Source of the DNA: Lachnospiraceae bacterium
GTDB taxonomy: Bacteria; Bacillota; Clostridia; Lachnospirales; Lachnospiraceae
Reading direction: 5' to 3'
Assembly (NCBI GenBank): GCA_017482485.1
Contig: JAFUMV010000001.1
Span: 1 to 64,000, forward strand
Length of the DNA stretch: 64,000 bases
The translations under genes were made by a program, and so were the position numbers. The notes beneath the pieces are model-generated. The model worked only from the letters and a program-made list of their open reading frames with translations. It was not told where the DNA came from and ran no database searches. Position 1 is the first letter of the stretch; every line of letters begins with the position of its first letter. This document shows positions 1 through 64,000 of this stretch, in pieces.

Positions 1-1
1 A

Positions 2-451
2 AAATGGTGTAATGAGCTGATAAAGATCCACGGAGGGGAAGAACGGGTTGATTATGTGGCCGCTTTATATCGGAAGGAGATTGAGGACGGGCATGTGGAG
101 TCCGAAGTGAATCAGATCGTCCGCCGGATCAAACAGATTGTGGAAGAAAACTACGCGAGACCGGAATGTAATGTGGCCTGGATTGCGGATAAGGTGCATA
201 TGACATCCGGTTATATCGGAAGAATTTTCAAAAAGTACAGCGGGATCGGGCTGATGGAATATACCACTGAGTTAAGATTAAAGCAGGCCTGCACCTTTTT
301 GAAGACAGAAAACTGTTCTATCGCGGAGGTGGCGCAGAAGGTAGGATATGCGGATTCCAATTACTTCACCAAGCTTTTCCGGAATAAGCTTGGAATGTCA
401 CCATCAGAATATCGGAGAAAGAAGCAATCACTTTATGAGAAAAATCTATAA
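2..451 (+). CDS. AraC-type response regulator, C-terminal part (5' end outside window)
   Basis: The frame is open from base 2, so the gene starts before the window. What is present is the tail of a YesN-like response regulator: a linker followed by two AraC helix-turn-helix motifs. The family signature is seen in the stretches VHMTSGYIGRIFKKYSG and VGYADSNYFTKLFRNKLGMSPSEYR. The receiver domain is not in the window. The stop overlaps the start of the next gene, a YesM-type kinase, by 17 bases, so the two form a co-translated two-component pair. It probably activates the sugar genes downstream (HAD, GH3); that target is inferred from position only. Confidence 0.9.
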   Translation, partial: KWCNELIKIHGGEERVDYVAALYRKEIEDGHVESEVNQIVRRIKQIVEENYARPECNVAWIADKVHMTSGYIGRIFKKYSGIGLMEYTTELRLKQACTFLKTENCSIAEVAQKVGYADSNYFTKLFRNKLGMSPSEYRRKKQSLYEKNL

Positions 452-2252
452 TCGCATCAGTTTGTGTACCAAATTCATTCTCCTGTTCGCCATGCTGATC
501 TTTGTGGTGGTGGGCGTGTTTTCGGTGCTGTTATATGGCTATTTTCAGCGTACGGTAAAGGACTATATTGAAAATGCGGTGGAAGCCACCATCAATGCCA
601 ACACCAATGAATTACAGGTACTTCTGGAGCGCATTGAGACTTCTGCCAATCTGGTTCATTCCAACGATATCGCGTATACAGAATATCAGACGGATATATC
701 GGCCATCTGCGAGATGATCATATCTTTTGATAAAAATACGGATGATCTGAGAGCTTTTATCAATAAATATGATTCCAATCTGAGAGTGTTCAACAACTAT
801 TTTGTGACCTGCTTCGGAGAACAGGGCGAATATAATAACGTGCTTTTTACGGATACAATATGGCCTATTCATACCTATATGCCCAAGATGACGCAGCTGG
901 ATGAAAGAAACGGTTTCAGCAGCAGTCTGAAGGTGGCCGGTCAGGAGTGGTATCAGCAGGCAGAGGCATTAAAAGGGGAAAATTACTGGTTCGTGCAGGA
1001 AGATACCCCCGGGAGGCTTTGTATGGCCAGGGCATTGTCCTACAAATATATCACAAATGGCGGTTTCATACAGGAATATGATCTGGGCGTTTTGACCATC
1101 AGTTTTGATATCGCTTCGATTTCAAAACACCTGGATCTGAGCGAATATACATCGGAATCGGAAGTATTTCTGATTGATGACAATGAGCATGTCATATATC
1201 AGAACGGCACAGGGGATGATATTGAGCAGCTTATGGAAAATCTGACAGATAGAAAAGATGGTGGGATCCGGCATATGGACTATAACGGCAGGGCATCAAT
1301 GGTTCACAGAAAGAAACTTCCCCTGGGACTGCAGATCATCACCATCGTGCCCATACACGATATTCAGCAGATGACGGCGGATACTGTCGGTATTATCGGT
1401 ATTCTGGGCGTTACCACCATAGCAATCGCCGTGTGCATTACTTTTTTCATCAGCATGATGCTGGTAATGCCTCTGCGCAGATTCGCGCAGTATATGGAGG
1501 ACGGCAATACGGAAAAATATCCCTGCAATGAGGATAGAAAGGATGAGCTGGGAGCCATCTATAAAGGCTTCAATCACCTGATGCAGCAGTTAAAGGAATC
1601 CACGCACAAGATGCAGGTTGCCAATGAGGAGAAAAAGCAGGCGCAGCTGCATGCCCTGCAGGCCCAGATCAATCCTCATTTCGTATACAATACCTTAAAC
1701 TCGGTATCCTGTCTGGCTCTGCTCAAAGGGCAGGAAACGATTTCGGATGTGCTGGGAAATCTGACGAAAATCATGCGTTACAATATCAGCAATCCGGATC
1801 AGCTTGTTACCATGGCAGAGGAGATCAACAACATACGTCAGTATGAGAACATTCAGCGCTGCTGTTACAGGGACAGCTTTGTGTTTGAATATGATATTGC
1901 CCCGGAGGTGGAAAATGTTATGATTCCCAAGCTGATGATTCAGCCGCTGGTGGAAAATTCTCTGACGCACGGCATGAATTTTAAGGAAAATTGTGCAAAG
2001 GTCCGTTTATCGGCTTATCTGAAGAAAGATCAGATCGTGATCACCGTATGGGACAACGGCAAGGATGCGGATGTGGATCAGATCAATCAGTATGTGACCG
2101 GACAGAGAAAAATCGCCCATACCAGAGAAAGTTTTGGGGTGCGCAATGTATATGAACGGATTCTGGGAGTATTCGGGGAGCAGGCAGGTCTGGTCTATAA
2201 AAAAGATGAGGAAGGACATACGCTGGCCTGTATTTGGATACCGAACATTTAA
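435..2252 (+). CDS. YesM/LytS-type sensor histidine kinase
   Basis: This 605-residue membrane kinase is the partner of the regulator just upstream. A membrane segment lies near residues 14-38, then an extracellular sensor region of about 280 residues, a second membrane segment near 310-340, a HAMP-like linker and the His_kinase domain. The phosphoacceptor His is residue 415 in QINPHFVYNTLNS. The ATPase part shows an N box (PLVENSLTHG) and DNGKD. Start ATG 435 is chosen over an upstream frame start at 348 because it gives a proper signal-anchor; it overlaps the regulator gene by 17 bases. The ligand is unknown, but this family usually senses extracellular sugars or oligosaccharides. Confidence 0.92.
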   Translation: MRKIYNRISLCTKFILLFAMLIFVVVGVFSVLLYGYFQRTVKDYIENAVEATINANTNELQVLLERIETSANLVHSNDIAYTEYQTDISAICEMIISFDKNTDDLRAFINKYDSNLRVFNNYFVTCFGEQGEYNNVLFTDTIWPIHTYMPKMTQLDERNGFSSSLKVAGQEWYQQAEALKGENYWFVQEDTPGRLCMARALSYKYITNGGFIQEYDLGVLTISFDIASISKHLDLSEYTSESEVFLIDDNEHVIYQNGTGDDIEQLMENLTDRKDGGIRHMDYNGRASMVHRKKLPLGLQIITIVPIHDIQQMTADTVGIIGILGVTTIAIAVCITFFISMMLVMPLRRFAQYMEDGNTEKYPCNEDRKDELGAIYKGFNHLMQQLKESTHKMQVANEEKKQAQLHALQAQINPHFVYNTLNSVSCLALLKGQETISDVLGNLTKIMRYNISNPDQLVTMAEEINNIRQYENIQRCCYRDSFVFEYDIAPEVENVMIPKLMIQPLVENSLTHGMNFKENCAKVRLSAYLKKDQIVITVWDNGKDADVDQINQYVTGQRKIAHTRESFGVRNVYERILGVFGEQAGLVYKKDEEGHTLACIWIPNI

Positions 2253-2289
2253 ACCGCCGCTGATGTCAGAGGGAGGCAGAAGGAAGAAA

Positions 2290-3123
2290 ATGGATTTTAT
2301 TAAAAAAATGGAATATTTTGTCGGAATTGATTCTGATGGTACAGCATTTGATTCTATGACAATAAAGCATACAGATTCCTTTATTCCTGCGGCCATTGAA
2401 ATTTTTAAGCTGCAGGAATGTGAACAGATATATAGGGAAGCAGCAGAAAGAATTAATCTCTTTTCCCTTATGAGAGGAATCAACAGATTTCCGGGGCTTC
2501 TTCTGGCCTTGCAGGAAATGCAGAAGAAGAAGCTCTGGGAAGGGAATGTGGAAGAGCTGGAAAAATACATAAAGTCCGGCTATGCGCTTTCCAATACGGG
2601 ACTGGAAACATGGATTGCAGAGCATCCTTCGGATTTTATGGAGAAGGTGCTTGCATGGAGTCGTTTGGGAGATGTTTATTTTAAGAAGCTGACACTGGAT
2701 ATTCCGCCCTTTGATGGAGTGGCGGAGGCAGTTGAGCATATGAGGCAGCATGCGGATATTATGGTAGTTTCTGCGGCATCCGCTGCAGGCCTTATGAAAG
2801 ACTGGGGAAATGCCGGACTGGCGCAAAAGGTGAGTTTCATAGCAGGACAGGAGTTTGGCGGAAAGGACAAACAGCTGCTTTATGCTGTGGACAGGGGCTT
2901 TGACCGGAACAAAATGCTGATGATTGGAGATGCGCCGGGTGACTATGAAGCTGCAAAAAAAGCTGGAATTCATTTTTATCCGGTCATACCGGGGAAGGAA
3001 AAAGAATGTTGGAATCTGCTTTGCAGGAAATATTTTAATCTGTTTATAACGGGGCAATATGACGAAATAACAGAAAGTGCCCTGTATCAGGAATTTCTGG
3101 GCTGCCTGAAAGGAGAAGCATAA
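2290..3123 (+). CDS. HAD-superfamily hydrolase (phosphatase-like)
   Basis: The 277-residue protein begins with the HAD motif I form GIDSDGTAFDSM, in which the first Asp is the nucleophile and the second the acid/base. It ends with motif IV MLMIGDAPGDYEAA, and an Ala/Ser-rich motif II (MVVSAASAAG) lies between. A helical cap fills roughly residues 20-120. Start ATG 2290 follows a purine-rich ribosome site (GGGAGGCAGAAGG); an in-frame upstream start would run deep into the kinase gene. The stop shares an A with the ATG of the GH3 gene (TAATG), so translation is coupled. It probably dephosphorylates a sugar phosphate; the substrate cannot be told. Confidence 0.85.
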   Translation: MDFIKKMEYFVGIDSDGTAFDSMTIKHTDSFIPAAIEIFKLQECEQIYREAAERINLFSLMRGINRFPGLLLALQEMQKKKLWEGNVEELEKYIKSGYALSNTGLETWIAEHPSDFMEKVLAWSRLGDVYFKKLTLDIPPFDGVAEAVEHMRQHADIMVVSAASAAGLMKDWGNAGLAQKVSFIAGQEFGGKDKQLLYAVDRGFDRNKMLMIGDAPGDYEAAKKAGIHFYPVIPGKEKECWNLLCRKYFNLFITGQYDEITESALYQEFLGCLKGEA

Positions 3124-4754
3124 TGATTGAAGATATCTTAAAAACAATGACACTGGAAGAAAAAGTCGGGCAGATGTGTGTGCCGATTCTGGAGTCTGAT
3201 CATATTACGGAGGAGATCCGTAAGGCCATAGAGGACTATCATGTGGGCGTGATCCGATATTGTCCGGATGCCAGGTTTGATAATGCAAGTGTCGCAGTGG
3301 GAGAACCCAATAAATATTTTACTCCCGATGAAAATGCGGAATTTTTGAATGAACTTCAGCGTCTGTCTAGGCTGCCGCTGATTATTTCGGTTGACCAGGA
3401 GGGTGGCTGCCGCTCTGATATCAACCGCAATCATGCGATGGTCTATGCCAGCCATATGTGTTTTGGGGTTGCCGATGATGCGGAACTTACCTATAAGGTG
3501 GCAAAGGCTGCAGCGGAGGAATTCCGGGCAATGGGCATCCATCAGATTCAGTCACCGATCTGTGATGTATTCCGTTATCCGGGCAGACAGACGATGAAAG
3601 CCGCAACCTTTGGCGATGATCCCGAGCTTGTGGCAAAGCATGCTGTGGCCATGAAGAGAGGTTTCAGGGATGGAGGCGTATTGTCAATGGGAAAACATTT
3701 CCCGGGATATGGCTCTATCGCTACCGATGCCCATAAAGGGACTGCGCACATTACAAAAAGTGCAGAAGAGCTGGAAAGAGAGGATATTGTGCCGTTTAAG
3801 CAGCTGATAGATGATGGGGTTGACGGAATCATGATGGGACACGTGATCGTGGACGCGATTGATGCAAAATATCCGGCTACGCTCTCTGAGACTCTTACCA
3901 CAGGCTATTTGAGGAAAAAACTGGGGTTTGAGGGTATTGTGATGACAGATGCCATGAGAATGAAGGCAATTCAGGATCATTACGGCACCGGACAGGCTTC
4001 TGTAATGGCTGTGAAGGCGGGCTGCAATCTGGTGCTTTTGCGCGGAGATTTTGCCCATTTTAAGGAAGGCTATGATGCCCTTTTGGCAGCGGCAGAAAAC
4101 GGTGAGATTTCAGAGAAAATTCTCGATACCAGCGTGCGCAGGATTTTAAAAGCAAAAGAGAGTATTGGACTGTTTGAGAACAGATATGCAGATGCATCGA
4201 AGGCGAAAGAAATGGTGGGATGCAGCAAACATCAGCAGCTTTTATTTGAACTGGCATCGAGGTCCGTTTCTGTATTCCGAAAGAAGGCATTGCCCCTTTC
4301 ATATAATGACGGAAAGAAGATTTTTGTTGTCAGTCCGGAGCCTCAGAAAATCGCGGCCGCAATGGATGAAAAACAGTGTGTGGATATGCTGGAAAAAGAA
4401 ATCAGAGCCATTCATGCGGATACTGACGGGATCGTTGTAAAGCTTGATCCGGATGAAGCGGATATCCGCCAAGCGGCATCTGCAGCAGAAGGTGCGGATG
4501 TGATCGTATTGGGGATGTGCAGTGCGATCATCTGGAACAATCAGGTGAAGCTCTATCAGGCGCTTCAGAAGCTGAAAAAGCCTCTGATTGTGGTCGCGAT
4601 GGAATCCCCATGTGATCTTGAATTGATTCCCGACTGTGAAAATTATCTCGCCACATACGGCGCCGCCAGAGACTGGATGAAGGCTGCAGCGATGAGAATA
4701 TTCGGACTGACGGATCTCAACGCAAAGCCTTCCATCGAGATGCCGGTTTTATAG
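3123..4754 (+). CDS. Glycoside hydrolase family 3, NagZ-like
   Basis: This 543-residue GH3 protein has a TIM-barrel domain (about 1-330) and an alpha/beta sandwich tail. It carries the NagZ signature: GKHFPGYG at residues 190-197 with D202 and H204 (TDAHKG) as the expected acid/base dyad, and the nucleophile D276 in GIVMTDAMRM. NagZ-type GH3 enzymes cleave beta-N-acetylglucosaminides, some by phosphorolysis. There is no signal peptide, so it should act on imported saccharides in the cytoplasm. The gene is coupled to the HAD gene before it and sits 9 bases from the next. N-acetylhexosaminidase activity is likely; beta-glucosidase is less likely given the D-x-H loop. Confidence 0.88.
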   Translation: MIEDILKTMTLEEKVGQMCVPILESDHITEEIRKAIEDYHVGVIRYCPDARFDNASVAVGEPNKYFTPDENAEFLNELQRLSRLPLIISVDQEGGCRSDINRNHAMVYASHMCFGVADDAELTYKVAKAAAEEFRAMGIHQIQSPICDVFRYPGRQTMKAATFGDDPELVAKHAVAMKRGFRDGGVLSMGKHFPGYGSIATDAHKGTAHITKSAEELEREDIVPFKQLIDDGVDGIMMGHVIVDAIDAKYPATLSETLTTGYLRKKLGFEGIVMTDAMRMKAIQDHYGTGQASVMAVKAGCNLVLLRGDFAHFKEGYDALLAAAENGEISEKILDTSVRRILKAKESIGLFENRYADASKAKEMVGCSKHQQLLFELASRSVSVFRKKALPLSYNDGKKIFVVSPEPQKIAAAMDEKQCVDMLEKEIRAIHADTDGIVVKLDPDEADIRQAASAAEGADVIVLGMCSAIIWNNQVKLYQALQKLKKPLIVVAMESPCDLELIPDCENYLATYGAARDWMKAAAMRIFGLTDLNAKPSIEMPVL

Positions 4755-4763
4755 GAGATGTGT

Positions 4764-5969
4764 ATGAATGCGATTGATACTGCATGGAAATTTATTTTTG
4801 ACTTCTTTTATTGTGAAAAAACGGAGCTGATTTATGACTTTTTGGTGGATAGAAAGCATCCGGCCACTTTCGGGCTTCCTGCACCGGCACAGATTCAGGC
4901 ACAGATTCCCAACCCCTGTGGCTGGGGGACGGGAATGGAGGATTCTGTTTTAAACGGCGGCAGCGCGCTGGATGCCGTGGTTGCCGAATTCGCTGCCACA
5001 GGAAACAAAGAGCTGAAGGAGACTGCAGATCATCTGTTCGCCGGACTGATGCGCTGTGCGCGGGTGTCAAAAGAGCCGGGATTCATCGCGCGCAGCGTTT
5101 CCCCGGAGGATGAAAAAAGCTATTATTTCAATTCATCCCGTGACCAGTATACGCACTGGGTATATGCCGCAGTGAGATTTTATGACTGCGCATTGTCTGA
5201 TGAAAAACAAAAGCAGGATATTCGATGTGTGCTTCGGCTAATCGCCGAAAAGTGTGAAAGAGACGTCAGGGAAGAAAATGGTTACAACATGCTGCGCGCT
5301 GACGGCAGGATCGGGATTATCGGTCAGATGTGCGGTGACATAGGCGCTCATGAGCACCTGCGGCTGCCCATGTTTTATGCGGCAGCCTGGCATGTCACAA
5401 AACAGGAGCACTGGAAAGAAATGTGTTACCGTTATTTGTCGGAGGCCATCGAAAAGACGCTGCCCTTTGCGCCGGAGAATCATCGGGGTTATGTTACGCT
5501 GCAGCTGCAGTATTCCCTGCGGCTGCTGTATGATGTGATAGAAGATTGTTCCGTCAAAACGCAGCTGCTGCAATTGATGACGCGTTTCGCCGATTATGCT
5601 GAGCCTCTCGCCATTCGAAACGGCGGGCAGCTTTGCACCAGGGATAAAGAAGAATTCTGTTTTCGATACCGCCCCTGGAATCAGTGCGGTGAAATGCGTT
5701 ACATGGGCGAGTATGGTGGATATCCGTACTACAACCCTGCACAAAGTGAGTGGAAAGAAAATAAAGCTTTCTATCCCCTGCGGGAGGTTGGGGAGGCTGC
5801 CAGCGTTGCGGCGATCTGTCCGCACAGGGCCGTGAATGAGCAGGTCTTTCTTATATTACAGCGGCTGGCGGGGTATATCGATTATGAGAATCACTACACC
5901 TATGCGCCGTTACTGATCGCCTGCGGGTATAAACTTTGTCTGGAAAATAAAGCCGTAAACAGTAAATAA
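4764..5969 (+). CDS. Unrecognised helical protein, possibly six-hairpin glycosidase-like
   Basis: About 401 residues with no signal peptide. I do not recognise a named family. Seen in it are an N-terminal glycine and acid rich patch (CGWGTGMEDSVLNGGSALD), regularly spaced aromatic helices, and a late motif RYRPWNQCGEMRYMGEYGG. The pattern recalls six-hairpin (alpha/alpha)6 enzymes such as unsaturated glycosyl hydrolases or heparinase-type lyases, but this is inference. GGAG at 4754-4757 abuts ATG 4758 and is six bases from ATG 4764, so the latter is the better start. It is the last gene of the GH3 operon; a strong terminator lies 140 bases downstream. Confidence 0.7.
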   Translation: MNAIDTAWKFIFDFFYCEKTELIYDFLVDRKHPATFGLPAPAQIQAQIPNPCGWGTGMEDSVLNGGSALDAVVAEFAATGNKELKETADHLFAGLMRCARVSKEPGFIARSVSPEDEKSYYFNSSRDQYTHWVYAAVRFYDCALSDEKQKQDIRCVLRLIAEKCERDVREENGYNMLRADGRIGIIGQMCGDIGAHEHLRLPMFYAAAWHVTKQEHWKEMCYRYLSEAIEKTLPFAPENHRGYVTLQLQYSLRLLYDVIEDCSVKTQLLQLMTRFADYAEPLAIRNGGQLCTRDKEEFCFRYRPWNQCGEMRYMGEYGGYPYYNPAQSEWKENKAFYPLREVGEAASVAAICPHRAVNEQVFLILQRLAGYIDYENHYTYAPLLIACGYKLCLENKAVNSK

Positions 5970-5970
5970 G

Positions 5971-6051
5971 AGACTCTATCACGGTTCCGCAAATATCATC
6001 GAGAAGCCTTTATTTGGATATGGCAAGCCCTACAATGATTACGGCCTTGGC
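5971..6051 (+). pseudogene. Remnant of a DUF3990 gene (N-terminal scrap)
   Basis: A 27-codon stretch reads LYHGSANIIEKPLFG followed by YGKPYNDYGLGG. This matches the conserved opening of DUF3990 proteins, which are ADP-ribosyltransferase-like and often sit in toxin-antitoxin-type pairs with DUF3791. The similarity then stops and the frame runs into a terminator. There is no start codon with a ribosome site and no downstream domain, so this is debris left by a deletion. The family assignment is from memory of the motif. Confidence 0.6.
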
Positions 6052-6107
6052 GGCACCGCCGGCGCGTGTTGTTCCAACACTGATGGATTCCCTTTTCTGG
6101 GGTGGTT

Positions 6108-6141
6108 AAAGGCACCATGCAGTTATGCAGGTGCCTTTTTT
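6108..6141 (+). terminator. Rho-independent terminator of the GH3 operon
   Basis: Arms AAAGGCACC and GGTGCCTTT enclose an inner TGCA/TGCA pair and a short loop. The right arm runs straight into a T tract (6134-6141). It is placed to end transcripts from the HAD-GH3 operon. Confidence 0.85.
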
Positions 6142-6191
6142 GGAAGAAATGGGATTTTGCATTGTTCCGTTAATTTATTAAATGTTGTTCC

Positions 6192-6329
6192 GACAACGGC
6201 AGAGCCGGAAGATTGCTTGTGAATCTTGAATTGATGAAAGCGGGATATCCACCTATTGATATTAAATTTACGGATAGGATTGCTCGACCTGCTTTTGAAA
6301 TGGGAGGTCACCTATGCCTTTTGAAATAG
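6192..6329 (+). pseudogene. Remnant of a Fic-family gene (C-terminal part)
   Basis: In this frame the sequence reads DNGRAGRLLVNLELMKAGYP followed by PIDIKFTDR. That is the second half of the Fic motif (HPF-x-D/E-x-NGR-x-GR) and the helix that follows it in Fic/Doc AMP-transferases. The catalytic His and the whole N-terminal region are absent, and a stop codon lies just upstream (gtTAAttt). The tail after FTDR no longer resembles the family. It is a decayed fragment with no expected activity. Confidence 0.75.
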
Positions 6330-6345
6330 TAAGTCAGCATTTATA

Positions 6346-6392
6346 ATGACTTTACTATTTTTTAATAAATCAATTAGCACTCACCTCTTGAC
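6346..6392 (+). repeat. 47-bp direct repeat, copy 1 (matches clpB regulatory region)
   Basis: Identical base for base to 27621-27667 in front of clpB, with weaker similarity continuing upstream to 6333. It includes the left CIRCE half TTAGCACTC and ends within the -35 hexamer (TTGAC), after which the two copies diverge. The copies are in the same orientation and 21,275 bases apart. Confidence 0.95.
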
Positions 6393-6423
6393 GTTGGAAC
6401 GTGAACTTTGTCTTACTTTATCA

Positions 6424-6465
6424 AGTGCTGTAAAGCCTTTATTTATAGGCTTTGCGGCACTTTTT
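6424..6465 (+). terminator. Hairpin with T tract, terminator-like
   Basis: Arms AGTGCTGTAAAGCC and GGCTTTGCGGCACT pair over 13 of 14 positions (one mismatch, one G-T pair) around an AT-rich loop and are followed by TTTTTA. No gene ends just upstream, so the terminator may be left over from a lost gene, or the hairpin may belong to an old integration site. Function is inferred from shape only. Confidence 0.55.
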
Positions 6466-6571
6466 ATATTTTGTCTGGTGGTGTCTGGATTTGTGGTTTT
6501 TGATAAATTTGGTGTAAAAATTGGTGTAATAAAAGCCGTTGTTTATTTTTGTATATCTGCTAAAATAAAGG

Positions 6572-6619
6572 GGTAAGTTAAAGGGTGAGTTAGAGGGTAA
6601 GTTAGAGGGTAAGTTAAAG
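6572..6619 (+). repeat. Four tandem copies of a 12-bp repeat
   Basis: Units are GGTAAGTTAAAG, GGTGAGTTAGAG, GGTAAGTTAGAG and GGTAAGTTAAAG, back to back. They lie 43 bases before the start of the AlbA_2-type gene, where they could form a leader or binding array. A short open frame through them has no start site, so coding use is unlikely. Confidence 0.85.
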
Positions 6620-6662
6620 AAAAGGATCACTCGCATTAACAGCTTCGGGGAGGAGGAATACA

Positions 6663-8186
6663 ATGCCATTACCAATCAATATATCCGATCTGATCAATCG
6701 CCGGGTGGTAGAGAACGCCCGTGTAGAATACAAAGGAGACTGGAATCCGGAACCAATCCTGCACTCCATCTGTGCTTTTGCCAATGACATTGACAACTGG
6801 GGCGGCGGCTATATTATTATCGGCATCGACGAAGAAAATGGTATGCCCAAGTTCCCCATCAGGGGTCTTGAAAAAAGTTCTATTGACCGCATCAACAAGG
6901 AACTGCTGCAAAAGTGCAATCTGATTGAGCCGAGGTATATTCCCATTGTGGAGCAGACCACCTTTGACGGCAAAGAGATTATTGTCTTGTGGGTACCGGG
7001 TGGTTCTGACAGACCCTATAAGTGTCCGGTAGCGTTTCCTACAGAGAAGGCAAAGAAAGCTGAGAAAGCATACTACATTCGTAAGCTGTCTAACAGTATC
7101 CGTGCCAATGCTCTGGAGGAAAAGGAACTGGTCCTGTTGTCCAGCAGTCAGCCTTATGATGATCGTGCAAACCTGATGGCTAAGGTGGAGGATTTGAAAT
7201 CCAGCCTGATCTCCGAGTTTCTGCATACCGTGGGCAGTGACCTTCACAGCGCATCTCTGCGCAGACCCGTTGAGGAAATTGCAACATCCATGCGCCTTAT
7301 CGGTGGTCCTTCGGAAATGCGTCGCCCATTGAATGTGGGTCTGATGTTCTTTAACGAACAGCCGGAATCCTTTTTTCCCTATGCCCGGATTGAGGTGGTG
7401 GATAAACCTGATCCTACCGGAATAGGCATGACAGAAAAGGTATTCACCGGGCCGCTGGATCGTCAGCTGCGGGATGCACTGAGCTATATCAAAAACTATA
7501 TCATTAAAGAAAAGGTGACGAAGATCTCCGGACAGGCAGAAGCGGTGCGGATATACAACTATCCTTATGATGCCGTGGAAGAAACTTTGTCCAATGCCAT
7601 TTACCATAAGTCATATCAGGTCGGAGAGCCGATCACGGTCACAATTACACCGGATCGTATGGAAATTACCAGTTTGCCGGGGCCTGACCGGACAATTTCT
7701 GACGAGGATATTCAGAACCGGCGCATGATCTCCAGACGGTATCGCAATCGCCGTATCGGTGACTTCCTGAAAGAACTGAAACTGGTAGAGGGCCGTAATA
7801 CCGGTATTCCCACGATTCTGCGGGCAATGGATTCCAATGGTTCCCAGCCCCCCGTTTTTGAAACGGATGCGGAGCGAACCTATTTTACCGTCATTTTACC
7901 GGTCCACGAAAGTTTTCTTGAAGCAGCTGATATTGCAAAATCCCAGGGTAAAGCGAAAAGAAGGTCGTTGGAAGAAATCAAGGTACTGATTTTGGATACA
8001 CTGAAAGGTTGTGGAAATCTTTCTGCAACAGAGTTGGCAGCTGCTATGGGTTATGCCAAAGTATCCGGTACCGTTACCAAGGCTATCAAAGAACTGCTTG
8101 CCGAAGGAAAGGTTGTATACTCGGAACCGGATCGTATTCATTCAAGAAACCAGAAGATATGTCTGGTGGAGAGCGGAAATGAATAA
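6663..8186 (+). CDS. AlbA_2-domain transcriptional regulator with RecG/HATPase_c_4-like C-terminus
   Basis: This 507-residue protein starts with an AlbA_2 (Schlafen-type) nucleic-acid-binding domain, visible as VEYKGDW, then HSICAFANDI and WGGGYIIIGIDEENG. The middle holds a GHKL-like region annotated in relatives as a RecG-like C-terminal or HATPase_c_4 domain (AVEETLSNAIYHKSY, then ITSLPGP). The last 80 residues look like a winged helix (LSATELAAAMGYAKVSGTVT). The start follows a strong GGGAGGAGG site. No operon partner is present. Such proteins are common in accessory regions of Clostridia and are thought to be DNA-binding regulators; what this one controls is unknown. Confidence 0.8.
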   Translation: MPLPINISDLINRRVVENARVEYKGDWNPEPILHSICAFANDIDNWGGGYIIIGIDEENGMPKFPIRGLEKSSIDRINKELLQKCNLIEPRYIPIVEQTTFDGKEIIVLWVPGGSDRPYKCPVAFPTEKAKKAEKAYYIRKLSNSIRANALEEKELVLLSSSQPYDDRANLMAKVEDLKSSLISEFLHTVGSDLHSASLRRPVEEIATSMRLIGGPSEMRRPLNVGLMFFNEQPESFFPYARIEVVDKPDPTGIGMTEKVFTGPLDRQLRDALSYIKNYIIKEKVTKISGQAEAVRIYNYPYDAVEETLSNAIYHKSYQVGEPITVTITPDRMEITSLPGPDRTISDEDIQNRRMISRRYRNRRIGDFLKELKLVEGRNTGIPTILRAMDSNGSQPPVFETDAERTYFTVILPVHESFLEAADIAKSQGKAKRRSLEEIKVLILDTLKGCGNLSATELAAAMGYAKVSGTVTKAIKELLAEGKVVYSEPDRIHSRNQKICLVESGNE

Positions 8187-8329
8187 TATACAGTTAAGGC
8201 ATTAATCTGTCTTGCGATACTTATCGTGAATTGGTCTATAAATATGTATATGCTCTTAAAGATCTACGAAATGCTATTGAGATTGCATATGTGGGGATTA
8301 TAATCCTGTCTTTGACAGTTAAACAGAAT

Positions 8330-8375
8330 AAAATACCTCGCAACCCCAGTGTTTATGCCGGCTGCGAGGTATTTT
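8330..8375. terminator. Bidirectional terminator between AlbA_2 gene and transposase remnant
   Basis: Arms AAAATACCTCGCA (8330-8342) and TGCGAGGTATTTT (8363-8375) are perfect complements with A and T runs outside. It can serve both the + strand AlbA_2 gene and the - strand transposase remnant. Confidence 0.85.
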
Positions 8376-8399
8376 GTTTTCGCTTTGAAGTATGGTATT

Positions 8400-10080
8400 T
8401 TATTTTCTTCCCTTACTTTTTTTCTGAATTGTTTTCATCTGACTTTTGGTAATAAATTTGAAATCTGTATCGAAACCACAAATTCTGTGTAATGCATCTG
8501 TTAGCTTGTCACGTGTATAAAGGGGAATAAATCCCTGTTCTTGTATATCTGCAAAATTCATAGTTTTTAGTTTGTCCAGGATTGTCTCACATGTAAAGCT
8601 GTGCCCTAAACCTTTTTCAAGATAACGATATATGACCAATGTAAGAAAACAGATCAGGAAATGTGCTTTTATTCGGTTATCGTCTTGAAGAAATACAGGT
8701 CTGGCTTCAAAATCTGTTTTCATTATACGGAAACATTCTTCAATCTCCCAACGCCCTTCGCTTACTTTTAAAATATCTTTCACATCATCATCTAACAGAT
8801 CTGTAGTTACGGCATACATTCCGTCATAAAGAGCTTCTTCCTCTACTTTGTCTGTATCCAGATAATTCTCAATCTTTGCAGCTTCTCCTTCTTTTGTAAC
8901 TGCGATTTTTCCTATAAAACGTGCAGGATCGTTTGGATTTCTGCGTTCTTTTTTTGCTTTTCCGGAACTGAGCACCTTTTCGGCACGTTCTACCTGTGCG
9001 TCACGTATTGATTTCTGATACCTTGCATATTTGGGTGAGTAGGTGACGATCAGGCGCTGATGAAGCGCTGATGAAGCGCATGGGGAGTATAGGGCTCATC
9101 CTTATAATACAATCCGTTATCATCTTCCGGGATTTTGGAAAGGTCAACAGGCAGATCGTCCGAAACGCGTTTGAAACCCTTCCTGTCCAGTGCCCATTTT
9201 TTATCATCCTTATTTAACTTTTTGATAGACTGGGTGACAATGAACGCCCTCTCACCTGCATGATTTATTTTTTTGATTGCTTCTGAACCAAGTCCTGCAT
9301 CACTGCAGTAAATAAATTTGGTACATTCAAAATCCTGAAGGACTTTCTCTTCCAATGGTTTTAATGATGTCTGTTCATTCGCATTTCCCGGGAAAAGGGA
9401 AAATGCCAGCGGGATTCCGTCTCCATCCATAAACATCCCCATCTGAATGATGGGATTGGGACGATGTTCTTTGGATTTGCCGTATTTTTTATCATCGTCT
9501 TCCTGTTCGATTTCAAAGAAATAGTTTGTGCAGTCATAATAGAGTATCTTATCATTCCGTTTTCCAAGCAGATGACTGTTTTTATACACTTCTGACTGGA
9601 TAAAATCGCATTCCTTTCCTAAAACATCAAGAGAACGATAAACATCATGTATCTGATACGAAGGTTTTTCCAGAAACTCGGAAGCTGTTTTAAAAGAAGA
9701 AAGCTTGCTGGCCGGTTCCAGGATTCTGGCATAGATCAGATCGGAAAGGATAGCGTTGATATCATACTGGAATCGATATTTATCGCGGAGTTTCCGACAT
9801 GTTTTATCAAGCTGGAGACGATAGTAAAAGGTCTGCGGGAAAAGATAGCCGCCACGGTAAAAGACCTGCTGATCATAATCCAGCTTTTGGTCAAATGAAA
9901 TGTGATCTGTACAGCCTCTGCCTGCTGTTCCCTTTTATATTTAAGAGTTTCTATTCTGGCTTCCTCTTTCGCCCATTTCATGACATCCTCGCGGGTAGGA
10001 CCGTGTTCGATCAGAAGCTCCTTAAGGGTTCCGAGTTTACGTAGGTTAACGGATGTACTTTTGATGGCTGGAGAGTCATC
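8400..10080 (-). pseudogene. IS1634-like (IS4-type) transposase, frameshifted
   Basis: Read on the minus strand, three frames together make one IS1634-like DDE transposase. The N-terminal piece (about 10080-9900) ends where a one-base shift is needed near 9890-9915. The central piece carries the first two catalytic Asp residues (YYDCTNYFFEIE and YCSDAGLGSEA). The C-terminal piece, open to 8400, carries the Glu (GRWEIEECFRIMKTDFEARP). The central and C-terminal pieces are split by an exact 11-bp tandem duplication at 9054-9075. With two frameshifts and no clear start it should be dead. I could not identify terminal inverted repeats, so the element borders are unknown. Confidence 0.85.
9054..9075 (-). 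repeat. 11-bp tandem duplication that breaks the transposase
   Basis: GCGCTGATGAA occurs twice in direct succession. Removing one copy joins ALHQR to LIVTYSPKYARYQK in frame with the rest of the transposase, so the duplication is the inactivating event. Confidence 0.9.
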
Positions 10081-10220
10081 CTTTTATTTTTGGTCGCTAA
10101 TGTGCTGATGAATCGTTATTTTTATGTTGAATACAAAATATTGAGATGATAATTTAAAGATGGGGAATAATATTCATGTATTGCGAATACGGTTTCCGAT
10201 GGGATCAGGAGGGGAAGGAA

Positions 10221-11285
10221 ATGTTTAAGGTTCTGTTGGTAGATGACGATGTGAATATGCTTGAACTGCTGAAAAAGAAGGTTCCATGGGAACAGTATGG
10301 ATATACCGTGATGGGAACTGTAAAAAACGGCGAAGAAGCGCTTCAGATGATCAGGCAGTCAATGCCCAATCTGATCATCACGGATGTGAAAATGCCGGTG
10401 ATGGACGGTCTGGATTTCTGCAAATGCGTGCGTCAGCTTAGGGATGATATTCCGATCATATTGCTGAGCGCCTATGAGGATATGGAAACAGCACGCATTG
10501 CCATGAAATATAATGTTACGGAATATTTGCTGAAGCCTCTCAATCAGCAGAACATTCAATTGCTGTGTCAGATTCTGCAGGAGCTGGTGCATAACTATGA
10601 ACAGCAGATATTTTTTACATCAATATGCAATCAGATCAGCAGACAAAATGAAATTTCAGAGCATCTGGCAGCGGAAGATGAGGAGTGGTTCAGAGAATTT
10701 TTTTCTCACTATACCAACTGCTTTTCCATACGCTTTCAGCTGGTTGAAGCCGCCTGTTTTACAATGATTAAGCTGTTGTATGCAGGCCGTCCGGACAGCA
10801 GGTATCTGATCGGGCAGCAAAGTGAAAAATTAAAGCAGTGTGTTACCAAGCTTGAGATGGTGTCACTTGTGGCCGGGCTTTATGATCAGACTTTGCATGC
10901 AGATGCCGGAGAATCCGGTTCCATTGATTATCAGGACAGCATATTCCGGCAGATATTTGATTATATTTCCAACAACTATATGCTGGCCGACTGCAGCGCG
11001 TCCATGCTTGCAGAAAGGTTTCATTTTTCGGCCGATCATATCAGCAGGTTGTTCAAACGTTATACGGGTGAGACTTTGAACGTTTATATCAATAAAAGAC
11101 GTATGGAATATGCGCTTGAACTTTTGCGCAATCCGGTTCTTTCTATTAATGAAATAGCCATTCGGTCAGGATTTCGCAATCAGAATTATTTCTCAAGAGT
11201 GTTCCGAAAACAGCTGCAGGTGTCCCCTACGGAATATCGGCTGCAGTGTCAGTTAGAAATGGAGAAACTGGAAAATGAGAAATAA
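10221..11285 (+). CDS. YesN-like response regulator, receiver plus AraC HTH
   Basis: The 354-residue protein has a receiver domain (1-120) with acidic triad LVDDD, phosphoacceptor D55 in LIITDVKMP and the conserved Lys in EYLLKPL. A linker follows, then two AraC helix-turn-helix motifs at the end (SADHISRLFKRYTGETLN and FRNQNYFSRVFRKQ). Start ATG 10221 is preceded by GGAGGGGAAGGA; an earlier in-frame ATG at 10176 lacks a site. The gene overlaps the next (a YesM-type kinase) by 11 bases. It most likely switches on the transporter and hydrolase genes downstream. Since its partner kinase is broken in this orientation of the locus, its activation state is doubtful. Confidence 0.93.
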   Translation: MFKVLLVDDDVNMLELLKKKVPWEQYGYTVMGTVKNGEEALQMIRQSMPNLIITDVKMPVMDGLDFCKCVRQLRDDIPIILLSAYEDMETARIAMKYNVTEYLLKPLNQQNIQLLCQILQELVHNYEQQIFFTSICNQISRQNEISEHLAAEDEEWFREFFSHYTNCFSIRFQLVEAACFTMIKLLYAGRPDSRYLIGQQSEKLKQCVTKLEMVSLVAGLYDQTLHADAGESGSIDYQDSIFRQIFDYISNNYMLADCSASMLAERFHFSADHISRLFKRYTGETLNVYINKRRMEYALELLRNPVLSINEIAIRSGFRNQNYFSRVFRKQLQVSPTEYRLQCQLEMEKLENEK

Positions 11286-12795
11286 AAGAAAGAGGAATCT
11301 TTTTCAGCGCCTGTCCATCGGCCTGTTTTCCATTCTGATCAGCATATCCGTGGCGCTTACCGCAGGCTTTTCCATCTATTATAAACAGCAGGCGGACGAG
11401 TCCGTTTATGAGAGTATCCGTCAGGTAGCGGATAACAATGCCTCAAATATATCAAAAGCGTTCAGCCAGATGGAAATGGCAATCAACACTTTGAACAGTG
11501 AAAATTCCGGAATCCGGGAAAAGATTATGTACTATGAAGGAGACAGTAAAAGTCTGGTTCAGTCATTTTATCAGACGATAGAGCTGCTGGAAAATTATAT
11601 CGATATTGCTTTGCAGTCATTTACCAACAAATATCATGTATATTTTTTCATGAATCCTGAGTTTGAGGTTTATGAGAAACTGACGGCGATAGAAATTGAA
11701 GGTGCTTCTCTGGACGGCAATGCCTGGGTGTACTCTGATGAGCTGGTGTGCGATGAAGAATGGTTTCAATGGACGCAGGAAAATCCGAATCAAAGCCTTT
11801 GGCTCACCATGGGGGATGATAATGAAAAACTCTGTATGGTGCGCAGCCTTCAATATATGAGAATAAATAATAATTACACGGTAATCAATGAGGTGGCCGG
11901 GGTGGAGACGGTTGTGCTGGGAGTCATTTTTATTGCGATGGACACCTCCTGGATACGGGAGCATGTAGATGCTTCTGAGCTGTCTTCTGATACGATATTC
12001 TGGCTGACGGATAAAGATGGAAATATTTTATATACTTCTGATCCGAAAGCGGGAGAGGGAGAAGATTTGTCATGGCTTAGGGAAAACATCGGTGCCAATC
12101 AGCTGATCAAACTGCAGGATGAAAAATACGCGGTGGAAGTCAATCATGTGACACAGGAACTGGATCTGGTGACGCTGGTTCCTGACGTGGAAGTGCAGCA
12201 AAATTATTTCAGATCGCTGCTGCCGTTTTTTATGTTACTGGCTGCTGCACTTTTGCTTGGAGGAGGCATCAGCATTCTGTTTTCCCGCAGGATGACAAGA
12301 GATATTCTGTTCCTTGCACAGCATATGCGGAATACAAAAATCACGCCGATTGAATCCATTCAGTCCATTCAGGATGAGGATATCAGCATTTTGTATGAGA
12401 GCTATAACACGCTGATTTACCGGGTGGAAGAGTCTGCCAGAATACAAATGGAGCACATGGAGGAGATGCGCAGGATGGAGCTGAATCTCATGCAGGCGCA
12501 GATCAATCCCCATTTTCTCTGCAATTCTCTGAATTCTGTATATAATGTGGCGGTTTTGCATAATGAAGAAACAATCGCGAACGCGGTGCAGGGATTATGC
12601 ACTTTTTTGCGATATAATGTTTCTGCTCCCAACTTTAAAATTATCACAATTATCCGACAGGCCTCAATGATAAATACTCGATTCATTAGCACTATTCCGG
12701 CTTTTTATAGTATTTTCAACAAAATTATATACAAAATTAACAAACAGCACAAAAAAACATACAGCATGTTATCTTTCATGCTGTATGCCGAATGA
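11275..12795 (+). CDS. Truncated YesM-type sensor kinase (ATPase domain cut off by inversion)
   Basis: Residues 1-453 are a normal YesM-type sensor: membrane segment near 12-38, extracellular domain, second membrane segment near 318-342, HAMP-like linker and His413 in QINPHFLCNSLNSV. After RYNVSAPN (base 12633) the sequence stops matching the family and reads a 53-residue unrelated tail to a stop. The missing ATPase domain lies just downstream on the opposite strand (12803-13273). As it stands the product cannot bind ATP and should not phosphorylate the regulator. It could persist as a sensor-only membrane protein. Confidence 0.9.
   Translation: MRNKRKRNLFQRLSIGLFSILISISVALTAGFSIYYKQQADESVYESIRQVADNNASNISKAFSQMEMAINTLNSENSGIREKIMYYEGDSKSLVQSFYQTIELLENYIDIALQSFTNKYHVYFFMNPEFEVYEKLTAIEIEGASLDGNAWVYSDELVCDEEWFQWTQENPNQSLWLTMGDDNEKLCMVRSLQYMRINNNYTVINEVAGVETVVLGVIFIAMDTSWIREHVDASELSSDTIFWLTDKDGNILYTSDPKAGEGEDLSWLRENIGANQLIKLQDEKYAVEVNHVTQELDLVTLVPDVEVQQNYFRSLLPFFMLLAAALLLGGGISILFSRRMTRDILFLAQHMRNTKITPIESIQSIQDEDISILYESYNTLIYRVEESARIQMEHMEEMRRMELNLMQAQINPHFLCNSLNSVYNVAVLHNEETIANAVQGLCTFLRYNVSAPNFKIITIIRQASMINTRFISTIPAFYSIFNKIIYKINKQHKKTYSMLSFMLYAE
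12747..12752 (-). promoter_or_regulatory. Candidate -35 of a minus-strand promoter in the inverted segment
   Basis: Minus-strand TTGTGC lies 17 bases before a perfect TATAAT (12724-12729). In the present orientation it points back into the kinase; after reversal it would point at the transporter operon. The -35 is weak (3 of 6), so this is a candidate only. Confidence 0.4.
12751..12787 (-). terminator. Terminator of the (reversed) kinase gene
   Basis: Perfect 11-bp arms CATACAGCATG and CATGCTGTATG with an 8-base loop. On the minus strand the stem runs into seven T. It lies 15 bases past the stop of the kinase ATPase fragment, as expected for the end of the intact kinase transcript. Confidence 0.88.
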
Positions 12796-12802
12796 AATTG
12801 AT

Positions 12803-13273
12803 TCATAATAGAATTGCTACGGTATCCGGAAGTTCTACACAGGCGGCTACGCCTCCTTCTTCCGTCCGGGTATAATGCAGACGAAAGCTTTCGCCATATC
12901 TCATTTTGATGCGTTGATTCACATTGCAAATCCCAATTCCATGCTCCTTCAATCCGCTGTTATCATCTGCCTCCCGCAAAGTCTGATTAATATTGTCAAC
13001 AAGCCTTCCGCTTCCGTTGTCCTCTACAACAATACAGAACTTTTTCTCCCCTACAAAACAGGAAATTTTTATTTCCACAAAATCATTTCCATTGTTATGC
13101 ATAATGCAGTTTTCCACAAGGGGCTGAAGCAGCATTTTGGGAATGTATGTCCGATCGGAATCCACTTTTGCATCATAATCAAAAATAATCCGATCCCCGC
13201 ACAGAAAATTCTGCAGCAAAATATAATTTTCAAGCATATCGAGTTCCCGCTGCAAAGGCACTAATGTGAAATT
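12803..13273 (-). pseudogene. Detached ATPase domain of the sensor kinase (opposite strand)
   Basis: On the minus strand this 156-codon open frame reads NNFTLVPLQRELDMLENY and continues with an N box (PLVENCIMHN), DNGSG and GIGICNVNQRI. That is the HATPase_c half of a YesM kinase. It has no start codon with a ribosome site; the first in-frame ATG-like start would be internal. It completes the kinase truncated at 12633 when the 640-bp segment is turned round, so it should be read as the second exon-like half of a broken gene, not as an independent protein. Confidence 0.92.
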
Positions 13274-13290
13274 GTTATGGGAGTGAAAAA

Positions 13291-14018
13291 ATGAAGCAGG
13301 GAAAGCATTATTTTTGGAAAAACATCTGGAAGAACAGAGCCTTATTGCTGTTCGTGCTGCCGGGACTGACTCTGATCATCATGTTTAATTACGTGCCGAT
13401 GGCCGGACTGGTTCTCGCCTTTAAGAATTATAAGTTTAACAAGGGCATCTGGGGCAGCGACTGGTGCGGCCTCAATAATATCCGGTTTTTGTTTATGACG
13501 GGTGATACGACCTGGAGAATATTCCGGAATACGGTGGGATATTATTTTCTGTTCCGCATCATCGGAACTATTGCGGATGTATCTCTTGCCATCGCTTTAA
13601 ACGAATGCCGCAATAAGTATTTTGCAAAGGTATCCCAGACAATCATGATCATGCCTACCTTCATCTCTTTTGTGGCGGTTTCCTTTATTTTGAGAGGTTT
13701 GCTTGCTGACAAGGGTATCGTCAATTCTCTGATCACCATGTGTTATCAAACATGATCGCGATTCTGACCCTGTTAAGTCTTGGCAGCATCATGACATCCA
13801 ATACCGGTCTGTTTTATCAGTGTACCTTAAATATCGGCGCTCTGTATCCCACGACTCAGACGCTGGATGCCTATGTGCTGAATGCGCTGGTCAATGATGG
13901 CAGCAACTTCAGCGTCACCGCTGCGATTACGCTGTTCCAGTCGGTGGTGGGCTGTGTCATGGTGGTGGTGGTCAACCTGATTACACGGAAGATTTCACCG
14001 GAACATTCCCTGTTCTAA
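13291..14018 (+). pseudogene. LplB-type sugar ABC transporter permease with internal deletion
   Basis: Two frames make up one permease. The first (13291-13755) has the LplB opening ALLLFVLPGLTLIIMFNYVP and the first membrane helices to GIVNSLIT. The second (frame of 13740-14018) resumes at MLSNMIAILTLLSLGSIM and runs to the usual end ITRKISPEHSLF. Compared with LplB-type permeases of about 310 residues, some 60-70 residues are gone, including the EAA loop that contacts the ATPase, and the join at about 13740 shifts the frame. The start follows TGGGAG. The product should not work as a transporter subunit. Confidence 0.88.
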
Positions 14019-14045
14019 AAAGCCGGAAAGGAGGAAAATGAGCGC

Positions 14046-14936
14046 ATGAAAAATCGAATGAAAAAATCACAGCCTGTATTAACCCTGATACTGGGTTTAC
14101 TGGCAGTGGTATGCCTGCTCCCGCTGGTTCTGGTAATCATTGTTTCTTTTACGGATGAAACCAGTCTCAGCGAAAAAGGTTTCAGCTTTTTCCCGGGTGC
14201 CTGGTCATTAAAAGGCTGGCAGTATGTGGCGGAATACAGCGGTCAGATATTGAAATCCTACCAGATCACATTGTTTGAGGTAATTGTGGGCACCTGCGTT
14301 ACCCTGCTGTTTACCAGCATGTTTGCCTATGCTCTGAGCAGAAAAGACTGGGTGCTGAACAGATTCCTTTCTGTAGTTCTTTTGATCACCATGCTGTTTA
14401 ACGGCGGTATGGTATCTTCCTATATTGTAAATACGAACATGTATCATCTGAAGGATAATTTGCTGGTACTGGTTCTGCCCGGTGCGGTTTCGGCTTTCAA
14501 CTGCATTGTGATGCGCACTTTCATCCAGAGCAATATTCCGGATTCGCTGATTGAGGCGGCCAAGATTGACGGAGCGGGCGAATTTTATCTTTTTTTTCAG
14601 GTAGTTCTTCCTCTGATGATACCTTCTTTGGCGGCGATCGGTTTTATGTCCGCGATCGGCCACTGGAATGAATGGCAGCAGTGTATGCTTTATATTGATG
14701 ATCCCAATAAAACAACTCTGCAGCTTTTGCTGGTGAGAATAGAGAAGAGTCTGGAATATCTGCGTAACAATATGGATAATCTGACGCCGGGACAGATTGA
14801 GCGTCTGAACCGCGCTCCCGGAACTTCCATGCGCATGGCACTTCTCTGCGTGACAATGGGACCGATCCTGATCGTATATCCGTTTTTCCAACGGTATTTT
14901 ATTCAGGGCATTACCGTAGGCGCTGTAAAGGGCTGA
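14046..14936 (+). CDS. YtcP-type sugar ABC transporter permease
   Basis: This intact 296-residue inner-membrane permease has about six membrane helices and the EAA loop motif EAAKIDGAGEF, followed by LPLMIPSLAAIGF. It ends with the typical YPFFQRYFIQGITVGAVKG. A GGAGG site lies upstream; an ATG at 14038 is out of frame and closes at once. It should pair with the LplB-type permease just upstream and the lipoprotein just downstream. No ATPase gene is present, as usual for this class, which borrows a shared MsmX-type ATPase. With its partner damaged, the complex is probably incomplete. Confidence 0.92.
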   Translation: MKNRMKKSQPVLTLILGLLAVVCLLPLVLVIIVSFTDETSLSEKGFSFFPGAWSLKGWQYVAEYSGQILKSYQITLFEVIVGTCVTLLFTSMFAYALSRKDWVLNRFLSVVLLITMLFNGGMVSSYIVNTNMYHLKDNLLVLVLPGAVSAFNCIVMRTFIQSNIPDSLIEAAKIDGAGEFYLFFQVVLPLMIPSLAAIGFMSAIGHWNEWQQCMLYIDDPNKTTLQLLLVRIEKSLEYLRNNMDNLTPGQIERLNRAPGTSMRMALLCVTMGPILIVYPFFQRYFIQGITVGAVKG

Positions 14937-15043
14937 GAATTTTCCAGAGTTACAGTCCGGCCGATTTACCGCGGAAATGGCTGGCTTAACTATATAGCAA
15001 CCGGCTTAAAAAGCCAAAACAAATAAAGGAGGGAAAATCTGAA

Positions 15044-16618
15044 ATGAGAAAAGGGAAGAAAATTGTTTCTGCAATGATGATGGCAGCGATGATGATGAGC
15101 ACACTGCTTACAGCATGTGGAAGCGCAGAAGAAGCATCCGGCTCTTCTGCTGAAAAGGAAACAGCAAAAGAGGTTGTTTCAGAAGAAGCAGCTGCAGCGG
15201 AAACCGTTGTGGAAGAAGCTGCTCCTGAAGTACAGGAGCTGGAACCCGTAGAACTGGTAGTATTTATTAATCAGTTTACAGGTACTGATGATGCAGTGGT
15301 AGCAGAAGCTGTCAACAATCTGGATGCTGTGAAGGATTTGAATGTAACGGTGAAGTTCAAGACGCTGAATGAAGGCGACAACTTCTTCAACGAAGTGGAT
15401 CTTGCACTTGTCAGCGGTGAGAAGATCGATATCATCATGGGTGACTCCGGAGCTTCTCACTTCCCTGTAGCTTCTGCAGACGGCGCTTATGCGGATCTGA
15501 CAGAGCTTCTGCAGACAAAGTACACAACTCTGTACAACACCCTGCGCGAAGATCACTGGAAAGCGGCTACCGTTAACGGCGCTATTTACGGTGTTCCCTG
15601 TTATAAGGAAGGCTGTCTGAAATGGGGCTTTTATATTCCTCACGATTTCGTTGAGAAATATGATATCGACTTAAGCGGACGCACCATTTTCGAAATCGAT
15701 GATATTCTGGAAAAGCTCAAGGAAGACGGTCGTGAAGGCCTCATGCTTACATATTCTCAGGCAAGCTGGTATATGGGCAGCGCATATCAGGCAAAATACA
15801 GAAACCTTTACGGCAATCTCGCTTGTATGAGCATCGAAAACCCCGGAACCGTAGAAAACTGGTTCATGACCGATACCTACAGAGAACTTGCACATCAGGC
15901 AAAAGAATGGTATGAGAAGGGCTATCTGCCGGAAGATATTCTGACGGTTGAAAACTTTGATGTTGAAAAGTTTGATGCAGATGTCTTTGGTCTGGAAACT
16001 GTAACTTACTTCCCCGGAAGAGAATATCAGGAAAGTGCAAATCGCGGATTTGAACTGGATTTCCTGGCTATGACCCCTTATATCAATGTTCTGGATGATC
16101 CCGGATGGGTTCAGACTATCACTTCCAGCTGTGAAGACGTTGACCGCGCGCTGGCATTCCTCGAGGTTCTGAACACTGTACCTGAAGTGAAGAATACCTT
16201 TACCTATGGCGTGGAAGGTGTGCATTATGATCTGACAGAAGCAGGACAGGTGGATTACACAAATTATCCCGATCATGCGGATGTATGGAACGGCGACAGC
16301 TCCAGAATGGGCAACATGCTGATCGGTTATTCTCCTGTTGGTTTCCCGGAAGAAGGCTATGCGATTTTTGATGAGGCAATGGAAGAAGCTGTTGATATTC
16401 CTACCATCGGTTTCCGCGCCAACACAGAGAGCATTTCCAATGAATATGCTGCAATGACCGCTATTGTGAGCGAATACAACAATCTGCTGCTGTCCGGTAC
16501 TGTAGAGGACGTTGATGCAACTGTAGATGAGTTCGTTGCGAAACTGGAAGCCGCAGGCGCACAGAAGGTTCTGGATGAAATCCAGGCTCAGTGGGATGCA
16601 TTTGAAGCATCGAAATAA
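15044..16618 (+). CDS. Sugar ABC transporter substrate-binding lipoprotein
   Basis: The 524-residue protein starts with a lipoprotein signal peptide ending in LLTACGS, so Cys26 would be lipidated. An Ala/Glu-rich linker (about 28-67) leads to a two-lobed binding domain of the LipO/YtcQ type that usually takes oligosaccharides. AAAGGAGGG lies just ahead of the start. A stem-loop follows the stop, which can protect the 3' end and keep this subunit more abundant than the genes after it. It works outside the membrane with the two permeases upstream. Ligand not known; GH32 and GH2 downstream point to fructan- or galactose-type glycans. Confidence 0.92.
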   Translation: MRKGKKIVSAMMMAAMMMSTLLTACGSAEEASGSSAEKETAKEVVSEEAAAAETVVEEAAPEVQELEPVELVVFINQFTGTDDAVVAEAVNNLDAVKDLNVTVKFKTLNEGDNFFNEVDLALVSGEKIDIIMGDSGASHFPVASADGAYADLTELLQTKYTTLYNTLREDHWKAATVNGAIYGVPCYKEGCLKWGFYIPHDFVEKYDIDLSGRTIFEIDDILEKLKEDGREGLMLTYSQASWYMGSAYQAKYRNLYGNLACMSIENPGTVENWFMTDTYRELAHQAKEWYEKGYLPEDILTVENFDVEKFDADVFGLETVTYFPGREYQESANRGFELDFLAMTPYINVLDDPGWVQTITSSCEDVDRALAFLEVLNTVPEVKNTFTYGVEGVHYDLTEAGQVDYTNYPDHADVWNGDSSRMGNMLIGYSPVGFPEEGYAIFDEAMEEAVDIPTIGFRANTESISNEYAAMTAIVSEYNNLLLSGTVEDVDATVDEFVAKLEAAGAQKVLDEIQAQWDAFEASK

Positions 16619-16668
16619 GTTCTTTTGATGATTTTCTGTTGAGGGATCTTTTCAGAAAAATGTTGGAT

Positions 16669-16692
16669 GGCTGCAGCAGTAATGCTGCAGCC
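16669..16692 (+). terminator. Stem-loop after the binding-protein gene
   Basis: Perfect arms GGCTGCAGCA and TGCTGCAGCC around a four-base loop, followed by a weak T-rich tail. It sits between the binding-protein gene and the oxidoreductase gene, so it likely acts as a partial terminator or mRNA-stabilising element. Confidence 0.65.
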
Positions 16693-16715
16693 TGTTTATT
16701 TGGAGGACAATTGCT

Positions 16716-17786
16716 ATGAAAAAACTGAGAGTAGCCCTGATTGGAGCAGGCGGAATTGCAAGGGGCGCACACATGGGCAGTTATTCCCGGATGGATAACG
16801 TGGAGGTGGTGGCCATCTGCGATATTAAGCCGGAGAAGGCCAGAGCAATGGCAGAGGAATTTCATGTTCCCCGGGTATTTGAAAATTATAAGGATGTGCT
16901 GAAGCTGCCGGATATTGATGCTGTGGACATCTGTACGCCCAACTATCTTCATCCGATCATTGCGGTGGAAGCGCTGGAACGCGACCTTCATGTATTTTGT
17001 GAAAAGCCCGATGCCATGACTGCTGCCGATGCAGAAAGAATGAAAGAGGCAGCCTGCAGGAGCGGTAAGGTGCTGATGGTGATGAGAAACAACCGCTACA
17101 TGCAGATTTCTTCCTATTTAAAGAAATACATAGAGGCGGGAAAAATGGGTGAAATCTATGCGGTGCGCTGTGGCTGGCAGAGACGCAGAGGAATCCCGGG
17201 AAAGGGAGGCTGGTTTACCACAAAGGCCCAGTCCGGCGGCGGTCCTCTGATCGATCTCGGCGTGCATATGATAGACCTGACACTGTGGCTCATGGGAAAT
17301 CCAAAACCTGTGGCGGTGAGCGGCTGTACCTATTGCAAATTTGCGGACAGCGATGTTTCTGATTCCGTCAATTCAAAATTCGGTGAAAAGAATGCCGATG
17401 GAACCTTCGATGTGGAGGATCTTGCCATGGGCTTTATCCGGTTTGAAAACGGCGCCTGCATGCAGATTGAATTTTCCTGGGCTCCCAATATCGAAAAGGA
17501 ACAGCGATTTTTTGAACTGCGGGGAACAAAATCCGGCGCGTGCTGGAACTCTGTAACCGATAAGCTGGGAATTTATACGGAGGAGTTTGGCAGGACTGTT
17601 GATTTTATGCCCAACATCGACAACAGCGCGGGAATCCAGATTCATGAGGCGAATCTGCGCCATTTCGCGGACGTGGTACTAAACGGTGCAGAGCCGATGT
17701 TCGTGCCCCAGCAGGGCGTGGACATGGTCAAAATTCTGGAGGCAGTTTATGAGTCGGCAGAGACAGGACGGGAAGTGTTTTTATAA
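16716..17786 (+). CDS. Gfo/Idh/MocA-family NAD(P)-dependent oxidoreductase
   Basis: The 356-residue protein has an N-terminal Rossmann fold with ALIGAGGIARGAHMGSY and the conserved CEKP motif (VFCEKPDAM, near residue 94) that marks this family. The C-terminal alpha/beta domain includes GGGPLIDLGVHMIDL. Such enzymes oxidise or reduce sugars and cyclitols in the cytoplasm. A GGAGGAC site precedes the ATG. It follows the transporter genes and precedes GH32, so it probably modifies a sugar released from the imported substrate; which one cannot be told. Confidence 0.9.
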   Translation: MKKLRVALIGAGGIARGAHMGSYSRMDNVEVVAICDIKPEKARAMAEEFHVPRVFENYKDVLKLPDIDAVDICTPNYLHPIIAVEALERDLHVFCEKPDAMTAADAERMKEAACRSGKVLMVMRNNRYMQISSYLKKYIEAGKMGEIYAVRCGWQRRRGIPGKGGWFTTKAQSGGGPLIDLGVHMIDLTLWLMGNPKPVAVSGCTYCKFADSDVSDSVNSKFGEKNADGTFDVEDLAMGFIRFENGACMQIEFSWAPNIEKEQRFFELRGTKSGACWNSVTDKLGIYTEEFGRTVDFMPNIDNSAGIQIHEANLRHFADVVLNGAEPMFVPQQGVDMVKILEAVYESAETGREVFL

Positions 17787-17809
17787 AGTCTGAATGAGGG
17801 GACCTGGAT

Positions 17810-19474
17810 ATGGTACGGAAAATATATCAATTGAATGAAACAATCCTGCATCTTCCAATCGTTGACATTTCGGAAGAAGAGAAGCGTTATATCAGAATTG
17901 TGGATCTGGACAGCGGGAAACAGTTTGCAGAGTTTCGCATAGGACTGGCGGCAGAAAATGCGGATTTTTACTGCCCGCTGTATCTGAACGAGCTTGCCGG
18001 GCATGTGGTAGAGCTGTCCTGTAAGGATGAGAGTGCGCCGGACGATCTTTTTGACTCAATTATCGTTGGCGGCGAAATGGAGGAAAGAACGGATCTGTAC
18101 CCGGACCTTTACCGGGAGGAGGGACGTCAGCAGGTGCATTTTTCTCCCAAAAGAGGATGGCTGAACGACCCCAACGGACTGGTTTATGTGAATGGGGAAT
18201 TCCACATGAACTATCAGCACAATCCCTACGGTCCGACCCATGGAGCGGTCAACTTAAGCTGGGGATTTGCGGTGAGCAGAGACGGTGTGCATTTTAAGGA
18301 ATATCCGGATGTGATACGTCCCTGGGATATGCAGACATCGATCGCTTCCGGCAGCGCCATAGTGGATGAGAATAATCTGTCCGGATATGGAAAAGGGACG
18401 GTTCTTGCCGCCTATACCGCTTTGGCCAACAGAATATTCGATGAACGAAAGCCTGTCGGCACGCGGGGGCAGATGCTTATGTACAGCACGGACGGAGGCT
18501 ATTCTTTTCAATATTTTGAAAAAAATCCGATCATTCCTTCTTCTCCGACGCAGGGGTGGCGTGATCCGAAAATTCTGAGCATGGAAGACGGCAGCCTCTG
18601 TATCGCAGTATATGAAAAATATGAGGGAAAAAACTGTGTCAGCTTTTATTCCTCCAATGACTGTGTGAACTGGACGTTTCGTTCCAGAACGATGGATCTT
18701 TATGAATGTCCGGATCTGTTTGAAATGACAGCGGCCGAGTCCGGGGAAAAAAAGTGGATTCTCTACGGAGGAAACGGCATGTATCGTGTGGGAACGTTTG
18801 AAAATTATGCCTTTACCCAGATCGGAGAATCCCATTATCTGGACTACGGTTCTGCAACATATGCGGGCCAGACCTTTAATTCCCATCCGGATAAGGACTC
18901 CAGATATCATATGGCATGGATGAGAGATCTGTCTCAGAGCTGGCACTATAACCCGGATGATGAAAAACACGGACTTGCATTTTCGCAGTCCATGTCCCTG
19001 ATCTGCCGGTTTACCTTCCATGATACGAAGCTGGGATATCGCCTGTTTCGGGTTCCGATAGAGGCATTTTCTGCCCTTCGAAAGAAAGAGGCGAAAGTGA
19101 TGGAAGGTTCTGTTGGGGACAGGGATGAGTATGATCGGAAGGCATGTGTCATTCCTTTGGAAGTGCCGGGAGATGCCGAAATCACAATAGATGCCCAAAG
19201 GTTCGTCTGTCTGCTGGTAAACGGCTCCGGTTTTACTTATTATCCGGATACCGGCATCCTGCAGTTTACCAGCCAAAAAGAGTACAGGCTTACCACAAAA
19301 GGGGTTTTCAGAGTGAGAATCGTCACAGATGCAAAATCCATTGAATTTTTTATCTGCGATGAAATATCAGCCACCTTTTCCAATGTGGAAAAAGAAAAGG
19401 CGCTGACCATAGAAAGTGAAGCTGCATCCTGGAAATGCTCTTTGTGGCAGTTGGAAAGCATCTGGAAAAAGTAG
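17810..19474 (+). CDS. Glycoside hydrolase family 32 (fructosidase-type)
   Basis: This 554-residue protein has the three GH32 acidic motifs: WLNDPNG with nucleophile D120, WRDPK with D252, and YECPD with acid/base E299. They sit on a five-bladed propeller (about 105-400), and a beta-sandwich tail follows. An extra N-terminal beta domain of about 100 residues precedes the catalytic part. There is no signal peptide, so it should act in the cytoplasm on imported fructosides (sucrose, fructo-oligosaccharides or levan fragments). It stands 23 bases after the oxidoreductase gene. Activity on beta-fructosides is well supported by family; chain length preference is not. Confidence 0.93.
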   Translation: MVRKIYQLNETILHLPIVDISEEEKRYIRIVDLDSGKQFAEFRIGLAAENADFYCPLYLNELAGHVVELSCKDESAPDDLFDSIIVGGEMEERTDLYPDLYREEGRQQVHFSPKRGWLNDPNGLVYVNGEFHMNYQHNPYGPTHGAVNLSWGFAVSRDGVHFKEYPDVIRPWDMQTSIASGSAIVDENNLSGYGKGTVLAAYTALANRIFDERKPVGTRGQMLMYSTDGGYSFQYFEKNPIIPSSPTQGWRDPKILSMEDGSLCIAVYEKYEGKNCVSFYSSNDCVNWTFRSRTMDLYECPDLFEMTAAESGEKKWILYGGNGMYRVGTFENYAFTQIGESHYLDYGSATYAGQTFNSHPDKDSRYHMAWMRDLSQSWHYNPDDEKHGLAFSQSMSLICRFTFHDTKLGYRLFRVPIEAFSALRKKEAKVMEGSVGDRDEYDRKACVIPLEVPGDAEITIDAQRFVCLLVNGSGFTYYPDTGILQFTSQKEYRLTTKGVFRVRIVTDAKSIEFFICDEISATFSNVEKEKALTIESEAASWKCSLWQLESIWKK

Positions 19475-19500
19475 AGTTTCGGATGCAGAAAGGAGATCTC

Positions 19501-20219
19501 ATGATCAGAGTGACTGTCTGGAATGAATATTGTGTGGAAAAGGAAGTGAAGATTGCCGATGAGCTTTACCCAAACGGAATGCATAACGCCATTGCGACTT
19601 TTTAAGATGTGATGACATCGAGGTGAGAACCGCCACGCTGGAGGATGAAGAATGCGGTCTTACAGAAGAGGTATTGAATCACACGGATGTGCTGATCTGG
19701 TGGGCACATTGCCGTCAGGATCGCGTCCCGGATAAGATCGCTTTTTGGGTGAGGGATGCGGTGCTTAAGGGAATGGGATTTATCGCTTTGCATTCCGCCC
19801 ATCGCTCCAAGCCTTTTCAGCTTTTGACGGGGACCACCGGCTATCTGTCCTGGCGGATCGATGAGGACAGGGAAATTCTTTGGAATGTCAATCCGACACA
19901 TCCGATCACCAGAGGAATCGGACGATATTTTGAACTGCCTCATGAGGAAATTTATTCGGAGCCCTTTGACATTCCAAAGCCTGATGATCTGATTTTCATC
20001 GGCTGGTATGAGGGCGGAGATGTGTTTCGTTCCGGCTGTACTTTTTTAAGAGGAAACGGTAAGATATTTTACTTCCAGCCGGGACATGAGGAATATCCGA
20101 CTTTTTATGATGAAAATGTGCAGACAGTCATCCGCAACGCGGTATACTGGGCAAAACCGGAAGTCCGTCGGGATGAGCTGACCTGTTATCATGTGAAAAA
20201 GCCTTTGGGCACAGCCTAA
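19501..20219 (+). pseudogene. ThuA-like protein, one-base frameshift
   Basis: From ATG 19501, after an AGGAG site, the frame reads MIRVTVWNEYCVEKE and on to MHNAIATF, then stops at 19603. One extra T in the five-T run at 19599-19603 would continue it as LRCDDIEVRTATLEDEE into the long open frame that ends at 20219, giving a protein of about 239 residues. The joined sequence is ThuA-like (trehalose utilisation family, glutamine amidotransferase fold), with IWWAHCRQDRVPD and FIALHSAHRSKPF as family features. The break is in a homopolymer, so it may be a real mutation, a slippage site or a sequencing error. Confidence 0.82.
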
Positions 20220-20259
20220 GAAGCAGCAGAATTTTTGCCTGAAAGAAATGGAGAGTGCT

Positions 20260-21447
20260 ATGAAATTATTGAAAAAGTCATATTGTGCGAGACGGATATC
20301 ACCGGCTGACGGAGAGTTTTTCTTTGGATACTACGATCTTCAGCCTTTTTGCGGCGATCTGCACCTCACCCACCGGGTGAGTTTTGCGGATCGTCTGCAG
20401 AAAAGGGGCGATACGGCAGAGGTAGGGATTTTGGATATGAACACTGCAAAATATGAAAAACTGGATGTGACGGGCGCCTGGAATTTTCAGCAGGGAGCCA
20501 TGCTGCAGTGGAATCCTCTGGCTCCGAAGGATGAGGTCATCTACAATTCCCTGTCCGATGGCGACTATAATGCGACGGTTTTAAATATTCATACAGGGAA
20601 AAAACGGTTTCTGGACAGACCGGTGGCGAACGTATCTCCGAAGGGAGATTATGCGCTGAGCATCAACTTTCCGCGCATGTATGATTTTCGACCCGGCTAT
20701 GGCTATGCGGAATATGGGGATCCGTTTTATTACCATAACCACAGCGCAGAGGACGACGTATTTCTGATCAATTTAAAGAGCGGAAAGAGCAGGCTGATCA
20801 TATCTTTGGAGGAAATCTGGGAGTTTTCCCACAGGCATTTCGGGGATAAGGACCAGAAGATGATCATCAATCATCTCGGTTTTAATACGGATGGAAGCCG
20901 TTTTGTGATGCAGGTCCGCAATTTTCCGGAGCCGGGAAAGCGGCATGACACCGCAGTGATCACTGCCAATCGGGACGGAAGTGACATGTTTTTGCTATCC
21001 GATTACGGCGTACAGTCTCATTACTATTGGATTGATAAAGAGCATCTGATCATGTATGCAGGAGGCAGAGAACTGGCGTGCGCAAGAGGCTGGGGAAATA
21101 ATTATATTTTCACCGACAAGACCTGGGAAGGATGTCCGGTTGCAGACGGATTTTTCTATGATGATAATCATATGAGTTATTCGCCTGATAGAAAATTTCT
21201 GCTGACGGATACCTATCCCGATGAGAAGATGATGCAGACGCTGCGGATTTACAGCTTTGAGAAGAATACCTGCATGGATCTGGGGAAATTTTATTCGCTT
21301 CCCCGTTCCACGACGGATATCAGATGTGACCTGCATCCCAGATGGAATCAGGATGGCAGCAGAATAAGCTTTGATTCCACCCACGAAGGTTTCCGGGGTG
21401 TTTATCTGGTGGATGCAGAAGCGATCAGGGATGAATTGTTTGATTAG
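20260..21447 (+). CDS. WD40/PD40-like beta-propeller protein
   Basis: A 395-residue cytoplasmic protein built of repeated beta-propeller blades: WNPLAPKDEVIYNS, FNTDGSRFVMQVRN and HPRWNQDGSRISFDS are typical TolB/PD40-style blades. There is no signal peptide. GGAG at 20249 is correctly spaced for ATG 20260; an earlier ATG at 20248 overlaps that site. The fold is shared with oligogalacturonate lyases, and the tagaturonate and altronate genes follow three genes later, so a role in uronide breakdown is possible, but no catalytic residue can be assigned. It is translationally close to the GH2 gene. Confidence 0.7.
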   Translation: MKLLKKSYCARRISPADGEFFFGYYDLQPFCGDLHLTHRVSFADRLQKRGDTAEVGILDMNTAKYEKLDVTGAWNFQQGAMLQWNPLAPKDEVIYNSLSDGDYNATVLNIHTGKKRFLDRPVANVSPKGDYALSINFPRMYDFRPGYGYAEYGDPFYYHNHSAEDDVFLINLKSGKSRLIISLEEIWEFSHRHFGDKDQKMIINHLGFNTDGSRFVMQVRNFPEPGKRHDTAVITANRDGSDMFLLSDYGVQSHYYWIDKEHLIMYAGGRELACARGWGNNYIFTDKTWEGCPVADGFFYDDNHMSYSPDRKFLLTDTYPDEKMMQTLRIYSFEKNTCMDLGKFYSLPRSTTDIRCDLHPRWNQDGSRISFDSTHEGFRGVYLVDAEAIRDELFD

Positions 21448-21462
21448 CAGGGAGAGAATGTT

Positions 21463-24318
21463 TTGATTTATACTTCTTTTTCATTAAACGGTGCATGGGA
21501 AATGTACTATCAGGAGGAGAAATATACCGGGAACGAGCCGCCTTTTCAGAGTCTGGAGAATGATTTTTCCCAAATTTCTCCGGAAGGCATGGGCAGCTAT
21601 GTGGTGGAGCAGGCTGTGCCGGGGTACTGGGAGGACATGACGGAAGCGTTTCTGGAAACTCCTTTTTTTCGAAACCTGAAAATTAATCCGGAATACGGCA
21701 TCTGGCAGTATCCGATAGCGGGAAACGCACCGGACATGGCATTGCCGAATGTGATCGGAAATTTCTTTTATCGGCGCAGTTTTTGGTTCGAAAAGACTGA
21801 CAGCGCTGCGGTGCTTCATTTTGCGGGAGTGCAAAACGCGGTTTCTGTCTGGGTAAATGATGTATATCTGGGACGGCATGAAGGTTACAGCGCTCCTTTT
21901 GAAATGAAGATTCAGGATGATGTGCTTAAGGATGGCGAAAATACGATTGTCCTGTCCGTGTCGAATCATCGCCTGAAAGGATATGCGGGGGAGCCTGTAT
22001 CCGGCCTCACTTCCCGTGCGGCAAACGAATGCAGCGGCGGCATAACGGGGGATGTGGAGCTGAGGGTGTATAACAGTCCTTTGCGGGATGCCTCGATTTT
22101 GATATCGGAAGACTGCGAAAGCGTCCATGTGAAGGTGGAAATGGACGGAATGGCAAAATTTTTATCAAAAATCGGAGGTGATGTCTGCCGATGGAAGGTC
22201 TGTGACGGAAAACGGCTGATAAAGAGCGGAGAATGCAGCTGGGAGTTTTCCGGGGAAACCTCCGAAAAAATTTTAGAGGAGTTTTCCTTTGATACCTGTG
22301 GTCTGGAGCGATGGAGCCCCGAAAATCCAAAGCTGTACACGCTGGAAATTTCCTGTAGGGAAGGTGCGCTGGTGCGCAGCTTCGGGGTGCGAAGGCTTGT
22401 GGCAGACGGTGTGCATTTTCGGCTGAACGATATTCCCTATTATCTGCGGGGTATCTGTGAACACTGCTATTTTCCGGAGACAGTGCATCCGAATCATGAC
22501 GCTGTGTATTACCGCAGCATCATCCGAACCGTGAAAAAGCTGGGATTTAATTTCATTCGCTTTCACACATGGGTTCCGGAGGAGGAATATTTACAGGCTG
22601 CGGATGAGCTGGGCATGCTCATTCAGGTGGAGTGTCCGAACAACACCACGCTCTCCCAGTGGGAGGAGATCGTGAAGTTCTGCCGAAGGCATCCTTCTGT
22701 TGTGATTTACTGCTGCGGAAACGAGCTTCTGTTGGATGATCCCTTTATCGAGTATCTGCGCGATTTCGGAACCTTTGTGCATGAAAATACGGATGCGCTG
22801 TTTTCTCCCATGAGCGCCATGAGAGGCGTGGAATATTTCTGGGCAGAACCTGAGCAGGAGGCCGAAACCCGGGAGGAACCCTTAAAGCATCATCCGCGCC
22901 GCATCAGGAAGCTGAGCGAATTTGGCGATCTTTTTTCAAGCTATGCAAACGGACAGCACAGCTATACTTCTCTGGATGCAGATCCCCAAAAAGTGGATGC
23001 CTGGAGCTGTGCGTACAATAAGCCCCGCGTGAGCCATGAAATCTGTATTGACGGCACCTATGCGGATCTGAGCCTGAAAGACAGATATAAAGATACCCGC
23101 ATCGGAAAAACGGAGATGTTTTCTTCCATAGAAAGACATCTTTTGAAAAAAGGGCTTTTGAAGAAGGCACCGCTGTATTTTATAAATTCCTCCGAGTGGC
23201 AGCGCCGTGTGCGGAAATACTGTTTTGAAGCTGTGCGCAGAAGCAATCACATAGCGGGCTATGATTTTCTGGGACCGTTAGACACCCACTGGCATACCTT
23301 TGGCTATGACGTAGGGATGATGAATGAGTTTTATGAGATGAAGCCGGGTGAGACGGTGAGAAATGTATTGATGTACAACTCTGCAGCGGTGTTGCTTACC
23401 GATCTTGGAAAACGTACCAATTTCACCGCAAAAGAAGCTTTGAAATTTCATATTCTGATTTCTTATTATGGAAAAAAAGATCTGGAAGACGCGCATCTAT
23501 GTGTTCGGCTCAGCCTGGATGGTGCGGTGGTCGAGCGCAGGCATGTGACGATTGATCGGGTGAAAAACGGGACTGTTTCCAATTTATATGAATTTTCCTG
23601 CACTTTACCCGACGTAAAAAAGCCGGGAGCCATGAAGCTGTATGTGACTTTGGATGGCTGCGAAATCTTTGCTGAAAATGAGTGGGAGCTGTATCTGTTT
23701 CCGGACGAGGCATGGGAAGATTCCGATAGGAGCGATAATGGGATGGTGATATCCGAAGGAATGGAACTGGAGCGATTGGAAAGGCTTCTGGAAGAGGGAC
23801 GGGATGTGCTGCTGCTTGGTACGGAGCCGTTTGCAAGCCTGCCCACAACCTTTCGCATTGCGCTTGCAGGACGGACAGGCGGAAATCTTGCGACTGTGAT
23901 CCATGACCATCCGGTTTTTAGAGATCTGCCGAATGATGGCTTTTGCGGATGGCAGTTTGCCCGACTTTTGGAAGGCGGGCAGGCGATTTGCTTTGAAAGT
24001 GATGAAGTGCCCTTTCATCCGATCATTGAAGTGGCGTCTGTTCATAAATATGCGATTCGTCAGGCTGCGCTGTTTGAGTTTCAGGTTATGAACGGCAGGC
24101 TTTTGGTATGCAGTCTGCGGTTTGACGAGGATGACCCTGCAGCGCGCTGGCTGAGAAATCGGCTGATTTCTTATTTAAAAAGCGAAGCTTTCCATCCCGC
24201 TGATGTGCTGAGTGCAGAGCAGCTTCGCAGTTTGGCAAAGGGCGGCGTGAAGAAGGCGCCGACAAATACGAATTTTGCATTTAATGTGAATGATAAAACG
24301 GCTGTGCGCGGGAAATAG
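21463..24318 (+). CDS. Glycoside hydrolase family 2 protein
   Basis: The 951-residue protein has the GH2 order: sugar-binding jelly roll (about 75-215, LHFAGVQNAVSVWVNDVYLG), immunoglobulin-like domain, then TIM barrel from about 325 with YYLRGICEHCYFPE and the acid/base Glu in CCGNELL. The usual nucleophile block is hard to place, and residues 770-950 form an extra C-terminal part not typical of beta-galactosidases. The start is TTG at 21463 after GGGAGAG; the nearest ATG is out of frame. No signal peptide is visible. Beta-galactosidase, glucuronidase or mannosidase are all possible within the family. Confidence 0.85.
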   Translation: MIYTSFSLNGAWEMYYQEEKYTGNEPPFQSLENDFSQISPEGMGSYVVEQAVPGYWEDMTEAFLETPFFRNLKINPEYGIWQYPIAGNAPDMALPNVIGNFFYRRSFWFEKTDSAAVLHFAGVQNAVSVWVNDVYLGRHEGYSAPFEMKIQDDVLKDGENTIVLSVSNHRLKGYAGEPVSGLTSRAANECSGGITGDVELRVYNSPLRDASILISEDCESVHVKVEMDGMAKFLSKIGGDVCRWKVCDGKRLIKSGECSWEFSGETSEKILEEFSFDTCGLERWSPENPKLYTLEISCREGALVRSFGVRRLVADGVHFRLNDIPYYLRGICEHCYFPETVHPNHDAVYYRSIIRTVKKLGFNFIRFHTWVPEEEYLQAADELGMLIQVECPNNTTLSQWEEIVKFCRRHPSVVIYCCGNELLLDDPFIEYLRDFGTFVHENTDALFSPMSAMRGVEYFWAEPEQEAETREEPLKHHPRRIRKLSEFGDLFSSYANGQHSYTSLDADPQKVDAWSCAYNKPRVSHEICIDGTYADLSLKDRYKDTRIGKTEMFSSIERHLLKKGLLKKAPLYFINSSEWQRRVRKYCFEAVRRSNHIAGYDFLGPLDTHWHTFGYDVGMMNEFYEMKPGETVRNVLMYNSAAVLLTDLGKRTNFTAKEALKFHILISYYGKKDLEDAHLCVRLSLDGAVVERRHVTIDRVKNGTVSNLYEFSCTLPDVKKPGAMKLYVTLDGCEIFAENEWELYLFPDEAWEDSDRSDNGMVISEGMELERLERLLEEGRDVLLLGTEPFASLPTTFRIALAGRTGGNLATVIHDHPVFRDLPNDGFCGWQFARLLEGGQAICFESDEVPFHPIIEVASVHKYAIRQAALFEFQVMNGRLLVCSLRFDEDDPAARWLRNRLISYLKSEAFHPADVLSAEQLRSLAKGGVKKAPTNTNFAFNVNDKTAVRGK

Positions 24319-24377
24319 GTCATGATCTTTTTGCATTTGGGACAGGCTTCTATGGATATCATACAAGGAGAGATACG

Positions 24378-25847
24378 ATGGAATTGTTGAATAAAAAAAA
24401 GACAGGGAAGGCAGAACGGCCAATTAAGGTATTACAGTTTGGGGAAGGAAATTTCCTACGCGGTTTTGTGGATTATATGATCGATATCGCCAATGAAAGA
24501 GGATATTTCGCAGGAGATATCGTACTGGTAAAGCCCATCGAATCCGGCACGCTGGAGAGACTGCGCAATCAGGAATGTCAGTATACAGTTTCCCTGAGAG
24601 GCATTGCAGACGGCAAACCTGCTGTGCAAAACCGCATTGTTACGAGCGTGACAGATGCGGTTGCGTCATATGAAGAGTATGACAGATACAGCGAATATGC
24701 AAAACTTGATACACTCAGGTTTATCGTATCCAATACAACAGAGGCCGGAATCGTGTACGACAAAAACGACAGGCTTAAGATGTGTCCTCCCGCCAGTTTC
24801 CCCGGAAAACTGTCCAAGTTCCTTTATGAAAGATACCAATATTTCGATGGCGCATATGATAAAGGCCTCGTGATGCTCCCTGTTGAACTGATCGATGACA
24901 ATGGCATTCATTTAAAGGAATGTGTGCTGAAGCAGGCGGATAACTGGGGACTGGAAGAAGGATTTAAGCGGTGGCTGAATGAGGCATGCGTATTTACCTC
25001 CACACTTGTTGACCGTATCATTACCGGATATCCTGCCGGTGAGGACAGACGGCTGTGGGAAGAATGGGGATATGAAGACCACAATATCGTAACAGGTGAG
25101 CCATTTGCGCTCTGGGTCATTGAAAGTGAAAAGGATATCAGCGGAGAACTGCCGTTGACGAAAGCCGGTCTTCCTGTCATTTTTACAGACAATCAGAAGC
25201 CTTATAAACAGAGAAAGGTCAGAATCCTGAATGGTGCGCATACATCCTTTGTGCTGGCTTCTTTCCTGGCAGGCAACGATTATGTGCTAGAGTCTATGGA
25301 AGATAAAATGCTATATGAGTTCATGTATCATTGCATTTATGATGAAGTGATTCCCACTCTCACGTTGCCGAAGGAGGAATTAAAGGAATTTGCCCAGGCA
25401 GTGATCACCCGGTTCAGAAATCCTTATGTGAAGCATTCACTTTTATCCATATCCCTGAATTCAGTATCCAAATGGCGCGCAAGATGTATGCCGAGCCTTC
25501 TTGCCTATGTGGAGAACACGGGTGAACTGCCGAAGCGTCTGACCTTTTCTGTCGCTGCCCGGATGGCTTTCTATTCTGCAACCGAGAGACAGGACAAGGT
25601 CCTGATCGGAAAGCGTGACGGTGAAGCATATAAGATCATGGATGATGCTGCAGTATTGGATTTCTTTGCGGCAAACTGCAAAAAGGAAACAGCTGAATTT
25701 GTAAATCTGTGCCTGTCCAATGTTGCATTTTGGGGACAAAATCTGACAGAAATCGACGGTCTGGCTGATCAGGCAGCAGCATATCTTGAGGATGTCAGAA
25801 CGCTTGGTATGCGCAAGGCGATGCAGAAAAACTTTGGGGAAGACTGA
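24378..25847 (+). CDS. uxaB: Tagaturonate reductase (altronate oxidoreductase)
   Basis: This 489-residue member of the long-chain mannitol dehydrogenase family shows the UxaB-type opening LQFGEGNFLRGFVDYMID and the catalytic-region motif VRILNGAHTSFVL with its Lys upstream (KQRK). It reduces D-tagaturonate to D-altronate with NADH in galacturonate breakdown. An AAGGAGAG site precedes the ATG. It stands directly before altronate dehydratase, which uses its product. Uronate isomerase, KDG kinase and KDPG aldolase genes are not in the window and must lie elsewhere if the pathway is complete. Confidence 0.9.
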   Translation: MELLNKKKTGKAERPIKVLQFGEGNFLRGFVDYMIDIANERGYFAGDIVLVKPIESGTLERLRNQECQYTVSLRGIADGKPAVQNRIVTSVTDAVASYEEYDRYSEYAKLDTLRFIVSNTTEAGIVYDKNDRLKMCPPASFPGKLSKFLYERYQYFDGAYDKGLVMLPVELIDDNGIHLKECVLKQADNWGLEEGFKRWLNEACVFTSTLVDRIITGYPAGEDRRLWEEWGYEDHNIVTGEPFALWVIESEKDISGELPLTKAGLPVIFTDNQKPYKQRKVRILNGAHTSFVLASFLAGNDYVLESMEDKMLYEFMYHCIYDEVIPTLTLPKEELKEFAQAVITRFRNPYVKHSLLSISLNSVSKWRARCMPSLLAYVENTGELPKRLTFSVAARMAFYSATERQDKVLIGKRDGEAYKIMDDAAVLDFFAANCKKETAEFVNLCLSNVAFWGQNLTEIDGLADQAAAYLEDVRTLGMRKAMQKNFGED

Positions 25848-25935
25848 GAGATGTGACGGCCCGGCTGCACACCGGACTGTTTCTTTCATAACTGAGCCGG
25901 AAGGCGTACAGCTTCACAGGAAAGGAAAACGGCAA

Positions 25936-27417
25936 ATGGCTAACATAATCAGGATCCATAACGACGACAATGTGGTGGTCGCAATTGATGAGATCAGACA
26001 GGGCGAAGTGTTTCTGATGGACAATGAGGAGATCAAAGCGGTATCGGACATCCCTGCCGGACACAAAATGGCATCGCAGGATCTGGATAAAAACATGCAG
26101 GTGATAAAATACGGATATCCGATCGGTCATGCGACGCAGAAGGTCTCAAAAGGCGAATGGATTCACACTCACAATCTCAAGACCGGATTGGGTGATCTGC
26201 TGGATTATACATACGAACCGGTGGAATTGAAGGAGATGGAAAAGCGGGAAGCCTATTTCATGGGATTTGAACGCCCGGACGGTAAAGTGGGAGTGAGAAA
26301 TGAAATATGGATCATTCCGACAGTGGGATGTGTGAATAATGTTGCGTCGGCAATGGCCAGAGAGGCGTCTGCTTTTGTAAAGGGAAGCGTGGATGAGGTG
26401 GCAGCTTTCCCACATCCCTACGGCTGTTCACAGATGGGAGACGATCAGGAGCATACAAGAACCATTCTGGCGGATCTGATCAATCACCCCAATGCCGGAG
26501 GCGTTTTGGTTCTTGGACTTGGCTGTGAGAACAGCAATATAGAGATCTTGAAGAATCATATCGGTGAGTACGATGAAAACAGAGTGAAGTTTCTGGTATG
26601 TCAGGAAAGTGATGATGAAATGGCTGACGGTCTGCAGCTGATTCGTGAGCTGATCGATCAGGCGTCCTTGCTGGAACGTACCAGGATCAGTGCAGATAAG
26701 CTGATCGTTGGAATGAAGTGCGGAGGCAGTGATGGTTTTTCCGGCATCACCGCAAATCCTCTTGTGGGACAGTTTTCAGACATGCTGATCGCGTGCGGGG
26801 GCACGACGATTCTGACAGAAGTGCCGGAAATGTTCGGCGCGGAGACACTGCTGATGAATCGCTGTGAGAATGAATTGTTGTTTGAAAAAACAGTGAATCT
26901 GATCAATGATTTCAAAAATTACTTTAAGCGTCACAATCAGACGATCTATGAAAATCCGTCTCCCGGCAATAAAACGGGAGGTATTTCCACTCTGGAGGAT
27001 AAATCTCTCGGCTGCACCCAGAAATCCGGTTCCGCACTGGTGAAGGGAGTTCTTGCTTATGGTGAGACGGTAAAAGAACCGGGGCTGAACCTGCTCAGTG
27101 CGCCTGGGAATGATCTGGTGGCATCCACTGCTCTGGCAGCATCAGGTGCTCAGATCGTCCTGTTTACTACCGGAAGAGGAACTCCGTTCGCGTCTCCGGT
27201 GCCCACTGTTAAGATATCCAGCAACAGCAGACTGGCAGGTAAAAAAGAAAAGTGGATCGACTTTAATGCCGGCGTTTTGGCGGAAAGCGCAGATATGACA
27301 GAGACTACGGAGGCTTTCTTCGAATATATTCTGGATGTGGCTTCCGGCAGGAAGGTATGCAGTGAAATCACCGGATATCATGACATGGCCATTTTTAAAC
27401 AGGGGGTTACGTTATAG
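25936..27417 (+). CDS. uxaA: Altronate dehydratase
   Basis: A 493-residue UxaA-type enzyme with an N-terminal SAF domain (about 1-95, IHNDDNVVVAIDEIRQGE) and a large C-terminal lyase domain holding PHPYGCSQMGDDQEHT, GLGCENSN and MKCGGSDGFSGITANP. It removes water from D-altronate to give 2-keto-3-deoxygluconate and needs a metal ion. Start ATG 25936 follows AGGAAAGGAAAA; an upstream frame extension overlaps uxaB and lacks homology. The gene is 88 bases after uxaB, in the same direction, and is the last of the locus. Confidence 0.93.
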   Translation: MANIIRIHNDDNVVVAIDEIRQGEVFLMDNEEIKAVSDIPAGHKMASQDLDKNMQVIKYGYPIGHATQKVSKGEWIHTHNLKTGLGDLLDYTYEPVELKEMEKREAYFMGFERPDGKVGVRNEIWIIPTVGCVNNVASAMAREASAFVKGSVDEVAAFPHPYGCSQMGDDQEHTRTILADLINHPNAGGVLVLGLGCENSNIEILKNHIGEYDENRVKFLVCQESDDEMADGLQLIRELIDQASLLERTRISADKLIVGMKCGGSDGFSGITANPLVGQFSDMLIACGGTTILTEVPEMFGAETLLMNRCENELLFEKTVNLINDFKNYFKRHNQTIYENPSPGNKTGGISTLEDKSLGCTQKSGSALVKGVLAYGETVKEPGLNLLSAPGNDLVASTALAASGAQIVLFTTGRGTPFASPVPTVKISSNSRLAGKKEKWIDFNAGVLAESADMTETTEAFFEYILDVASGRKVCSEITGYHDMAIFKQGVTL

Positions 27418-27620
27418 GGCTTTGTTACACAAAGCCACAGAAACAGCATTGAAGAACATTGTTGAATTTACAAGGATCTATCCAAAATTCTATTGCAGCA
27501 GCGTATCGTAGGTCTGCGAATCACAATCTATGATACCGAACTTCCGGCGCTGCGGGTAAAGGAAAAGAAGCTTATGAAAGATACTGAGGATGGAATTGTA
27601 CATTACCTGTCAGCTTGTAT

Positions 27621-27667
27621 ATGACTTTACTATTTTTTAATAAATCAATTAGCACTCACCTCTTGAC
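27621..27667 (+). repeat. 47-bp direct repeat, copy 2 (clpB promoter region)
   Basis: Identical to 6346-6392. In this copy the sequence continues into the intact CIRCE element and -35 box, so this is the functional version. Confidence 0.95.
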
Positions 27668-27675
27668 AGTGCTAA
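27649..27675 (+). promoter_or_regulatory. CIRCE element (HrcA operator)
   Basis: TTAGCACTC, nine bases, CAGTGCTAA: this matches the CIRCE consensus TTAGCACTC-N9-GAGTGCTAA at 17 of 18 arm positions. It overlaps the -35 box of the clpB promoter, so bound HrcA repressor would block RNA polymerase until heat or misfolded protein relieves it. Confidence 0.93.
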
Positions 27676-27691
27676 CAACCAGTGCTATATT
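27663..27691 (+). promoter_or_regulatory. clpB promoter (sigma-A type)
   Basis: TTGACA at 27663-27668, 17-base spacer, TATATT at 27686-27691. This is a near-consensus vegetative promoter lying inside and just after the CIRCE element, about 110 bases ahead of the clpB start. Confidence 0.88.
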
Positions 27692-27802
27692 AGCATCAGT
27701 AGAGAGGTGTTACACATCCTCTATAACAAGCAAGGTCGGAACTATAGCTCATGCATATTCCGCCCACACTTAGGAATGAATAAAGCACAAGGAGGTAGTC
27801 AT

Positions 27803-30385
27803 ATGAATATTTCCAAATTTACACAGAAGTCCGTAGAAGCCGTTCAGAACTGTGAAAAACTGGCTTACGAATACGGCAATCAGGAAATTGAACAGGAACA
27901 TTTGTTGTACAGCCTTCTGACCATAGAGGACAGCCTGATTTTGAAGCTGGTCGAGAAGATGGAAATTCAGAAGGAGCATTTCGTCAATCGGGCCAAGCAG
28001 GCGATTGAGAAGCGTGTGAAGGTTTCCGGCGGACAGGTTTATATCGGGAAGGATTTAAACCAGGCGCTTTTGCAGGCCGAGGATGAAGCCAAACAGATGG
28101 GAGACGAATACGTTTCCGTGGAGCATCTGTTTTTAGCCATGCTCAATCACCCCAACAGAGAATTGAAGCAGATTTTTAATGAGTACGGCATCACCAGAGA
28201 GCGCTTTTTGCAGGCGCTGTCCACCGTGCGGGGCAATCAGAGAGTGACCAGCGATAATCCGGAAGCCACTTATGATACGCTGGAGAAGTACGGGCAGGAT
28301 TTGGTGGAGCGGGCAAGAGCCCAGAAGCTTGACCCTGTCATCGGCAGAGATGCTGAGATCAGAAATGTGATTCGGATTCTTTCCAGAAAGACGAAGAACA
28401 ATCCGGTGCTGATCGGTGAGCCCGGCGTGGGCAAAACTGCGGTTGTGGAAGGTCTGGCCCAGCGTATCGTCCGCGGGGATGTGCCGCAGGGACTGAAGGA
28501 TAAGAAGATTTTTTCCCTGGATATGGGCGCGCTGGTAGCCGGTGCCAAGTATCGCGGCGAGTTTGAAGAGCGTTTAAAAGCGGTGCTGGAGGATGTGAAG
28601 AAGAGCGAAGGACAGATCATTCTGTTCATCGATGAGCTGCACACCATCGTGGGTGCGGGCAAGACCGATGGCGCCATGGATGCGGGCAACCTGTTAAAGC
28701 CCATGCTGGCCAGAGGCGAGCTGCACTGTGTGGGTGCAACGACGCTGGACGAATACCGCAAATATATTGAAAAGGACGCGGCGCTGGAGAGGCGTTTCCA
28801 GCCGGTGCAGGTGGATGAACCCACAGTGGAAGACACCATTTCCATTCTGCGTGGTCTGAAAGAAAGATACGAAGTGTATCATGGTGTGAAAATTATGGAT
28901 AATGCGCTTGTCAGTGCGGCAACATTGTCCAATCGATATATCTCCGATCGTTTTCTGCCCGACAAGGCCATCGACCTGGTGGATGAGGCCTGTGCGCTGA
29001 TCAAAACCGAGATGGATTCCATGCCCACAGAGCTGGATGAGCTGCAGCGTAAGGTCATGCAGCTGGAAATTGAAGAGGCGGCTTTGAAAAAAGAAGAAGA
29101 TACCTTAAGCCGTGAGCGTCTCGAAGTGCTGCAGAAAGAACTGGCGGAGCTCAAGGGCGAGTTCACCAACCGTAAAGCCCAGTGGGATAATGAGAAGAAC
29201 AGTGTGGAACGTCTTTCCAAACTGCGTGAAGAGATCGAGGCGGTCAATAATGAAATTCAGATCGCTCAGCGGGAAGGCAATCTGGAAAAGGCGGCAGAAC
29301 TGGCTTACGGCAAGCTGCCCGGCTTGAAGAAGCAGCTGGAAACGGAAGAGGAGAAGGTGAAAACAGAAGATCTTTCTCTGGTGCGTGAAGCGGTGACGGA
29401 CGAGGAGATCGCACGGATCATTTCCAGATGGACCGGCATTCCGGTGGCCAAACTGACCGAAAGTGAAAGAAACAAGACCCTGCATCTGGATGATGAGCTG
29501 CATAAACGTGTCATCGGACAGGATGAAGGCGTGACCAAGGTGACGGAAGCTATCATCCGTTCCAAAGCGGGCATCAAAGATCCTACAAAACCCATCGGTT
29601 CCTTCCTGTTTTTAGGACCTACCGGTGTGGGTAAGACAGAGCTTGCCAAAGCTTTGGCAGCCTCTTTGTTTGATGATGAAAACAACATGGTGCGTATCGA
29701 TATGAGTGAGTACATGGAGAAATATTCCGTGTCCAGACTGATCGGAGCGCCTCCCGGATATGTAGGATATGAAGAAGGCGGCCAGCTCACCGAGGCGGTG
29801 CGCCGCAAGCCTTATTCCGTAGTGCTGTTTGATGAAATTGAAAAAGCCCATCCTGAGGTGTTCAACGTACTTTTGCAGGTGCTGGATGATGGCCGTATCA
29901 CCGATTCCCAGGGCAGAACCGTGGACTTTAAGAATACGATTCTGATCATGACCTCCAATATCGGTGCGAACTATCTGTTGGACGGCATTGATGCGGACGG
30001 CACCATCAAACCGGAAGCGGAAGCACTGGTGATGAATGATCTGCGCAATCATTTCAGACCCGAATTTTTAAATCGTCTGGATGAAACGATTCTGTTCAAG
30101 CCTTTGACCAAGGAAAACATCGGCGGCATCATTCATCTGATCATCGCTGACTTGAACCGCCGTCTGGAGGACAGACAGCTGACCATCGAAGTAAGCAGTG
30201 AAGCGGAAGATTTCATTGTGGACAATGCTTATGATCCGGTTTACGGTGCAAGACCGTTAAAGCGTTACATTCAGAAGTATGTGGAAACCCTCTCTGCAAA
30301 ACTGATTCTGGCGGATCAGGTGGAAATGGGAGACACCATTTTGATTGTGGTGGAAAACGGCGCGCTGAAGGCTGTGAAGAAATAA
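27803..30385 (+). CDS. clpB: ATP-dependent disaggregase ClpB
   Basis: The 860-residue protein has the full ClpB layout: N-terminal Clp_N repeats (1-145), first AAA+ domain with Walker [14 protein letters not shown] and Walker [10 protein letters not shown], the long coiled-coil middle domain (about 405-525) that separates ClpB from ClpA/ClpC, and a second AAA+ domain with [13 protein letters not shown] and [12 protein letters not shown]. It works with DnaK to pull apart aggregated proteins in the cytoplasm. Start ATG 27803 follows AAGGAGG; an upstream in-frame start lies inside the leader. Regulated by HrcA through the CIRCE element; a terminator follows. Confidence 0.97.
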
Positions 30386-30397
30386 ATGATATGATAG

Positions 30398-30446
30398 AAT
30401 TCCTGCTTATTTTCCTGCATTGGAAAGTGGGCAGGAATTTTCTTTT
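30398..30446 (+). terminator. clpB terminator
   Basis: Arms AATTCCTGC (30398-30406) and GCAGGAATT (30431-30439) followed by TTCTTTT, 13 bases after the clpB stop. Confidence 0.8.
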
Positions 30447-30580
30447 AGCGGTTTGCGGCTCAAAACATGGATTTTTCCCGATGACAATGATATACTTTGA
30501 AAAAACGGCGGCCTTTCCCGCTGAGAAAAATAGCAGCGAAAGGGAGTATTTTTAACGCCGGATATGAGAGGAGACCAATC

Positions 30581-30754
30581 ATGATACCCAAAGACCCGGT
30601 GATGTTGCTGAGCTTCATCAATTTAAAACTGCGCGACTATTACAGGAATCTGGATGCCTGCTGTGACGACCTGGATATCAGCAGAGAGGAGCTGACACAG
30701 AAGCTGTCGGCCATCGGTTATGTGTATGATGAGCAGAGAAATCAGTTTGTTTAA
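30581..30754 (+). CDS. DUF4250 family small protein
   Basis: A 57-residue protein beginning MIPKDPVMLLSFINLKLRD, the hallmark opening of DUF4250, and ending GYVYDEQRNQFV. Function is unknown; the family is widespread in Clostridia and almost always this size. ATG 30581 follows GAGAGGAGACC. Its 3' end overlaps the next gene by at least 26 bases in another frame. Confidence 0.88.
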   Translation: MIPKDPVMLLSFINLKLRDYYRNLDACCDDLDISREELTQKLSAIGYVYDEQRNQFV

Positions 30755-32207
30755 ATTTTTAGAAAAACAGGGCCATGCGCTGGACGGCGGCTGCAGGGGC
30801 AGCGGTCACTGCGGCAGATGTAAGGTGAAATATCTCACAAAGGCCCCGGAGCCGGCAGCGGCAGAGCAGCGTTTTTTGACGGAGCAGGAACTGTTAAGCG
30901 GTTACAGACTGGCCTGCATGCACCCGGCAGATCCGGAGGCCGAGGTTGCGGTGCATTATGTGAAAGCGCCCGGCATTGACATAGTGACTGCTGCACCGCA
31001 GGTGGATGTGAGAAGGCCGGAACAGGGCGCGGACCCTGCAGCCAAAATCCCGGACAAATCGGCAGAGCCGAAAGACACCTCCACCGCGTGGTATATCGCC
31101 ATCGATCTTGGGACCACCACCATCGCCATGCAGGCGAGAACCGATTCCGGCAGGGTGCTGGGAGAGTGGAAGTCCATGAATCCCCAGAGGCGTTTCGGCA
31201 ACGATGTGGTTTCCCGCATGTCGGCGGCACTGGAGGGACATGCGCGGGAACTGAAAAGCTGCGTGGAAAAGGTGCTGGCGGCAGGAATCGATCAGCTGGT
31301 ACAAAAGGCAGAGCGGGGCGAGCCAAAGGGAATTTATCTTGCCGGCAATACGGTGATGGAGCATCTTTTGGCGGGACTTTCTGTGGAAGGCCTGAGCCAA
31401 TATCCCTTTCGGCCTGTTACGCTGGAAGAACAGGAGATATCTGTGAAGGGCCTGGAAAAATCCCGGAAGGTGACGCTGCTTCCCGGCCTGTCCGCTTTTG
31501 TGGGCGCGGATCTTTTCGCCGGCGTGCTGGCCTGCGGCATGCACCGCTCTGAAAAAGTATCTTTGCTGGTGGATCTGGGGACAAACGGCGAGATGGTGCT
31601 GGGAAACCGGGAGAAGCTGATGTGCACCGCCACAGCGGCGGGACCGGCGTTTGAAGGCGGCGCAAATGGCCGCATGGCGGGCAGTGACGTAATCGCAATG
31701 ATCGCCAAAATGCTGGAAGAGGGCATTCTGGATGAAACCGGCCTGTTGGAAGAGCCCTGGTTTGATACGGGGGTCGCCTGGAACGCGGATCGCAGCGGAT
31801 TTGCGGAACCGGGAAACAACGCCTATCTGACCCAGGAGGACATTCGCGCCATTCAGATGGCAAAAGCAGCAGTTTATGCGGGTATCCGCATTTTGATCCG
31901 GGAATACGGCATTGCGCCGACGGAGATTGAGCATGTCTGGCTGGCCGGGGGATTCGGTTACTATCTGGATGTGAAAAGTGCGGCAAAAATCGGCCTGTTT
32001 CCGGAAGAACTGGCCGACCGTGTGGTATCGGTGGGAAATTCCTCTCTTTCCGGCAGTTATCTGTACAGCAGGGAAGAAAGGGCAGCGTCTGAACGCATTC
32101 GAAGCGTCTGCACGCCGATCAACCTGGCGGAGCAGGAAGGTTTTGAGGATATTTATCTCTGGAACATGTATCTTTGCCCCGACACAGGGAAAAATTTTGA
32201 AGAATAA
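30729..32207 (+). CDS. ASKHA-domain protein with N-terminal 2Fe-2S ferredoxin (DUF4445, RACo-like)
   Basis: About 492 residues. The N-terminus is ferredoxin-like with Cys ligands in GGCRGSGHCGRC and a later Cys in RLACMHPA. The rest is an actin-like ASKHA domain with IDLGTTTIAMQ and LVDLGTNGEMVLG phosphate loops and AGGFGYYLD. Relatives (RamA, RACo) use ATP to reduce corrinoid proteins to the active Co(I) state. ATG codons at 30720, 30726 and 30729 share a frame and none has a clear ribosome site, so the start is uncertain; coupling to the overlapping DUF4250 gene is likely. No methyltransferase or corrinoid gene is near, so the partner is unknown. Confidence 0.85.
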   Translation: MSREISLFKFLEKQGHALDGGCRGSGHCGRCKVKYLTKAPEPAAAEQRFLTEQELLSGYRLACMHPADPEAEVAVHYVKAPGIDIVTAAPQVDVRRPEQGADPAAKIPDKSAEPKDTSTAWYIAIDLGTTTIAMQARTDSGRVLGEWKSMNPQRRFGNDVVSRMSAALEGHARELKSCVEKVLAAGIDQLVQKAERGEPKGIYLAGNTVMEHLLAGLSVEGLSQYPFRPVTLEEQEISVKGLEKSRKVTLLPGLSAFVGADLFAGVLACGMHRSEKVSLLVDLGTNGEMVLGNREKLMCTATAAGPAFEGGANGRMAGSDVIAMIAKMLEEGILDETGLLEEPWFDTGVAWNADRSGFAEPGNNAYLTQEDIRAIQMAKAAVYAGIRILIREYGIAPTEIEHVWLAGGFGYYLDVKSAAKIGLFPEELADRVVSVGNSSLSGSYLYSREERAASERIRSVCTPINLAEQEGFEDIYLWNMYLCPDTGKNFEE

Positions 32208-32219
32208 TCGCAAAACCTC

Positions 32220-32250
32220 TTGACCTTCCACCCTGTGGAAGGTGTAGCTT
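32220..32250 (+). promoter_or_regulatory. MerR-type promoter with palindromic operator
   Basis: TTGACC and TAGCTT are 19 bases apart, the stretched spacing typical of MerR-controlled promoters. The spacer holds a palindrome with arms ACCTTCCAC (32223-32231) and GTGGAAGGT (32235-32243). It lies about 40 bases before the merR-like gene, so autoregulation is expected. Confidence 0.8.
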
Positions 32251-32290
32251 TGAACCAAAGCAAGCTTACAGAAATGGCGCGGAGGGCATC

Positions 32291-32941
32291 ATGAGAATCA
32301 ATGAAGTGGAACAGAAGGTGGGGATCACCAAAAAGAATATCCGTTTTTATGAAAAGGAAGGTCTTTTGAATCCTGCCCGCAGCCTGGAAAACGGATATCG
32401 GGATTACAGCGATGAAGATGTGGTGACTTTAAAAAAGATCCGCCTGCTTCGCCAGCTGTCCGTGCCGCTGGAGGAAATCCGCAGGGTGCAGTCCGGCACG
32501 ATCACCATGGAAGGCATCTTGAGGCGCCATATCATCGCGCTGGAAGAGCAGAGCGGCAATCTCGCCAAAATACAGGCGGTCTGTGAGCGGCTGGTGGAAG
32601 AAAAAGCGCAGTATGCTCAGCTGGACACGGACATGTGGCTTGCGGAACTGGAAAAGCTGGAGAAGGAGGGAATGCATTTCATGGATGTGAAAAAGCTGGA
32701 CAAACGGCAGAAAAAGCAGGGCTCCATTATCGCAGCGCTGGTGTTCTGCGCGCTGATGCTGGCGGTGGACGGCCTGTTTATCTGGGCCTTTCTGACGGAG
32801 CCGGAGGGAGCGCCGCCGCTTCTTTTGATGGCGGTATTTCTGGCAATTCCGGCGGTTTTCGCTGTCGGAGCATTGCTGGCGCTGTGGCAGAGAATGAAGG
32901 AAATCGAAGGAGGAGAAGAGGATGCAGCTGCTAAATATTGA
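32291..32941 (+). CDS. MerR-family regulator with membrane tail
   Basis: A 216-residue protein with an N-terminal MerR winged helix (MRINEVEQKVGITKKNIRF, then YEKEGLL), a dimerising coiled coil to about residue 125, and two membrane helices (about 145-165 and 175-197). MerR-like proteins with membrane tails are common in Clostridia; their signals are unknown. GGAGGGC precedes the ATG. It overlaps the YbjQ-like gene by 20 bases. It most likely controls its own promoter, a stretched-spacer element just upstream. Confidence 0.88.
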   Translation: MRINEVEQKVGITKKNIRFYEKEGLLNPARSLENGYRDYSDEDVVTLKKIRLLRQLSVPLEEIRRVQSGTITMEGILRRHIIALEEQSGNLAKIQAVCERLVEEKAQYAQLDTDMWLAELEKLEKEGMHFMDVKKLDKRQKKQGSIIAALVFCALMLAVDGLFIWAFLTEPEGAPPLLLMAVFLAIPAVFAVGALLALWQRMKEIEGGEEDAAAKY

Positions 32942-33233
32942 TTATATTCCCGGAAAAGAAGTGGAAGCATTGGGAATGGTAAAAGGAAGCGTGGTTTTCT
33001 GTAAAAATTTCGGCAAGGATTTCATGGCTGCCGTCAAGACGCTGGTGGGCGGTGAGATCGCGGACTATACCGAACTGCTCAATGATGCCCGCGCCATCGC
33101 GGTGAAGCGCATGGTGGATGAAGCCCAGGGGCTTGGCGCAGATGCGGTGATCAACGTGCGCTATGCTTCCTCTTCCCTGATGCAGGGGGCGGCGGAATGC
33201 ATCGCCTACGGCACCGCAGTGAAGATTTTATAA
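32922..33233 (+). CDS. YbjQ/UPF0145 family protein
   Basis: A 103-residue protein of the heavy-metal-binding-like UPF0145 family, seen in LNIDYIPGKEVEALGMVKGSV and GADAVINVRYASSSLMQGA. Members form a small beta-rich oligomer; their role is not known. The start AGGAGAAGAGG-ATG lies inside the end of the MerR-like gene, so the two are translated together. A perfect stem terminator follows about 90 bases after the stop. Confidence 0.85.
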   Translation: MQLLNIDYIPGKEVEALGMVKGSVVFCKNFGKDFMAAVKTLVGGEIADYTELLNDARAIAVKRMVDEAQGLGADAVINVRYASSSLMQGAAECIAYGTAVKIL

Positions 33234-33323
33234 CAGCCTGCAAGAGGTAAGATACCGTCCACAGGCATCGCAAAGGGTGTTGCCGGGAACGGCAGCGGGC
33301 AATAAGTGCCGTCATGATTATCG

Positions 33324-33355
33324 GGAGAATTTCGCTAGGCGAAATTCTCCTTTTA
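33324..33355 (+). terminator. Terminator after the MerR/YbjQ operon
   Basis: Perfect 11-bp arms GGAGAATTTCG and CGAAATTCTCC around a five-base loop, followed by TTTTAT. Confidence 0.88.
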
Positions 33356-33447
33356 TGGTAAAATAATGACAGGCAAGTCGGCCTGCGTGAAACGGCCGGA
33401 CTTTAATATGAAATGTGCGTCCGTTGGCGCAGGACAGGAGGGTATTC

Positions 33448-34389
33448 ATGAAACTTGTAATCATCGAACCGTTGGGTGTGGAGGAGAAGAGGCTGCTCGA
33501 TCTGGCGAAGGAAAAGCTTCAGGACAGAGTGGAGATCGTGTATTACAACACCCGCGTGACAGATACGGAGACTCTGGTAGAAAGAGCCAAAGATGCTGAC
33601 ATTCTGGCATTTTCCAATCTGCCTTTTAAAAAGGAAGTTCTGGAACACTGCAGCAATCTGAAGCTGATTTCCGTTGCTTTCACCGGCGTGGATCATGTGG
33701 CGATGGATTACTGTAAGGAAAAAGGAATCATGGTGTGCAATTGTGCCGGCTATTCCAATACGGCGGTTTCCGAGCTGGTATTCGGTCTGGCCTTAAGCCT
33801 TTACCGCAATATCATTCCCTGCAATGAAGTGGTTCGGCAGGAGAAGGATAAGACAGGCCTTGTGGGGCTGGAGCTGGAAGGCAAGAAGTTCGGCGTGATC
33901 GGTTTCGGCGCTATCGGTTCCAGAACGGCGATGCTGGCGAAAGCCTTCGGATGCGAGGTGTATGGCTACAACAGAAGCCCCAAACAGATGGACGGTGTGA
34001 CCATGACCGATATGGATACCATTTTGAAGGAGTGTGACATTGTTTCTCTGCATGTGCCGCTTAACGACAGCACCAGAGGTCTGATCAGCGCGGATAAGCT
34101 GGCGCTGATGAAGCCCAATGCGATTCTGATCAACACCGCCCGCGGTCCTGTGGTGGACAGCCAGGCGCTGGCTGACGCGCTGACAGCAGGCAGAATCGCA
34201 GGCGCAGCTGTGGACGTATTCGAGACAGAACCGCCCATCGCTACCAGCCATCCGCTGCTGAACTGCCCGAATCTCATCGCCACCCCTCATGTGGCATTTG
34301 CGACTGAGGAAGCGCTTTACAAACGCGCGATCATCGTGTTTGACAACATCGTGAAATATCTGGACGGCTGCCCGCAGAACGTGATGTGA
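33448..34389 (+). CDS. D-2-hydroxyacid dehydrogenase family protein
   Basis: A 313-residue NAD-dependent dehydrogenase with Rossmann motif VIGFGAIGSRTAMLAKAFG, the Arg of the catalytic triad in INTARGPVVD, the Glu region VFETEPP and the His in IATPHVAFAT. Family members reduce 2-keto acids such as hydroxypyruvate, phosphohydroxypyruvate or pyruvate. It has no regulatory ACT domain, so SerA is less likely than a hydroxypyruvate or lactate type. ATG 33448 follows GGAGGG; the upstream extension is not conserved. It stands alone between terminators, so context gives no hint of substrate. Confidence 0.88.
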   Translation: MKLVIIEPLGVEEKRLLDLAKEKLQDRVEIVYYNTRVTDTETLVERAKDADILAFSNLPFKKEVLEHCSNLKLISVAFTGVDHVAMDYCKEKGIMVCNCAGYSNTAVSELVFGLALSLYRNIIPCNEVVRQEKDKTGLVGLELEGKKFGVIGFGAIGSRTAMLAKAFGCEVYGYNRSPKQMDGVTMTDMDTILKECDIVSLHVPLNDSTRGLISADKLALMKPNAILINTARGPVVDSQALADALTAGRIAGAAVDVFETEPPIATSHPLLNCPNLIATPHVAFATEEALYKRAIIVFDNIVKYLDGCPQNVM

Positions 34390-34504
34390 GTCGCTGCAGA
34401 TCAGGGAGCTTGACGTAAAAAAACGGTGATTCTTTTTTACAGGAAATGGGACAACGTTCGGATGCATATAATAACTTCATAAGAAAAATGATCGGAGCAG
34501 CATC

Positions 34505-35239
34505 ATGTGGAAGAGAGATAAAAAAACGGTATTGTTTTTGACAGGGCTTCTAACCTTGGTGCTGTTCTTTTTATGGACCGCAGGAAAGTATCGGCAGGGG
34601 CAGCCGGAGGAAAGTGCAGTCCGGTCATCGGACAGCGCTCCGCAGATCGCAGAGGCGCTGGCGCGGGTGCGGACGCCGGAGAGCAAAGGGAAAATTGCGC
34701 TCACCTTCGATGACGGGCCTTCCGGGACCTTTACCCCCCAGCTTTTGGACGGTCTGGCAAAGCGGGGCGTGAAAGCCACCTTTTTTATCACAGGACAAAA
34801 TGCGGAAGAAAATCCGGAGCTGGTCAGGCGAATCCGGGAAGAGGGCCATCTGATCGGAAATCATACATACAGCCATCTGCAGCTGAATTCCTCCAATCGG
34901 GAGAAGTTTAAGGAGGAATTGATACGGACAAATGAAATCATTAAGGAAATTACCGGAGAGGAGGTCGTCTATGTACGGCCTCCTTACGGCAGTTGGGACA
35001 AAACCTTTGAGACAGAACTGAATATGTTTCCTGTGCTCTGGACCATTGATCCGCTGGACTGGTGCACGAATGATGCGGGATGCGTGGTGAAAAAGGTGGT
35101 GCCCAAGGTAAAGGAAAATTCCATTATCCTGCTGCATGATGAGTACGCCTCCACGGTGACGGCTGCACTACAGATTGTGGATGAGCTTAAAAAGCAGGGA
35201 TATGAGTTTGTGACCGTGGAGGAGATCTTGTTTGATTAA
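34505..35239 (+). CDS. Membrane-anchored polysaccharide deacetylase (NodB domain)
   Basis: A 244-residue protein with one N-terminal membrane anchor (about 8-26) and an extracellular NodB domain. The metal and catalytic motifs are ALTFDDGPSG, LIGNHTYSHL and YVRPPYGSWD, with a final SIILLHDEYAST. These enzymes remove N-acetyl groups from peptidoglycan GlcNAc or MurNAc, which helps resist lysozyme, or from spore cortex (PdaA-like) sugars. The start ATG 34505 has only a weak GGAGCAGC site. No operon partner is evident. Confidence 0.9.
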   Translation: MWKRDKKTVLFLTGLLTLVLFFLWTAGKYRQGQPEESAVRSSDSAPQIAEALARVRTPESKGKIALTFDDGPSGTFTPQLLDGLAKRGVKATFFITGQNAEENPELVRRIREEGHLIGNHTYSHLQLNSSNREKFKEELIRTNEIIKEITGEEVVYVRPPYGSWDKTFETELNMFPVLWTIDPLDWCTNDAGCVVKKVVPKVKENSIILLHDEYASTVTAALQIVDELKKQGYEFVTVEEILFD

Positions 35240-35387
35240 AAAAGCGCAGGTGTACAGTAGGCAGGTTTCTTCTTATTAATGATTGCACTGACTTTGAATA
35301 TGGGGTATTCTTATTTTAAGGTCGATCAGGCAGTGGGTGCGGTTTGGGGCCTGGATTGACAATGTACTTTAGCAGGAGGAAAAGAAA

Positions 35388-36413
35388 GTGATTTATAAGA
35401 ATGTGGAAATTTACAATGCAGCGGAGCTTGTGGAAAATGGGGACGGCAGCATTTCCTGGAAGCGGGTGCCTTCTTCTGTGCATCGGGCTTTGGAATCGGA
35501 GCAGGGAAAAAACATGGCTGTCAACGCTACAGGCGTGGAGCTTCGTTTCGTTTTAAAGGGCGACCGGGCCGTGATCAGAATGTGTACAAGTAAAGAGGAC
35601 GGCGTTTTTCATGTTTACAGAGGCGGCATTCAGGGACGTTATGATGACCATGAGGTACATAAACTGGTGAGTACCACGGCAGAGGATTTTGTAATTGAAA
35701 AATCAAAGAACCTCCCCAGGCTCAAAGCGATGACAGAAAAAATCGGTTATGACTGGGACTGCGAGGTTATCCGGGTCATTTTTGACAGAGGATTTTTCAA
35801 AATTTTCGATATCACAGGCGACATCGAACCTCCCACAAAGGCGCAGTGCCCGAAAAAGACCCTGTTGTCCTACGGTTCTTCCATCACCCATGGGTCCAAT
35901 TCCATAGATGCTTCTCACGCCTGGGTCTCCGTACTCGCTCATAATCTGAATATGGATGCCAGAAACCTGGGAATGGCAGGCAGCTGCGCGATGGAACCTG
36001 CAATTGTGGATTATATCGCTTCAGAAGGAGAAAAAGGACGCTGGGATATCGCCACGCTGGAACTTGGCATCAACGTGCTGGACTGGGCAGAAGAAAAAAT
36101 TCTGGAGCGGGTGGAGAACACGATCCGACAGGTGGCGGGCAGAAATCAGGAAAAAACCGTCTTCGTCATATCTCCGTTTTATTACTGCGGTGATGATTTT
36201 GAAGACCATGGTCATGCCGACAAATGGAGAAGGCTGATTGAGCAGGTTGTAAAGCAGTTGAACTACCCGAATGTGACTTATATTAACGGGTTGGACATCC
36301 TGGAAGATATGTCTTATATGTCTGCTGATGAGGTGCATCCCAATATTTACGGTGTGCAGAGAATTGCAGATAAGCTGACAGGGCTGATCGGGGATAGGCT
36401 GGAAAGAGGCTGA
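35388..36413 (+). CDS. SGNH/GDSL hydrolase with N-terminal beta domain
   Basis: A 341-residue protein with an N-terminal beta-sandwich (about 1-135) and a C-terminal SGNH domain. Block I is YGSSITHGS, with the Ser in GSSI, then NLGMAGSC, GINVLDW and the Asp-x-x-His pair in ADEVHPN. It likely removes acyl groups from sugars in the cytoplasm, since no signal peptide is seen. The start is GTG after AGCAGGAGG. A sugar kinase gene follows 20 bases later, so deacetylation then phosphorylation of an imported sugar is a reasonable guess. Confidence 0.87.
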   Translation: MIYKNVEIYNAAELVENGDGSISWKRVPSSVHRALESEQGKNMAVNATGVELRFVLKGDRAVIRMCTSKEDGVFHVYRGGIQGRYDDHEVHKLVSTTAEDFVIEKSKNLPRLKAMTEKIGYDWDCEVIRVIFDRGFFKIFDITGDIEPPTKAQCPKKTLLSYGSSITHGSNSIDASHAWVSVLAHNLNMDARNLGMAGSCAMEPAIVDYIASEGEKGRWDIATLELGINVLDWAEEKILERVENTIRQVAGRNQEKTVFVISPFYYCGDDFEDHGHADKWRRLIEQVVKQLNYPNVTYINGLDILEDMSYMSADEVHPNIYGVQRIADKLTGLIGDRLERG

Positions 36414-36433
36414 AATCAAACGGGGGTATAGCG

Positions 36434-37531
36434 TTGGAAAACATCAGAAGGATTGCAGAGCAGTTCTGCACACAGGGAAAAGTCAAAGAGCTGATTCCTT
36501 TTGGAAACGGACATATCAATGACACATTCCGCGTGATCTGTGAAGGGGATAGCGGTGTAGAAAAGAAATACATCCTGCAGCGCATTAATCATGAGATTTT
36601 CAAGGATCCGGCAGGGCTGATGGAAAATGTGCGTAATGTAACGGAATTTTTAAAAAAGAAGATCCTCGCATCGGGGGGCGATCCTTTGCGGGAGACATTG
36701 ACGGTGATCTGTTCAAAGGATCAGAAGGATTATGTGAAGACCGAAGGCGGAAGCTGGTGGAGAATGTATCTGTTTATTGATGATACGTTCTGCATGGAAA
36801 TGGTGGAAAAGCCGGAGGACTTTTATAATTGTGCGGTTTCCTTTGGAAATTTTCAGAGGCTTTTGTCGGATTATCCGGCGGAAACGCTCTGTGAGGTGAT
36901 TCCGAATTTTCATAATACGGTGAGTCGCTTCGCTGATTTTGTAAAGGCGGTTGAGGCTGATGTCTGCGGACGCAAAAAGGAAGTGGAAGCGGAAATACAG
37001 TTTATTCTGGACCGGAAAGCGGATTGTCATGTGATCTGTGACGGGCTGGAAAGCGGCGAGATTCCGCTGCGCGTGACCCACAATGATACGAAGATTAATA
37101 ATATCATGTTGGACAATGAAACCGGTAAAGCGATCTGCGTCATCGATCTGGACACGATCATGCCGGGCAGCTCTCTTTATGATTTCGGAGATTCCATCCG
37201 ATCAGGAGCCAATACCGGGGCGGAGGACGAACCGGACTTAAGCAGGGTTTCCTGCAACCTGGAACTGTTTGAGTGCTACGCGAAAGGATTTGTGGAAGGC
37301 TGTGGGGGAAGTCTGACCGACCGGGAAATCGAACTGCTTCCCATGGGAGCAAAAATCATCACGCTGGAGCAGGGAATTCGTTTCCTGACAGATTACCTCC
37401 AGGGAGATACCTATTATAAAATCCACAGGGCAGGGCAGAATCTGGACAGAGCCAGAACCCAGCTGAAAATGGTGGCGGATATGGAAAGCAAGTGGGAAGA
37501 GATGGAAGCCATTGTGAGGAAATATATGTGA
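36434..37531 (+). CDS. Phosphotransferase, N-acetylhexosamine 1-kinase-like
   Basis: A 365-residue kinase of the aminoglycoside phosphotransferase fold. It shows the nucleotide region LIPFGNGHINDTFRV, the catalytic HND block VTHNDTKINNIM and the metal-binding VIDLDTIMPG. This pattern matches NahK-type kinases that phosphorylate GlcNAc or GalNAc at C1 in the lacto-N-biose pathway, but the lacto-N-biose phosphorylase and epimerase are not nearby. The start is TTG after GGGGG. It is paired with the SGNH hydrolase upstream. Confidence 0.82.
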   Translation: MENIRRIAEQFCTQGKVKELIPFGNGHINDTFRVICEGDSGVEKKYILQRINHEIFKDPAGLMENVRNVTEFLKKKILASGGDPLRETLTVICSKDQKDYVKTEGGSWWRMYLFIDDTFCMEMVEKPEDFYNCAVSFGNFQRLLSDYPAETLCEVIPNFHNTVSRFADFVKAVEADVCGRKKEVEAEIQFILDRKADCHVICDGLESGEIPLRVTHNDTKINNIMLDNETGKAICVIDLDTIMPGSSLYDFGDSIRSGANTGAEDEPDLSRVSCNLELFECYAKGFVEGCGGSLTDREIELLPMGAKIITLEQGIRFLTDYLQGDTYYKIHRAGQNLDRARTQLKMVADMESKWEEMEAIVRKYM

Positions 37532-37830
37532 TAATCTCTGCATGGTTCAGAGAAAGTTTGCTCCTGATATCGTCGTTCCACAGAAATACACCCCATTGAA
37601 CTCGGCCGATGGCCCTGTGCGGCACGTTTGCGGCACACAGATTTTTCACAGGTTACAGGTGCTTTTTTAAGGTACATTTAAACTTTGACGAATATACTTT
37701 ATAAGACAGGTTCTCTGCTGGTCTATGCAAAGCCGGAATTTACTGGCGCAGGGCATAAAGACAGCGCAGGCCGATTGGGTGCTTATGAATCAAGTGCGAA
37801 TGATGGATAGAATTTCAGGAGGAAAGAATT
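37532..37830 (+). other. Intergenic stretch before the repeat lipoprotein
   Basis: About 300 bases without a gene. I see an imperfect GC-rich repeat (GTGCGGCAC and GCGGCACAC, 37618-37642) and AT-rich DNA around 37675-37705 that may hold a promoter, but no convincing -35/-10 pair. Confidence 0.4.
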
Positions 37831-38409
37831 ATGAAAAAGAAATATCTTATTTTGACGATGAGTGTGATGCTTGGAATGTCTGTTGTTGGCTGTGGAGGCG
37901 CACAGACCGCTCAGACACAGCAGGTGCAGGAAAACGCAGTACAGGAAAGAAGCGGGCAGAGACCTGAGATAAACACCAATATGGTCCGCGGAGAAGTGAC
38001 AGAACTTACCGGGGAAAGTATTACGATTCAGGATGAAAATGGTGAAAGCCAGATCATTCCCATCATAGCTGAAACGACGTTTACAAAAATGGAAGTGGGT
38101 AAAATGGCAGATGGCGGCGAAAAGCCTGCTGATGGCGAGGCACCGGAAAAGCCGGACGGCGAAAAGCCCGCTGATGGCGAGGCACCGGAAAGGCCGGACG
38201 GTGAAAAGCCTGCCGATGGCGAGGCGCCTGAAAAACCTGTCGATGGTGAAATGCCCACAGAAGGCGGCCGCAGAGGAGGCATGCCCCAGGGAGAAGAAAT
38301 CGCCTGGTCAGATATTGCAGTGGGCGATACGGTCATGATTATTCTGACAGAGGACGGAAATGCGGAAAGCGTAAGCCTGATGTCCGGGGAGATGCCGGTA
38401 AAAGAATAA
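37831..38409 (+). CDS. Small lipoprotein with Pro/Glu/Lys repeats
   Basis: A 192-residue secreted lipoprotein: signal peptide, lipobox VVGCGG, then a small beta region (MVRGEVTELTGESITIQDEN) resembling domains found in calcium or metal-tolerance lipoproteins. Next come three 14-residue repeats of the type EKPADGEAPEKPDG (about 97-138) and an acidic tail. The repeats probably form an extended, mobile arm on the cell surface. AGGAGGAAAG precedes the ATG. It faces the AraC gene tail to tail. No enzymatic function can be read from the sequence. Confidence 0.8.
   Translation: MKKKYLILTMSVMLGMSVVGCGGAQTAQTQQVQENAVQERSGQRPEINTNMVRGEVTELTGESITIQDENGESQIIPIIAETTFTKMEVGKMADGGEKPADGEAPEKPDGEKPADGEAPERPDGEKPADGEAPEKPVDGEMPTEGGRRGGMPQGEEIAWSDIAVGDTVMIILTEDGNAESVSLMSGEMPVKE
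38119..38244 (+). repeat. Three tandem 42-bp in-frame repeats in the lipoprotein
   Basis: Units at 38119-38160, 38161-38202 and 38203-38244, each coding for 14 residues. The first two are nearly identical at DNA level; the third has drifted. Slippage or recombination could change the copy number without shifting the frame. Confidence 0.9.
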
Positions 38410-38435
38410 TACTTACCCCTGGGACTGCTGCAGCT

Positions 38436-39287
38436 TTAAGAAAACAGTTTCTGATACTGCTTCGGCGTAATTCCCTTATATTTTTTAAAAATTTTCACAA
38501 AATAGCTGCTGTCATTGAAGCCGCACCGATAGGCCAGTTCCGTGATGGAGTCTGAGCTTGTGGATAAAAAGTAACAGGCCCGTTCAATCCGGTAATAGTT
38601 CAGGTAGTCAATGGGGGTGCGGTGGATATAGGCATCGAAAAAACGGCAGAAATAGCGCGGGGACATGCCGGCCAGTTTCGCCAGCTCGTCCAGTGTAATG
38701 GGATGCATGTAAGACTGATCGATGTATTCCAGAACCGGCTTGAGCACGTGAATCCGATCCGGATCCGGTAAGGAATTGTCTGTTTGGGCCGTATAATACT
38801 GTTTTTCATAAATCATGCCGAGAAGTTCCAAAAGAGTGCCCAGGGTGGTGAGTTCACTGCCGGGGCATTCTTTTTGCGCATTTTCAAAAAGCCTGTTTGT
38901 CAGAGTCTGTACGGCCGTCATTTCTGCGCTGAAAAAAGGGCGGATAGTGGTCTTTTTACCGGTGAGAAGACTGATATAGCGATGACAGATGCCGGGCATG
39001 AGCAGGGCGGAGGCATCGAAAACCAGACATTCATAGACGCATTCTGTTGGTGTGCCTCCGTGAAGAATGCCCTGATTGACCCACAAAATATCGCCGGCCT
39101 TTGCATGAAAGTTCTCCTCATTCAGATACAGAGTGAGATTCCCTTTGACAATGCGGATAATTTCCGTTTCTTTATGCCAGTGGAAGGGCATCTCGTAGCG
39201 GGGATGCTCCTGATCCACGCGGTAAAATGCCAGAGGAAAATCCTGGGTTCCATGGGTTGTTTTTTCGTTATAATCCAGATAATGCAT
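38436..39287 (-). CDS. AraC-family regulator, probable fucose operon activator
   Basis: A 283-residue protein with an N-terminal cupin sensor domain (about 20-110, FHWHKETEIIRIVKGNL) and a C-terminal AraC double helix-turn-helix (MSPRYFCRFFDAYIHRTPID and NDSSYFVKIFKKYKGITPKQ). Start 39287 (minus strand) has GGGGAAC ahead of it; an upstream in-frame start at 39356 is less likely. It is divergent from fucI with a 258-base shared gap, the standard arrangement of a local sugar regulator. Effector is probably fucose, fuculose or a related sugar, by context. Confidence 0.88.
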   Translation of the reverse strand: MHYLDYNEKTTHGTQDFPLAFYRVDQEHPRYEMPFHWHKETEIIRIVKGNLTLYLNEENFHAKAGDILWVNQGILHGGTPTECVYECLVFDASALLMPGICHRYISLLTGKKTTIRPFFSAEMTAVQTLTNRLFENAQKECPGSELTTLGTLLELLGMIYEKQYYTAQTDNSLPDPDRIHVLKPVLEYIDQSYMHPITLDELAKLAGMSPRYFCRFFDAYIHRTPIDYLNYYRIERACYFLSTSSDSITELAYRCGFNDSSYFVKIFKKYKGITPKQYQKLFS

Positions 39288-39360
39288 CTTTGTTCCCCGT
39301 CTCTTTGTATGAAGCTGAATCCGAGTAAGTGACCGTTCTGCAGGCTTAAACTGCACTTAC

Positions 39361-39430
39361 AGTGATAAAGTGAATATTTTACCATTTTTAAACAGTATAG
39401 CACCAGAAAGGAAAATGCGAAAGTGATAAA
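39361..39430. promoter_or_regulatory. Direct repeats in the AraC-fucI intergenic region
   Basis: AGTGATAAA occurs at 39361-39369 and again at 39422-39430, 61 bases apart and close to six helical turns. The second copy runs into TACAAT, a possible -10 of fucI with no good -35, as expected for an activator-dependent promoter. Binding by the AraC protein is inferred. Confidence 0.4.
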
Positions 39431-39545
39431 ATACAATCATAAGGAAATTCCGGCCACAAAATGGACGGTAAAATTCTGCGTCCTGACAAACTTAGGGGGA
39501 GGCAGCATCACGGCTTGAAAGGGCCGAAAAAGGAGGAAGGTACTT

Positions 39546-41339
39546 ATGGCAAAGAACAGACTAATCGGGGAATATCCTGTAATCGGTATTCGTCCCACCA
39601 TCGACGGCAGAAGAGGTTACTTAAAGGTAAGAGAATCTCTGGAAGATCAGACCATGAATATGGCGCTGTCTGCAAAGAAATTATTCGAAGAGAATCTTCG
39701 TTATTCCAACGGTGAACCTGTAAAGGTTGTCATCGCTGACACCACCATCGGCCGCGTTGGCGAGGCGGCGGCATGTGCTGACAAATTCCGCAGAGAAGGC
39801 GTTGATATTACATTGACCGTAACTCCCTGTTGGTGCTACGGCGCAGAAACCATGGATATGGATCCCAAGACCATCAAGGGCGTTTGGGGATTTAACGGTA
39901 CGGAGCGTCCCGGTGCCGTTTATCTAGCAAGTGTGCTGGCAACCCATGCACAGAAGGGGCTGCCCGCGTTCGGCATTTACGGTCATGATGTACAGGATCT
40001 GGATGACACCACAATTCCTGAGGATGTAAAAGAAAAGCTTCTGCGTTTCGGACGTGCTGCTGTGGCAGTTGCTACCATGCGCGGTAAATCCTATCTGCAG
40101 ATCGGTTCCATCTGTATGGGTATCGGCGGCTCCATCATTGATCCCGCTTTTATTGAAGAATATCTCGGCATGCGCGTTGAGTCCGTTGATGAAGTGGAAA
40201 TCATCCGCCGCATGACGGAGGGCATTTATAACGAAGAAGAATATCAGAAGGCTCTGGCATGGACCAAAGCGAACTGTGTTGAAGGCTTTGACAAGAACCC
40301 TGTGGAAATTCAGAAGACCAGAGAACAGAAGGATGCGGATTGGGAATTCGTTGTAAAAATGATGGTTATCATCAAAGACCTGATGAACGGCAATCCGAAT
40401 CTGCCCGAAGGACGGGAAGAGGAAATGGTTGGCCACAATGCAATTGCAGCCGGTTTCCAGGGACAGAGACAGTGGACGGACTTCTATCCCAACTGTGATT
40501 TCCCGGAAGCTATGCTTAACAGCTCCTTCGACTGGGAGGGCGCAAGAGAGCCTTACATTCTGGCAACTGAAAATGACGTATTAAACGGCATCGGCATGCT
40601 GTTCATGAAGCTTTTGACAAACCGCGCACAGATTTTTGCTGATGTTCGTACATACTGGAGCGGTGATTCCGTAAAGAGAGTAACCGGTTATGAACTGGAG
40701 GGGAAAGCGAAGGAAGCTGACGGCTTTATCCATCTGATTAATTCCGGTGCAGCATGTCTGGACGGCAATGGTCAGGCGAAGGATGCGAACGGCAATAATG
40801 TGATGAAACCCTGGTATGAAGTGAACGAAGAGGACCAGAAGGCGATTTTAAATGCGACCACCTGGAATGCGGCAGATACCGGATATTTCCGCGGCGGCGG
40901 TTTTTCTTCCCGTTTCGTAACAGAGGCTGAAATGCCTGTAACCATGATCCGTCTGAACCTTGTGAAAGGCCTTGGACCGGTACTGCAGATCGCAGAAGGC
41001 TGGACGGTAAAACTTCCGGAAGAGGTAACGGATACCCTCTGGAAACGTACCGACTACACATGGCCCTGCACATGGTTCGCTCCCAGAATTACCGGCGAAG
41101 GTGCGTTTAAATCCGCATATGATGTCATGAACAACTGGGGAGCAAATCACGGCGCAATCAGCTATGGCCACATCGGCGCTGACCTGATCACCATGTGCTC
41201 CATGCTTCGGATTCCGGTATGCATGCACAACGTGCCGGAAGAAAAGATTTTCCGCCCTGCAGCATGGAACGCTTTCGGCATGGACAAAGAAGGACAGGAC
41301 TATCGCGCTTGCGAAGCATTCGGACCTCTTTATAAATAA
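39546..41339 (+). CDS. fucI: L-fucose isomerase
   Basis: A 597-residue FucI-type enzyme, the usual family length, opening with [20 protein letters not shown]. It converts L-fucose to L-fuculose in the cytoplasm with a manganese ion; some members also take D-arabinose. Conserved blocks include [22 protein letters not shown] and [24 protein letters not shown] lies ahead of the ATG. It heads the operon with the kinase and aldolase genes; the release or import genes for fucose are not adjacent. Confidence 0.95.
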
Positions 41340-41398
41340 TTTGCATTTGATTGCCGGGCAGTGTCTTGGGATATTGCCCGGCAGAGAGGATATAAGGC

Positions 41399-42898
41399 AT
41401 GGATATGGTTGGCAAAACCAATGAAAAAAAACTGTTGGCAGCCGATTTTGGTGCGTCCGGCGGAAGAGTGATGGCCGGTCTTTATGATGGAAATAAAATC
41501 AGGCTCAGCCAGCTGCACCGTTTTTCCAATGATCCGGTTTTTTTGGGAGACACCATGCACTGGGATTTTTTGCGTCTGTTTCATGAATTGAAAACAGGAC
41601 TGAAAAAGGCAGGATTGGAAGGCGGAGCCGACAGCATCGGTGTGGATACCTGGGGGGTGGACTTCGGACTGATTGATGCCCAGGGATGTCTGTTGGAAAA
41701 TCCGGTACATTACAGAGATGCAAGAACCGAAGGCATGCTGGAAGAAGCTTTCAAATGTTTCCCGAAAGACAGATTTTACGAGCTTACCGGAAACCAGTTT
41801 ATGGAAATTAATACGGCTTTTCAGCTGCTTTCTCTGAAAAAAAAGCGTCCGGCTCTTCTGGAACGTGCAGATAAGATGTTGATGATGTCGGATCTTTTTA
41901 ATTATTATCTTTCGGGAAATGCCTGCTGTGAATATACGATGGCTTCTACCACACAGCTTTTAAATGCTGAGAAAAAGACCTGGTCCAAAGAGGTGATCGA
42001 TGCGCTTGGTCTGCCGGAGAAAATCTTTTTGCCCGTGACAATGCCGGGTACGGATCTGGGTCTTTTACAAAACTCCATTTGCAGAGAGCTGGATTTAAAG
42101 CCCCTTCATGTGATGGCGGTAGCCGGACATGATACGGGATGTGCGCTGGCGGCGGTTCCCACAAAACAGAAGGATTTCATTTTTGTCAGCTGCGGTACCT
42201 GGTCCCTATTCGGAACAGAGCTGGACAGCCCTGTCATCAATGAAAAATCTGTTTATTACAACGTTGCAAATGAGGGCGGTTTTGCAGGAAAAATCTCTTT
42301 CTTAAAAAATATCATCGGCCTGTGGCTGATTCAGGAGAGCAAAAGACAGTGGACCCGGGAAGGAAAGGAATTCGGTTTCGGAGAACTGGATGAAATGGCA
42401 TCCGGCATTGAGAAAAACAGAAGCTTTGTGGATCCTGATGATGCCGTGTTTGTTCCTGCCGGAGACGTGCCGGGAAGAATCCGGGAATACTGCCTAAATT
42501 CCGGACAGCCTGTGCCGGAAACTACGGCGCAGATTGTTCGCTGCATTCAGGAAAGTCTGGCGCTCAAATACCGCGTGGCGCTGGAAGAAATCGAGGAATG
42601 CACCGGGAAAAATTACGAGGCGATTCATATTGTGGGCGGCGGCACCCAAAGCAGACTTTTATGTCAGCTGGTGGCGAATGCCTGCAAACGACCTGTTTAT
42701 GCAGGACCTGTTGAGGCCACCGCTTACGGAAATCTGGCGATTCAGCTTTCTGCGTCCGGGGAAATTTCAGGACTGGATGAAATTCGCAGCCTGATCAGTG
42801 CTTCCGAGGATATTATGGTTTATGAACCCCACAATAACGATTTGTGGGATGAAAAATATGACGTATTCTGCAAAATCATTGCGAAGGGAGATCGATAA
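41399..42898 (+). CDS. FGGY-family kinase, fuculokinase/rhamnulokinase type
   Basis: A 499-residue FGGY kinase with the two ATP-fold phosphate loops AADFGASGGRVMAG and FVSCGTWSLFG, catalytic Asp in AGHDTGCALA, and the C-terminal block IVGGGTQSRLLCQLVAN. The sequence style (VDTWGVDFGLID) is that of rhamnulokinases. Its place between fucI and the aldolase gene means it most likely phosphorylates L-fuculose to L-fuculose 1-phosphate. A rhamnulokinase assignment by sequence and a fuculokinase role by context are both compatible. GAGAGGATATAAGGC precedes the ATG. Confidence 0.9.
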   Translation: MDMVGKTNEKKLLAADFGASGGRVMAGLYDGNKIRLSQLHRFSNDPVFLGDTMHWDFLRLFHELKTGLKKAGLEGGADSIGVDTWGVDFGLIDAQGCLLENPVHYRDARTEGMLEEAFKCFPKDRFYELTGNQFMEINTAFQLLSLKKKRPALLERADKMLMMSDLFNYYLSGNACCEYTMASTTQLLNAEKKTWSKEVIDALGLPEKIFLPVTMPGTDLGLLQNSICRELDLKPLHVMAVAGHDTGCALAAVPTKQKDFIFVSCGTWSLFGTELDSPVINEKSVYYNVANEGGFAGKISFLKNIIGLWLIQESKRQWTREGKEFGFGELDEMASGIEKNRSFVDPDDAVFVPAGDVPGRIREYCLNSGQPVPETTAQIVRCIQESLALKYRVALEEIEECTGKNYEAIHIVGGGTQSRLLCQLVANACKRPVYAGPVEATAYGNLAIQLSASGEISGLDEIRSLISASEDIMVYEPHNNDLWDEKYDVFCKIIAKGDR

Positions 42899-42899
42899 C

Positions 42900-43592
42900 A
42901 TGGAATTGAGCTATATGGAACTGAGAGAACAGATCTGTGATATCTGCCATAAAATGTGGCAGCTGGGCTGGGTTGCAGCCAATGACGGAAATGTCAGTGT
43001 GAAGCTGGAGGACGGAACTTTCCTGGCAACGCCTACCGGCATCAGCAAGAGCTTCATCACACCTGAGAAGCTGGTACATATCGACAAGGATGGAAATATT
43101 CTGGAAGCGCTGGAGGGATATCGTCCTTCATCCGAAATCAAAATGCATCTGCGCTGCTATGCTGAGAGAGAAGATGTGGGAGCAGTTCTTCACGCACATC
43201 CTCCGGTAGCCACCGGCTATGCCGTTGCCCACAAGGCGCTGGATGAGTATTCCATGATCGAGACTGTGCTGACCCTTGGAGCAGTACCGGTAACTCCTTA
43301 CGGAACACCCTCCACCTATGAAGTGCCTGAAGCAATCGCTCCTTATCTGGGCGAGCATGATGCAGTGCTTTTGGAAAACCACGGTGCACTGACCGTCGGT
43401 GCTGATGTGCTGACAGCATATTACAGAATGGAAACCCTGGAGCTGTTTGCAAAGATCAGTTTAAATGCGCATCTTCTTGGCGGTGCAAAGGAAATCTCCA
43501 GAGAGAACATTGACCGTCTGATCGACATGAGAAAAGGATACGGTATCAGCGGCAAACATCCCGGATATAAGAAGTATCCGACTGAGGAATAA
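42900..43592 (+). CDS. fucA: L-fuculose-1-phosphate aldolase
   Basis: A 230-residue class II aldolase with zinc-binding His residues in LHAHPPVATG and the later LENHGALTVG, substrate loop ANDGNVSVKL and catalytic Glu in ALEGYRPSSE. It splits L-fuculose 1-phosphate into dihydroxyacetone phosphate and L-lactaldehyde. ATG 42900 is one base after the kinase stop, with AAGGGAG inside the end of the kinase gene. Upstream extension of the frame overlaps the kinase and is not conserved. A terminator follows. Lactaldehyde handling genes are not next to it. Confidence 0.93.
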   Translation: MELSYMELREQICDICHKMWQLGWVAANDGNVSVKLEDGTFLATPTGISKSFITPEKLVHIDKDGNILEALEGYRPSSEIKMHLRCYAEREDVGAVLHAHPPVATGYAVAHKALDEYSMIETVLTLGAVPVTPYGTPSTYEVPEAIAPYLGEHDAVLLENHGALTVGADVLTAYYRMETLELFAKISLNAHLLGGAKEISRENIDRLIDMRKGYGISGKHPGYKKYPTEE

Positions 43593-43631
43593 GATAAATT
43601 TGCGTAGAATGAAATAAATATTCGCGGGCAT

Positions 43632-43673
43632 GCTGCCGTGCCGGGAAGATTGTGTCCCGGTGCGGCAGTTTTA
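43632..43673 (+). terminator. Fucose operon terminator
   Basis: Arms CTGCCGTGCCGGGA and TCCCGGTGCGGCAG (12 of 14 pairing plus wobble) followed by TTTTATT. Confidence 0.85.
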
Positions 43674-43833
43674 TTGTCACTGTGAACGGAGTAAACAGTA
43701 ACGTTTTATTTTGGCGGGAGAGCAAAAATTGAGGGTTGTCTGCAGGAAAAAGAAACGGTATTATTTAATTCAGGAAAGTTTATCGTGAATTTGCCGGAAA
43801 GCGTTGGCATTTGATAAAAAGGAGGATTCGATT

Positions 43834-44550
43834 ATGCTTTTCTTTTACATCCGTCATGGAGATCCCATATACAATCCGGATTCCTTAACTCCGCTGGGAA
43901 AAAGGCAGGCAGAAGCGGTGGCAAAGCGCCTGGCCCTTTATGGTGTGGATCAGATTTATGCGTCCACCTCGAACCGCGCAATACTGACCGCACAGCCTAC
44001 CTGCGAATTGTTAAAAAAAGAAATGACGCTGCTGGATTTCTGCCATGAAAATCACGCTTGGGAGCAGCTGACTGTGGTGAAAGAAAACGGAAGCAAAAAC
44101 TGGATGTTTCACGATCCCGAAACGAGGCGTCTGTTTGTCAGTGCAGAGCTTTTAAAGCTGGGCAGCAGGTGGTATGAGCATCCGGATTTGAAAGCATATA
44201 ATTTCAAAGCAGGCATTGACAGAATTCAGCAGGAAGCGGATAATTTTCTGCTCACCTTGGGCTACGAACATATTCCGGGAACGGGTGCATATAAAGTTAT
44301 TCGACCGAACGAGGAAAGAATTGCGCTGTTTGCCCATCAGGGCTTTGGACTTGCTTTTTTGAGCTGCATGCTTGATATCAGCTATCCGCAGTTTACAATG
44401 CACTTTGACATGGGACATACCGGAATGACTGTGATTGAATTTAAGGAAGAAAACCAAATTGCAATGCCGAGAGTGCTGACACTGGCATCGGACTCCCATT
44501 TGTATCGGGAGGGACTGCCGACGAATTATCAGAATGAAATTCGTTTTTAA
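43834..44550 (+). CDS. Histidine phosphatase family protein
   Basis: A 238-residue member of the phosphoglycerate mutase-like branch: FYIRHGDPIYN carries the catalytic His with RHG, and later FAHQGFG and MGHTGMTVIEF supply the second His. It removes a phosphate from a small molecule in the cytoplasm; the substrate is unknown. ATG 43834 follows AAGGAGG with correct spacing. It lies between the fucose operon and the ROK regulator gene, in the same direction, so it may serve either sugar system. Confidence 0.88.
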   Translation: MLFFYIRHGDPIYNPDSLTPLGKRQAEAVAKRLALYGVDQIYASTSNRAILTAQPTCELLKKEMTLLDFCHENHAWEQLTVVKENGSKNWMFHDPETRRLFVSAELLKLGSRWYEHPDLKAYNFKAGIDRIQQEADNFLLTLGYEHIPGTGAYKVIRPNEERIALFAHQGFGLAFLSCMLDISYPQFTMHFDMGHTGMTVIEFKEENQIAMPRVLTLASDSHLYREGLPTNYQNEIRF

Positions 44551-44625
44551 GAGAGGTTATATCGGTAGATTATCTGGGAGACTGATGTTTTTTCACAGAA
44601 CGGAAAACTTTACGGAAAGCGACAG

Positions 44626-45711
44626 ATGAAACAGGGAACAAATGCCGCAATTATGCGGAAAAGAAATGAAAAAACAATTTTATCATTGATTAACGCCAGA
44701 CCGGTATCGCGCGCGGAAATCGCGAAGCTTACGGGTCTAACCCGTGCTGCGGTGACAATTATTATTGATGAACTGATCAGCAAAGGTTACATTCTGGAAG
44801 AGCCTACCATGCAGGCGACAGTCGGCAGGCAGCCGGTCATGCTTTCTTTTAACGGAAAAGATATTTATTCTGTTGGAATCAATATCATGCGAAATACTTT
44901 TTGCGTGGGAATTTCCGATCTGAACGGAAATGTGCTTCTGGAAGAAAGTTACCCCATACTTCCGCCAAAAGGTTTCTTCGGCGTTATCAGAGAAATCATT
45001 GAGAATCAGATTGCAAAAACCGGAATAGACAGAGAAAAGATATACGGGATAGGAGTTGTGTCTCCGGGGCCGGTGGATGCAAAGGCGCAGAAGATATTGA
45101 ATCCGCCTAATTTTAATGTCTGGCATAATGTATCTGTGGCAGACGAGATGAAAAAGCTGGGCTATGAGGTTTTTCTCGCAAATGTTTCCAATGCGAGCGC
45201 TCTGGCCGAGATGTATTTTGGGCCGGCAAAGGGAATCAATAATTTCATGACCATTCTGGTGGATGAGGGAATCGGTTCCGGGATTGTGCTGAACAATCAG
45301 CTGTTTGGCGGCATCAGCGAGCTGGGACATACCTCCATCTGCTATGACGGCGTTTTGTGTGAATGCGGCAATCGGGGATGTCTGGAAAAATACGCCGCAA
45401 TTCCCATGATTTTGAAGGGAACCGGCTTTCACAGCTGGAAAGAAGTGATAGATTCAGACAATACGGCTCTCATTGAAAAAGAAGCGGAGTATTTAAGTAC
45501 AGCCATCACAAGCGCCAACAATCTGTTCGATCTCGATATGGTGATTCTGAGCGGTGATCTGCGATATCATCCGGCAAAAATAAATGCACTTATTTCAGCG
45601 TTTGTAAACAGACGGAGACTGCAGAATAAGGCATTGCAGATTTGTGCCGGGCAGGTGACTTCAAAATCCCTCATCGCATCGTCCGTTATCGTTCATGAAT
45701 TCTTTTCGTAA
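44626..45711 (+). CDS. ROK-family transcriptional repressor (XylR/NagC type)
   Basis: A 361-residue protein with an N-terminal winged helix (VSRAEIAKLTGLTRAAVTI) and a ROK sugar-binding domain. The zinc motif is present as CECGNRGCLEKYA, and the glycine-rich phosphate region as LVDEGIGSGIVLN. ROK repressors let go of DNA on binding a sugar. It is 76 bases after the phosphatase gene and directly before the glycyl-radical operon, whose leader holds a perfect 23-bp palindrome, so that operon is the likely target. Kinase activity is unlikely given the HTH. Confidence 0.9.
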   Translation: MKQGTNAAIMRKRNEKTILSLINARPVSRAEIAKLTGLTRAAVTIIIDELISKGYILEEPTMQATVGRQPVMLSFNGKDIYSVGINIMRNTFCVGISDLNGNVLLEESYPILPPKGFFGVIREIIENQIAKTGIDREKIYGIGVVSPGPVDAKAQKILNPPNFNVWHNVSVADEMKKLGYEVFLANVSNASALAEMYFGPAKGINNFMTILVDEGIGSGIVLNNQLFGGISELGHTSICYDGVLCECGNRGCLEKYAAIPMILKGTGFHSWKEVIDSDNTALIEKEAEYLSTAITSANNLFDLDMVILSGDLRYHPAKINALISAFVNRRRLQNKALQICAGQVTSKSLIASSVIVHEFFS

Positions 45712-45788
45712 CCGTTCAGCCAGGGACCTGCACGTCCGGAAAAACATGCTTGCATGATTTTTCGAACGTGCAGGTGCGGGCTGAACGG
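45712..45788 (+). terminator. Very long hairpin after the ROK gene
   Basis: A 77-base inverted repeat begins right at the ROK stop. Outer arms CCGTTCAGCC and GGCTGAACGG, middle arms ACCTGCACGT and ACGTGCAGGT, and inner arms AAAAACATGC and GCATGATTTTT pair in order around a two-base loop, with only small mismatches. A T-rich tract (45790-45803) follows. It is longer than needed for an ordinary terminator. Confidence 0.85.
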
Positions 45789-45849
45789 TTTCGTTATTTT
45801 TTTATATGAAAAACCAGTTGAATTAGAGAGCGGGATGTGTTAATGTATA

Positions 45850-45872
45850 TTTTGTTAAATCATTTAACAAAA
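45850..45872 (+). promoter_or_regulatory. Perfect 23-bp palindromic operator of the glycyl-radical operon
   Basis: Arms TTTTGTTAAAT and ATTTAACAAAA flank a single C, with every pair matching. It ends 15 bases before the activase start and resembles ROK/XylR-type boxes. It overlaps a possible -10 (TATATT at 45846-45851), so a bound repressor would stop initiation. Confidence 0.85.
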
Positions 45873-45887
45873 AAGAGGTGAGAATGC

Positions 45888-46595
45888 ATGCACATATTTC
45901 AGAAAGGGTTTAACTTCGGTCAGGACGGACCGGGAAATCGACTGGTCTATCATCTGCAGGGCTGCAATATGAAATGCATCTGGTGTTCCAATCCGGAAGG
46001 CATGAGCATAAGCGGCGGGAAGTATTTCAGTGTGGATGCGCTTTTGGACGAGTGTAAACGCAGCCGCCTGATGTTTTATAAGGGCGGAGGGGTGACCTTC
46101 ACCGGCGGGGAGGCCACCCTGCAGGCAGAGGAACTGCTGGATTTGTTAAAAAAGCTCAAAGAAGCAGAAATTCACACAGCCCTGGAAACCAACGGAACAT
46201 CACCGCGGCTCATGGAGCTTTTGCCTTTCATCGATTATCTGATGATGGATTTCAAACACTATGACAGCGATATTTTAAAAAAGTACACCGGCATGGGAAA
46301 TGAGCAGACAAAGCGCAATTATGAAAAGATCTGCGGTCTGAATCGTCAGGTGCACATACGGATTCCGCTGATCAACGGAATCAATGCGCAGAATCCGGAA
46401 GCGTTTGCGTTTGCAGCGTATCTGGCGGGGTATTCCAATCCGAATGCAGTGTACGAATTTTTACCCTATCACGAATACGGGAAGGAAAAGTGGACACAAA
46501 AGTATCTGGTTTCAGACGGGTTTGTGACCGGGGAAACCGTTGCACTTTTTAAAAAGACATTTGAAGAACATGGTTTAAAAATCATTGCCACGTAA
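45888..46595 (+). CDS. Glycyl-radical enzyme activating protein (radical SAM)
   Basis: A 235-residue radical SAM enzyme with the CxxxCxxC cluster motif in LQGCNMKCIWCSNPEG and the SAM-binding GGG-like TFTGGEATLQ. It lacks the extra 8Fe ferredoxin insert found in many larger activases, so it resembles the short PflA type. It takes a hydrogen from the Gly of the partner enzyme encoded next door. AAAGAGGTGAGA precedes the ATG; another ATG at 45884 is out of frame. It is 13 bases ahead of the radical enzyme gene. Confidence 0.92.
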   Translation: MHIFQKGFNFGQDGPGNRLVYHLQGCNMKCIWCSNPEGMSISGGKYFSVDALLDECKRSRLMFYKGGGVTFTGGEATLQAEELLDLLKKLKEAEIHTALETNGTSPRLMELLPFIDYLMMDFKHYDSDILKKYTGMGNEQTKRNYEKICGLNRQVHIRIPLINGINAQNPEAFAFAAYLAGYSNPNAVYEFLPYHEYGKEKWTQKYLVSDGFVTGETVALFKKTFEEHGLKIIAT

Positions 46596-46608
46596 GGAGG
46601 TCAAAAGG

Positions 46609-48936
46609 ATGTTCGGAATTTACAAAGACGGTGAAATCACCGAAATGGCGAAGGCGCTTTTTCAGGAAGAACGGCAGAGGAAGAGACTGGACGGCTGGTT
46701 TTTGGCAAAGGAAATTGAGCGCTTAAATGAAGAAAAGTATCAGGGCATGGATGCGGAAGTGAAAAAGGCCCATCTGCTCTGTGACGTGATGCGCACAATT
46801 CCCTTAAATTTGAGTGAAAATGCAATCTTTGTGGGAACCCAGAGAGATGCTTTTGCAAAGAGCTATGCGCTGATCAATCCTTCTTTTAAGGTGGAAGGAT
46901 TTTCCGGCTACTGCAATCCCACCGCGATTTACGATGATATTGAACCAAATGAGATTTTTTCAAAAGAGAGAATCGAGAGCATGCGCAGCCATACGGAAAA
47001 AACACCCATGGTGAGCATGCTGAACAAAGTGTACACAAAGGCGGAAAATTACACGAAGGAAGTGATTTTCTTCGTGGAGCAGGTGACGGGGCATGTAATT
47101 CCCGATTTCCGTGCCGCATTAAAGCTGGGGGTGGATGCGCTGATCAGAGAGGCAAATGCAAAGGAGGGAGAATTTTACGAGGCGGCAGCGATTGCTCTTT
47201 CCTGTGTGAAAATCGTGATCGGCAGATATCTGGAGCTGATTGAAAAGCAGAAAGAAAGCTGCGATGAAAATCGCAAAAAGCAGCTGGAATATCTGGAACA
47301 GGCGCTGGGGCAGATCAACGGCGGACCGGCCACAAACCTCTACGAGGCGCTTCAGCTGTATCTGATTTTATGGCAGATCATGTGCATGGAGCAGGCGCCG
47401 AATCCCTATGCGTTTTCGGTGGGAAATGCGGACAGAATTTTTGAACCCTATCGGAAAGATTTGAGCAGAGAAGAAGCGGCGGAGCTGTTCAAACATTTTC
47501 TGGTATTTTACAATGTGGGTGACAGAAGCTGGGCGATCTCTCAGAACGTACTTTTAAGCGGCCGGGATAATGAAGGAAATGACCTGACCAATATGATGTC
47601 TTATGCGATTCTGGATGCGTATTATGATATGAATCTGCCCCAGCCGATTCTTTCTGTGAAGTTACATAAAAATACGCCCGCAAAGCTCTATGAAGAAATG
47701 GGGCGCTTCTTCTTCACGCCAGGGGTGCTGACACCGTCTCTTTTCAATGATGATGCGCTTTTTGAAGTGCTCAGGGCAAATGGAATTGAGGAAGCTGATC
47801 TGCCTGACTACTCAGTGGCAGGCTGTCAGGAGCCTCTTATTATGGGCAAAGATAACGGCAATACCACAAACAGCTGGTTAAATCTCCCCAAGGTGCTGGA
47901 AATGGTGTTGACCGGCGGCATATCCGCGGTTACGGGCGATAAGCTGATGGAAACGAAAACCTGCGAGCTGACCGAAGTGAGAGAGGCATTTTACAAAACG
48001 CTGGATCAGGTGATGGATGAAATGGTGACGGCAGCCAACGGCGCATCGGTTGCGCTGGCGCAGCTGCGGGTTCCTTTTTTAAGCTCCTTTATGGGCGGCC
48101 TTACCTATGGCGCCGATATGCGGGATCCGAAAAAGCAGGGAACCAGATATAACGGCAGCGGCTGCCTGGTGCACGGACTGACGGTTTTGGCGGATTCTTT
48201 CATTGCCATTGACAAATATGCGGAAAAATATCCTGACGGAAGAGAGCGGCTGGTCAATGCGATCAGGAACAATTTTGAGGGTTATGAGGATGTACGGGAA
48301 TTTCTCCTCTCCTGTCCCAAGTTCGGAAACAATATCGAAGAAGTGGACCGGGAAGCGGCCGGAATTGCCAATAAAGTCTCCGAAATGCTGCGCTCCAAAA
48401 AGAATTATCTGGGCAATCCGTTCCGCCCCGATTTTTCCAGCCCGTCCACACATCTCACCTACGGATACTGGGTGGGGGCAACTCCGGATGGCAGAAAGAG
48501 CAGAGATATGTTAGGATATGGTGTAGACCCTCTTTACGGAGAAGCGTCAAACGGACTGGGATTTCGAATTCTTTCCAACATGAATCTTCCTTTTGAGCAG
48601 TTCAACGGCGGATATGCCTCTCATCTGGGGGTGGACCCCAAGTATTTTAGGGGGGATACCTGTGAGAAAAAAGGACTGGAGTTTTCGGAAAACATTATTC
48701 AGCCGCTGTTTTTTAACGAGCTGAAAGAAGGGGTATCGCCTTTTTATCTGTATGTGAATGTGACCACGCCGGAGACGCTGAGAAAAGTATTGGAGAATCC
48801 GAAAAAGTATGCGCCCAGCGGCGTGTATATCATGAGAATTCACGGCACCTTTGTAAACTTTCTGGATTTGTCGCCCGCCATTCAGCAGGACATCATCACC
48901 AGACTGGATTTACAGTCCACACACATCGGGTGCTGA
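46609..48936 (+). CDS. Glycyl-radical enzyme, dehydratase-type
   Basis: A 775-residue glycyl-radical enzyme. The thiyl Cys is residue 406 in SVAGCQEP, followed two residues later by Glu408, the arrangement of C-x-E eliminating (dehydratase) members and not of pyruvate formate-lyase, which has Cys-Cys. The radical site is Gly746 in MRIHGTFVNFLDL; the family norm is RVSGY or RVAGY, so the residues around it differ. AAGGAGG precedes ATG 46609. The genes beside it code for an activase and a sedoheptulokinase-like kinase. No microcompartment genes are present, so a freely soluble reaction on a sugar or sugar-alcohol is more likely than propanediol or choline cleavage. Substrate unknown. Confidence 0.9.
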   Translation: MFGIYKDGEITEMAKALFQEERQRKRLDGWFLAKEIERLNEEKYQGMDAEVKKAHLLCDVMRTIPLNLSENAIFVGTQRDAFAKSYALINPSFKVEGFSGYCNPTAIYDDIEPNEIFSKERIESMRSHTEKTPMVSMLNKVYTKAENYTKEVIFFVEQVTGHVIPDFRAALKLGVDALIREANAKEGEFYEAAAIALSCVKIVIGRYLELIEKQKESCDENRKKQLEYLEQALGQINGGPATNLYEALQLYLILWQIMCMEQAPNPYAFSVGNADRIFEPYRKDLSREEAAELFKHFLVFYNVGDRSWAISQNVLLSGRDNEGNDLTNMMSYAILDAYYDMNLPQPILSVKLHKNTPAKLYEEMGRFFFTPGVLTPSLFNDDALFEVLRANGIEEADLPDYSVAGCQEPLIMGKDNGNTTNSWLNLPKVLEMVLTGGISAVTGDKLMETKTCELTEVREAFYKTLDQVMDEMVTAANGASVALAQLRVPFLSSFMGGLTYGADMRDPKKQGTRYNGSGCLVHGLTVLADSFIAIDKYAEKYPDGRERLVNAIRNNFEGYEDVREFLLSCPKFGNNIEEVDREAAGIANKVSEMLRSKKNYLGNPFRPDFSSPSTHLTYGYWVGATPDGRKSRDMLGYGVDPLYGEASNGLGFRILSNMNLPFEQFNGGYASHLGVDPKYFRGDTCEKKGLEFSENIIQPLFFNELKEGVSPFYLYVNVTTPETLRKVLENPKKYAPSGVYIMRIHGTFVNFLDLSPAIQQDIITRLDLQSTHIGC

Positions 48937-49008
48937 AAAAGTATGCGGGCAGCGCTGCAGGGCGCATGTCTGTAAAAAGCGGCCTGAGGGCAGCAGAAAT
49001 GAGGAAAT

Positions 49009-50415
49009 ATGTACGCAATCGGAATTGACATTGGAACTACCAGCATCTGCGGTGTTGTACTGGATATCGATACGGGAAAGGTAATAAAATCCCGCACAGA
49101 GATGAGCAATGCTTTTATAACAACATCCAATTCGTGGGAAAAAATGCAGGATACGAATAAAGTGATCGACCTTGCCATTGAGATTCTGGAAAGTTTTTCA
49201 GAGTACCCTGCGGCAGTGATCGGCGTCACCGGTCAGATGCACGGAATCGTTTATGTGGACTGTGAGGGAAAAGCGGTGAGCCCCCTTTATACCTGGCAGG
49301 ATGCGAGAGGAAATCTGCCTTACCGGGATACGACTTACGCCGATTATCTGGGAAGTTTTTCCGGGTATGGAAATGTGACCGATTTTTATAACCGGATCAA
49401 TCACATCCGTCCGGCAGAGGCTGTCTCACACTGTACCATCATGGATTATCTTGTGATGGTGCTCTGCGGCCTGAAAACGCCGAAAATCCATACCACCAAT
49501 GCCGCCAGTCTGGGATGTTTTGATCTGAAAGAAAAGCGCTTTTCCTATGACATCAATGCAGAGATCAGCGATTCTTTTGAGATTGCAGGCTATTATAAAA
49601 ATATTCCGGTGAGCGTTGCCATCGGCGATAATCAGGCCAGCGTTTTTTCCACGCTGGCCGATGAAAGAGATCTTCTGATCAACGTGGGAACCGGCAGCCA
49701 GATTTCCGTCATTTCCGATCAGATCAGAACCGGGGAAAATATTGAGACACGACCTTATTTTGACGGAAAATATCTGGTTGTGGGCGCGGCGCTGTGCGGC
49801 GGCAGAGCCTATGGCATGCTGAAGGATTTCTATACGGAATTTTTGCAGGCAGCCGGGGTGAGCGTGCCGGATGTATATGCGGTCATGAACCGCATGCTTG
49901 CAGGCCATGCAGAGGAAGCCCGCCGCGCGGAAAGTGCAGGCCATGCAGAGGAAGCCCGTCGTGTGGAAAGTGCAGGCCATGCGGAGGCGGCCCGTCACAC
50001 GGAAAGTGCAGGCCATGCAGAGGCGGCCCGCCATCTGAAATCCGCCCTGCGGGTGGACACCCGTTTTGCCGGAACAAGGCAGAATCCCCGTTTGCGCGGT
50101 TCAATCAGCGAAATTTCGGTGGATAACTTCACGCCTGAAAATCTGACCTGTGGATTTTTAGAGGGCATGATGGAGGAACTTTATGAAATGTATGACCGGA
50201 TGGGAGAAAAACGCATCAATCTGGTGGGCTCCGGAAACGGTATCCGCAAAAACAAAGCGCTGGTGAAAATTGCGGAGCGCCTCTTTGAAGGCACGTTGAG
50301 AATTCCCGCACATACAGAGGAAGCGGCCTGCGGTGCAGCGCTGTTTGGCCTGGTGGCCTGCAGGGCATTTTTGACGGCTGCCGAGGTGCAGAAGCTGATC
50401 AGGTATGAAGAATAG
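49009..50415 (+). CDS. FGGY-family kinase, sedoheptulokinase-like, with internal repeat
   Basis: A 468-residue kinase with phosphate loops GIDIGTTSICGVV and LINVGTGSQISV, catalytic Asp in AIGDNQASV, and GVTGQMHGIVYVD, LYTWQDARGN and LVGSGNGIRKN in the pattern of sedoheptulokinase (SHPK). It should phosphorylate a ketose or similar polyol at a terminal hydroxyl. Residues 298-345 are a four-fold 12-residue repeat rich in Ala, Glu and Arg, sitting in a surface position between domains. It follows the radical enzyme gene by 72 bases and ends the operon. The exact sugar is not determined by sequence. Confidence 0.87.
   Translation: MYAIGIDIGTTSICGVVLDIDTGKVIKSRTEMSNAFITTSNSWEKMQDTNKVIDLAIEILESFSEYPAAVIGVTGQMHGIVYVDCEGKAVSPLYTWQDARGNLPYRDTTYADYLGSFSGYGNVTDFYNRINHIRPAEAVSHCTIMDYLVMVLCGLKTPKIHTTNAASLGCFDLKEKRFSYDINAEISDSFEIAGYYKNIPVSVAIGDNQASVFSTLADERDLLINVGTGSQISVISDQIRTGENIETRPYFDGKYLVVGAALCGGRAYGMLKDFYTEFLQAAGVSVPDVYAVMNRMLAGHAEEARRAESAGHAEEARRVESAGHAEAARHTESAGHAEAARHLKSALRVDTRFAGTRQNPRLRGSISEISVDNFTPENLTCGFLEGMMEELYEMYDRMGEKRINLVGSGNGIRKNKALVKIAERLFEGTLRIPAHTEEAACGAALFGLVACRAFLTAAEVQKLIRYEE
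49900..50043 (+). repeat. Four tandem 36-bp repeats inside the kinase gene
   Basis: Units begin at 49900, 49936, 49972 and 50008, each coding for 12 residues of the type AGHAEEARRAES. Units 1 and 2 are almost identical and units 3 and 4 share the AEAAR variant. The block keeps frame, so copy number could vary without breaking the enzyme. Confidence 0.93.
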
Positions 50416-50531
50416 GGAGCTGAACCGATGGTCGGTTTTATCCGGAAGAATGAGAAAAATCCCGTTGGACGTGTGATCCGCTACGCAGTCAAACAGCAGA
50501 AAAAATAATGTCAAGTTTTCAGGCGATAAAA

Positions 50532-50560
50532 TTGAAAACAACCCTCGCATATAGTACAAT
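50532..50560 (+). promoter_or_regulatory. Promoter of the YARHG lipoprotein gene
   Basis: TTGAAA at 50532-50537, 17-base spacer, TACAAT at 50555-50560: one mismatch from consensus in each box, 77 bases ahead of the gene. Confidence 0.8.
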
Positions 50561-50636
50561 ACAGACACGAAGTATTGTGAAGGCCAGAGACCAGGAAGAC
50601 AATATCTTTAACTAAGCGATACGGGAGGTACTGATC

Positions 50637-52271
50637 ATGAAACGCATCCTGATGATGAGTCTTTTTATGATAAGCTGTCTGGCAGCTTCGGCCTGTCAGC
50701 AGACAGGTTCTGACGTGACGTCAGATGAGAATACGAAAGAAAGCATAACGGAGAACATCGCAGAAAACGGTATTTTTGCGCAGACTCCTGCGTCAGAAAC
50801 GGAGGAAAAAGATGCCTCACAGCCGATGACGGAAGTGCAGAGCAACACAGAAGAGAAGGATAAAATCGAAGCGGACGCGGTCTCATCGATGACTGAGGCA
50901 GATAATTCGACAGACAGTGCAGGCCAGGTTTCTATTCGGGTTCTTGAAAATCTTGATCTGGACAGCTCGCTTTTGACGGAAGACTTTTACAGGAGCGGAA
51001 TGGACAGCAGTCTTCATTTTTATATCAACAGTCTGGATCCCGATTATAATGTGCTTTCCTGCTCCGTCAGCGGCTGGGACAGTGAGAACCAGGGCTTTTA
51101 TACGCACATTGCCTCTGCGGATATTGTGACCCAGCAGCAGATTGTGTCCTATACGGTGCAGCCGGAGATTTCGGAGGAATATCTGGCGCAGTTTAAGGAT
51201 GAAAAAAATGCGGATAAAAAAAGCGGGAAAACAGGGGATGGCAGCGGTGAAAACACCAGGTCGGGCAGCGGTGACACCATTGACATGCCCCAAAAGGACT
51301 GGCAGATTTCCTTCATACAGACCCAAGACGGTTATCTGATCAGAGTCAGCGGTGCAGGAGTGCTGGACGGGGATTATTTTGCCCTGGATCAGATGGTGAG
51401 CGAGCCGGCTCTGTTTGAAAGATATATGAATCCGGCTGATTTTTACCCATATACAGCAGAAGAGCTGCGCCTGATGCGCAATGAGATTTTTGCGGTTCAC
51501 GGCGTGAAATTTCAGTCGGAGGATTTGAACGCCCATTTCAGTGGCAAACTGTGGTATCGGGGAACCATTCCGGCGGATGAATTTTCGGAGGAGCGCCTGT
51601 CGGAAACAGAGCGTGCCAATCTGGCATTGATTCAGGAAATGGAAAGCACGGAAGGTCTGATGATCGATGGGACGGATTATCGGGAAGCCTACGAAGCTTT
51701 GCCGGATGCTCCCTATCTGGCATTTCTGGATCAGTATGAAGAGACCGGCATTTATGTGGATATGAGAAATGCAATGGATATGGGATGTTACTATGCGGTG
51801 TCCGGAGAAGTCCGCGTGCCCGTGACCCTGACCAAAGCGCAGATCAACGCGCTGGAAGCCGGTGAGGAGCTGGAAATCGGTCCCAACGGCTGGGATGGAG
51901 AGATCATGATGATTCGCAAGATGGAGGAAGCCGGCCCGGAAAATCTTCGCTTTTGGTATTATCAGAAGGGAACAGAGCCGGATGAGAATTCCATGGACGC
52001 CAACGCGTCTCTGGATGTGGAAAACGGGTTGTACACGCTGTGGATTATGAGTGATGACACTGTCATGAAAACCGTTTATGAAGGGGATATCTTTATCTTA
52101 AAAGGTGCGACCAGGGGCGATAATGTTGCCCTTTCCCGGGCATCGAAGGAGCAGCGGCAGCTGCACATTCCGGAAAGTGATGAGGATATCTGGAATATGG
52201 AAGTCTGGAGCAATCGGCTGTATCATGATGGAAGAGGCTATATTACGGCGGTTTATTATCTGGGAGATTGA
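50637..52271 (+). CDS. Lipoprotein with YARHG domain
   Basis: A 544-residue surface lipoprotein: signal peptide with lipobox LAASAC, a Glu/Thr-rich linker to about residue 95, a mixed domain of unknown type, and a YARHG domain near 265-340 (YTAEELRLMRNEIFAVHG, then WYRG and LSETERANLALI). YARHG domains occur outside the membrane in Firmicutes and are of unknown function, perhaps cell-wall binding. The last 150 residues form a beta-rich region. ATG 50637 follows GGGAGG. It has its own promoter and no partner genes. Confidence 0.88.
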   Translation: MKRILMMSLFMISCLAASACQQTGSDVTSDENTKESITENIAENGIFAQTPASETEEKDASQPMTEVQSNTEEKDKIEADAVSSMTEADNSTDSAGQVSIRVLENLDLDSSLLTEDFYRSGMDSSLHFYINSLDPDYNVLSCSVSGWDSENQGFYTHIASADIVTQQQIVSYTVQPEISEEYLAQFKDEKNADKKSGKTGDGSGENTRSGSGDTIDMPQKDWQISFIQTQDGYLIRVSGAGVLDGDYFALDQMVSEPALFERYMNPADFYPYTAEELRLMRNEIFAVHGVKFQSEDLNAHFSGKLWYRGTIPADEFSEERLSETERANLALIQEMESTEGLMIDGTDYREAYEALPDAPYLAFLDQYEETGIYVDMRNAMDMGCYYAVSGEVRVPVTLTKAQINALEAGEELEIGPNGWDGEIMMIRKMEEAGPENLRFWYYQKGTEPDENSMDANASLDVENGLYTLWIMSDDTVMKTVYEGDIFILKGATRGDNVALSRASKEQRQLHIPESDEDIWNMEVWSNRLYHDGRGYITAVYYLGD

Positions 52272-52296
52272 TCGTGGATAAAAGCAGGTGAAGGAG

Positions 52297-53181
52297 ATGG
52301 AAATAGCAGTTTTATCTGATATACATGGAAATCACATTGGGCTGCAGCGGTGCCTGAAGGAGGCGTATTTGCGCGGCATAGAGCGTTTTTTCTTCCTGGG
52401 AGATTATCTGGGGGAGCTGGCTTATCCGCAAAAGACGATGAAGATTTTATATGCGCTGCAGGAAAAATATCCCTGCGAATTCATTCGGGGCAACAAGGAA
52501 GATTATTGGCTGAATTACCGGAAAAATGGTGAGAAGGGATGGAAAAAACAGGATTCCGTCACGGGATGTTTATATTATTCCTATCATCAGCTGAACCAAA
52601 AGGATTTCGATTTTTATGAGAGAATGCCCCTTATGAAAAAAATCGAATTTGAAAATTTACCGGCAATCATGATCTGTCACGGATCGCCCCGGCGGACGAA
52701 TGAGAAAATGCTGCCTGACAGTCAGGAAACCTTTGCAGTCATGGAAGCCTGCGATACGAATCTGATTCTCTGTGGGCACACCCATGTCAGAGGGGTGATC
52801 GAACACGGCGGCAAAAAAGTGATCAATGCAGGATCTGTGGGCGTGCCGCTGTATGAGAAGAATATTTTGTTGTGCGGCAAAGCCCAGACGCAGATGGTGG
52901 TTTTGCATGGGGAGGATGGATGCTGGAAAGAGGAATTTATCGGCCTGGATTATGACGTGGAGCGGGTGATCACAGAGCTGCACGAATGTGGCCTTTATGA
53001 AAACGCACCGAGCTGGTGCAGGGTGACAGAGCATTTGCTTTTTAGCGGAACAGGATCCCACGGCGCGGTTCTGGAGCGGGCGATGCAGCTGTGCGAAGCG
53101 GAAACCGGAAACTGCGTCTGGCCGGATGTGCCGGAAGTTTTTTTGAAACGGGCGATTGAGGAAGTGCTGGGAATGGGATGA
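52297..53181 (+). CDS. Metallophosphoesterase (YfcE/calcineurin-like)
   Basis: A 294-residue protein with the metallophosphoesterase metal motifs LSDIHGNHIGL, FLGDYLG, RGNKEDYW, CHGSPRR and CGHTHVRG. It hydrolyses phosphodiesters or phosphomonoesters with two metal ions; the last 80 residues are helical and not typical of YfcE. ATG 52297 is preferred to GTG 52288 because it starts the core motif and follows AGCAGGTGAAGGAG. It is followed by a terminator and then the MATE gene. Confidence 0.88.
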   Translation: MEIAVLSDIHGNHIGLQRCLKEAYLRGIERFFFLGDYLGELAYPQKTMKILYALQEKYPCEFIRGNKEDYWLNYRKNGEKGWKKQDSVTGCLYYSYHQLNQKDFDFYERMPLMKKIEFENLPAIMICHGSPRRTNEKMLPDSQETFAVMEACDTNLILCGHTHVRGVIEHGGKKVINAGSVGVPLYEKNILLCGKAQTQMVVLHGEDGCWKEEFIGLDYDVERVITELHECGLYENAPSWCRVTEHLLFSGTGSHGAVLERAMQLCEAETGNCVWPDVPEVFLKRAIEEVLGMG

Positions 53182-53225
53182 GGTGTCGGACATGGCTTGA
53201 TGAAAGTTGTGTCCGGCACCTTTCA
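53182..53225 (+). terminator. Terminator after the phosphoesterase gene
   Basis: Arms GGTGTCGGACA (53182-53192) and TGTCCGGCACC (53210-53220) with one G-T pair, then TTTCATATTTT. Confidence 0.75.
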
Positions 53226-53343
53226 TATTTTCAACAGGAGAAGAACAATTTTCTACATTGAAAAATCTGCCAATATAGGTATAATGAAGCGAAGCGTTTG
53301 GAAGATCGATGCAGACTTTATCACTGAAGACGGAGTTACAATT

Positions 53344-54753
53344 ATGAGAAAAAGTAAAATGAACTGGAGCGTGTTTTTCAATGCGGTGCTGACGATTGCA
53401 CTGCCCATCGCATTTCAGAACCTTTTGTCCACCACGGCCAGCATGGTGGATACCATAATGATCGGTAGCCAGGGAGAGCTGTCGGTGGCGGCAGTGGGAA
53501 TCTGTTCCCAGATTTCGTCCCTGTTTTTCTCCTGCTATTTCGGATTTGCGGGAGGTTCCCTGCTGTTCTTCTCTCAGTATTGGGGAGCACAAAATGAAAA
53601 GGGAATTAACCGGACCTTTGGCATCGCTTTTTTATGCATGCTGGCTGTGTCGCTTGCGTTCGGCGGTGTGGCGGTGACAAATCCGGCTTTTATTCTCGGA
53701 ATTTATACGGATAAACAGAACATCATTGATGTGGGCATGGGATACCTGCGGATCGTGGGTTTTGCCTATCCGCTGCAGGTCATTGCGGTGATCATCAGCT
53801 TTCTGATGCGTTCCACAGAGCGCGTGAAGCCGCCGCTGATCAGTTCCATCGCAGGACTTGTTACCAATTTCGTCTTAAACTGGATTCTGATTTATGGCCG
53901 GTTCGGTATGCCCAGAATGGGAGCTGCCGGTGCGGCGGTGGGAACGCTGGCCTCTGCGGTAGTGAATCTTTTGATGCTGCTGTTCTTTTTAATGAAGGAT
54001 CAGTCAACGGTGCGGCTTAGCGTCAGAGATATGTTTCATTTCGAGGGCGCATTTTTAAAAACCTATTTCGGCAAATGCTTTCCAATCATCTGTAACGAGC
54101 TGTTTTACGGCATCGGTCAGATGCTGATCAATGTGGTCATCGGCCGTCAGTCCGAGTCTGCAATCGCTGCAATGGCAGCTTTTCGCGTGCTCGAGGGCTT
54201 TGTGTTCGCTTTCTTCGGCGGCCTTGCGGACGCATCCTCCGTTGTTGTGGGGAAAGAAGTGGGCGCGGGCCATCACATGAAGGGATATCAGTATGTGAAA
54301 GGCTTTGCCATCATCTGTCCAGCCATCACTTTTGTGATCTGCCTGGTGGGATTTGTCTTTAATGAACCGCTGCTTTCCCTGTTCGGTCTGGGCAGTGAAG
54401 CCATGTTTTACGGAAAATATATGCTGCTCATTTACCTCGCAGCAGGCACGATCCGCACCTGCAACTACATCATGAACACCTGCTACCGTGCGGGCGGTGA
54501 GGCGATTTTCGGTACGGTGCTGGAGATTTCCTGCCTGTTCGCCATCAGCGTTCCTGCAACCTGGATCGCGGGCATGGTGCTGCATTTGCCATTCCTGGCG
54601 GTGTTCTCCTTTTTGTACACAGATGAAATCATCCGCCTTGTGGCAGAGTTGTGGTACACGAAGAGCGGCAAGTGGATCAAGCCGGTGACGGAGGAAGGAA
54701 AGCGGACGATTGAAGAATTTCGGGCGCAGCTGCGAGGGGAGAATCGTATATGA
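53344..54753 (+). CDS. MATE-family efflux transporter
   Basis: A 469-residue inner-membrane protein with about twelve helices in two similar halves. The MATE opening LTIALPIAFQNLLSTTASMV is followed by DTIMIGSQG; helix 7 of the second half begins YFGKCFPIICNELFYGIGQM. MATE proteins export drugs or organic cations against Na+ or H+ flow. ATG 53344 after GGAG is chosen; the frame upstream to 53197 has no conserved residues and covers a terminator. No regulator is adjacent. Confidence 0.92.
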   Translation: MRKSKMNWSVFFNAVLTIALPIAFQNLLSTTASMVDTIMIGSQGELSVAAVGICSQISSLFFSCYFGFAGGSLLFFSQYWGAQNEKGINRTFGIAFLCMLAVSLAFGGVAVTNPAFILGIYTDKQNIIDVGMGYLRIVGFAYPLQVIAVIISFLMRSTERVKPPLISSIAGLVTNFVLNWILIYGRFGMPRMGAAGAAVGTLASAVVNLLMLLFFLMKDQSTVRLSVRDMFHFEGAFLKTYFGKCFPIICNELFYGIGQMLINVVIGRQSESAIAAMAAFRVLEGFVFAFFGGLADASSVVVGKEVGAGHHMKGYQYVKGFAIICPAITFVICLVGFVFNEPLLSLFGLGSEAMFYGKYMLLIYLAAGTIRTCNYIMNTCYRAGGEAIFGTVLEISCLFAISVPATWIAGMVLHLPFLAVFSFLYTDEIIRLVAELWYTKSGKWIKPVTEEGKRTIEEFRAQLRGENRI

Positions 54754-54772
54754 ATCAACAGCATTTGTGCAC

Positions 54773-55033
54773 CTATCTGTAGAGAATACGTCGTATCGTA
54801 TCCGTCGACAGACCATATTCTTCCGCCAGCTCATCGATGCTTTTTCTTTCATGGCGGAATTTCTGCCGGATTTGCTCATTTCGTTGTTTGTAGAAAGTTT
54901 TTGCTCCTGATTGCGCGCCCCAGGTTTTTCGCTCGTCGGTCTTAGGGATATAGACAAGCTCGCCGGAAGAATATTTTTGGATTTCTTTCAGGAGTTCATC
55001 CGGAAAAATTTCAGAAGCATTTCGGTATTTCAT
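54773..55033 (-). CDS. CD3324-family small HTH protein
   Basis: An 86-residue protein opening MKYRNASEIFPDELLKEIQK and ending with a helix-turn-helix (SIDELAEEYGLSTDTIRRIL). This is the CD3324 type, related to Mor transcription activators. Most members are unstudied. On the minus strand it follows the next upstream gene by three bases, so the two are co-transcribed. Confidence 0.87.
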   Translation of the reverse strand: MKYRNASEIFPDELLKEIQKYSSGELVYIPKTDERKTWGAQSGAKTFYKQRNEQIRQKFRHERKSIDELAEEYGLSTDTIRRILYR

Positions 55034-55036
55034 CCA

Positions 55037-56113
55037 TTACTTCCTTTCTGCATCAGAAGCCAGAAAGTCATCGAGGGTGGGATATTCATTGATCCGGACT
55101 CCATTTTCCGTAATGATATCACGGATGACTTTTTCCAGTTTCTGGCTGCGTAACTTCAGTTTGATCAGGGAAGCAGCGTCAAAGGAATCCAGCAGATTGA
55201 AATCATCAAGACCGAATTCAGGTGCGATGATGAGCAGTTCGCTCTGCAGATAGCAGCCGTCACGGAAAGCTTCTTCCACCATATTGTTATCGCAGAAATA
55301 ACGAATTCTGCGCCAGGTCAGACTCAGCTCCTGATACCAGTCGGCGAGAGCAGTATAGTCAACAGTTTTTTGCGGTTCACAAAATACAGGTTTTTTATTC
55401 TGAATGAACTCTTTGGTAACCGTAATCAGTTTGTGCAGGAGAGCACGAAGCTCTTCAATGGTTTTGGCAGTCAAAATCTGTTCTGCATACCAAAAAAATG
55501 AATCGGGGACGGTAGCGAGCTCCGGGCAGTGATAGAGTCGATTGGATGCATTTCCGCCGTAGGCCTGGTTTTCCGTGAAAATTGCTGATTCCGCATAAGT
55601 TCCGTTGATATAAGCTACCGCCTGCGACAAATAGTGCTGAATATAACCTGCTTCGGAACGGGCACGGTACATCTTTTCTTCAAACATTAAAGAGCGATAG
55701 ATATCCATGGCATCGTCAAGACGTTCCAGCGCTTTGCGGTAGATAAATACCGGATCCTTCAGGTTGTCTTTGAGGGTCTGCTGCAGCGCGCAGAAACGGT
55801 CAATGTCCGCCTGGGATCTTGCGTATCTGATTTCAGCGTTTGCCAGAACACAGGTCATTTCATCCAGCGTGGTGGATTTTTCCATCCGTTCCCAGGATCG
55901 GGGATACAGGTCGTGACCGACGCCGTCCACAAGGAAGGTTTGGGAAAGCTCGCAGCCGCGCTGCGTGATCGGGATGAAATAGTCAAAGCATACCCCGTGG
56001 CCGTCGTTGTCGGTTTCATGGCCGCGGCAGGCGATCAGCAGTGCAATGTCGTCGGGATATTCTGTTTTGATTTTATTGATGGCCCATTGGGTCAGTTTTG
56101 CTGTGTTGTCCAT
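55037..56113 (-). CDS. Unrecognised protein, possibly nucleotidyltransferase-like
   Basis: A 358-residue cytoplasmic protein I cannot assign with confidence. The first 90 residues contain LIACRGHETDNDGHG and FDYFIPI, which could be a degenerate nucleotidyltransferase core. The remaining two thirds are helical with many aromatic residues, as in HEPN-like partners. There is no signal peptide or membrane helix. AAAGGA lies before the ATG on the minus strand. Its only neighbour in the operon is the CD3324-type HTH gene. Its upstream DNA holds an 18-bp perfect palindrome. Confidence 0.6.
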   Translation of the reverse strand: MDNTAKLTQWAINKIKTEYPDDIALLIACRGHETDNDGHGVCFDYFIPITQRGCELSQTFLVDGVGHDLYPRSWERMEKSTTLDEMTCVLANAEIRYARSQADIDRFCALQQTLKDNLKDPVFIYRKALERLDDAMDIYRSLMFEEKMYRARSEAGYIQHYLSQAVAYINGTYAESAIFTENQAYGGNASNRLYHCPELATVPDSFFWYAEQILTAKTIEELRALLHKLITVTKEFIQNKKPVFCEPQKTVDYTALADWYQELSLTWRRIRYFCDNNMVEEAFRDGCYLQSELLIIAPEFGLDDFNLLDSFDAASLIKLKLRSQKLEKVIRDIITENGVRINEYPTLDDFLASDAERK

Positions 56114-56436
56114 AAAAAATCCTTTCTTTTATCAGTGAAATCATGTGTAAAAAAGGGAAGCCGGAATGCTTCTTTTCTCAGCTTCCATAAGATATCTTAT
56201 GGTCATATCATAAAGCAGATATTTCAAAGGGGAAAGTGGCAAAAATCGTTTAAAATATTTTCGCCCGATTTTAAAGGTATTTTCTCCTGAAACATTCACT
56301 GGAAAATCCCACAGAATATGCTACAATATCCTCATGACAGGGGAGATGGTGAGCAGTGCTATACTTTTGCTGCGATGACGCGATCAGACGGTGCACACCG
56401 GCAGACATCGGCGCACATCGCAAAAAGGAGGAAAAC
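56114..56436. other. Divergent intergenic region with palindrome
   Basis: The 323 bases between the minus-strand two-gene operon and the CmpB-like gene hold no gene. They contain the perfect palindrome at 56185-56202 and, next to it, AT-rich DNA that could serve both directions. AAAAAGGAGG ahead of 56437 is the ribosome site of the plus-strand gene. Confidence 0.5.
56185..56202. promoter_or_regulatory. Perfect 18-bp palindrome, possible operator
   Basis: CCATAAGATATCTTATGG reads the same on both strands. It lies 72 bases upstream of the minus-strand operon start, in a suitable place for a dimeric repressor. The small HTH protein of that operon is a candidate binder, by position only. Confidence 0.5.
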
Positions 56437-57783
56437 ATGGCATATACATATGCGCAGCTGACTGCATTCTTACTGTTTTACGGTTTTCTGGGCTGGCTCA
56501 TCGAGGTGGCGGCTTCCGCTGTGAAGGACAAAACTTTTCGCAACCGGGGCTTTTTCGATCTGCCCATCTGTCCCCGGTACGGCGTGATGGCGGTGATCCT
56601 GGCGGTGGTGCTGCCCACCTTGGGCACGAATTTCGTGCTGCAGTATCTGGTGACGCTGGCGGTGGTGTCAGCGGTGGACTACATGGCCGGCGGCCTTGCG
56701 GGAAAAATCTGGCGCAGAAAACTCTGGAATTATGAAAAAAATACGCTTTTCGGCGGTGAAATCAAAGGCAGCGCGCTGGCGATGTTAAAGGCCGGCGTTG
56801 TGATGGTCGTGGTGCTTTTGCTGCATCCGTTCATATATCTGGCTGCAGCGCTGATTCCGGACTGGGTTTTGTGGATCGCAAATCTGGTGATTCTGGGAAT
56901 ATTGGCAGCAGATTTTGTTCTGGTGCTCTATGCGGTTCACAGAAGCAGAAATGAACAGGAAATCCAGGCCGCTTTTGAAAAACAGCAGCAGGAACAGTCT
57001 GCACTTCAGGGCAAGCTGGGAGAAAAAATCTGCAGACAGATCTGGAAGCGTCTTCACAAAGCCTATCCGAATATGGAAGTCAGCCCTGGGGAAAACGAAG
57101 CAAAGAGAGGCGAAGCCGGAAATTCGGAAAAACCGGTTTTCGCCAGGGGCATCTGCCTGGACAAGCTGTTCTGGGTGTTCATCCTCTGCGCCTTTTTGGG
57201 CGACCTGATCGAAACGGTTTACTGTCGGGCTGTGGGCGGCGTCTGGATGAGCCGTTCCAGCGTGATTTACGGCGCTTTCAGCATCGTCTGGGGTCTGGGC
57301 GCGGTGCTTTTGACCGTGGTGCTGCAGAGGCTTGCTGGAAAACAGGACAGGTATGTGTTTCTGGCCGGTGCATTGCTGGGCGGCGTTTACGAATATCTGT
57401 GCAGCGTGTTCACGGAAGTGTTTTTCGGAACCACCTTCTGGGATTACAGCGAGATGCCCTTTAACATCGGCGGGCGGACCAACCTTCTGTACTGCATTTT
57501 CTGGGGGCTGTTGGCCGTGGTATGGGTGAAAATCTGCTATCCGGTGATCAGCGGCTGGATTGAAAAGCTGCCGGCCCTGCAGGCCAAGGTGGTGACCTGG
57601 GCCGTGATCGTGCTCATGTGCTGCGACGCACTTTTGTCTGCGGCGGCGATGGTGCGCTATGTGGAGCGCAATGCGGGGCAGGAGGCGGACAATGTGATAG
57701 AAGTCTTTCTGGATGCAAACTATTCGGATGAAATGGTGGAACAGGTGTGGCCGAACATGATTACAGTCAGCCATACAGAATGA
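56437..57783 (+). CDS. CmpB-type membrane protein, two tandem domains
   Basis: A 448-residue membrane protein of the family called putative ABC transporter permease (PF06541, CmpB). The domain occurs twice: about 1-165 (FYGFLGWLIEVAASAVKD, ICPRYGVMAVIL) and about 235-430 (FLGDLIETVYC, SSVIYGAFSIVWG), joined by a charged cytoplasmic linker. Each copy has four or five membrane helices. The name suggests transport, but function is not established. ATG 56437 follows AAAAAGGAGGAAAAC. It is upstream of rarA in the same direction. Confidence 0.85.
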   Translation: MAYTYAQLTAFLLFYGFLGWLIEVAASAVKDKTFRNRGFFDLPICPRYGVMAVILAVVLPTLGTNFVLQYLVTLAVVSAVDYMAGGLAGKIWRRKLWNYEKNTLFGGEIKGSALAMLKAGVVMVVVLLLHPFIYLAAALIPDWVLWIANLVILGILAADFVLVLYAVHRSRNEQEIQAAFEKQQQEQSALQGKLGEKICRQIWKRLHKAYPNMEVSPGENEAKRGEAGNSEKPVFARGICLDKLFWVFILCAFLGDLIETVYCRAVGGVWMSRSSVIYGAFSIVWGLGAVLLTVVLQRLAGKQDRYVFLAGALLGGVYEYLCSVFTEVFFGTTFWDYSEMPFNIGGRTNLLYCIFWGLLAVVWVKICYPVISGWIEKLPALQAKVVTWAVIVLMCCDALLSAAAMVRYVERNAGQEADNVIEVFLDANYSDEMVEQVWPNMITVSHTE

Positions 57784-57855
57784 GGTGAGAAAGGTGGCCG
57801 TGGAAGCTCGCTTACAAAGGCCGGCTCACATAAGAATGAAAATGATGAGGGAACC

Positions 57856-59223
57856 ATGGACTTATTTGATTTTATGAGAGAAACCAACAAGGAGAAGGAA
57901 TCGCCGCTGGCGGCAAGGCTGCGTCCCCGGACACTGGAAGAGGTGGTAGGGCAGCAGCACATCATCGGCAAAGATAAGCTTTTGTATCGTGCTATCAAGG
58001 CGGATAAAATTTCTTCAATCATTTTTTACGGACCGCCGGGAACCGGTAAAACCACCCTGGCCAAGGTGATCGCAAATACCACCAGCGCCGAATTTACACA
58101 GATCAACGCCACGGTGGCCGGTAAAAAGGATATGGAGGATGTGGTCAAAAAGGCAAAGGATTTACAGGGGATGTACGGAAAAAAGACGATCCTGTTCATT
58201 GATGAAATCCATCGCTTCAACAAAGGACAGCAGGATTATCTGCTTCCGTTTGTGGAAGACGGCACAATTATCTTAATCGGGGCAACCACGGAAAATCCTT
58301 ATTTTGAAGTGAACGGCGCTTTGATTTCCCGCTCCATTATTTTTGAGTTAAAGCCCCTGTCTCAGGAAGACATCAAAGAACTGATTCATCGAGCGGTCTA
58401 TGACAAGGAGCGCGGCATGGGTGCCTATGATGCGGTGATAGAAAAAGACGCGTTGGAATTTCTTTCTGACATTGCGGGGGGAGATGCCAGACACGCATTG
58501 AATGCGGTGGAGCTGGGGATCATGACCACTCAGAGAAGCGCGGACGGGAAGATTCATATCACGTTGGATGTGGCGCAGGAATGCATTCAGAAGCGTGTGA
58601 TCAAGTATGATAAAACCGGCGATAACCATTATGATACGATTTCTGCTTTTATCAAAAGCATGCGGGGCTCCGATCCGGATGCGGCGGTCTATTATCTGGC
58701 ACGGATGCTCTATGCCGGTGAAGATATTAAGTTTATTGCCAGAAGAATTATGATCTGTGCTTCCGAGGACGTGGGAAATGCAGATCCTCAGGCGCTGCAG
58801 GTGGCTGTGGCGGCTTCTCTGGCCGTAGAGCGCATCGGTATGCCGGAGGCCCAGATCATTCTGGCGCACGCGGCGTCCTATGTGGCCTGCGCCCCCAAAA
58901 GCAACGCCGCAGTCTGCGCCATCGGGGATGCCATGGACACTGTAGCGGCCACGGGCAATCTGCCGATTCCGCCTCATCTGCAGGACGCACACTACAAAGG
59001 AGCAGCTAAATTGGGACACGGACTGGACTACAAATACGCACACAACTACCCCAATAACTATGTGGAGCAGCAATATCTTCCCTACGAATTGACCGGAAAA
59101 GAGTTCTACAAACCCTCCGGCAACGGCTATGAAGTTAAAATTCGGGAACACATTAAGAAAATTAAAAAAGAAGCAAAAGAGAACAACAACCGAACAAAGG
59201 ACGAAATTGCTCAAACCGAATAA
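57856..59223 (+). CDS. rarA: Replication-associated recombination protein A
   Basis: A 455-residue AAA+ ATPase of the RarA/MgsA/WRNIP1 family with Walker A YGPPGTGKTTLAK, Walker B ILFIDEIHRFNKGQ and the family opening LAARLRPRTLEEVVGQQHI. The C-terminal tetramer domain includes GHGLDYKYAHNYPNNYVEQQ. It acts at stalled replication forks in the cytoplasm. AGGG lies ahead of ATG 57856. A bidirectional terminator separates it from the convergent DUF4364 gene. Confidence 0.95.
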   Translation: MDLFDFMRETNKEKESPLAARLRPRTLEEVVGQQHIIGKDKLLYRAIKADKISSIIFYGPPGTGKTTLAKVIANTTSAEFTQINATVAGKKDMEDVVKKAKDLQGMYGKKTILFIDEIHRFNKGQQDYLLPFVEDGTIILIGATTENPYFEVNGALISRSIIFELKPLSQEDIKELIHRAVYDKERGMGAYDAVIEKDALEFLSDIAGGDARHALNAVELGIMTTQRSADGKIHITLDVAQECIQKRVIKYDKTGDNHYDTISAFIKSMRGSDPDAAVYYLARMLYAGEDIKFIARRIMICASEDVGNADPQALQVAVAASLAVERIGMPEAQIILAHAASYVACAPKSNAAVCAIGDAMDTVAATGNLPIPPHLQDAHYKGAAKLGHGLDYKYAHNYPNNYVEQQYLPYELTGKEFYKPSGNGYEVKIREHIKKIKKEAKENNNRTKDEIAQTE

Positions 59224-59259
59224 AATACAGACCTGTGTCTTTAAAGACTGGATATAAAA

Positions 59260-59298
59260 GCAACAAAAAAGATCGCGGTCTGCGATCTTTTTTGTTGC
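59260..59298. terminator. Bidirectional terminator between rarA and DUF4364
   Basis: Perfect 17-bp arms (59260-59276 and 59282-59298) with A and T runs inside the stem and a five-base loop. It is placed between two convergent genes, so it can stop both. Confidence 0.85.
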
Positions 59299-59331
59299 GC
59301 TACTTTGCGATTCTCCTGCGAATTGCAAAGG

Positions 59332-59847
59332 TTAGAACAATTCCGTTGTCAGATACTGATAAATTTCCTTATTGCGTTTTTGCCAGTTGTCACAGATGGA
59401 AATCGCCAGTTCCTCTGTGGGTACCGTCAGTTTTACCGTCACCAGGTTCACGTCTTTATCCGCTGCCGTCAGCTCTGCCTCAAACTCCCCGTTCACCGTC
59501 CGGTAATAATTGCTCTGGATGGAGGACTCATTTCGCATTTCCAGCTCATTTTTTTTCAGATAATCACTGATATCATCCTTGATGGCATCGCTGATTCTGT
59601 TTTCAAAATAGGAAAGCGTGTCTCGCCCTTCAGTCGTGATCTGCAGATGAGTACGGTTTACCAGTGTCTTTGCACTGATCAGTCCCGCTTCGGTCAGTTC
59701 ATGAATGACCTGCTGCAGAGTCAGAAAGCTGGTGTATTCCTTTTCCAGAAAAAGATCGCTGATCTGAGCGATGGTGAGCGGAAAGGAAACTTTGTTCAGC
59801 AGATAAAGTACGATGAGTTTATAGAGCGTTAAGGGTTCCTGGGTCAT
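59332..59847 (-). CDS. DUF4364 family protein
   Basis: A 171-residue protein with an N-terminal winged helix (LYKLIVLYLLNKVSFPLTIA, then TSFLTLQQVIHELTEAGLIS) and a beta-rich end, as in DUF4364 proteins, which are found across Lachnospiraceae and Clostridia and are thought to be regulators. The start overlaps the stop of the radical SAM gene by four bases (ATGA), so the two are translated together. Confidence 0.88.
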   Translation of the reverse strand: MTQEPLTLYKLIVLYLLNKVSFPLTIAQISDLFLEKEYTSFLTLQQVIHELTEAGLISAKTLVNRTHLQITTEGRDTLSYFENRISDAIKDDISDYLKKNELEMRNESSIQSNYYRTVNGEFEAELTAADKDVNLVTVKLTVPTEELAISICDNWQKRNKEIYQYLTTELF

Positions 59848-60878
59848 ATTGATACTCCTTTTCCCTGGTGGATGCCCTTCTTTTTCAGAAGCGCATGGAT
59901 ACTGTTTAAAACATCTCTTTTATTGAGTGAAAAACGCGGAGCCAGAAGTAGTTCTTTCGGTCCGTCGCCGGTGATGCGGTGAATACAGATGGAAGGATCG
60001 AGCGCTGCGATGCAGTCCGTAACCAGTTCCAGATATTCTTCTTTGGTGAGTGCAGCTACTTCCCCTTTTTCATAGAGATCGCCAAGAGCGGTTCCTTTTA
60101 AAAAATGGAGCAGCTGCAGTTTGATGCCAAAAGGTTTTTGGTGATTGAGCGCCTGTATAGTGGCAAGTACATCCTCTCTGGTCTCGCCGGGAAGCCCGAG
60201 TATGGTGTGAACGATGACCGGAATCTGATGGTGCTTAAGTTTTTTCATGGCCTGTTCAAAAACTGCGGTTGGATATCCCCGGTGAATCAACTTAGCCGTC
60301 CGGTCATGGATGGTCTGCAGCCCAAGCTCGATCCATACAAATTTGTCCGGATGGGAAGCCTTCAGGGCATCCAGCATGGTCAGAATTTCTTCGGGCAGAC
60401 AATCGGGTCTGGTTCCGATGGAAATTCCGGCCACATCGGGCTGGTCCAGCGCCTGTGAAAAAAGAGCGTGCAGACGGGCAGGATCACCGTAGGTGTTGGT
60501 ATAAGATTGAAAGTAAGCAATCAGAACAGGAGCATCCGATTCTGATGCTCCGTCACTGGTTAAAGCATTCAGCCATTTGCGGCCCAAAAGCTGTTTTGCC
60601 TGGTCGAGCTGTGTCCTGACAGAATCCCCAAACGGAGCTGCAAAATCGCCGCTTCCGCCGGCAGAACAGAAGATACAGCCCCCATAACCCAGCGTGCCAT
60701 CCCTGTTGGGACAGCTGCAGCCGGATTCCAGCGCAGCCTTATAAAGCTTGCGGCCATAGGTGTTTTTGCACCAGGCGTCAAGAGAGTAGTAGGGTTTTCC
60801 GTGCCATTGGGAGAAAGCATTTGCTGCCTCTTCTGTGGACGCCGCCTCTTTGTCGGACACTTCTATCTGATCCTCCAT
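59844..60878 (-). CDS. TIGR01212-family radical SAM protein (YhcC-like)
   Basis: A 344-residue radical SAM enzyme. The extended Cys motif of this family is seen in CSCPNRDGTLGYGGCIFC, followed by GTRPDCLPEE and LGLQTIHDRTA. The reaction is not established for the family; elongator-protein-3-like chemistry on tRNA has been suggested by similarity. The first 20 residues are not conserved and the true start could be internal. It lies one base after the malic enzyme gene on the minus strand. Confidence 0.88.
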   Translation of the reverse strand: MEDQIEVSDKEAASTEEAANAFSQWHGKPYYSLDAWCKNTYGRKLYKAALESGCSCPNRDGTLGYGGCIFCSAGGSGDFAAPFGDSVRTQLDQAKQLLGRKWLNALTSDGASESDAPVLIAYFQSYTNTYGDPARLHALFSQALDQPDVAGISIGTRPDCLPEEILTMLDALKASHPDKFVWIELGLQTIHDRTAKLIHRGYPTAVFEQAMKKLKHHQIPVIVHTILGLPGETREDVLATIQALNHQKPFGIKLQLLHFLKGTALGDLYEKGEVAALTKEEYLELVTDCIAALDPSICIHRITGDGPKELLLAPRFSLNKRDVLNSIHALLKKKGIHQGKGVSI

Positions 60879-60879
60879 C

Positions 60880-62031
60880 TTAGCGGATGTGGCTTTTTAC
60901 AGCCTGAGAAACCACTTCTGCAACCTGAGGATCGAATGCTTCAGGCAGAATGTTGTCTTCATTGAGCTTATCTTCCGGAACGAGCTGAGCGAGGGCAGCT
61001 GCAGCGGCCAGCTTCATTTCTTCCGTGATCTGTTTGGCATGGCCTTCCAGTGCACCTTTAAAAATGCCGGGGAAAGCAACAACGTTATTTACCTGGTTGG
61101 GAAAATCGCTGCGGCCTGTACCCACAACCTTTGCGCCTGCCTTCTTGGCAAGATCGGGCATGATTTCGGGAACCGGATTTGCCATGGCAAAGAGGATGGC
61201 GTCTTTATTCATGGAGGCAACCATTTCTTCGGATACGATGCCGGGAGCGGAAACGCCGATGAAAATATCGGCTCCTTTCATGGCGTCTGCCAATGAGCCT
61301 GTTTTATGAGTGAGATTGGTCAGCTTGACCATTTTCTCCTGCATCCAGTTTAAGCCCTCTGCGCCTTCGCAGAGAATGCCGGACTTGTCGCACATCACAA
61401 TATCGGGGAAACCGTAGGTGAGAAGCAGACGGGTGATGGCAACGCCTGCGCTGCCTGCACCGTTTACAACGATATGGCATTCTTCCTTTTTCTTGCCAAC
61501 TACTTTCAGAGCGTTGATGATGCCTGCCAAAACAACAATAGCGGTTCCGTGCTGATCGTCATGGAATACGGGAATGTCCAGAATCTCTTTTAAACGTTCC
61601 TCGATTTCGAAGCAGCGGGGGGCGCTGATGTCTTCCAGATTGATGCCGCCAAATCCCGGAGCCAGCCAGGTTACCGCCTTGATGATTTCTTCCGGATCCT
61701 GAGTATCCAGGCAGATCGGCACGGCATTGACACCGCCGAATTCCTTGAATAAAACAGCCTTGCCTTCCATGACGGGCATTGCTGCTTCGGGACCGATATT
61801 GCCAAGTCCTAAAACGGCGGAACCGTCAGAAACAACGGCTACGGTGTTGGCTTTCATTGTATATACATAAGCTTTGGATTTGTCCTCTGCAATCACCTTG
61901 CAGGGTTCCGCTACGCCGGGGGTATAGGCGAGGGCCAGATCAGCTCTTGTCTTTACCGGGATTTTGGAAACGGTTTCCAGTTTTCCGTGTAATTCTTCGT
62001 GAAGCTGTAAAGCTTTTTCCTGATTTGTCAT
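60880..62031 (-). CDS. NAD(P)-dependent malic enzyme
   Basis: A 383-residue short-form malic enzyme: [15 protein letters not shown] at the substrate site, metal ligands in [11 protein letters not shown], and nucleotide fold [16 protein letters not shown]. It converts malate to pyruvate and CO2, or the reverse, in central metabolism. AGGAGATACTC precedes the ATG on the minus strand. It heads the operon with the radical SAM and DUF4364 genes. Cofactor preference cannot be read with confidence. Confidence 0.93.
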
Positions 62032-62369
62032 GAGTATCTCCTGCTTTCTTTTCTGTGTTTGCGCATTTTTCGTTACTGCTGCTTTTGCTCTCAGTAATCA
62101 TTTTTAACGCCAGCTTTATCATATAATATTTATTTTTGCGAATCAAGAAAAAAAAGAACTTTCTATTTAAAAGAGGTTGTAGTATAATACCAATATATTG
62201 TGAGTACTGTAGAAGCTATCTGCGCTACTCTGGCTGAATACTCCATACAATCGGAAATCTATGGCACATCGAGTGTATAATTCGTAACTGTTTATGGTAT
62301 GCAGGTTACGCTTTTCGACTAAAGTCCCAAGGAAGATATGAAATAAAGGTTGTCAGAAGGAGAAGAAAA
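62032..62369. other. Divergent region between malic enzyme and rho, with leader
   Basis: A 338-base gap without a gene. A TATAAT sits at about 62181 on the plus strand with only a weak -35, so it is a tentative rho promoter. The 180-base stretch from there to the rho start could be a long leader, which fits the known self-control of rho genes, but I see no clear hairpin with T tract. Confidence 0.4.
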
Positions 62370-64000
62370 ATGATGAAAGAAAAATATGAATCTTTAGCGG
62401 TACATGACCTGAAAGAAATTGCGAAATCCAGAGGCTTAAAAGGCATTTCCACCATGAAGAAAGCAGAAGTGATCGAAGCAATGCTGGCACTGGATGAGAA
62501 GGAGAAAGCGGCTGCAAAAAAGCAAGAAGCGACGGCAGAAGACGTGGTGGTTCAGAATAATGCAGCTGCCGAAGACGAAAAAGCGGCTGTAAAGGACAGC
62601 GAAGCAACTGCTGTTTATGAGAAGGCGCTGCAGCAGGAGAACAGGGAAGAAGCGGTTCGTGAACAGCCTGCAAAGGAACAGTCAAAGCGTGAATATGAGA
62701 AAAATGATCAGCAGGAGCAGGGCCGGGAGCAGCGGCCTGCACGTGGAGAAGGAAATAACGGCAGCAGGGAAAATAAGTCCAAGGTAGTGGTAAACCGCAA
62801 TCCGGATGCCCGTTATAACAGCCCCTATAACAGAGGAACGGCTCCCACCATGAATGCGGAAGATGATAAGTTCCCGGCAGAACTGGACAGCGGTGTTACT
62901 GTGGACGGCATTCTGGAAGTTATGCCCGATGGCTACGGCTTTATTCGTTCAGCCAATTATATGCCCGGTGAAAATGATATTTATGTGGCTCCCAGCCAAA
63001 TCAGACGTTTCGGCTTAAAAACCGGCGATATTCTGGTCGGCAATACGAGAGTGAAGACCCAGAACGAGAAATTCGCGGCATTATTATATGTAAAGACGAT
63101 CAATGGCTACACGCCTGAGGTTGCAAGCCGCAGATATAATTTTGAAGACATGACTCCTATTTTCCCGGACAGCCGTCTGAAATTGGAAAAATACGGTTCC
63201 AGCGTTGCAATGCGCATCACTGACCTGTTAAGCCCCATCGGTAAGGGACAGAGAGGTATGATTGTTTCTCCTCCGAAAGCCGGAAAAACAACCTTATTAA
63301 AAGAAGTGGCGATGTCCATCAAGAAGAATTATCCCGATATGCATCTGATCATTCTTCTGATTGATGAACGTCCGGAAGAAGTAACGGATATGAGAGAGAC
63401 GGTGGAAGGACCGAATGTGGAGGTTATTTATTCCACTTTTGATGAGCTTCCCGAACATCACAAGAGAGTTTCCGAAATGGTAATCGAGCGTGCAAAGCGC
63501 CTGGTAGAACATAAGAAGGACGTCATGATTCTGTTAGACAGCATCACCAGACTGACCCGTGCCTATAACCTGGTAGTACCGCCCAGCGGCCGTACGCTTT
63601 CCGGTGGTATTGATCCGGCGGCTCTTCATATGCCCAAGCGGTTTTTCGGTGCAGCCCGCAATATGAGAGAGGGCGGAAGCCTGACCATCCTGGCAACAGC
63701 ACTGGTGGATACCGGTTCCAAGATGGATGATGTCATCTACGAGGAATTCAAGGGTACCGGCAACATGGAACTGGTGCTGGACAGAAAGCTTTCCGAAAAA
63801 CGTCTTTTTCCTGCAATCGACATTCCAAAGACCAGCACGAGAAGAGAAGACCTGCTTCTTTCTGCCGAAGAAATGGAGGCGATCAATATCGTGCGCCGTG
63901 CGCTTAACGGCATGAAGTCCGACGAAGCGGTGGACAAGATTCTGGACCTGTTTGCAAAGACGAGAAACAATCAGGAATTTGTACAGACAGTGAAGAAAAT
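62370..64000 (+). CDS. rho: Transcription termination factor Rho (3' end outside window)
   Basis: The gene runs off the window; 543 codons are present. The N-terminal Rho_N helix region ([18 protein letters not shown]) is followed by a Lys/Glu/Gln-rich insert (about 45-165), then the RNA-binding cold-shock-like domain ([18 protein letters not shown]) and the ATPase with Walker [15 protein letters not shown] and [11 protein letters not shown]. Rho is a hexameric helicase that ends transcription. The long disordered insert is common in Clostridia and Actinobacteria. AGAAGGAG precedes the start; ATG 62373 is an equally possible start. Confidence 0.95.

Follow-up and report, generated by a model that had tools for sequence, protein, structure and literature searches.

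How did the two halves of one histidine kinase gene come to lie on opposite strands beside a sugar ABC importer in a Lachnospiraceae genome, and can turning the DNA between them still restore the gene? We analysed positions 1 to 64,000 of contig JAFUMV010000001.1 (64,000 nucleotides, hereafter the window), for which an earlier note had proposed an inversion of the segment 12634-13273, acting either as an on/off switch or as a fixed change. The fixed form is better supported, since the segment ends carry no convincing repeats, the contig contains no match to either of the two recombinase families searched (resolvase and integrase), reversal leaves a loop of a length unusual in the family and a second lesion lies next door, while the on/off form draws only on the geometry of the segment and a weak gapped similarity between its ends. 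The reading we consider most likely, with a probability of roughly 0.8, is that a single, fairly recent, illegitimate inversion of ~628 bases disabled the locus, which would then not be a reversible switch; the inversion is probably fixed.

The broken kinase comprises the following features.

11275..12633, plus strand: N-terminal part of the kinase, a membrane sensor followed by the His_kinase H-box (QINPHF), with homology ending at 12633.
12634..12795, plus strand: the last 53 codons of the present 506-aa ORF, with no homology to the kinase and running backwards through a predicted promoter and terminator.
12803..13261, minus strand: C-terminal part of the kinase, HATPase_c, an open frame of 152 aa stranded on the minus strand.
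12634..13261, no strand assigned: inverted segment within revised limits, ~628 bases (12634-13273 in the earlier note).

The ORF at 11275-12795 (plus strand) has 506 codons, only the first 453 of which belong to the kinase, confirming the loss of homology at codon 453. A dCache match in the N-terminal part falls under Pfam's cut-off, and the present ORF matches His_kinase over positions 1-59 of 81 and has no HATPase_c match. The ATPase half lies on the opposite strand, as had been claimed, where HATPase_c is matched with an E value of 5.4e-9 (Pfam; query 12803-13273). Reversal of 12634-13273 by script yields one ORF of 609 aa, in which the PF06580 match improves to 75.9 bits (positions 1-81), from 52.7 bits (1-59 of 81) in the present form; only after reversal does the H-box precede an ATPase domain in one frame, the arrangement of YesM-type kinases (PF06580 + PF02518). 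The intact paralogue of 605 residues described upstream is likewise present, as an open 634-aa frame (348-2252) in which 605 residues are counted from Met30.

Searching 5.8 billion proteins with the 609-aa reversed form gave 895 matches, the best 120 of which were used. Among the matches listed, nine relatives (P0002-P0010) align over 99-100% of the 609-aa length with 43-64% identity, bearing out the in-frame joining proposed earlier, and all nine are continuous through both kinase halves. The names YesM and sugar permease are taken from the source annotations of the relatives. At the DNA level the reversed form gives a single nucleotide alignment across the junction with the relative G066 (L044), a member of the Lachnospiraceae that encodes P0005, whereas the present form aligns to the same DNA as separate plus-strand and minus-strand pieces. 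The kinase break is thus spanned by continuous homology in intact relatives (nine by protein, one by DNA), which makes the inversion real relative to the family.

Next to the segment lies a transporter operon that carries a lesion of its own.

10176..11285, plus strand: response regulator with REC and AraC-type HTH domains, for which the 350-aa regulator of G066 suggests ATG 10221 as the likelier start.
13291..13755, plus strand: permease 1, N-fragment, matching P0121 residues 4-149 (at 13300-13737).
13740..14018, plus strand: permease 1, C-fragment, matching P0121 residues 218-309 (at 13740-14015).
14046..14936, plus strand: permease 2 (ABC), open, 296 aa (G066 counterpart 297 aa).
15044..16618, plus strand: solute-binding-protein-like lipoprotein (DUF3502), open, 524 aa (G066 counterpart 516 aa).
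8400..8975, minus strand: transposase piece (DDE_Tnp_1, E 2.4e-5), upstream of the response regulator.

The two fragments of permease 1 are in different frames and lack the 68 residues corresponding to P0121 150-217 (the G066 permease is 69% identical to P0121). Where 204 nt would be expected there are 2, which leaves the gene about 202 nt shorter and shifts the frame; none of the other 49 permease matches in the genome contains a stop codon. As permease 1 is broken in either orientation, turning the segment back is not expected to give a working importer.

Beside the transposase piece, the minus-strand ORFs 9050-9589 and 9736-9981 are without a Pfam match; they are assigned to the transposase remains solely by position. 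Elsewhere in the window, a 36-nt tandem repeat (49899-50032, 3.7 copies) adds an Ala/Glu/Arg-rich insert to an open frame (49009-50415) that is sugar kinase-like by eye, and a 42-nt tandem repeat (38115-38234, 2.9 copies), Pro/Glu/Lys-rich, lies in a small open frame (37831-38409) that is lipoprotein-like by eye. Rfam and tRNA searches of the window returned no matches.

The stranded C-terminal part of the kinase is 69% identical to P0002, and P0002 and P0003 are 67% identical to each other; given this ordinary conservation, the break looks recent. Among the matches listed, the window's locus is represented by the present form only, and no near-identical intact kinase occurs among the best 120 of the 895 matches. 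Our searches for either orientation found no second genome of the same species. A scan of genome contigs for close relatives returned one locus with a best segment of 37% identity, and 39 of 61 genomes searched with the N-terminal part had some match, the best outside its own genome being 26% identical. At a threshold of 1e-80 the kinase type was found in none of the 12 other genomes of the genus and in 1 of 396 others sampled from the family, and at 1e-110 in none of 391 others sampled from the order; in the family and order samples at most three first-look candidates per genome were scored among those listed, and misses there are weaker than in the genus search.

An artefact of assembly or amplification, the living genome having an intact kinase, is in our judgement unlikely. 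The genome is a draft of 153 contigs and 90% completeness, the two odd lesions are no more than 500 nt apart and the 506-aa kinase is listed on one contig only, with 3 member sequences. Against an artefact, identical copies of the C-terminal part are listed for 2 contigs and of the permease N-fragment for 3; both counts include the window's contig, and the others may stem from the same sample and so not be independent. An assembler also has little reason to flip or delete pieces whose ends lack convincing repeats, as is the case here, and the usual chimera has a single junction, whereas this inversion is nearly balanced at both ends.

The segment holds predicted regulatory elements in addition to the ATPase half, and similar elements occur upstream of the response regulator.

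10102..10115, plus strand: predicted response-regulator operator in the form GTGCTGATGAATCG, upstream of the response regulator and pointing towards it.
12640..12667, minus strand: predicted promoter of the transporter operon, TTGAGG-16-GATAAT, ending 6 nt before the breakpoint.
12679..12692, minus strand: the same predicted operator, in the form GTGCTAATGAATCG, now pointing away from the transporter operon and its permease.
12756..12789, minus strand: predicted intrinsic terminator with a 13-pair stem, 3′ of the kinase stop codon when the segment is read reversed, the inferred ancestral direction.
13262..13290, plus strand: what is left of the transporter leader, including a Shine-Dalgarno-like GGGAG; the earlier note placed its first 12 nt inside the segment.

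The predicted transporter promoter had gone unnoticed when the choice between a fixed and a switching inversion was first put forward. The left end of the segment aligns both to the leader of the G066 permease and to the region upstream of the response regulator; the former contains the same operator followed by TTGAGG-17-TATCAT (the pairing of TTGAGG with this -10 is our reading), and the region of GTGCTGATGAATCG upstream of the regulator has a similar -10 region too. Perfect matches to the operator pattern GTGCTRATGAATCG number two in the window's genome and two in G066 (C14:17475-17488 and 24403-24416), with 3 and 5 more, respectively, at one mismatch, and the same pattern written backwards as a control matched in neither genome. 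A promoter scan showed no enrichment (9 found against 12.2 expected from shuffles), and the promoter assignment therefore rests on similarity to other leaders; terminator-like sites numbered 7 against 4.1 in shuffles. Beyond the operator and promoter the 5′ leaders of the window and G066 align poorly, and gene order differs as well, the G066 kinase being followed by an 800-aa ORF with the permease about 7 kb away; the ancestral order was accordingly derived from the window itself. We infer that the regulator acts at GTGCTRATGAATCG, which would be a predicted operator of this two-component system. With a predicted operator-promoter at its left end, the segment's inversion most likely disconnected kinase and transporter operon together, depriving the former of its ATPase and the latter of its promoter. 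An 11-nt repeat, GCGCTGATGAA (9054-9079, 2.4 copies), near the end of the presumed transposase piece, resembles the operator pattern with two mismatches, probably by chance.

The limits of the segment were revised from the residues at the kinase junction. The loop has the form SxP(N/Q/D)-I(E/D/S)-(V/I)xL in each of the nine relatives, with two residues (IE, ID or IS) at its centre, while exact reversal of 12634-13273 gives SAPN-NFTL-VPL, in which four residues (NFTL) replace the two. The spacing from R to E across this loop (..RYNVSAPN..VPLQREL..) is 14 residues in 107 of 118 kinases, 13 in 8, 15 in 2 and 16 in 1 (an alignment-based set of 119 listed matches, from which 2 lacking a usable H-box region were dropped and to which the upstream paralogue was added), and it is 16 in the reversed form. 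Both comparisons move the right end, earlier placed at 13273, to about 13261: in view of the two-residue loop of the relatives, kinase DNA would stop there, and on the simplest account the 12 nt at 13262-13273 belong to the transporter leader, whose GGGAG lies at 13279 and whose ATG lies at 13291. The placing of these 12 nt in the leader is based on protein comparison, G066 being the one relative compared as DNA. With kinase DNA ending at 13261, about 6 nt (two codons) of the kinase seem to have been lost at the junction.

These junction residues bear on whether the segment could be a reversible, recombinase-driven switch, an inverton reaching from the kinase interior to the transporter leader. 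Such a two-in-one switch, in which a flip of ~630 bp would swap out the ATPase half and at the same time turn the regulator's target promoter from the transporter operon, so that sensor and transporter promoter went on and off together, strikes us as quite improbable. Reversal does join the kinase in frame and point the predicted promoter at the operon, and both parts of the kinase have kept open frames, which a switch would also need. Yet the spacing of the loop after reversal matches just 1 of 118 relatives and the reversed junction departs from the family in all nine cases (NFTL against IE, ID or IS, as judged by the relatives and not by the ancestor), a change that a conservative site-specific flip is not expected to leave, and permease 1 is broken in both orientations.

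The imperfect inverted repeats that had been described at the segment ends are not convincingly above chance expectation. An exact match of 6 nt (CTCCCA) is the longest that occurs within 25 nt of the two ends, a length equalled by 42% of 1500 random position pairs and, with the offset held within 3 nt, by 7.9% of 20,000 random pairs; this match shares bases with the complement of the Shine-Dalgarno-like site of the permease itself, and with the revised end and a fixed offset the longest exact repeat is only 4 nt. Gapped similarity at the end of the earlier note scores 11, with P = 0.007, 0.03 and 0.08 for flanks of 20, 30 and 40 nt, and at the revised end 9 (P 0.05 at 20 nt) and 11 (P 0.03 and 0.08 at 30 and 40 nt). 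Of these, the value of 0.007 with 20-nt flanks speaks most strongly for repeats; it fades as the flanks widen, and we do not regard it as sufficient. In PMC11892184, invertons are described with inverted repeats of 10-40 nt, against which the ends of this segment fall short. The genome contains both serine and tyrosine recombinases, yet all 3 of its PF00239 (resolvase) and 7 of its PF00589 (integrase) matches are on other contigs, leaving none on this one (C143). An inverton's recombinase is often, but not always, adjacent to its ends.

The weakest alternative, that the minus-strand piece is no inversion and derives from a different kinase gene (a second copy or an insertion), could appeal to the 16 matches to the N-terminal part in the genome and is highly improbable, given that the N- and C-terminal parts align in full with the same relatives and at similar levels, that the piece, in its own direction, precedes the predicted terminator and the operator-promoter expected before the permease, and that the genome matches of the region, itself aside, are at most 87 nt long.

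A single illegitimate inversion would account for the locus as follows. In the ancestral arrangement the response regulator may have been followed by the whole kinase, a terminator, the operator-promoter, permeases 1 and 2 and the binding protein, in that order. One break would lie in the loop that follows the kinase H-box, where some 6 nt (two codons) have apparently gone missing, and the other 6 nt beyond the predicted -10 box of the transporter promoter, close to the start site predicted for it. The predicted outcome is a kinase that lacks its ATPase, a C-terminal part that lacks a promoter, and a transporter operon separated from its own operator and transcribed, if at all, by read-through from the response regulator. 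The breaks in homology, the residues at the junction, the similarity of the operators and the lesion in permease 1 are observed in the sequence, while the single event, its mechanism, its fixation and the ensuing loss of function are proposed. The whole looks like a sensor-transporter locus in decay.

Known systems offer partial parallels. YesM-type (PF06580) kinases with an AraC-type regulator beside a sugar ABC importer have the same domains as this locus once the kinase is rejoined, with the REC-HTH_AraC regulator and importer genes adjacent; the present locus differs in the inversion that splits its kinase and in the deletion within permease 1. Invertons and intragenic DNA inversions are treated in PMC11892184 and PMC11868660, with Chanin et al. 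2024 cited there. The segment resembles an inverton as a short stretch reversed within a gene and carrying a predicted promoter, and differs in showing neither repeats of 10-40 nt nor a resolvase or integrase family gene on the contig, nor evidence of the other orientation, nor an exact reversal that looks family-like. Pseudogenes formed by small illegitimate inversions share the want of convincing repeats, the small junctional loss and the neighbouring second lesion, and differ in that one break here falls about at a promoter's predicted start site and two functions are hit at once. Among the listed titles and abstract beginnings of the literature found, none described a comparable case. The inversion is ordinary in kind, its notable detail being that one flip hits a sensor and its target promoter.

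Were the two-in-one switch true after all, sensing and uptake would be lost and regained together, by way of very short or degenerate sites. On the preferred reading of a fixed, illegitimate inversion, the lesion would show in clear form that one small inversion is able to silence a sensor together with its target operon. It also carries a caution, as an in-frame ORF rebuilt by reversal is by itself no evidence for a switch, and the junction residues of relatives help to discriminate. The predicted operator GTGCTRATGAATCG provides a testable candidate for this two-component system.
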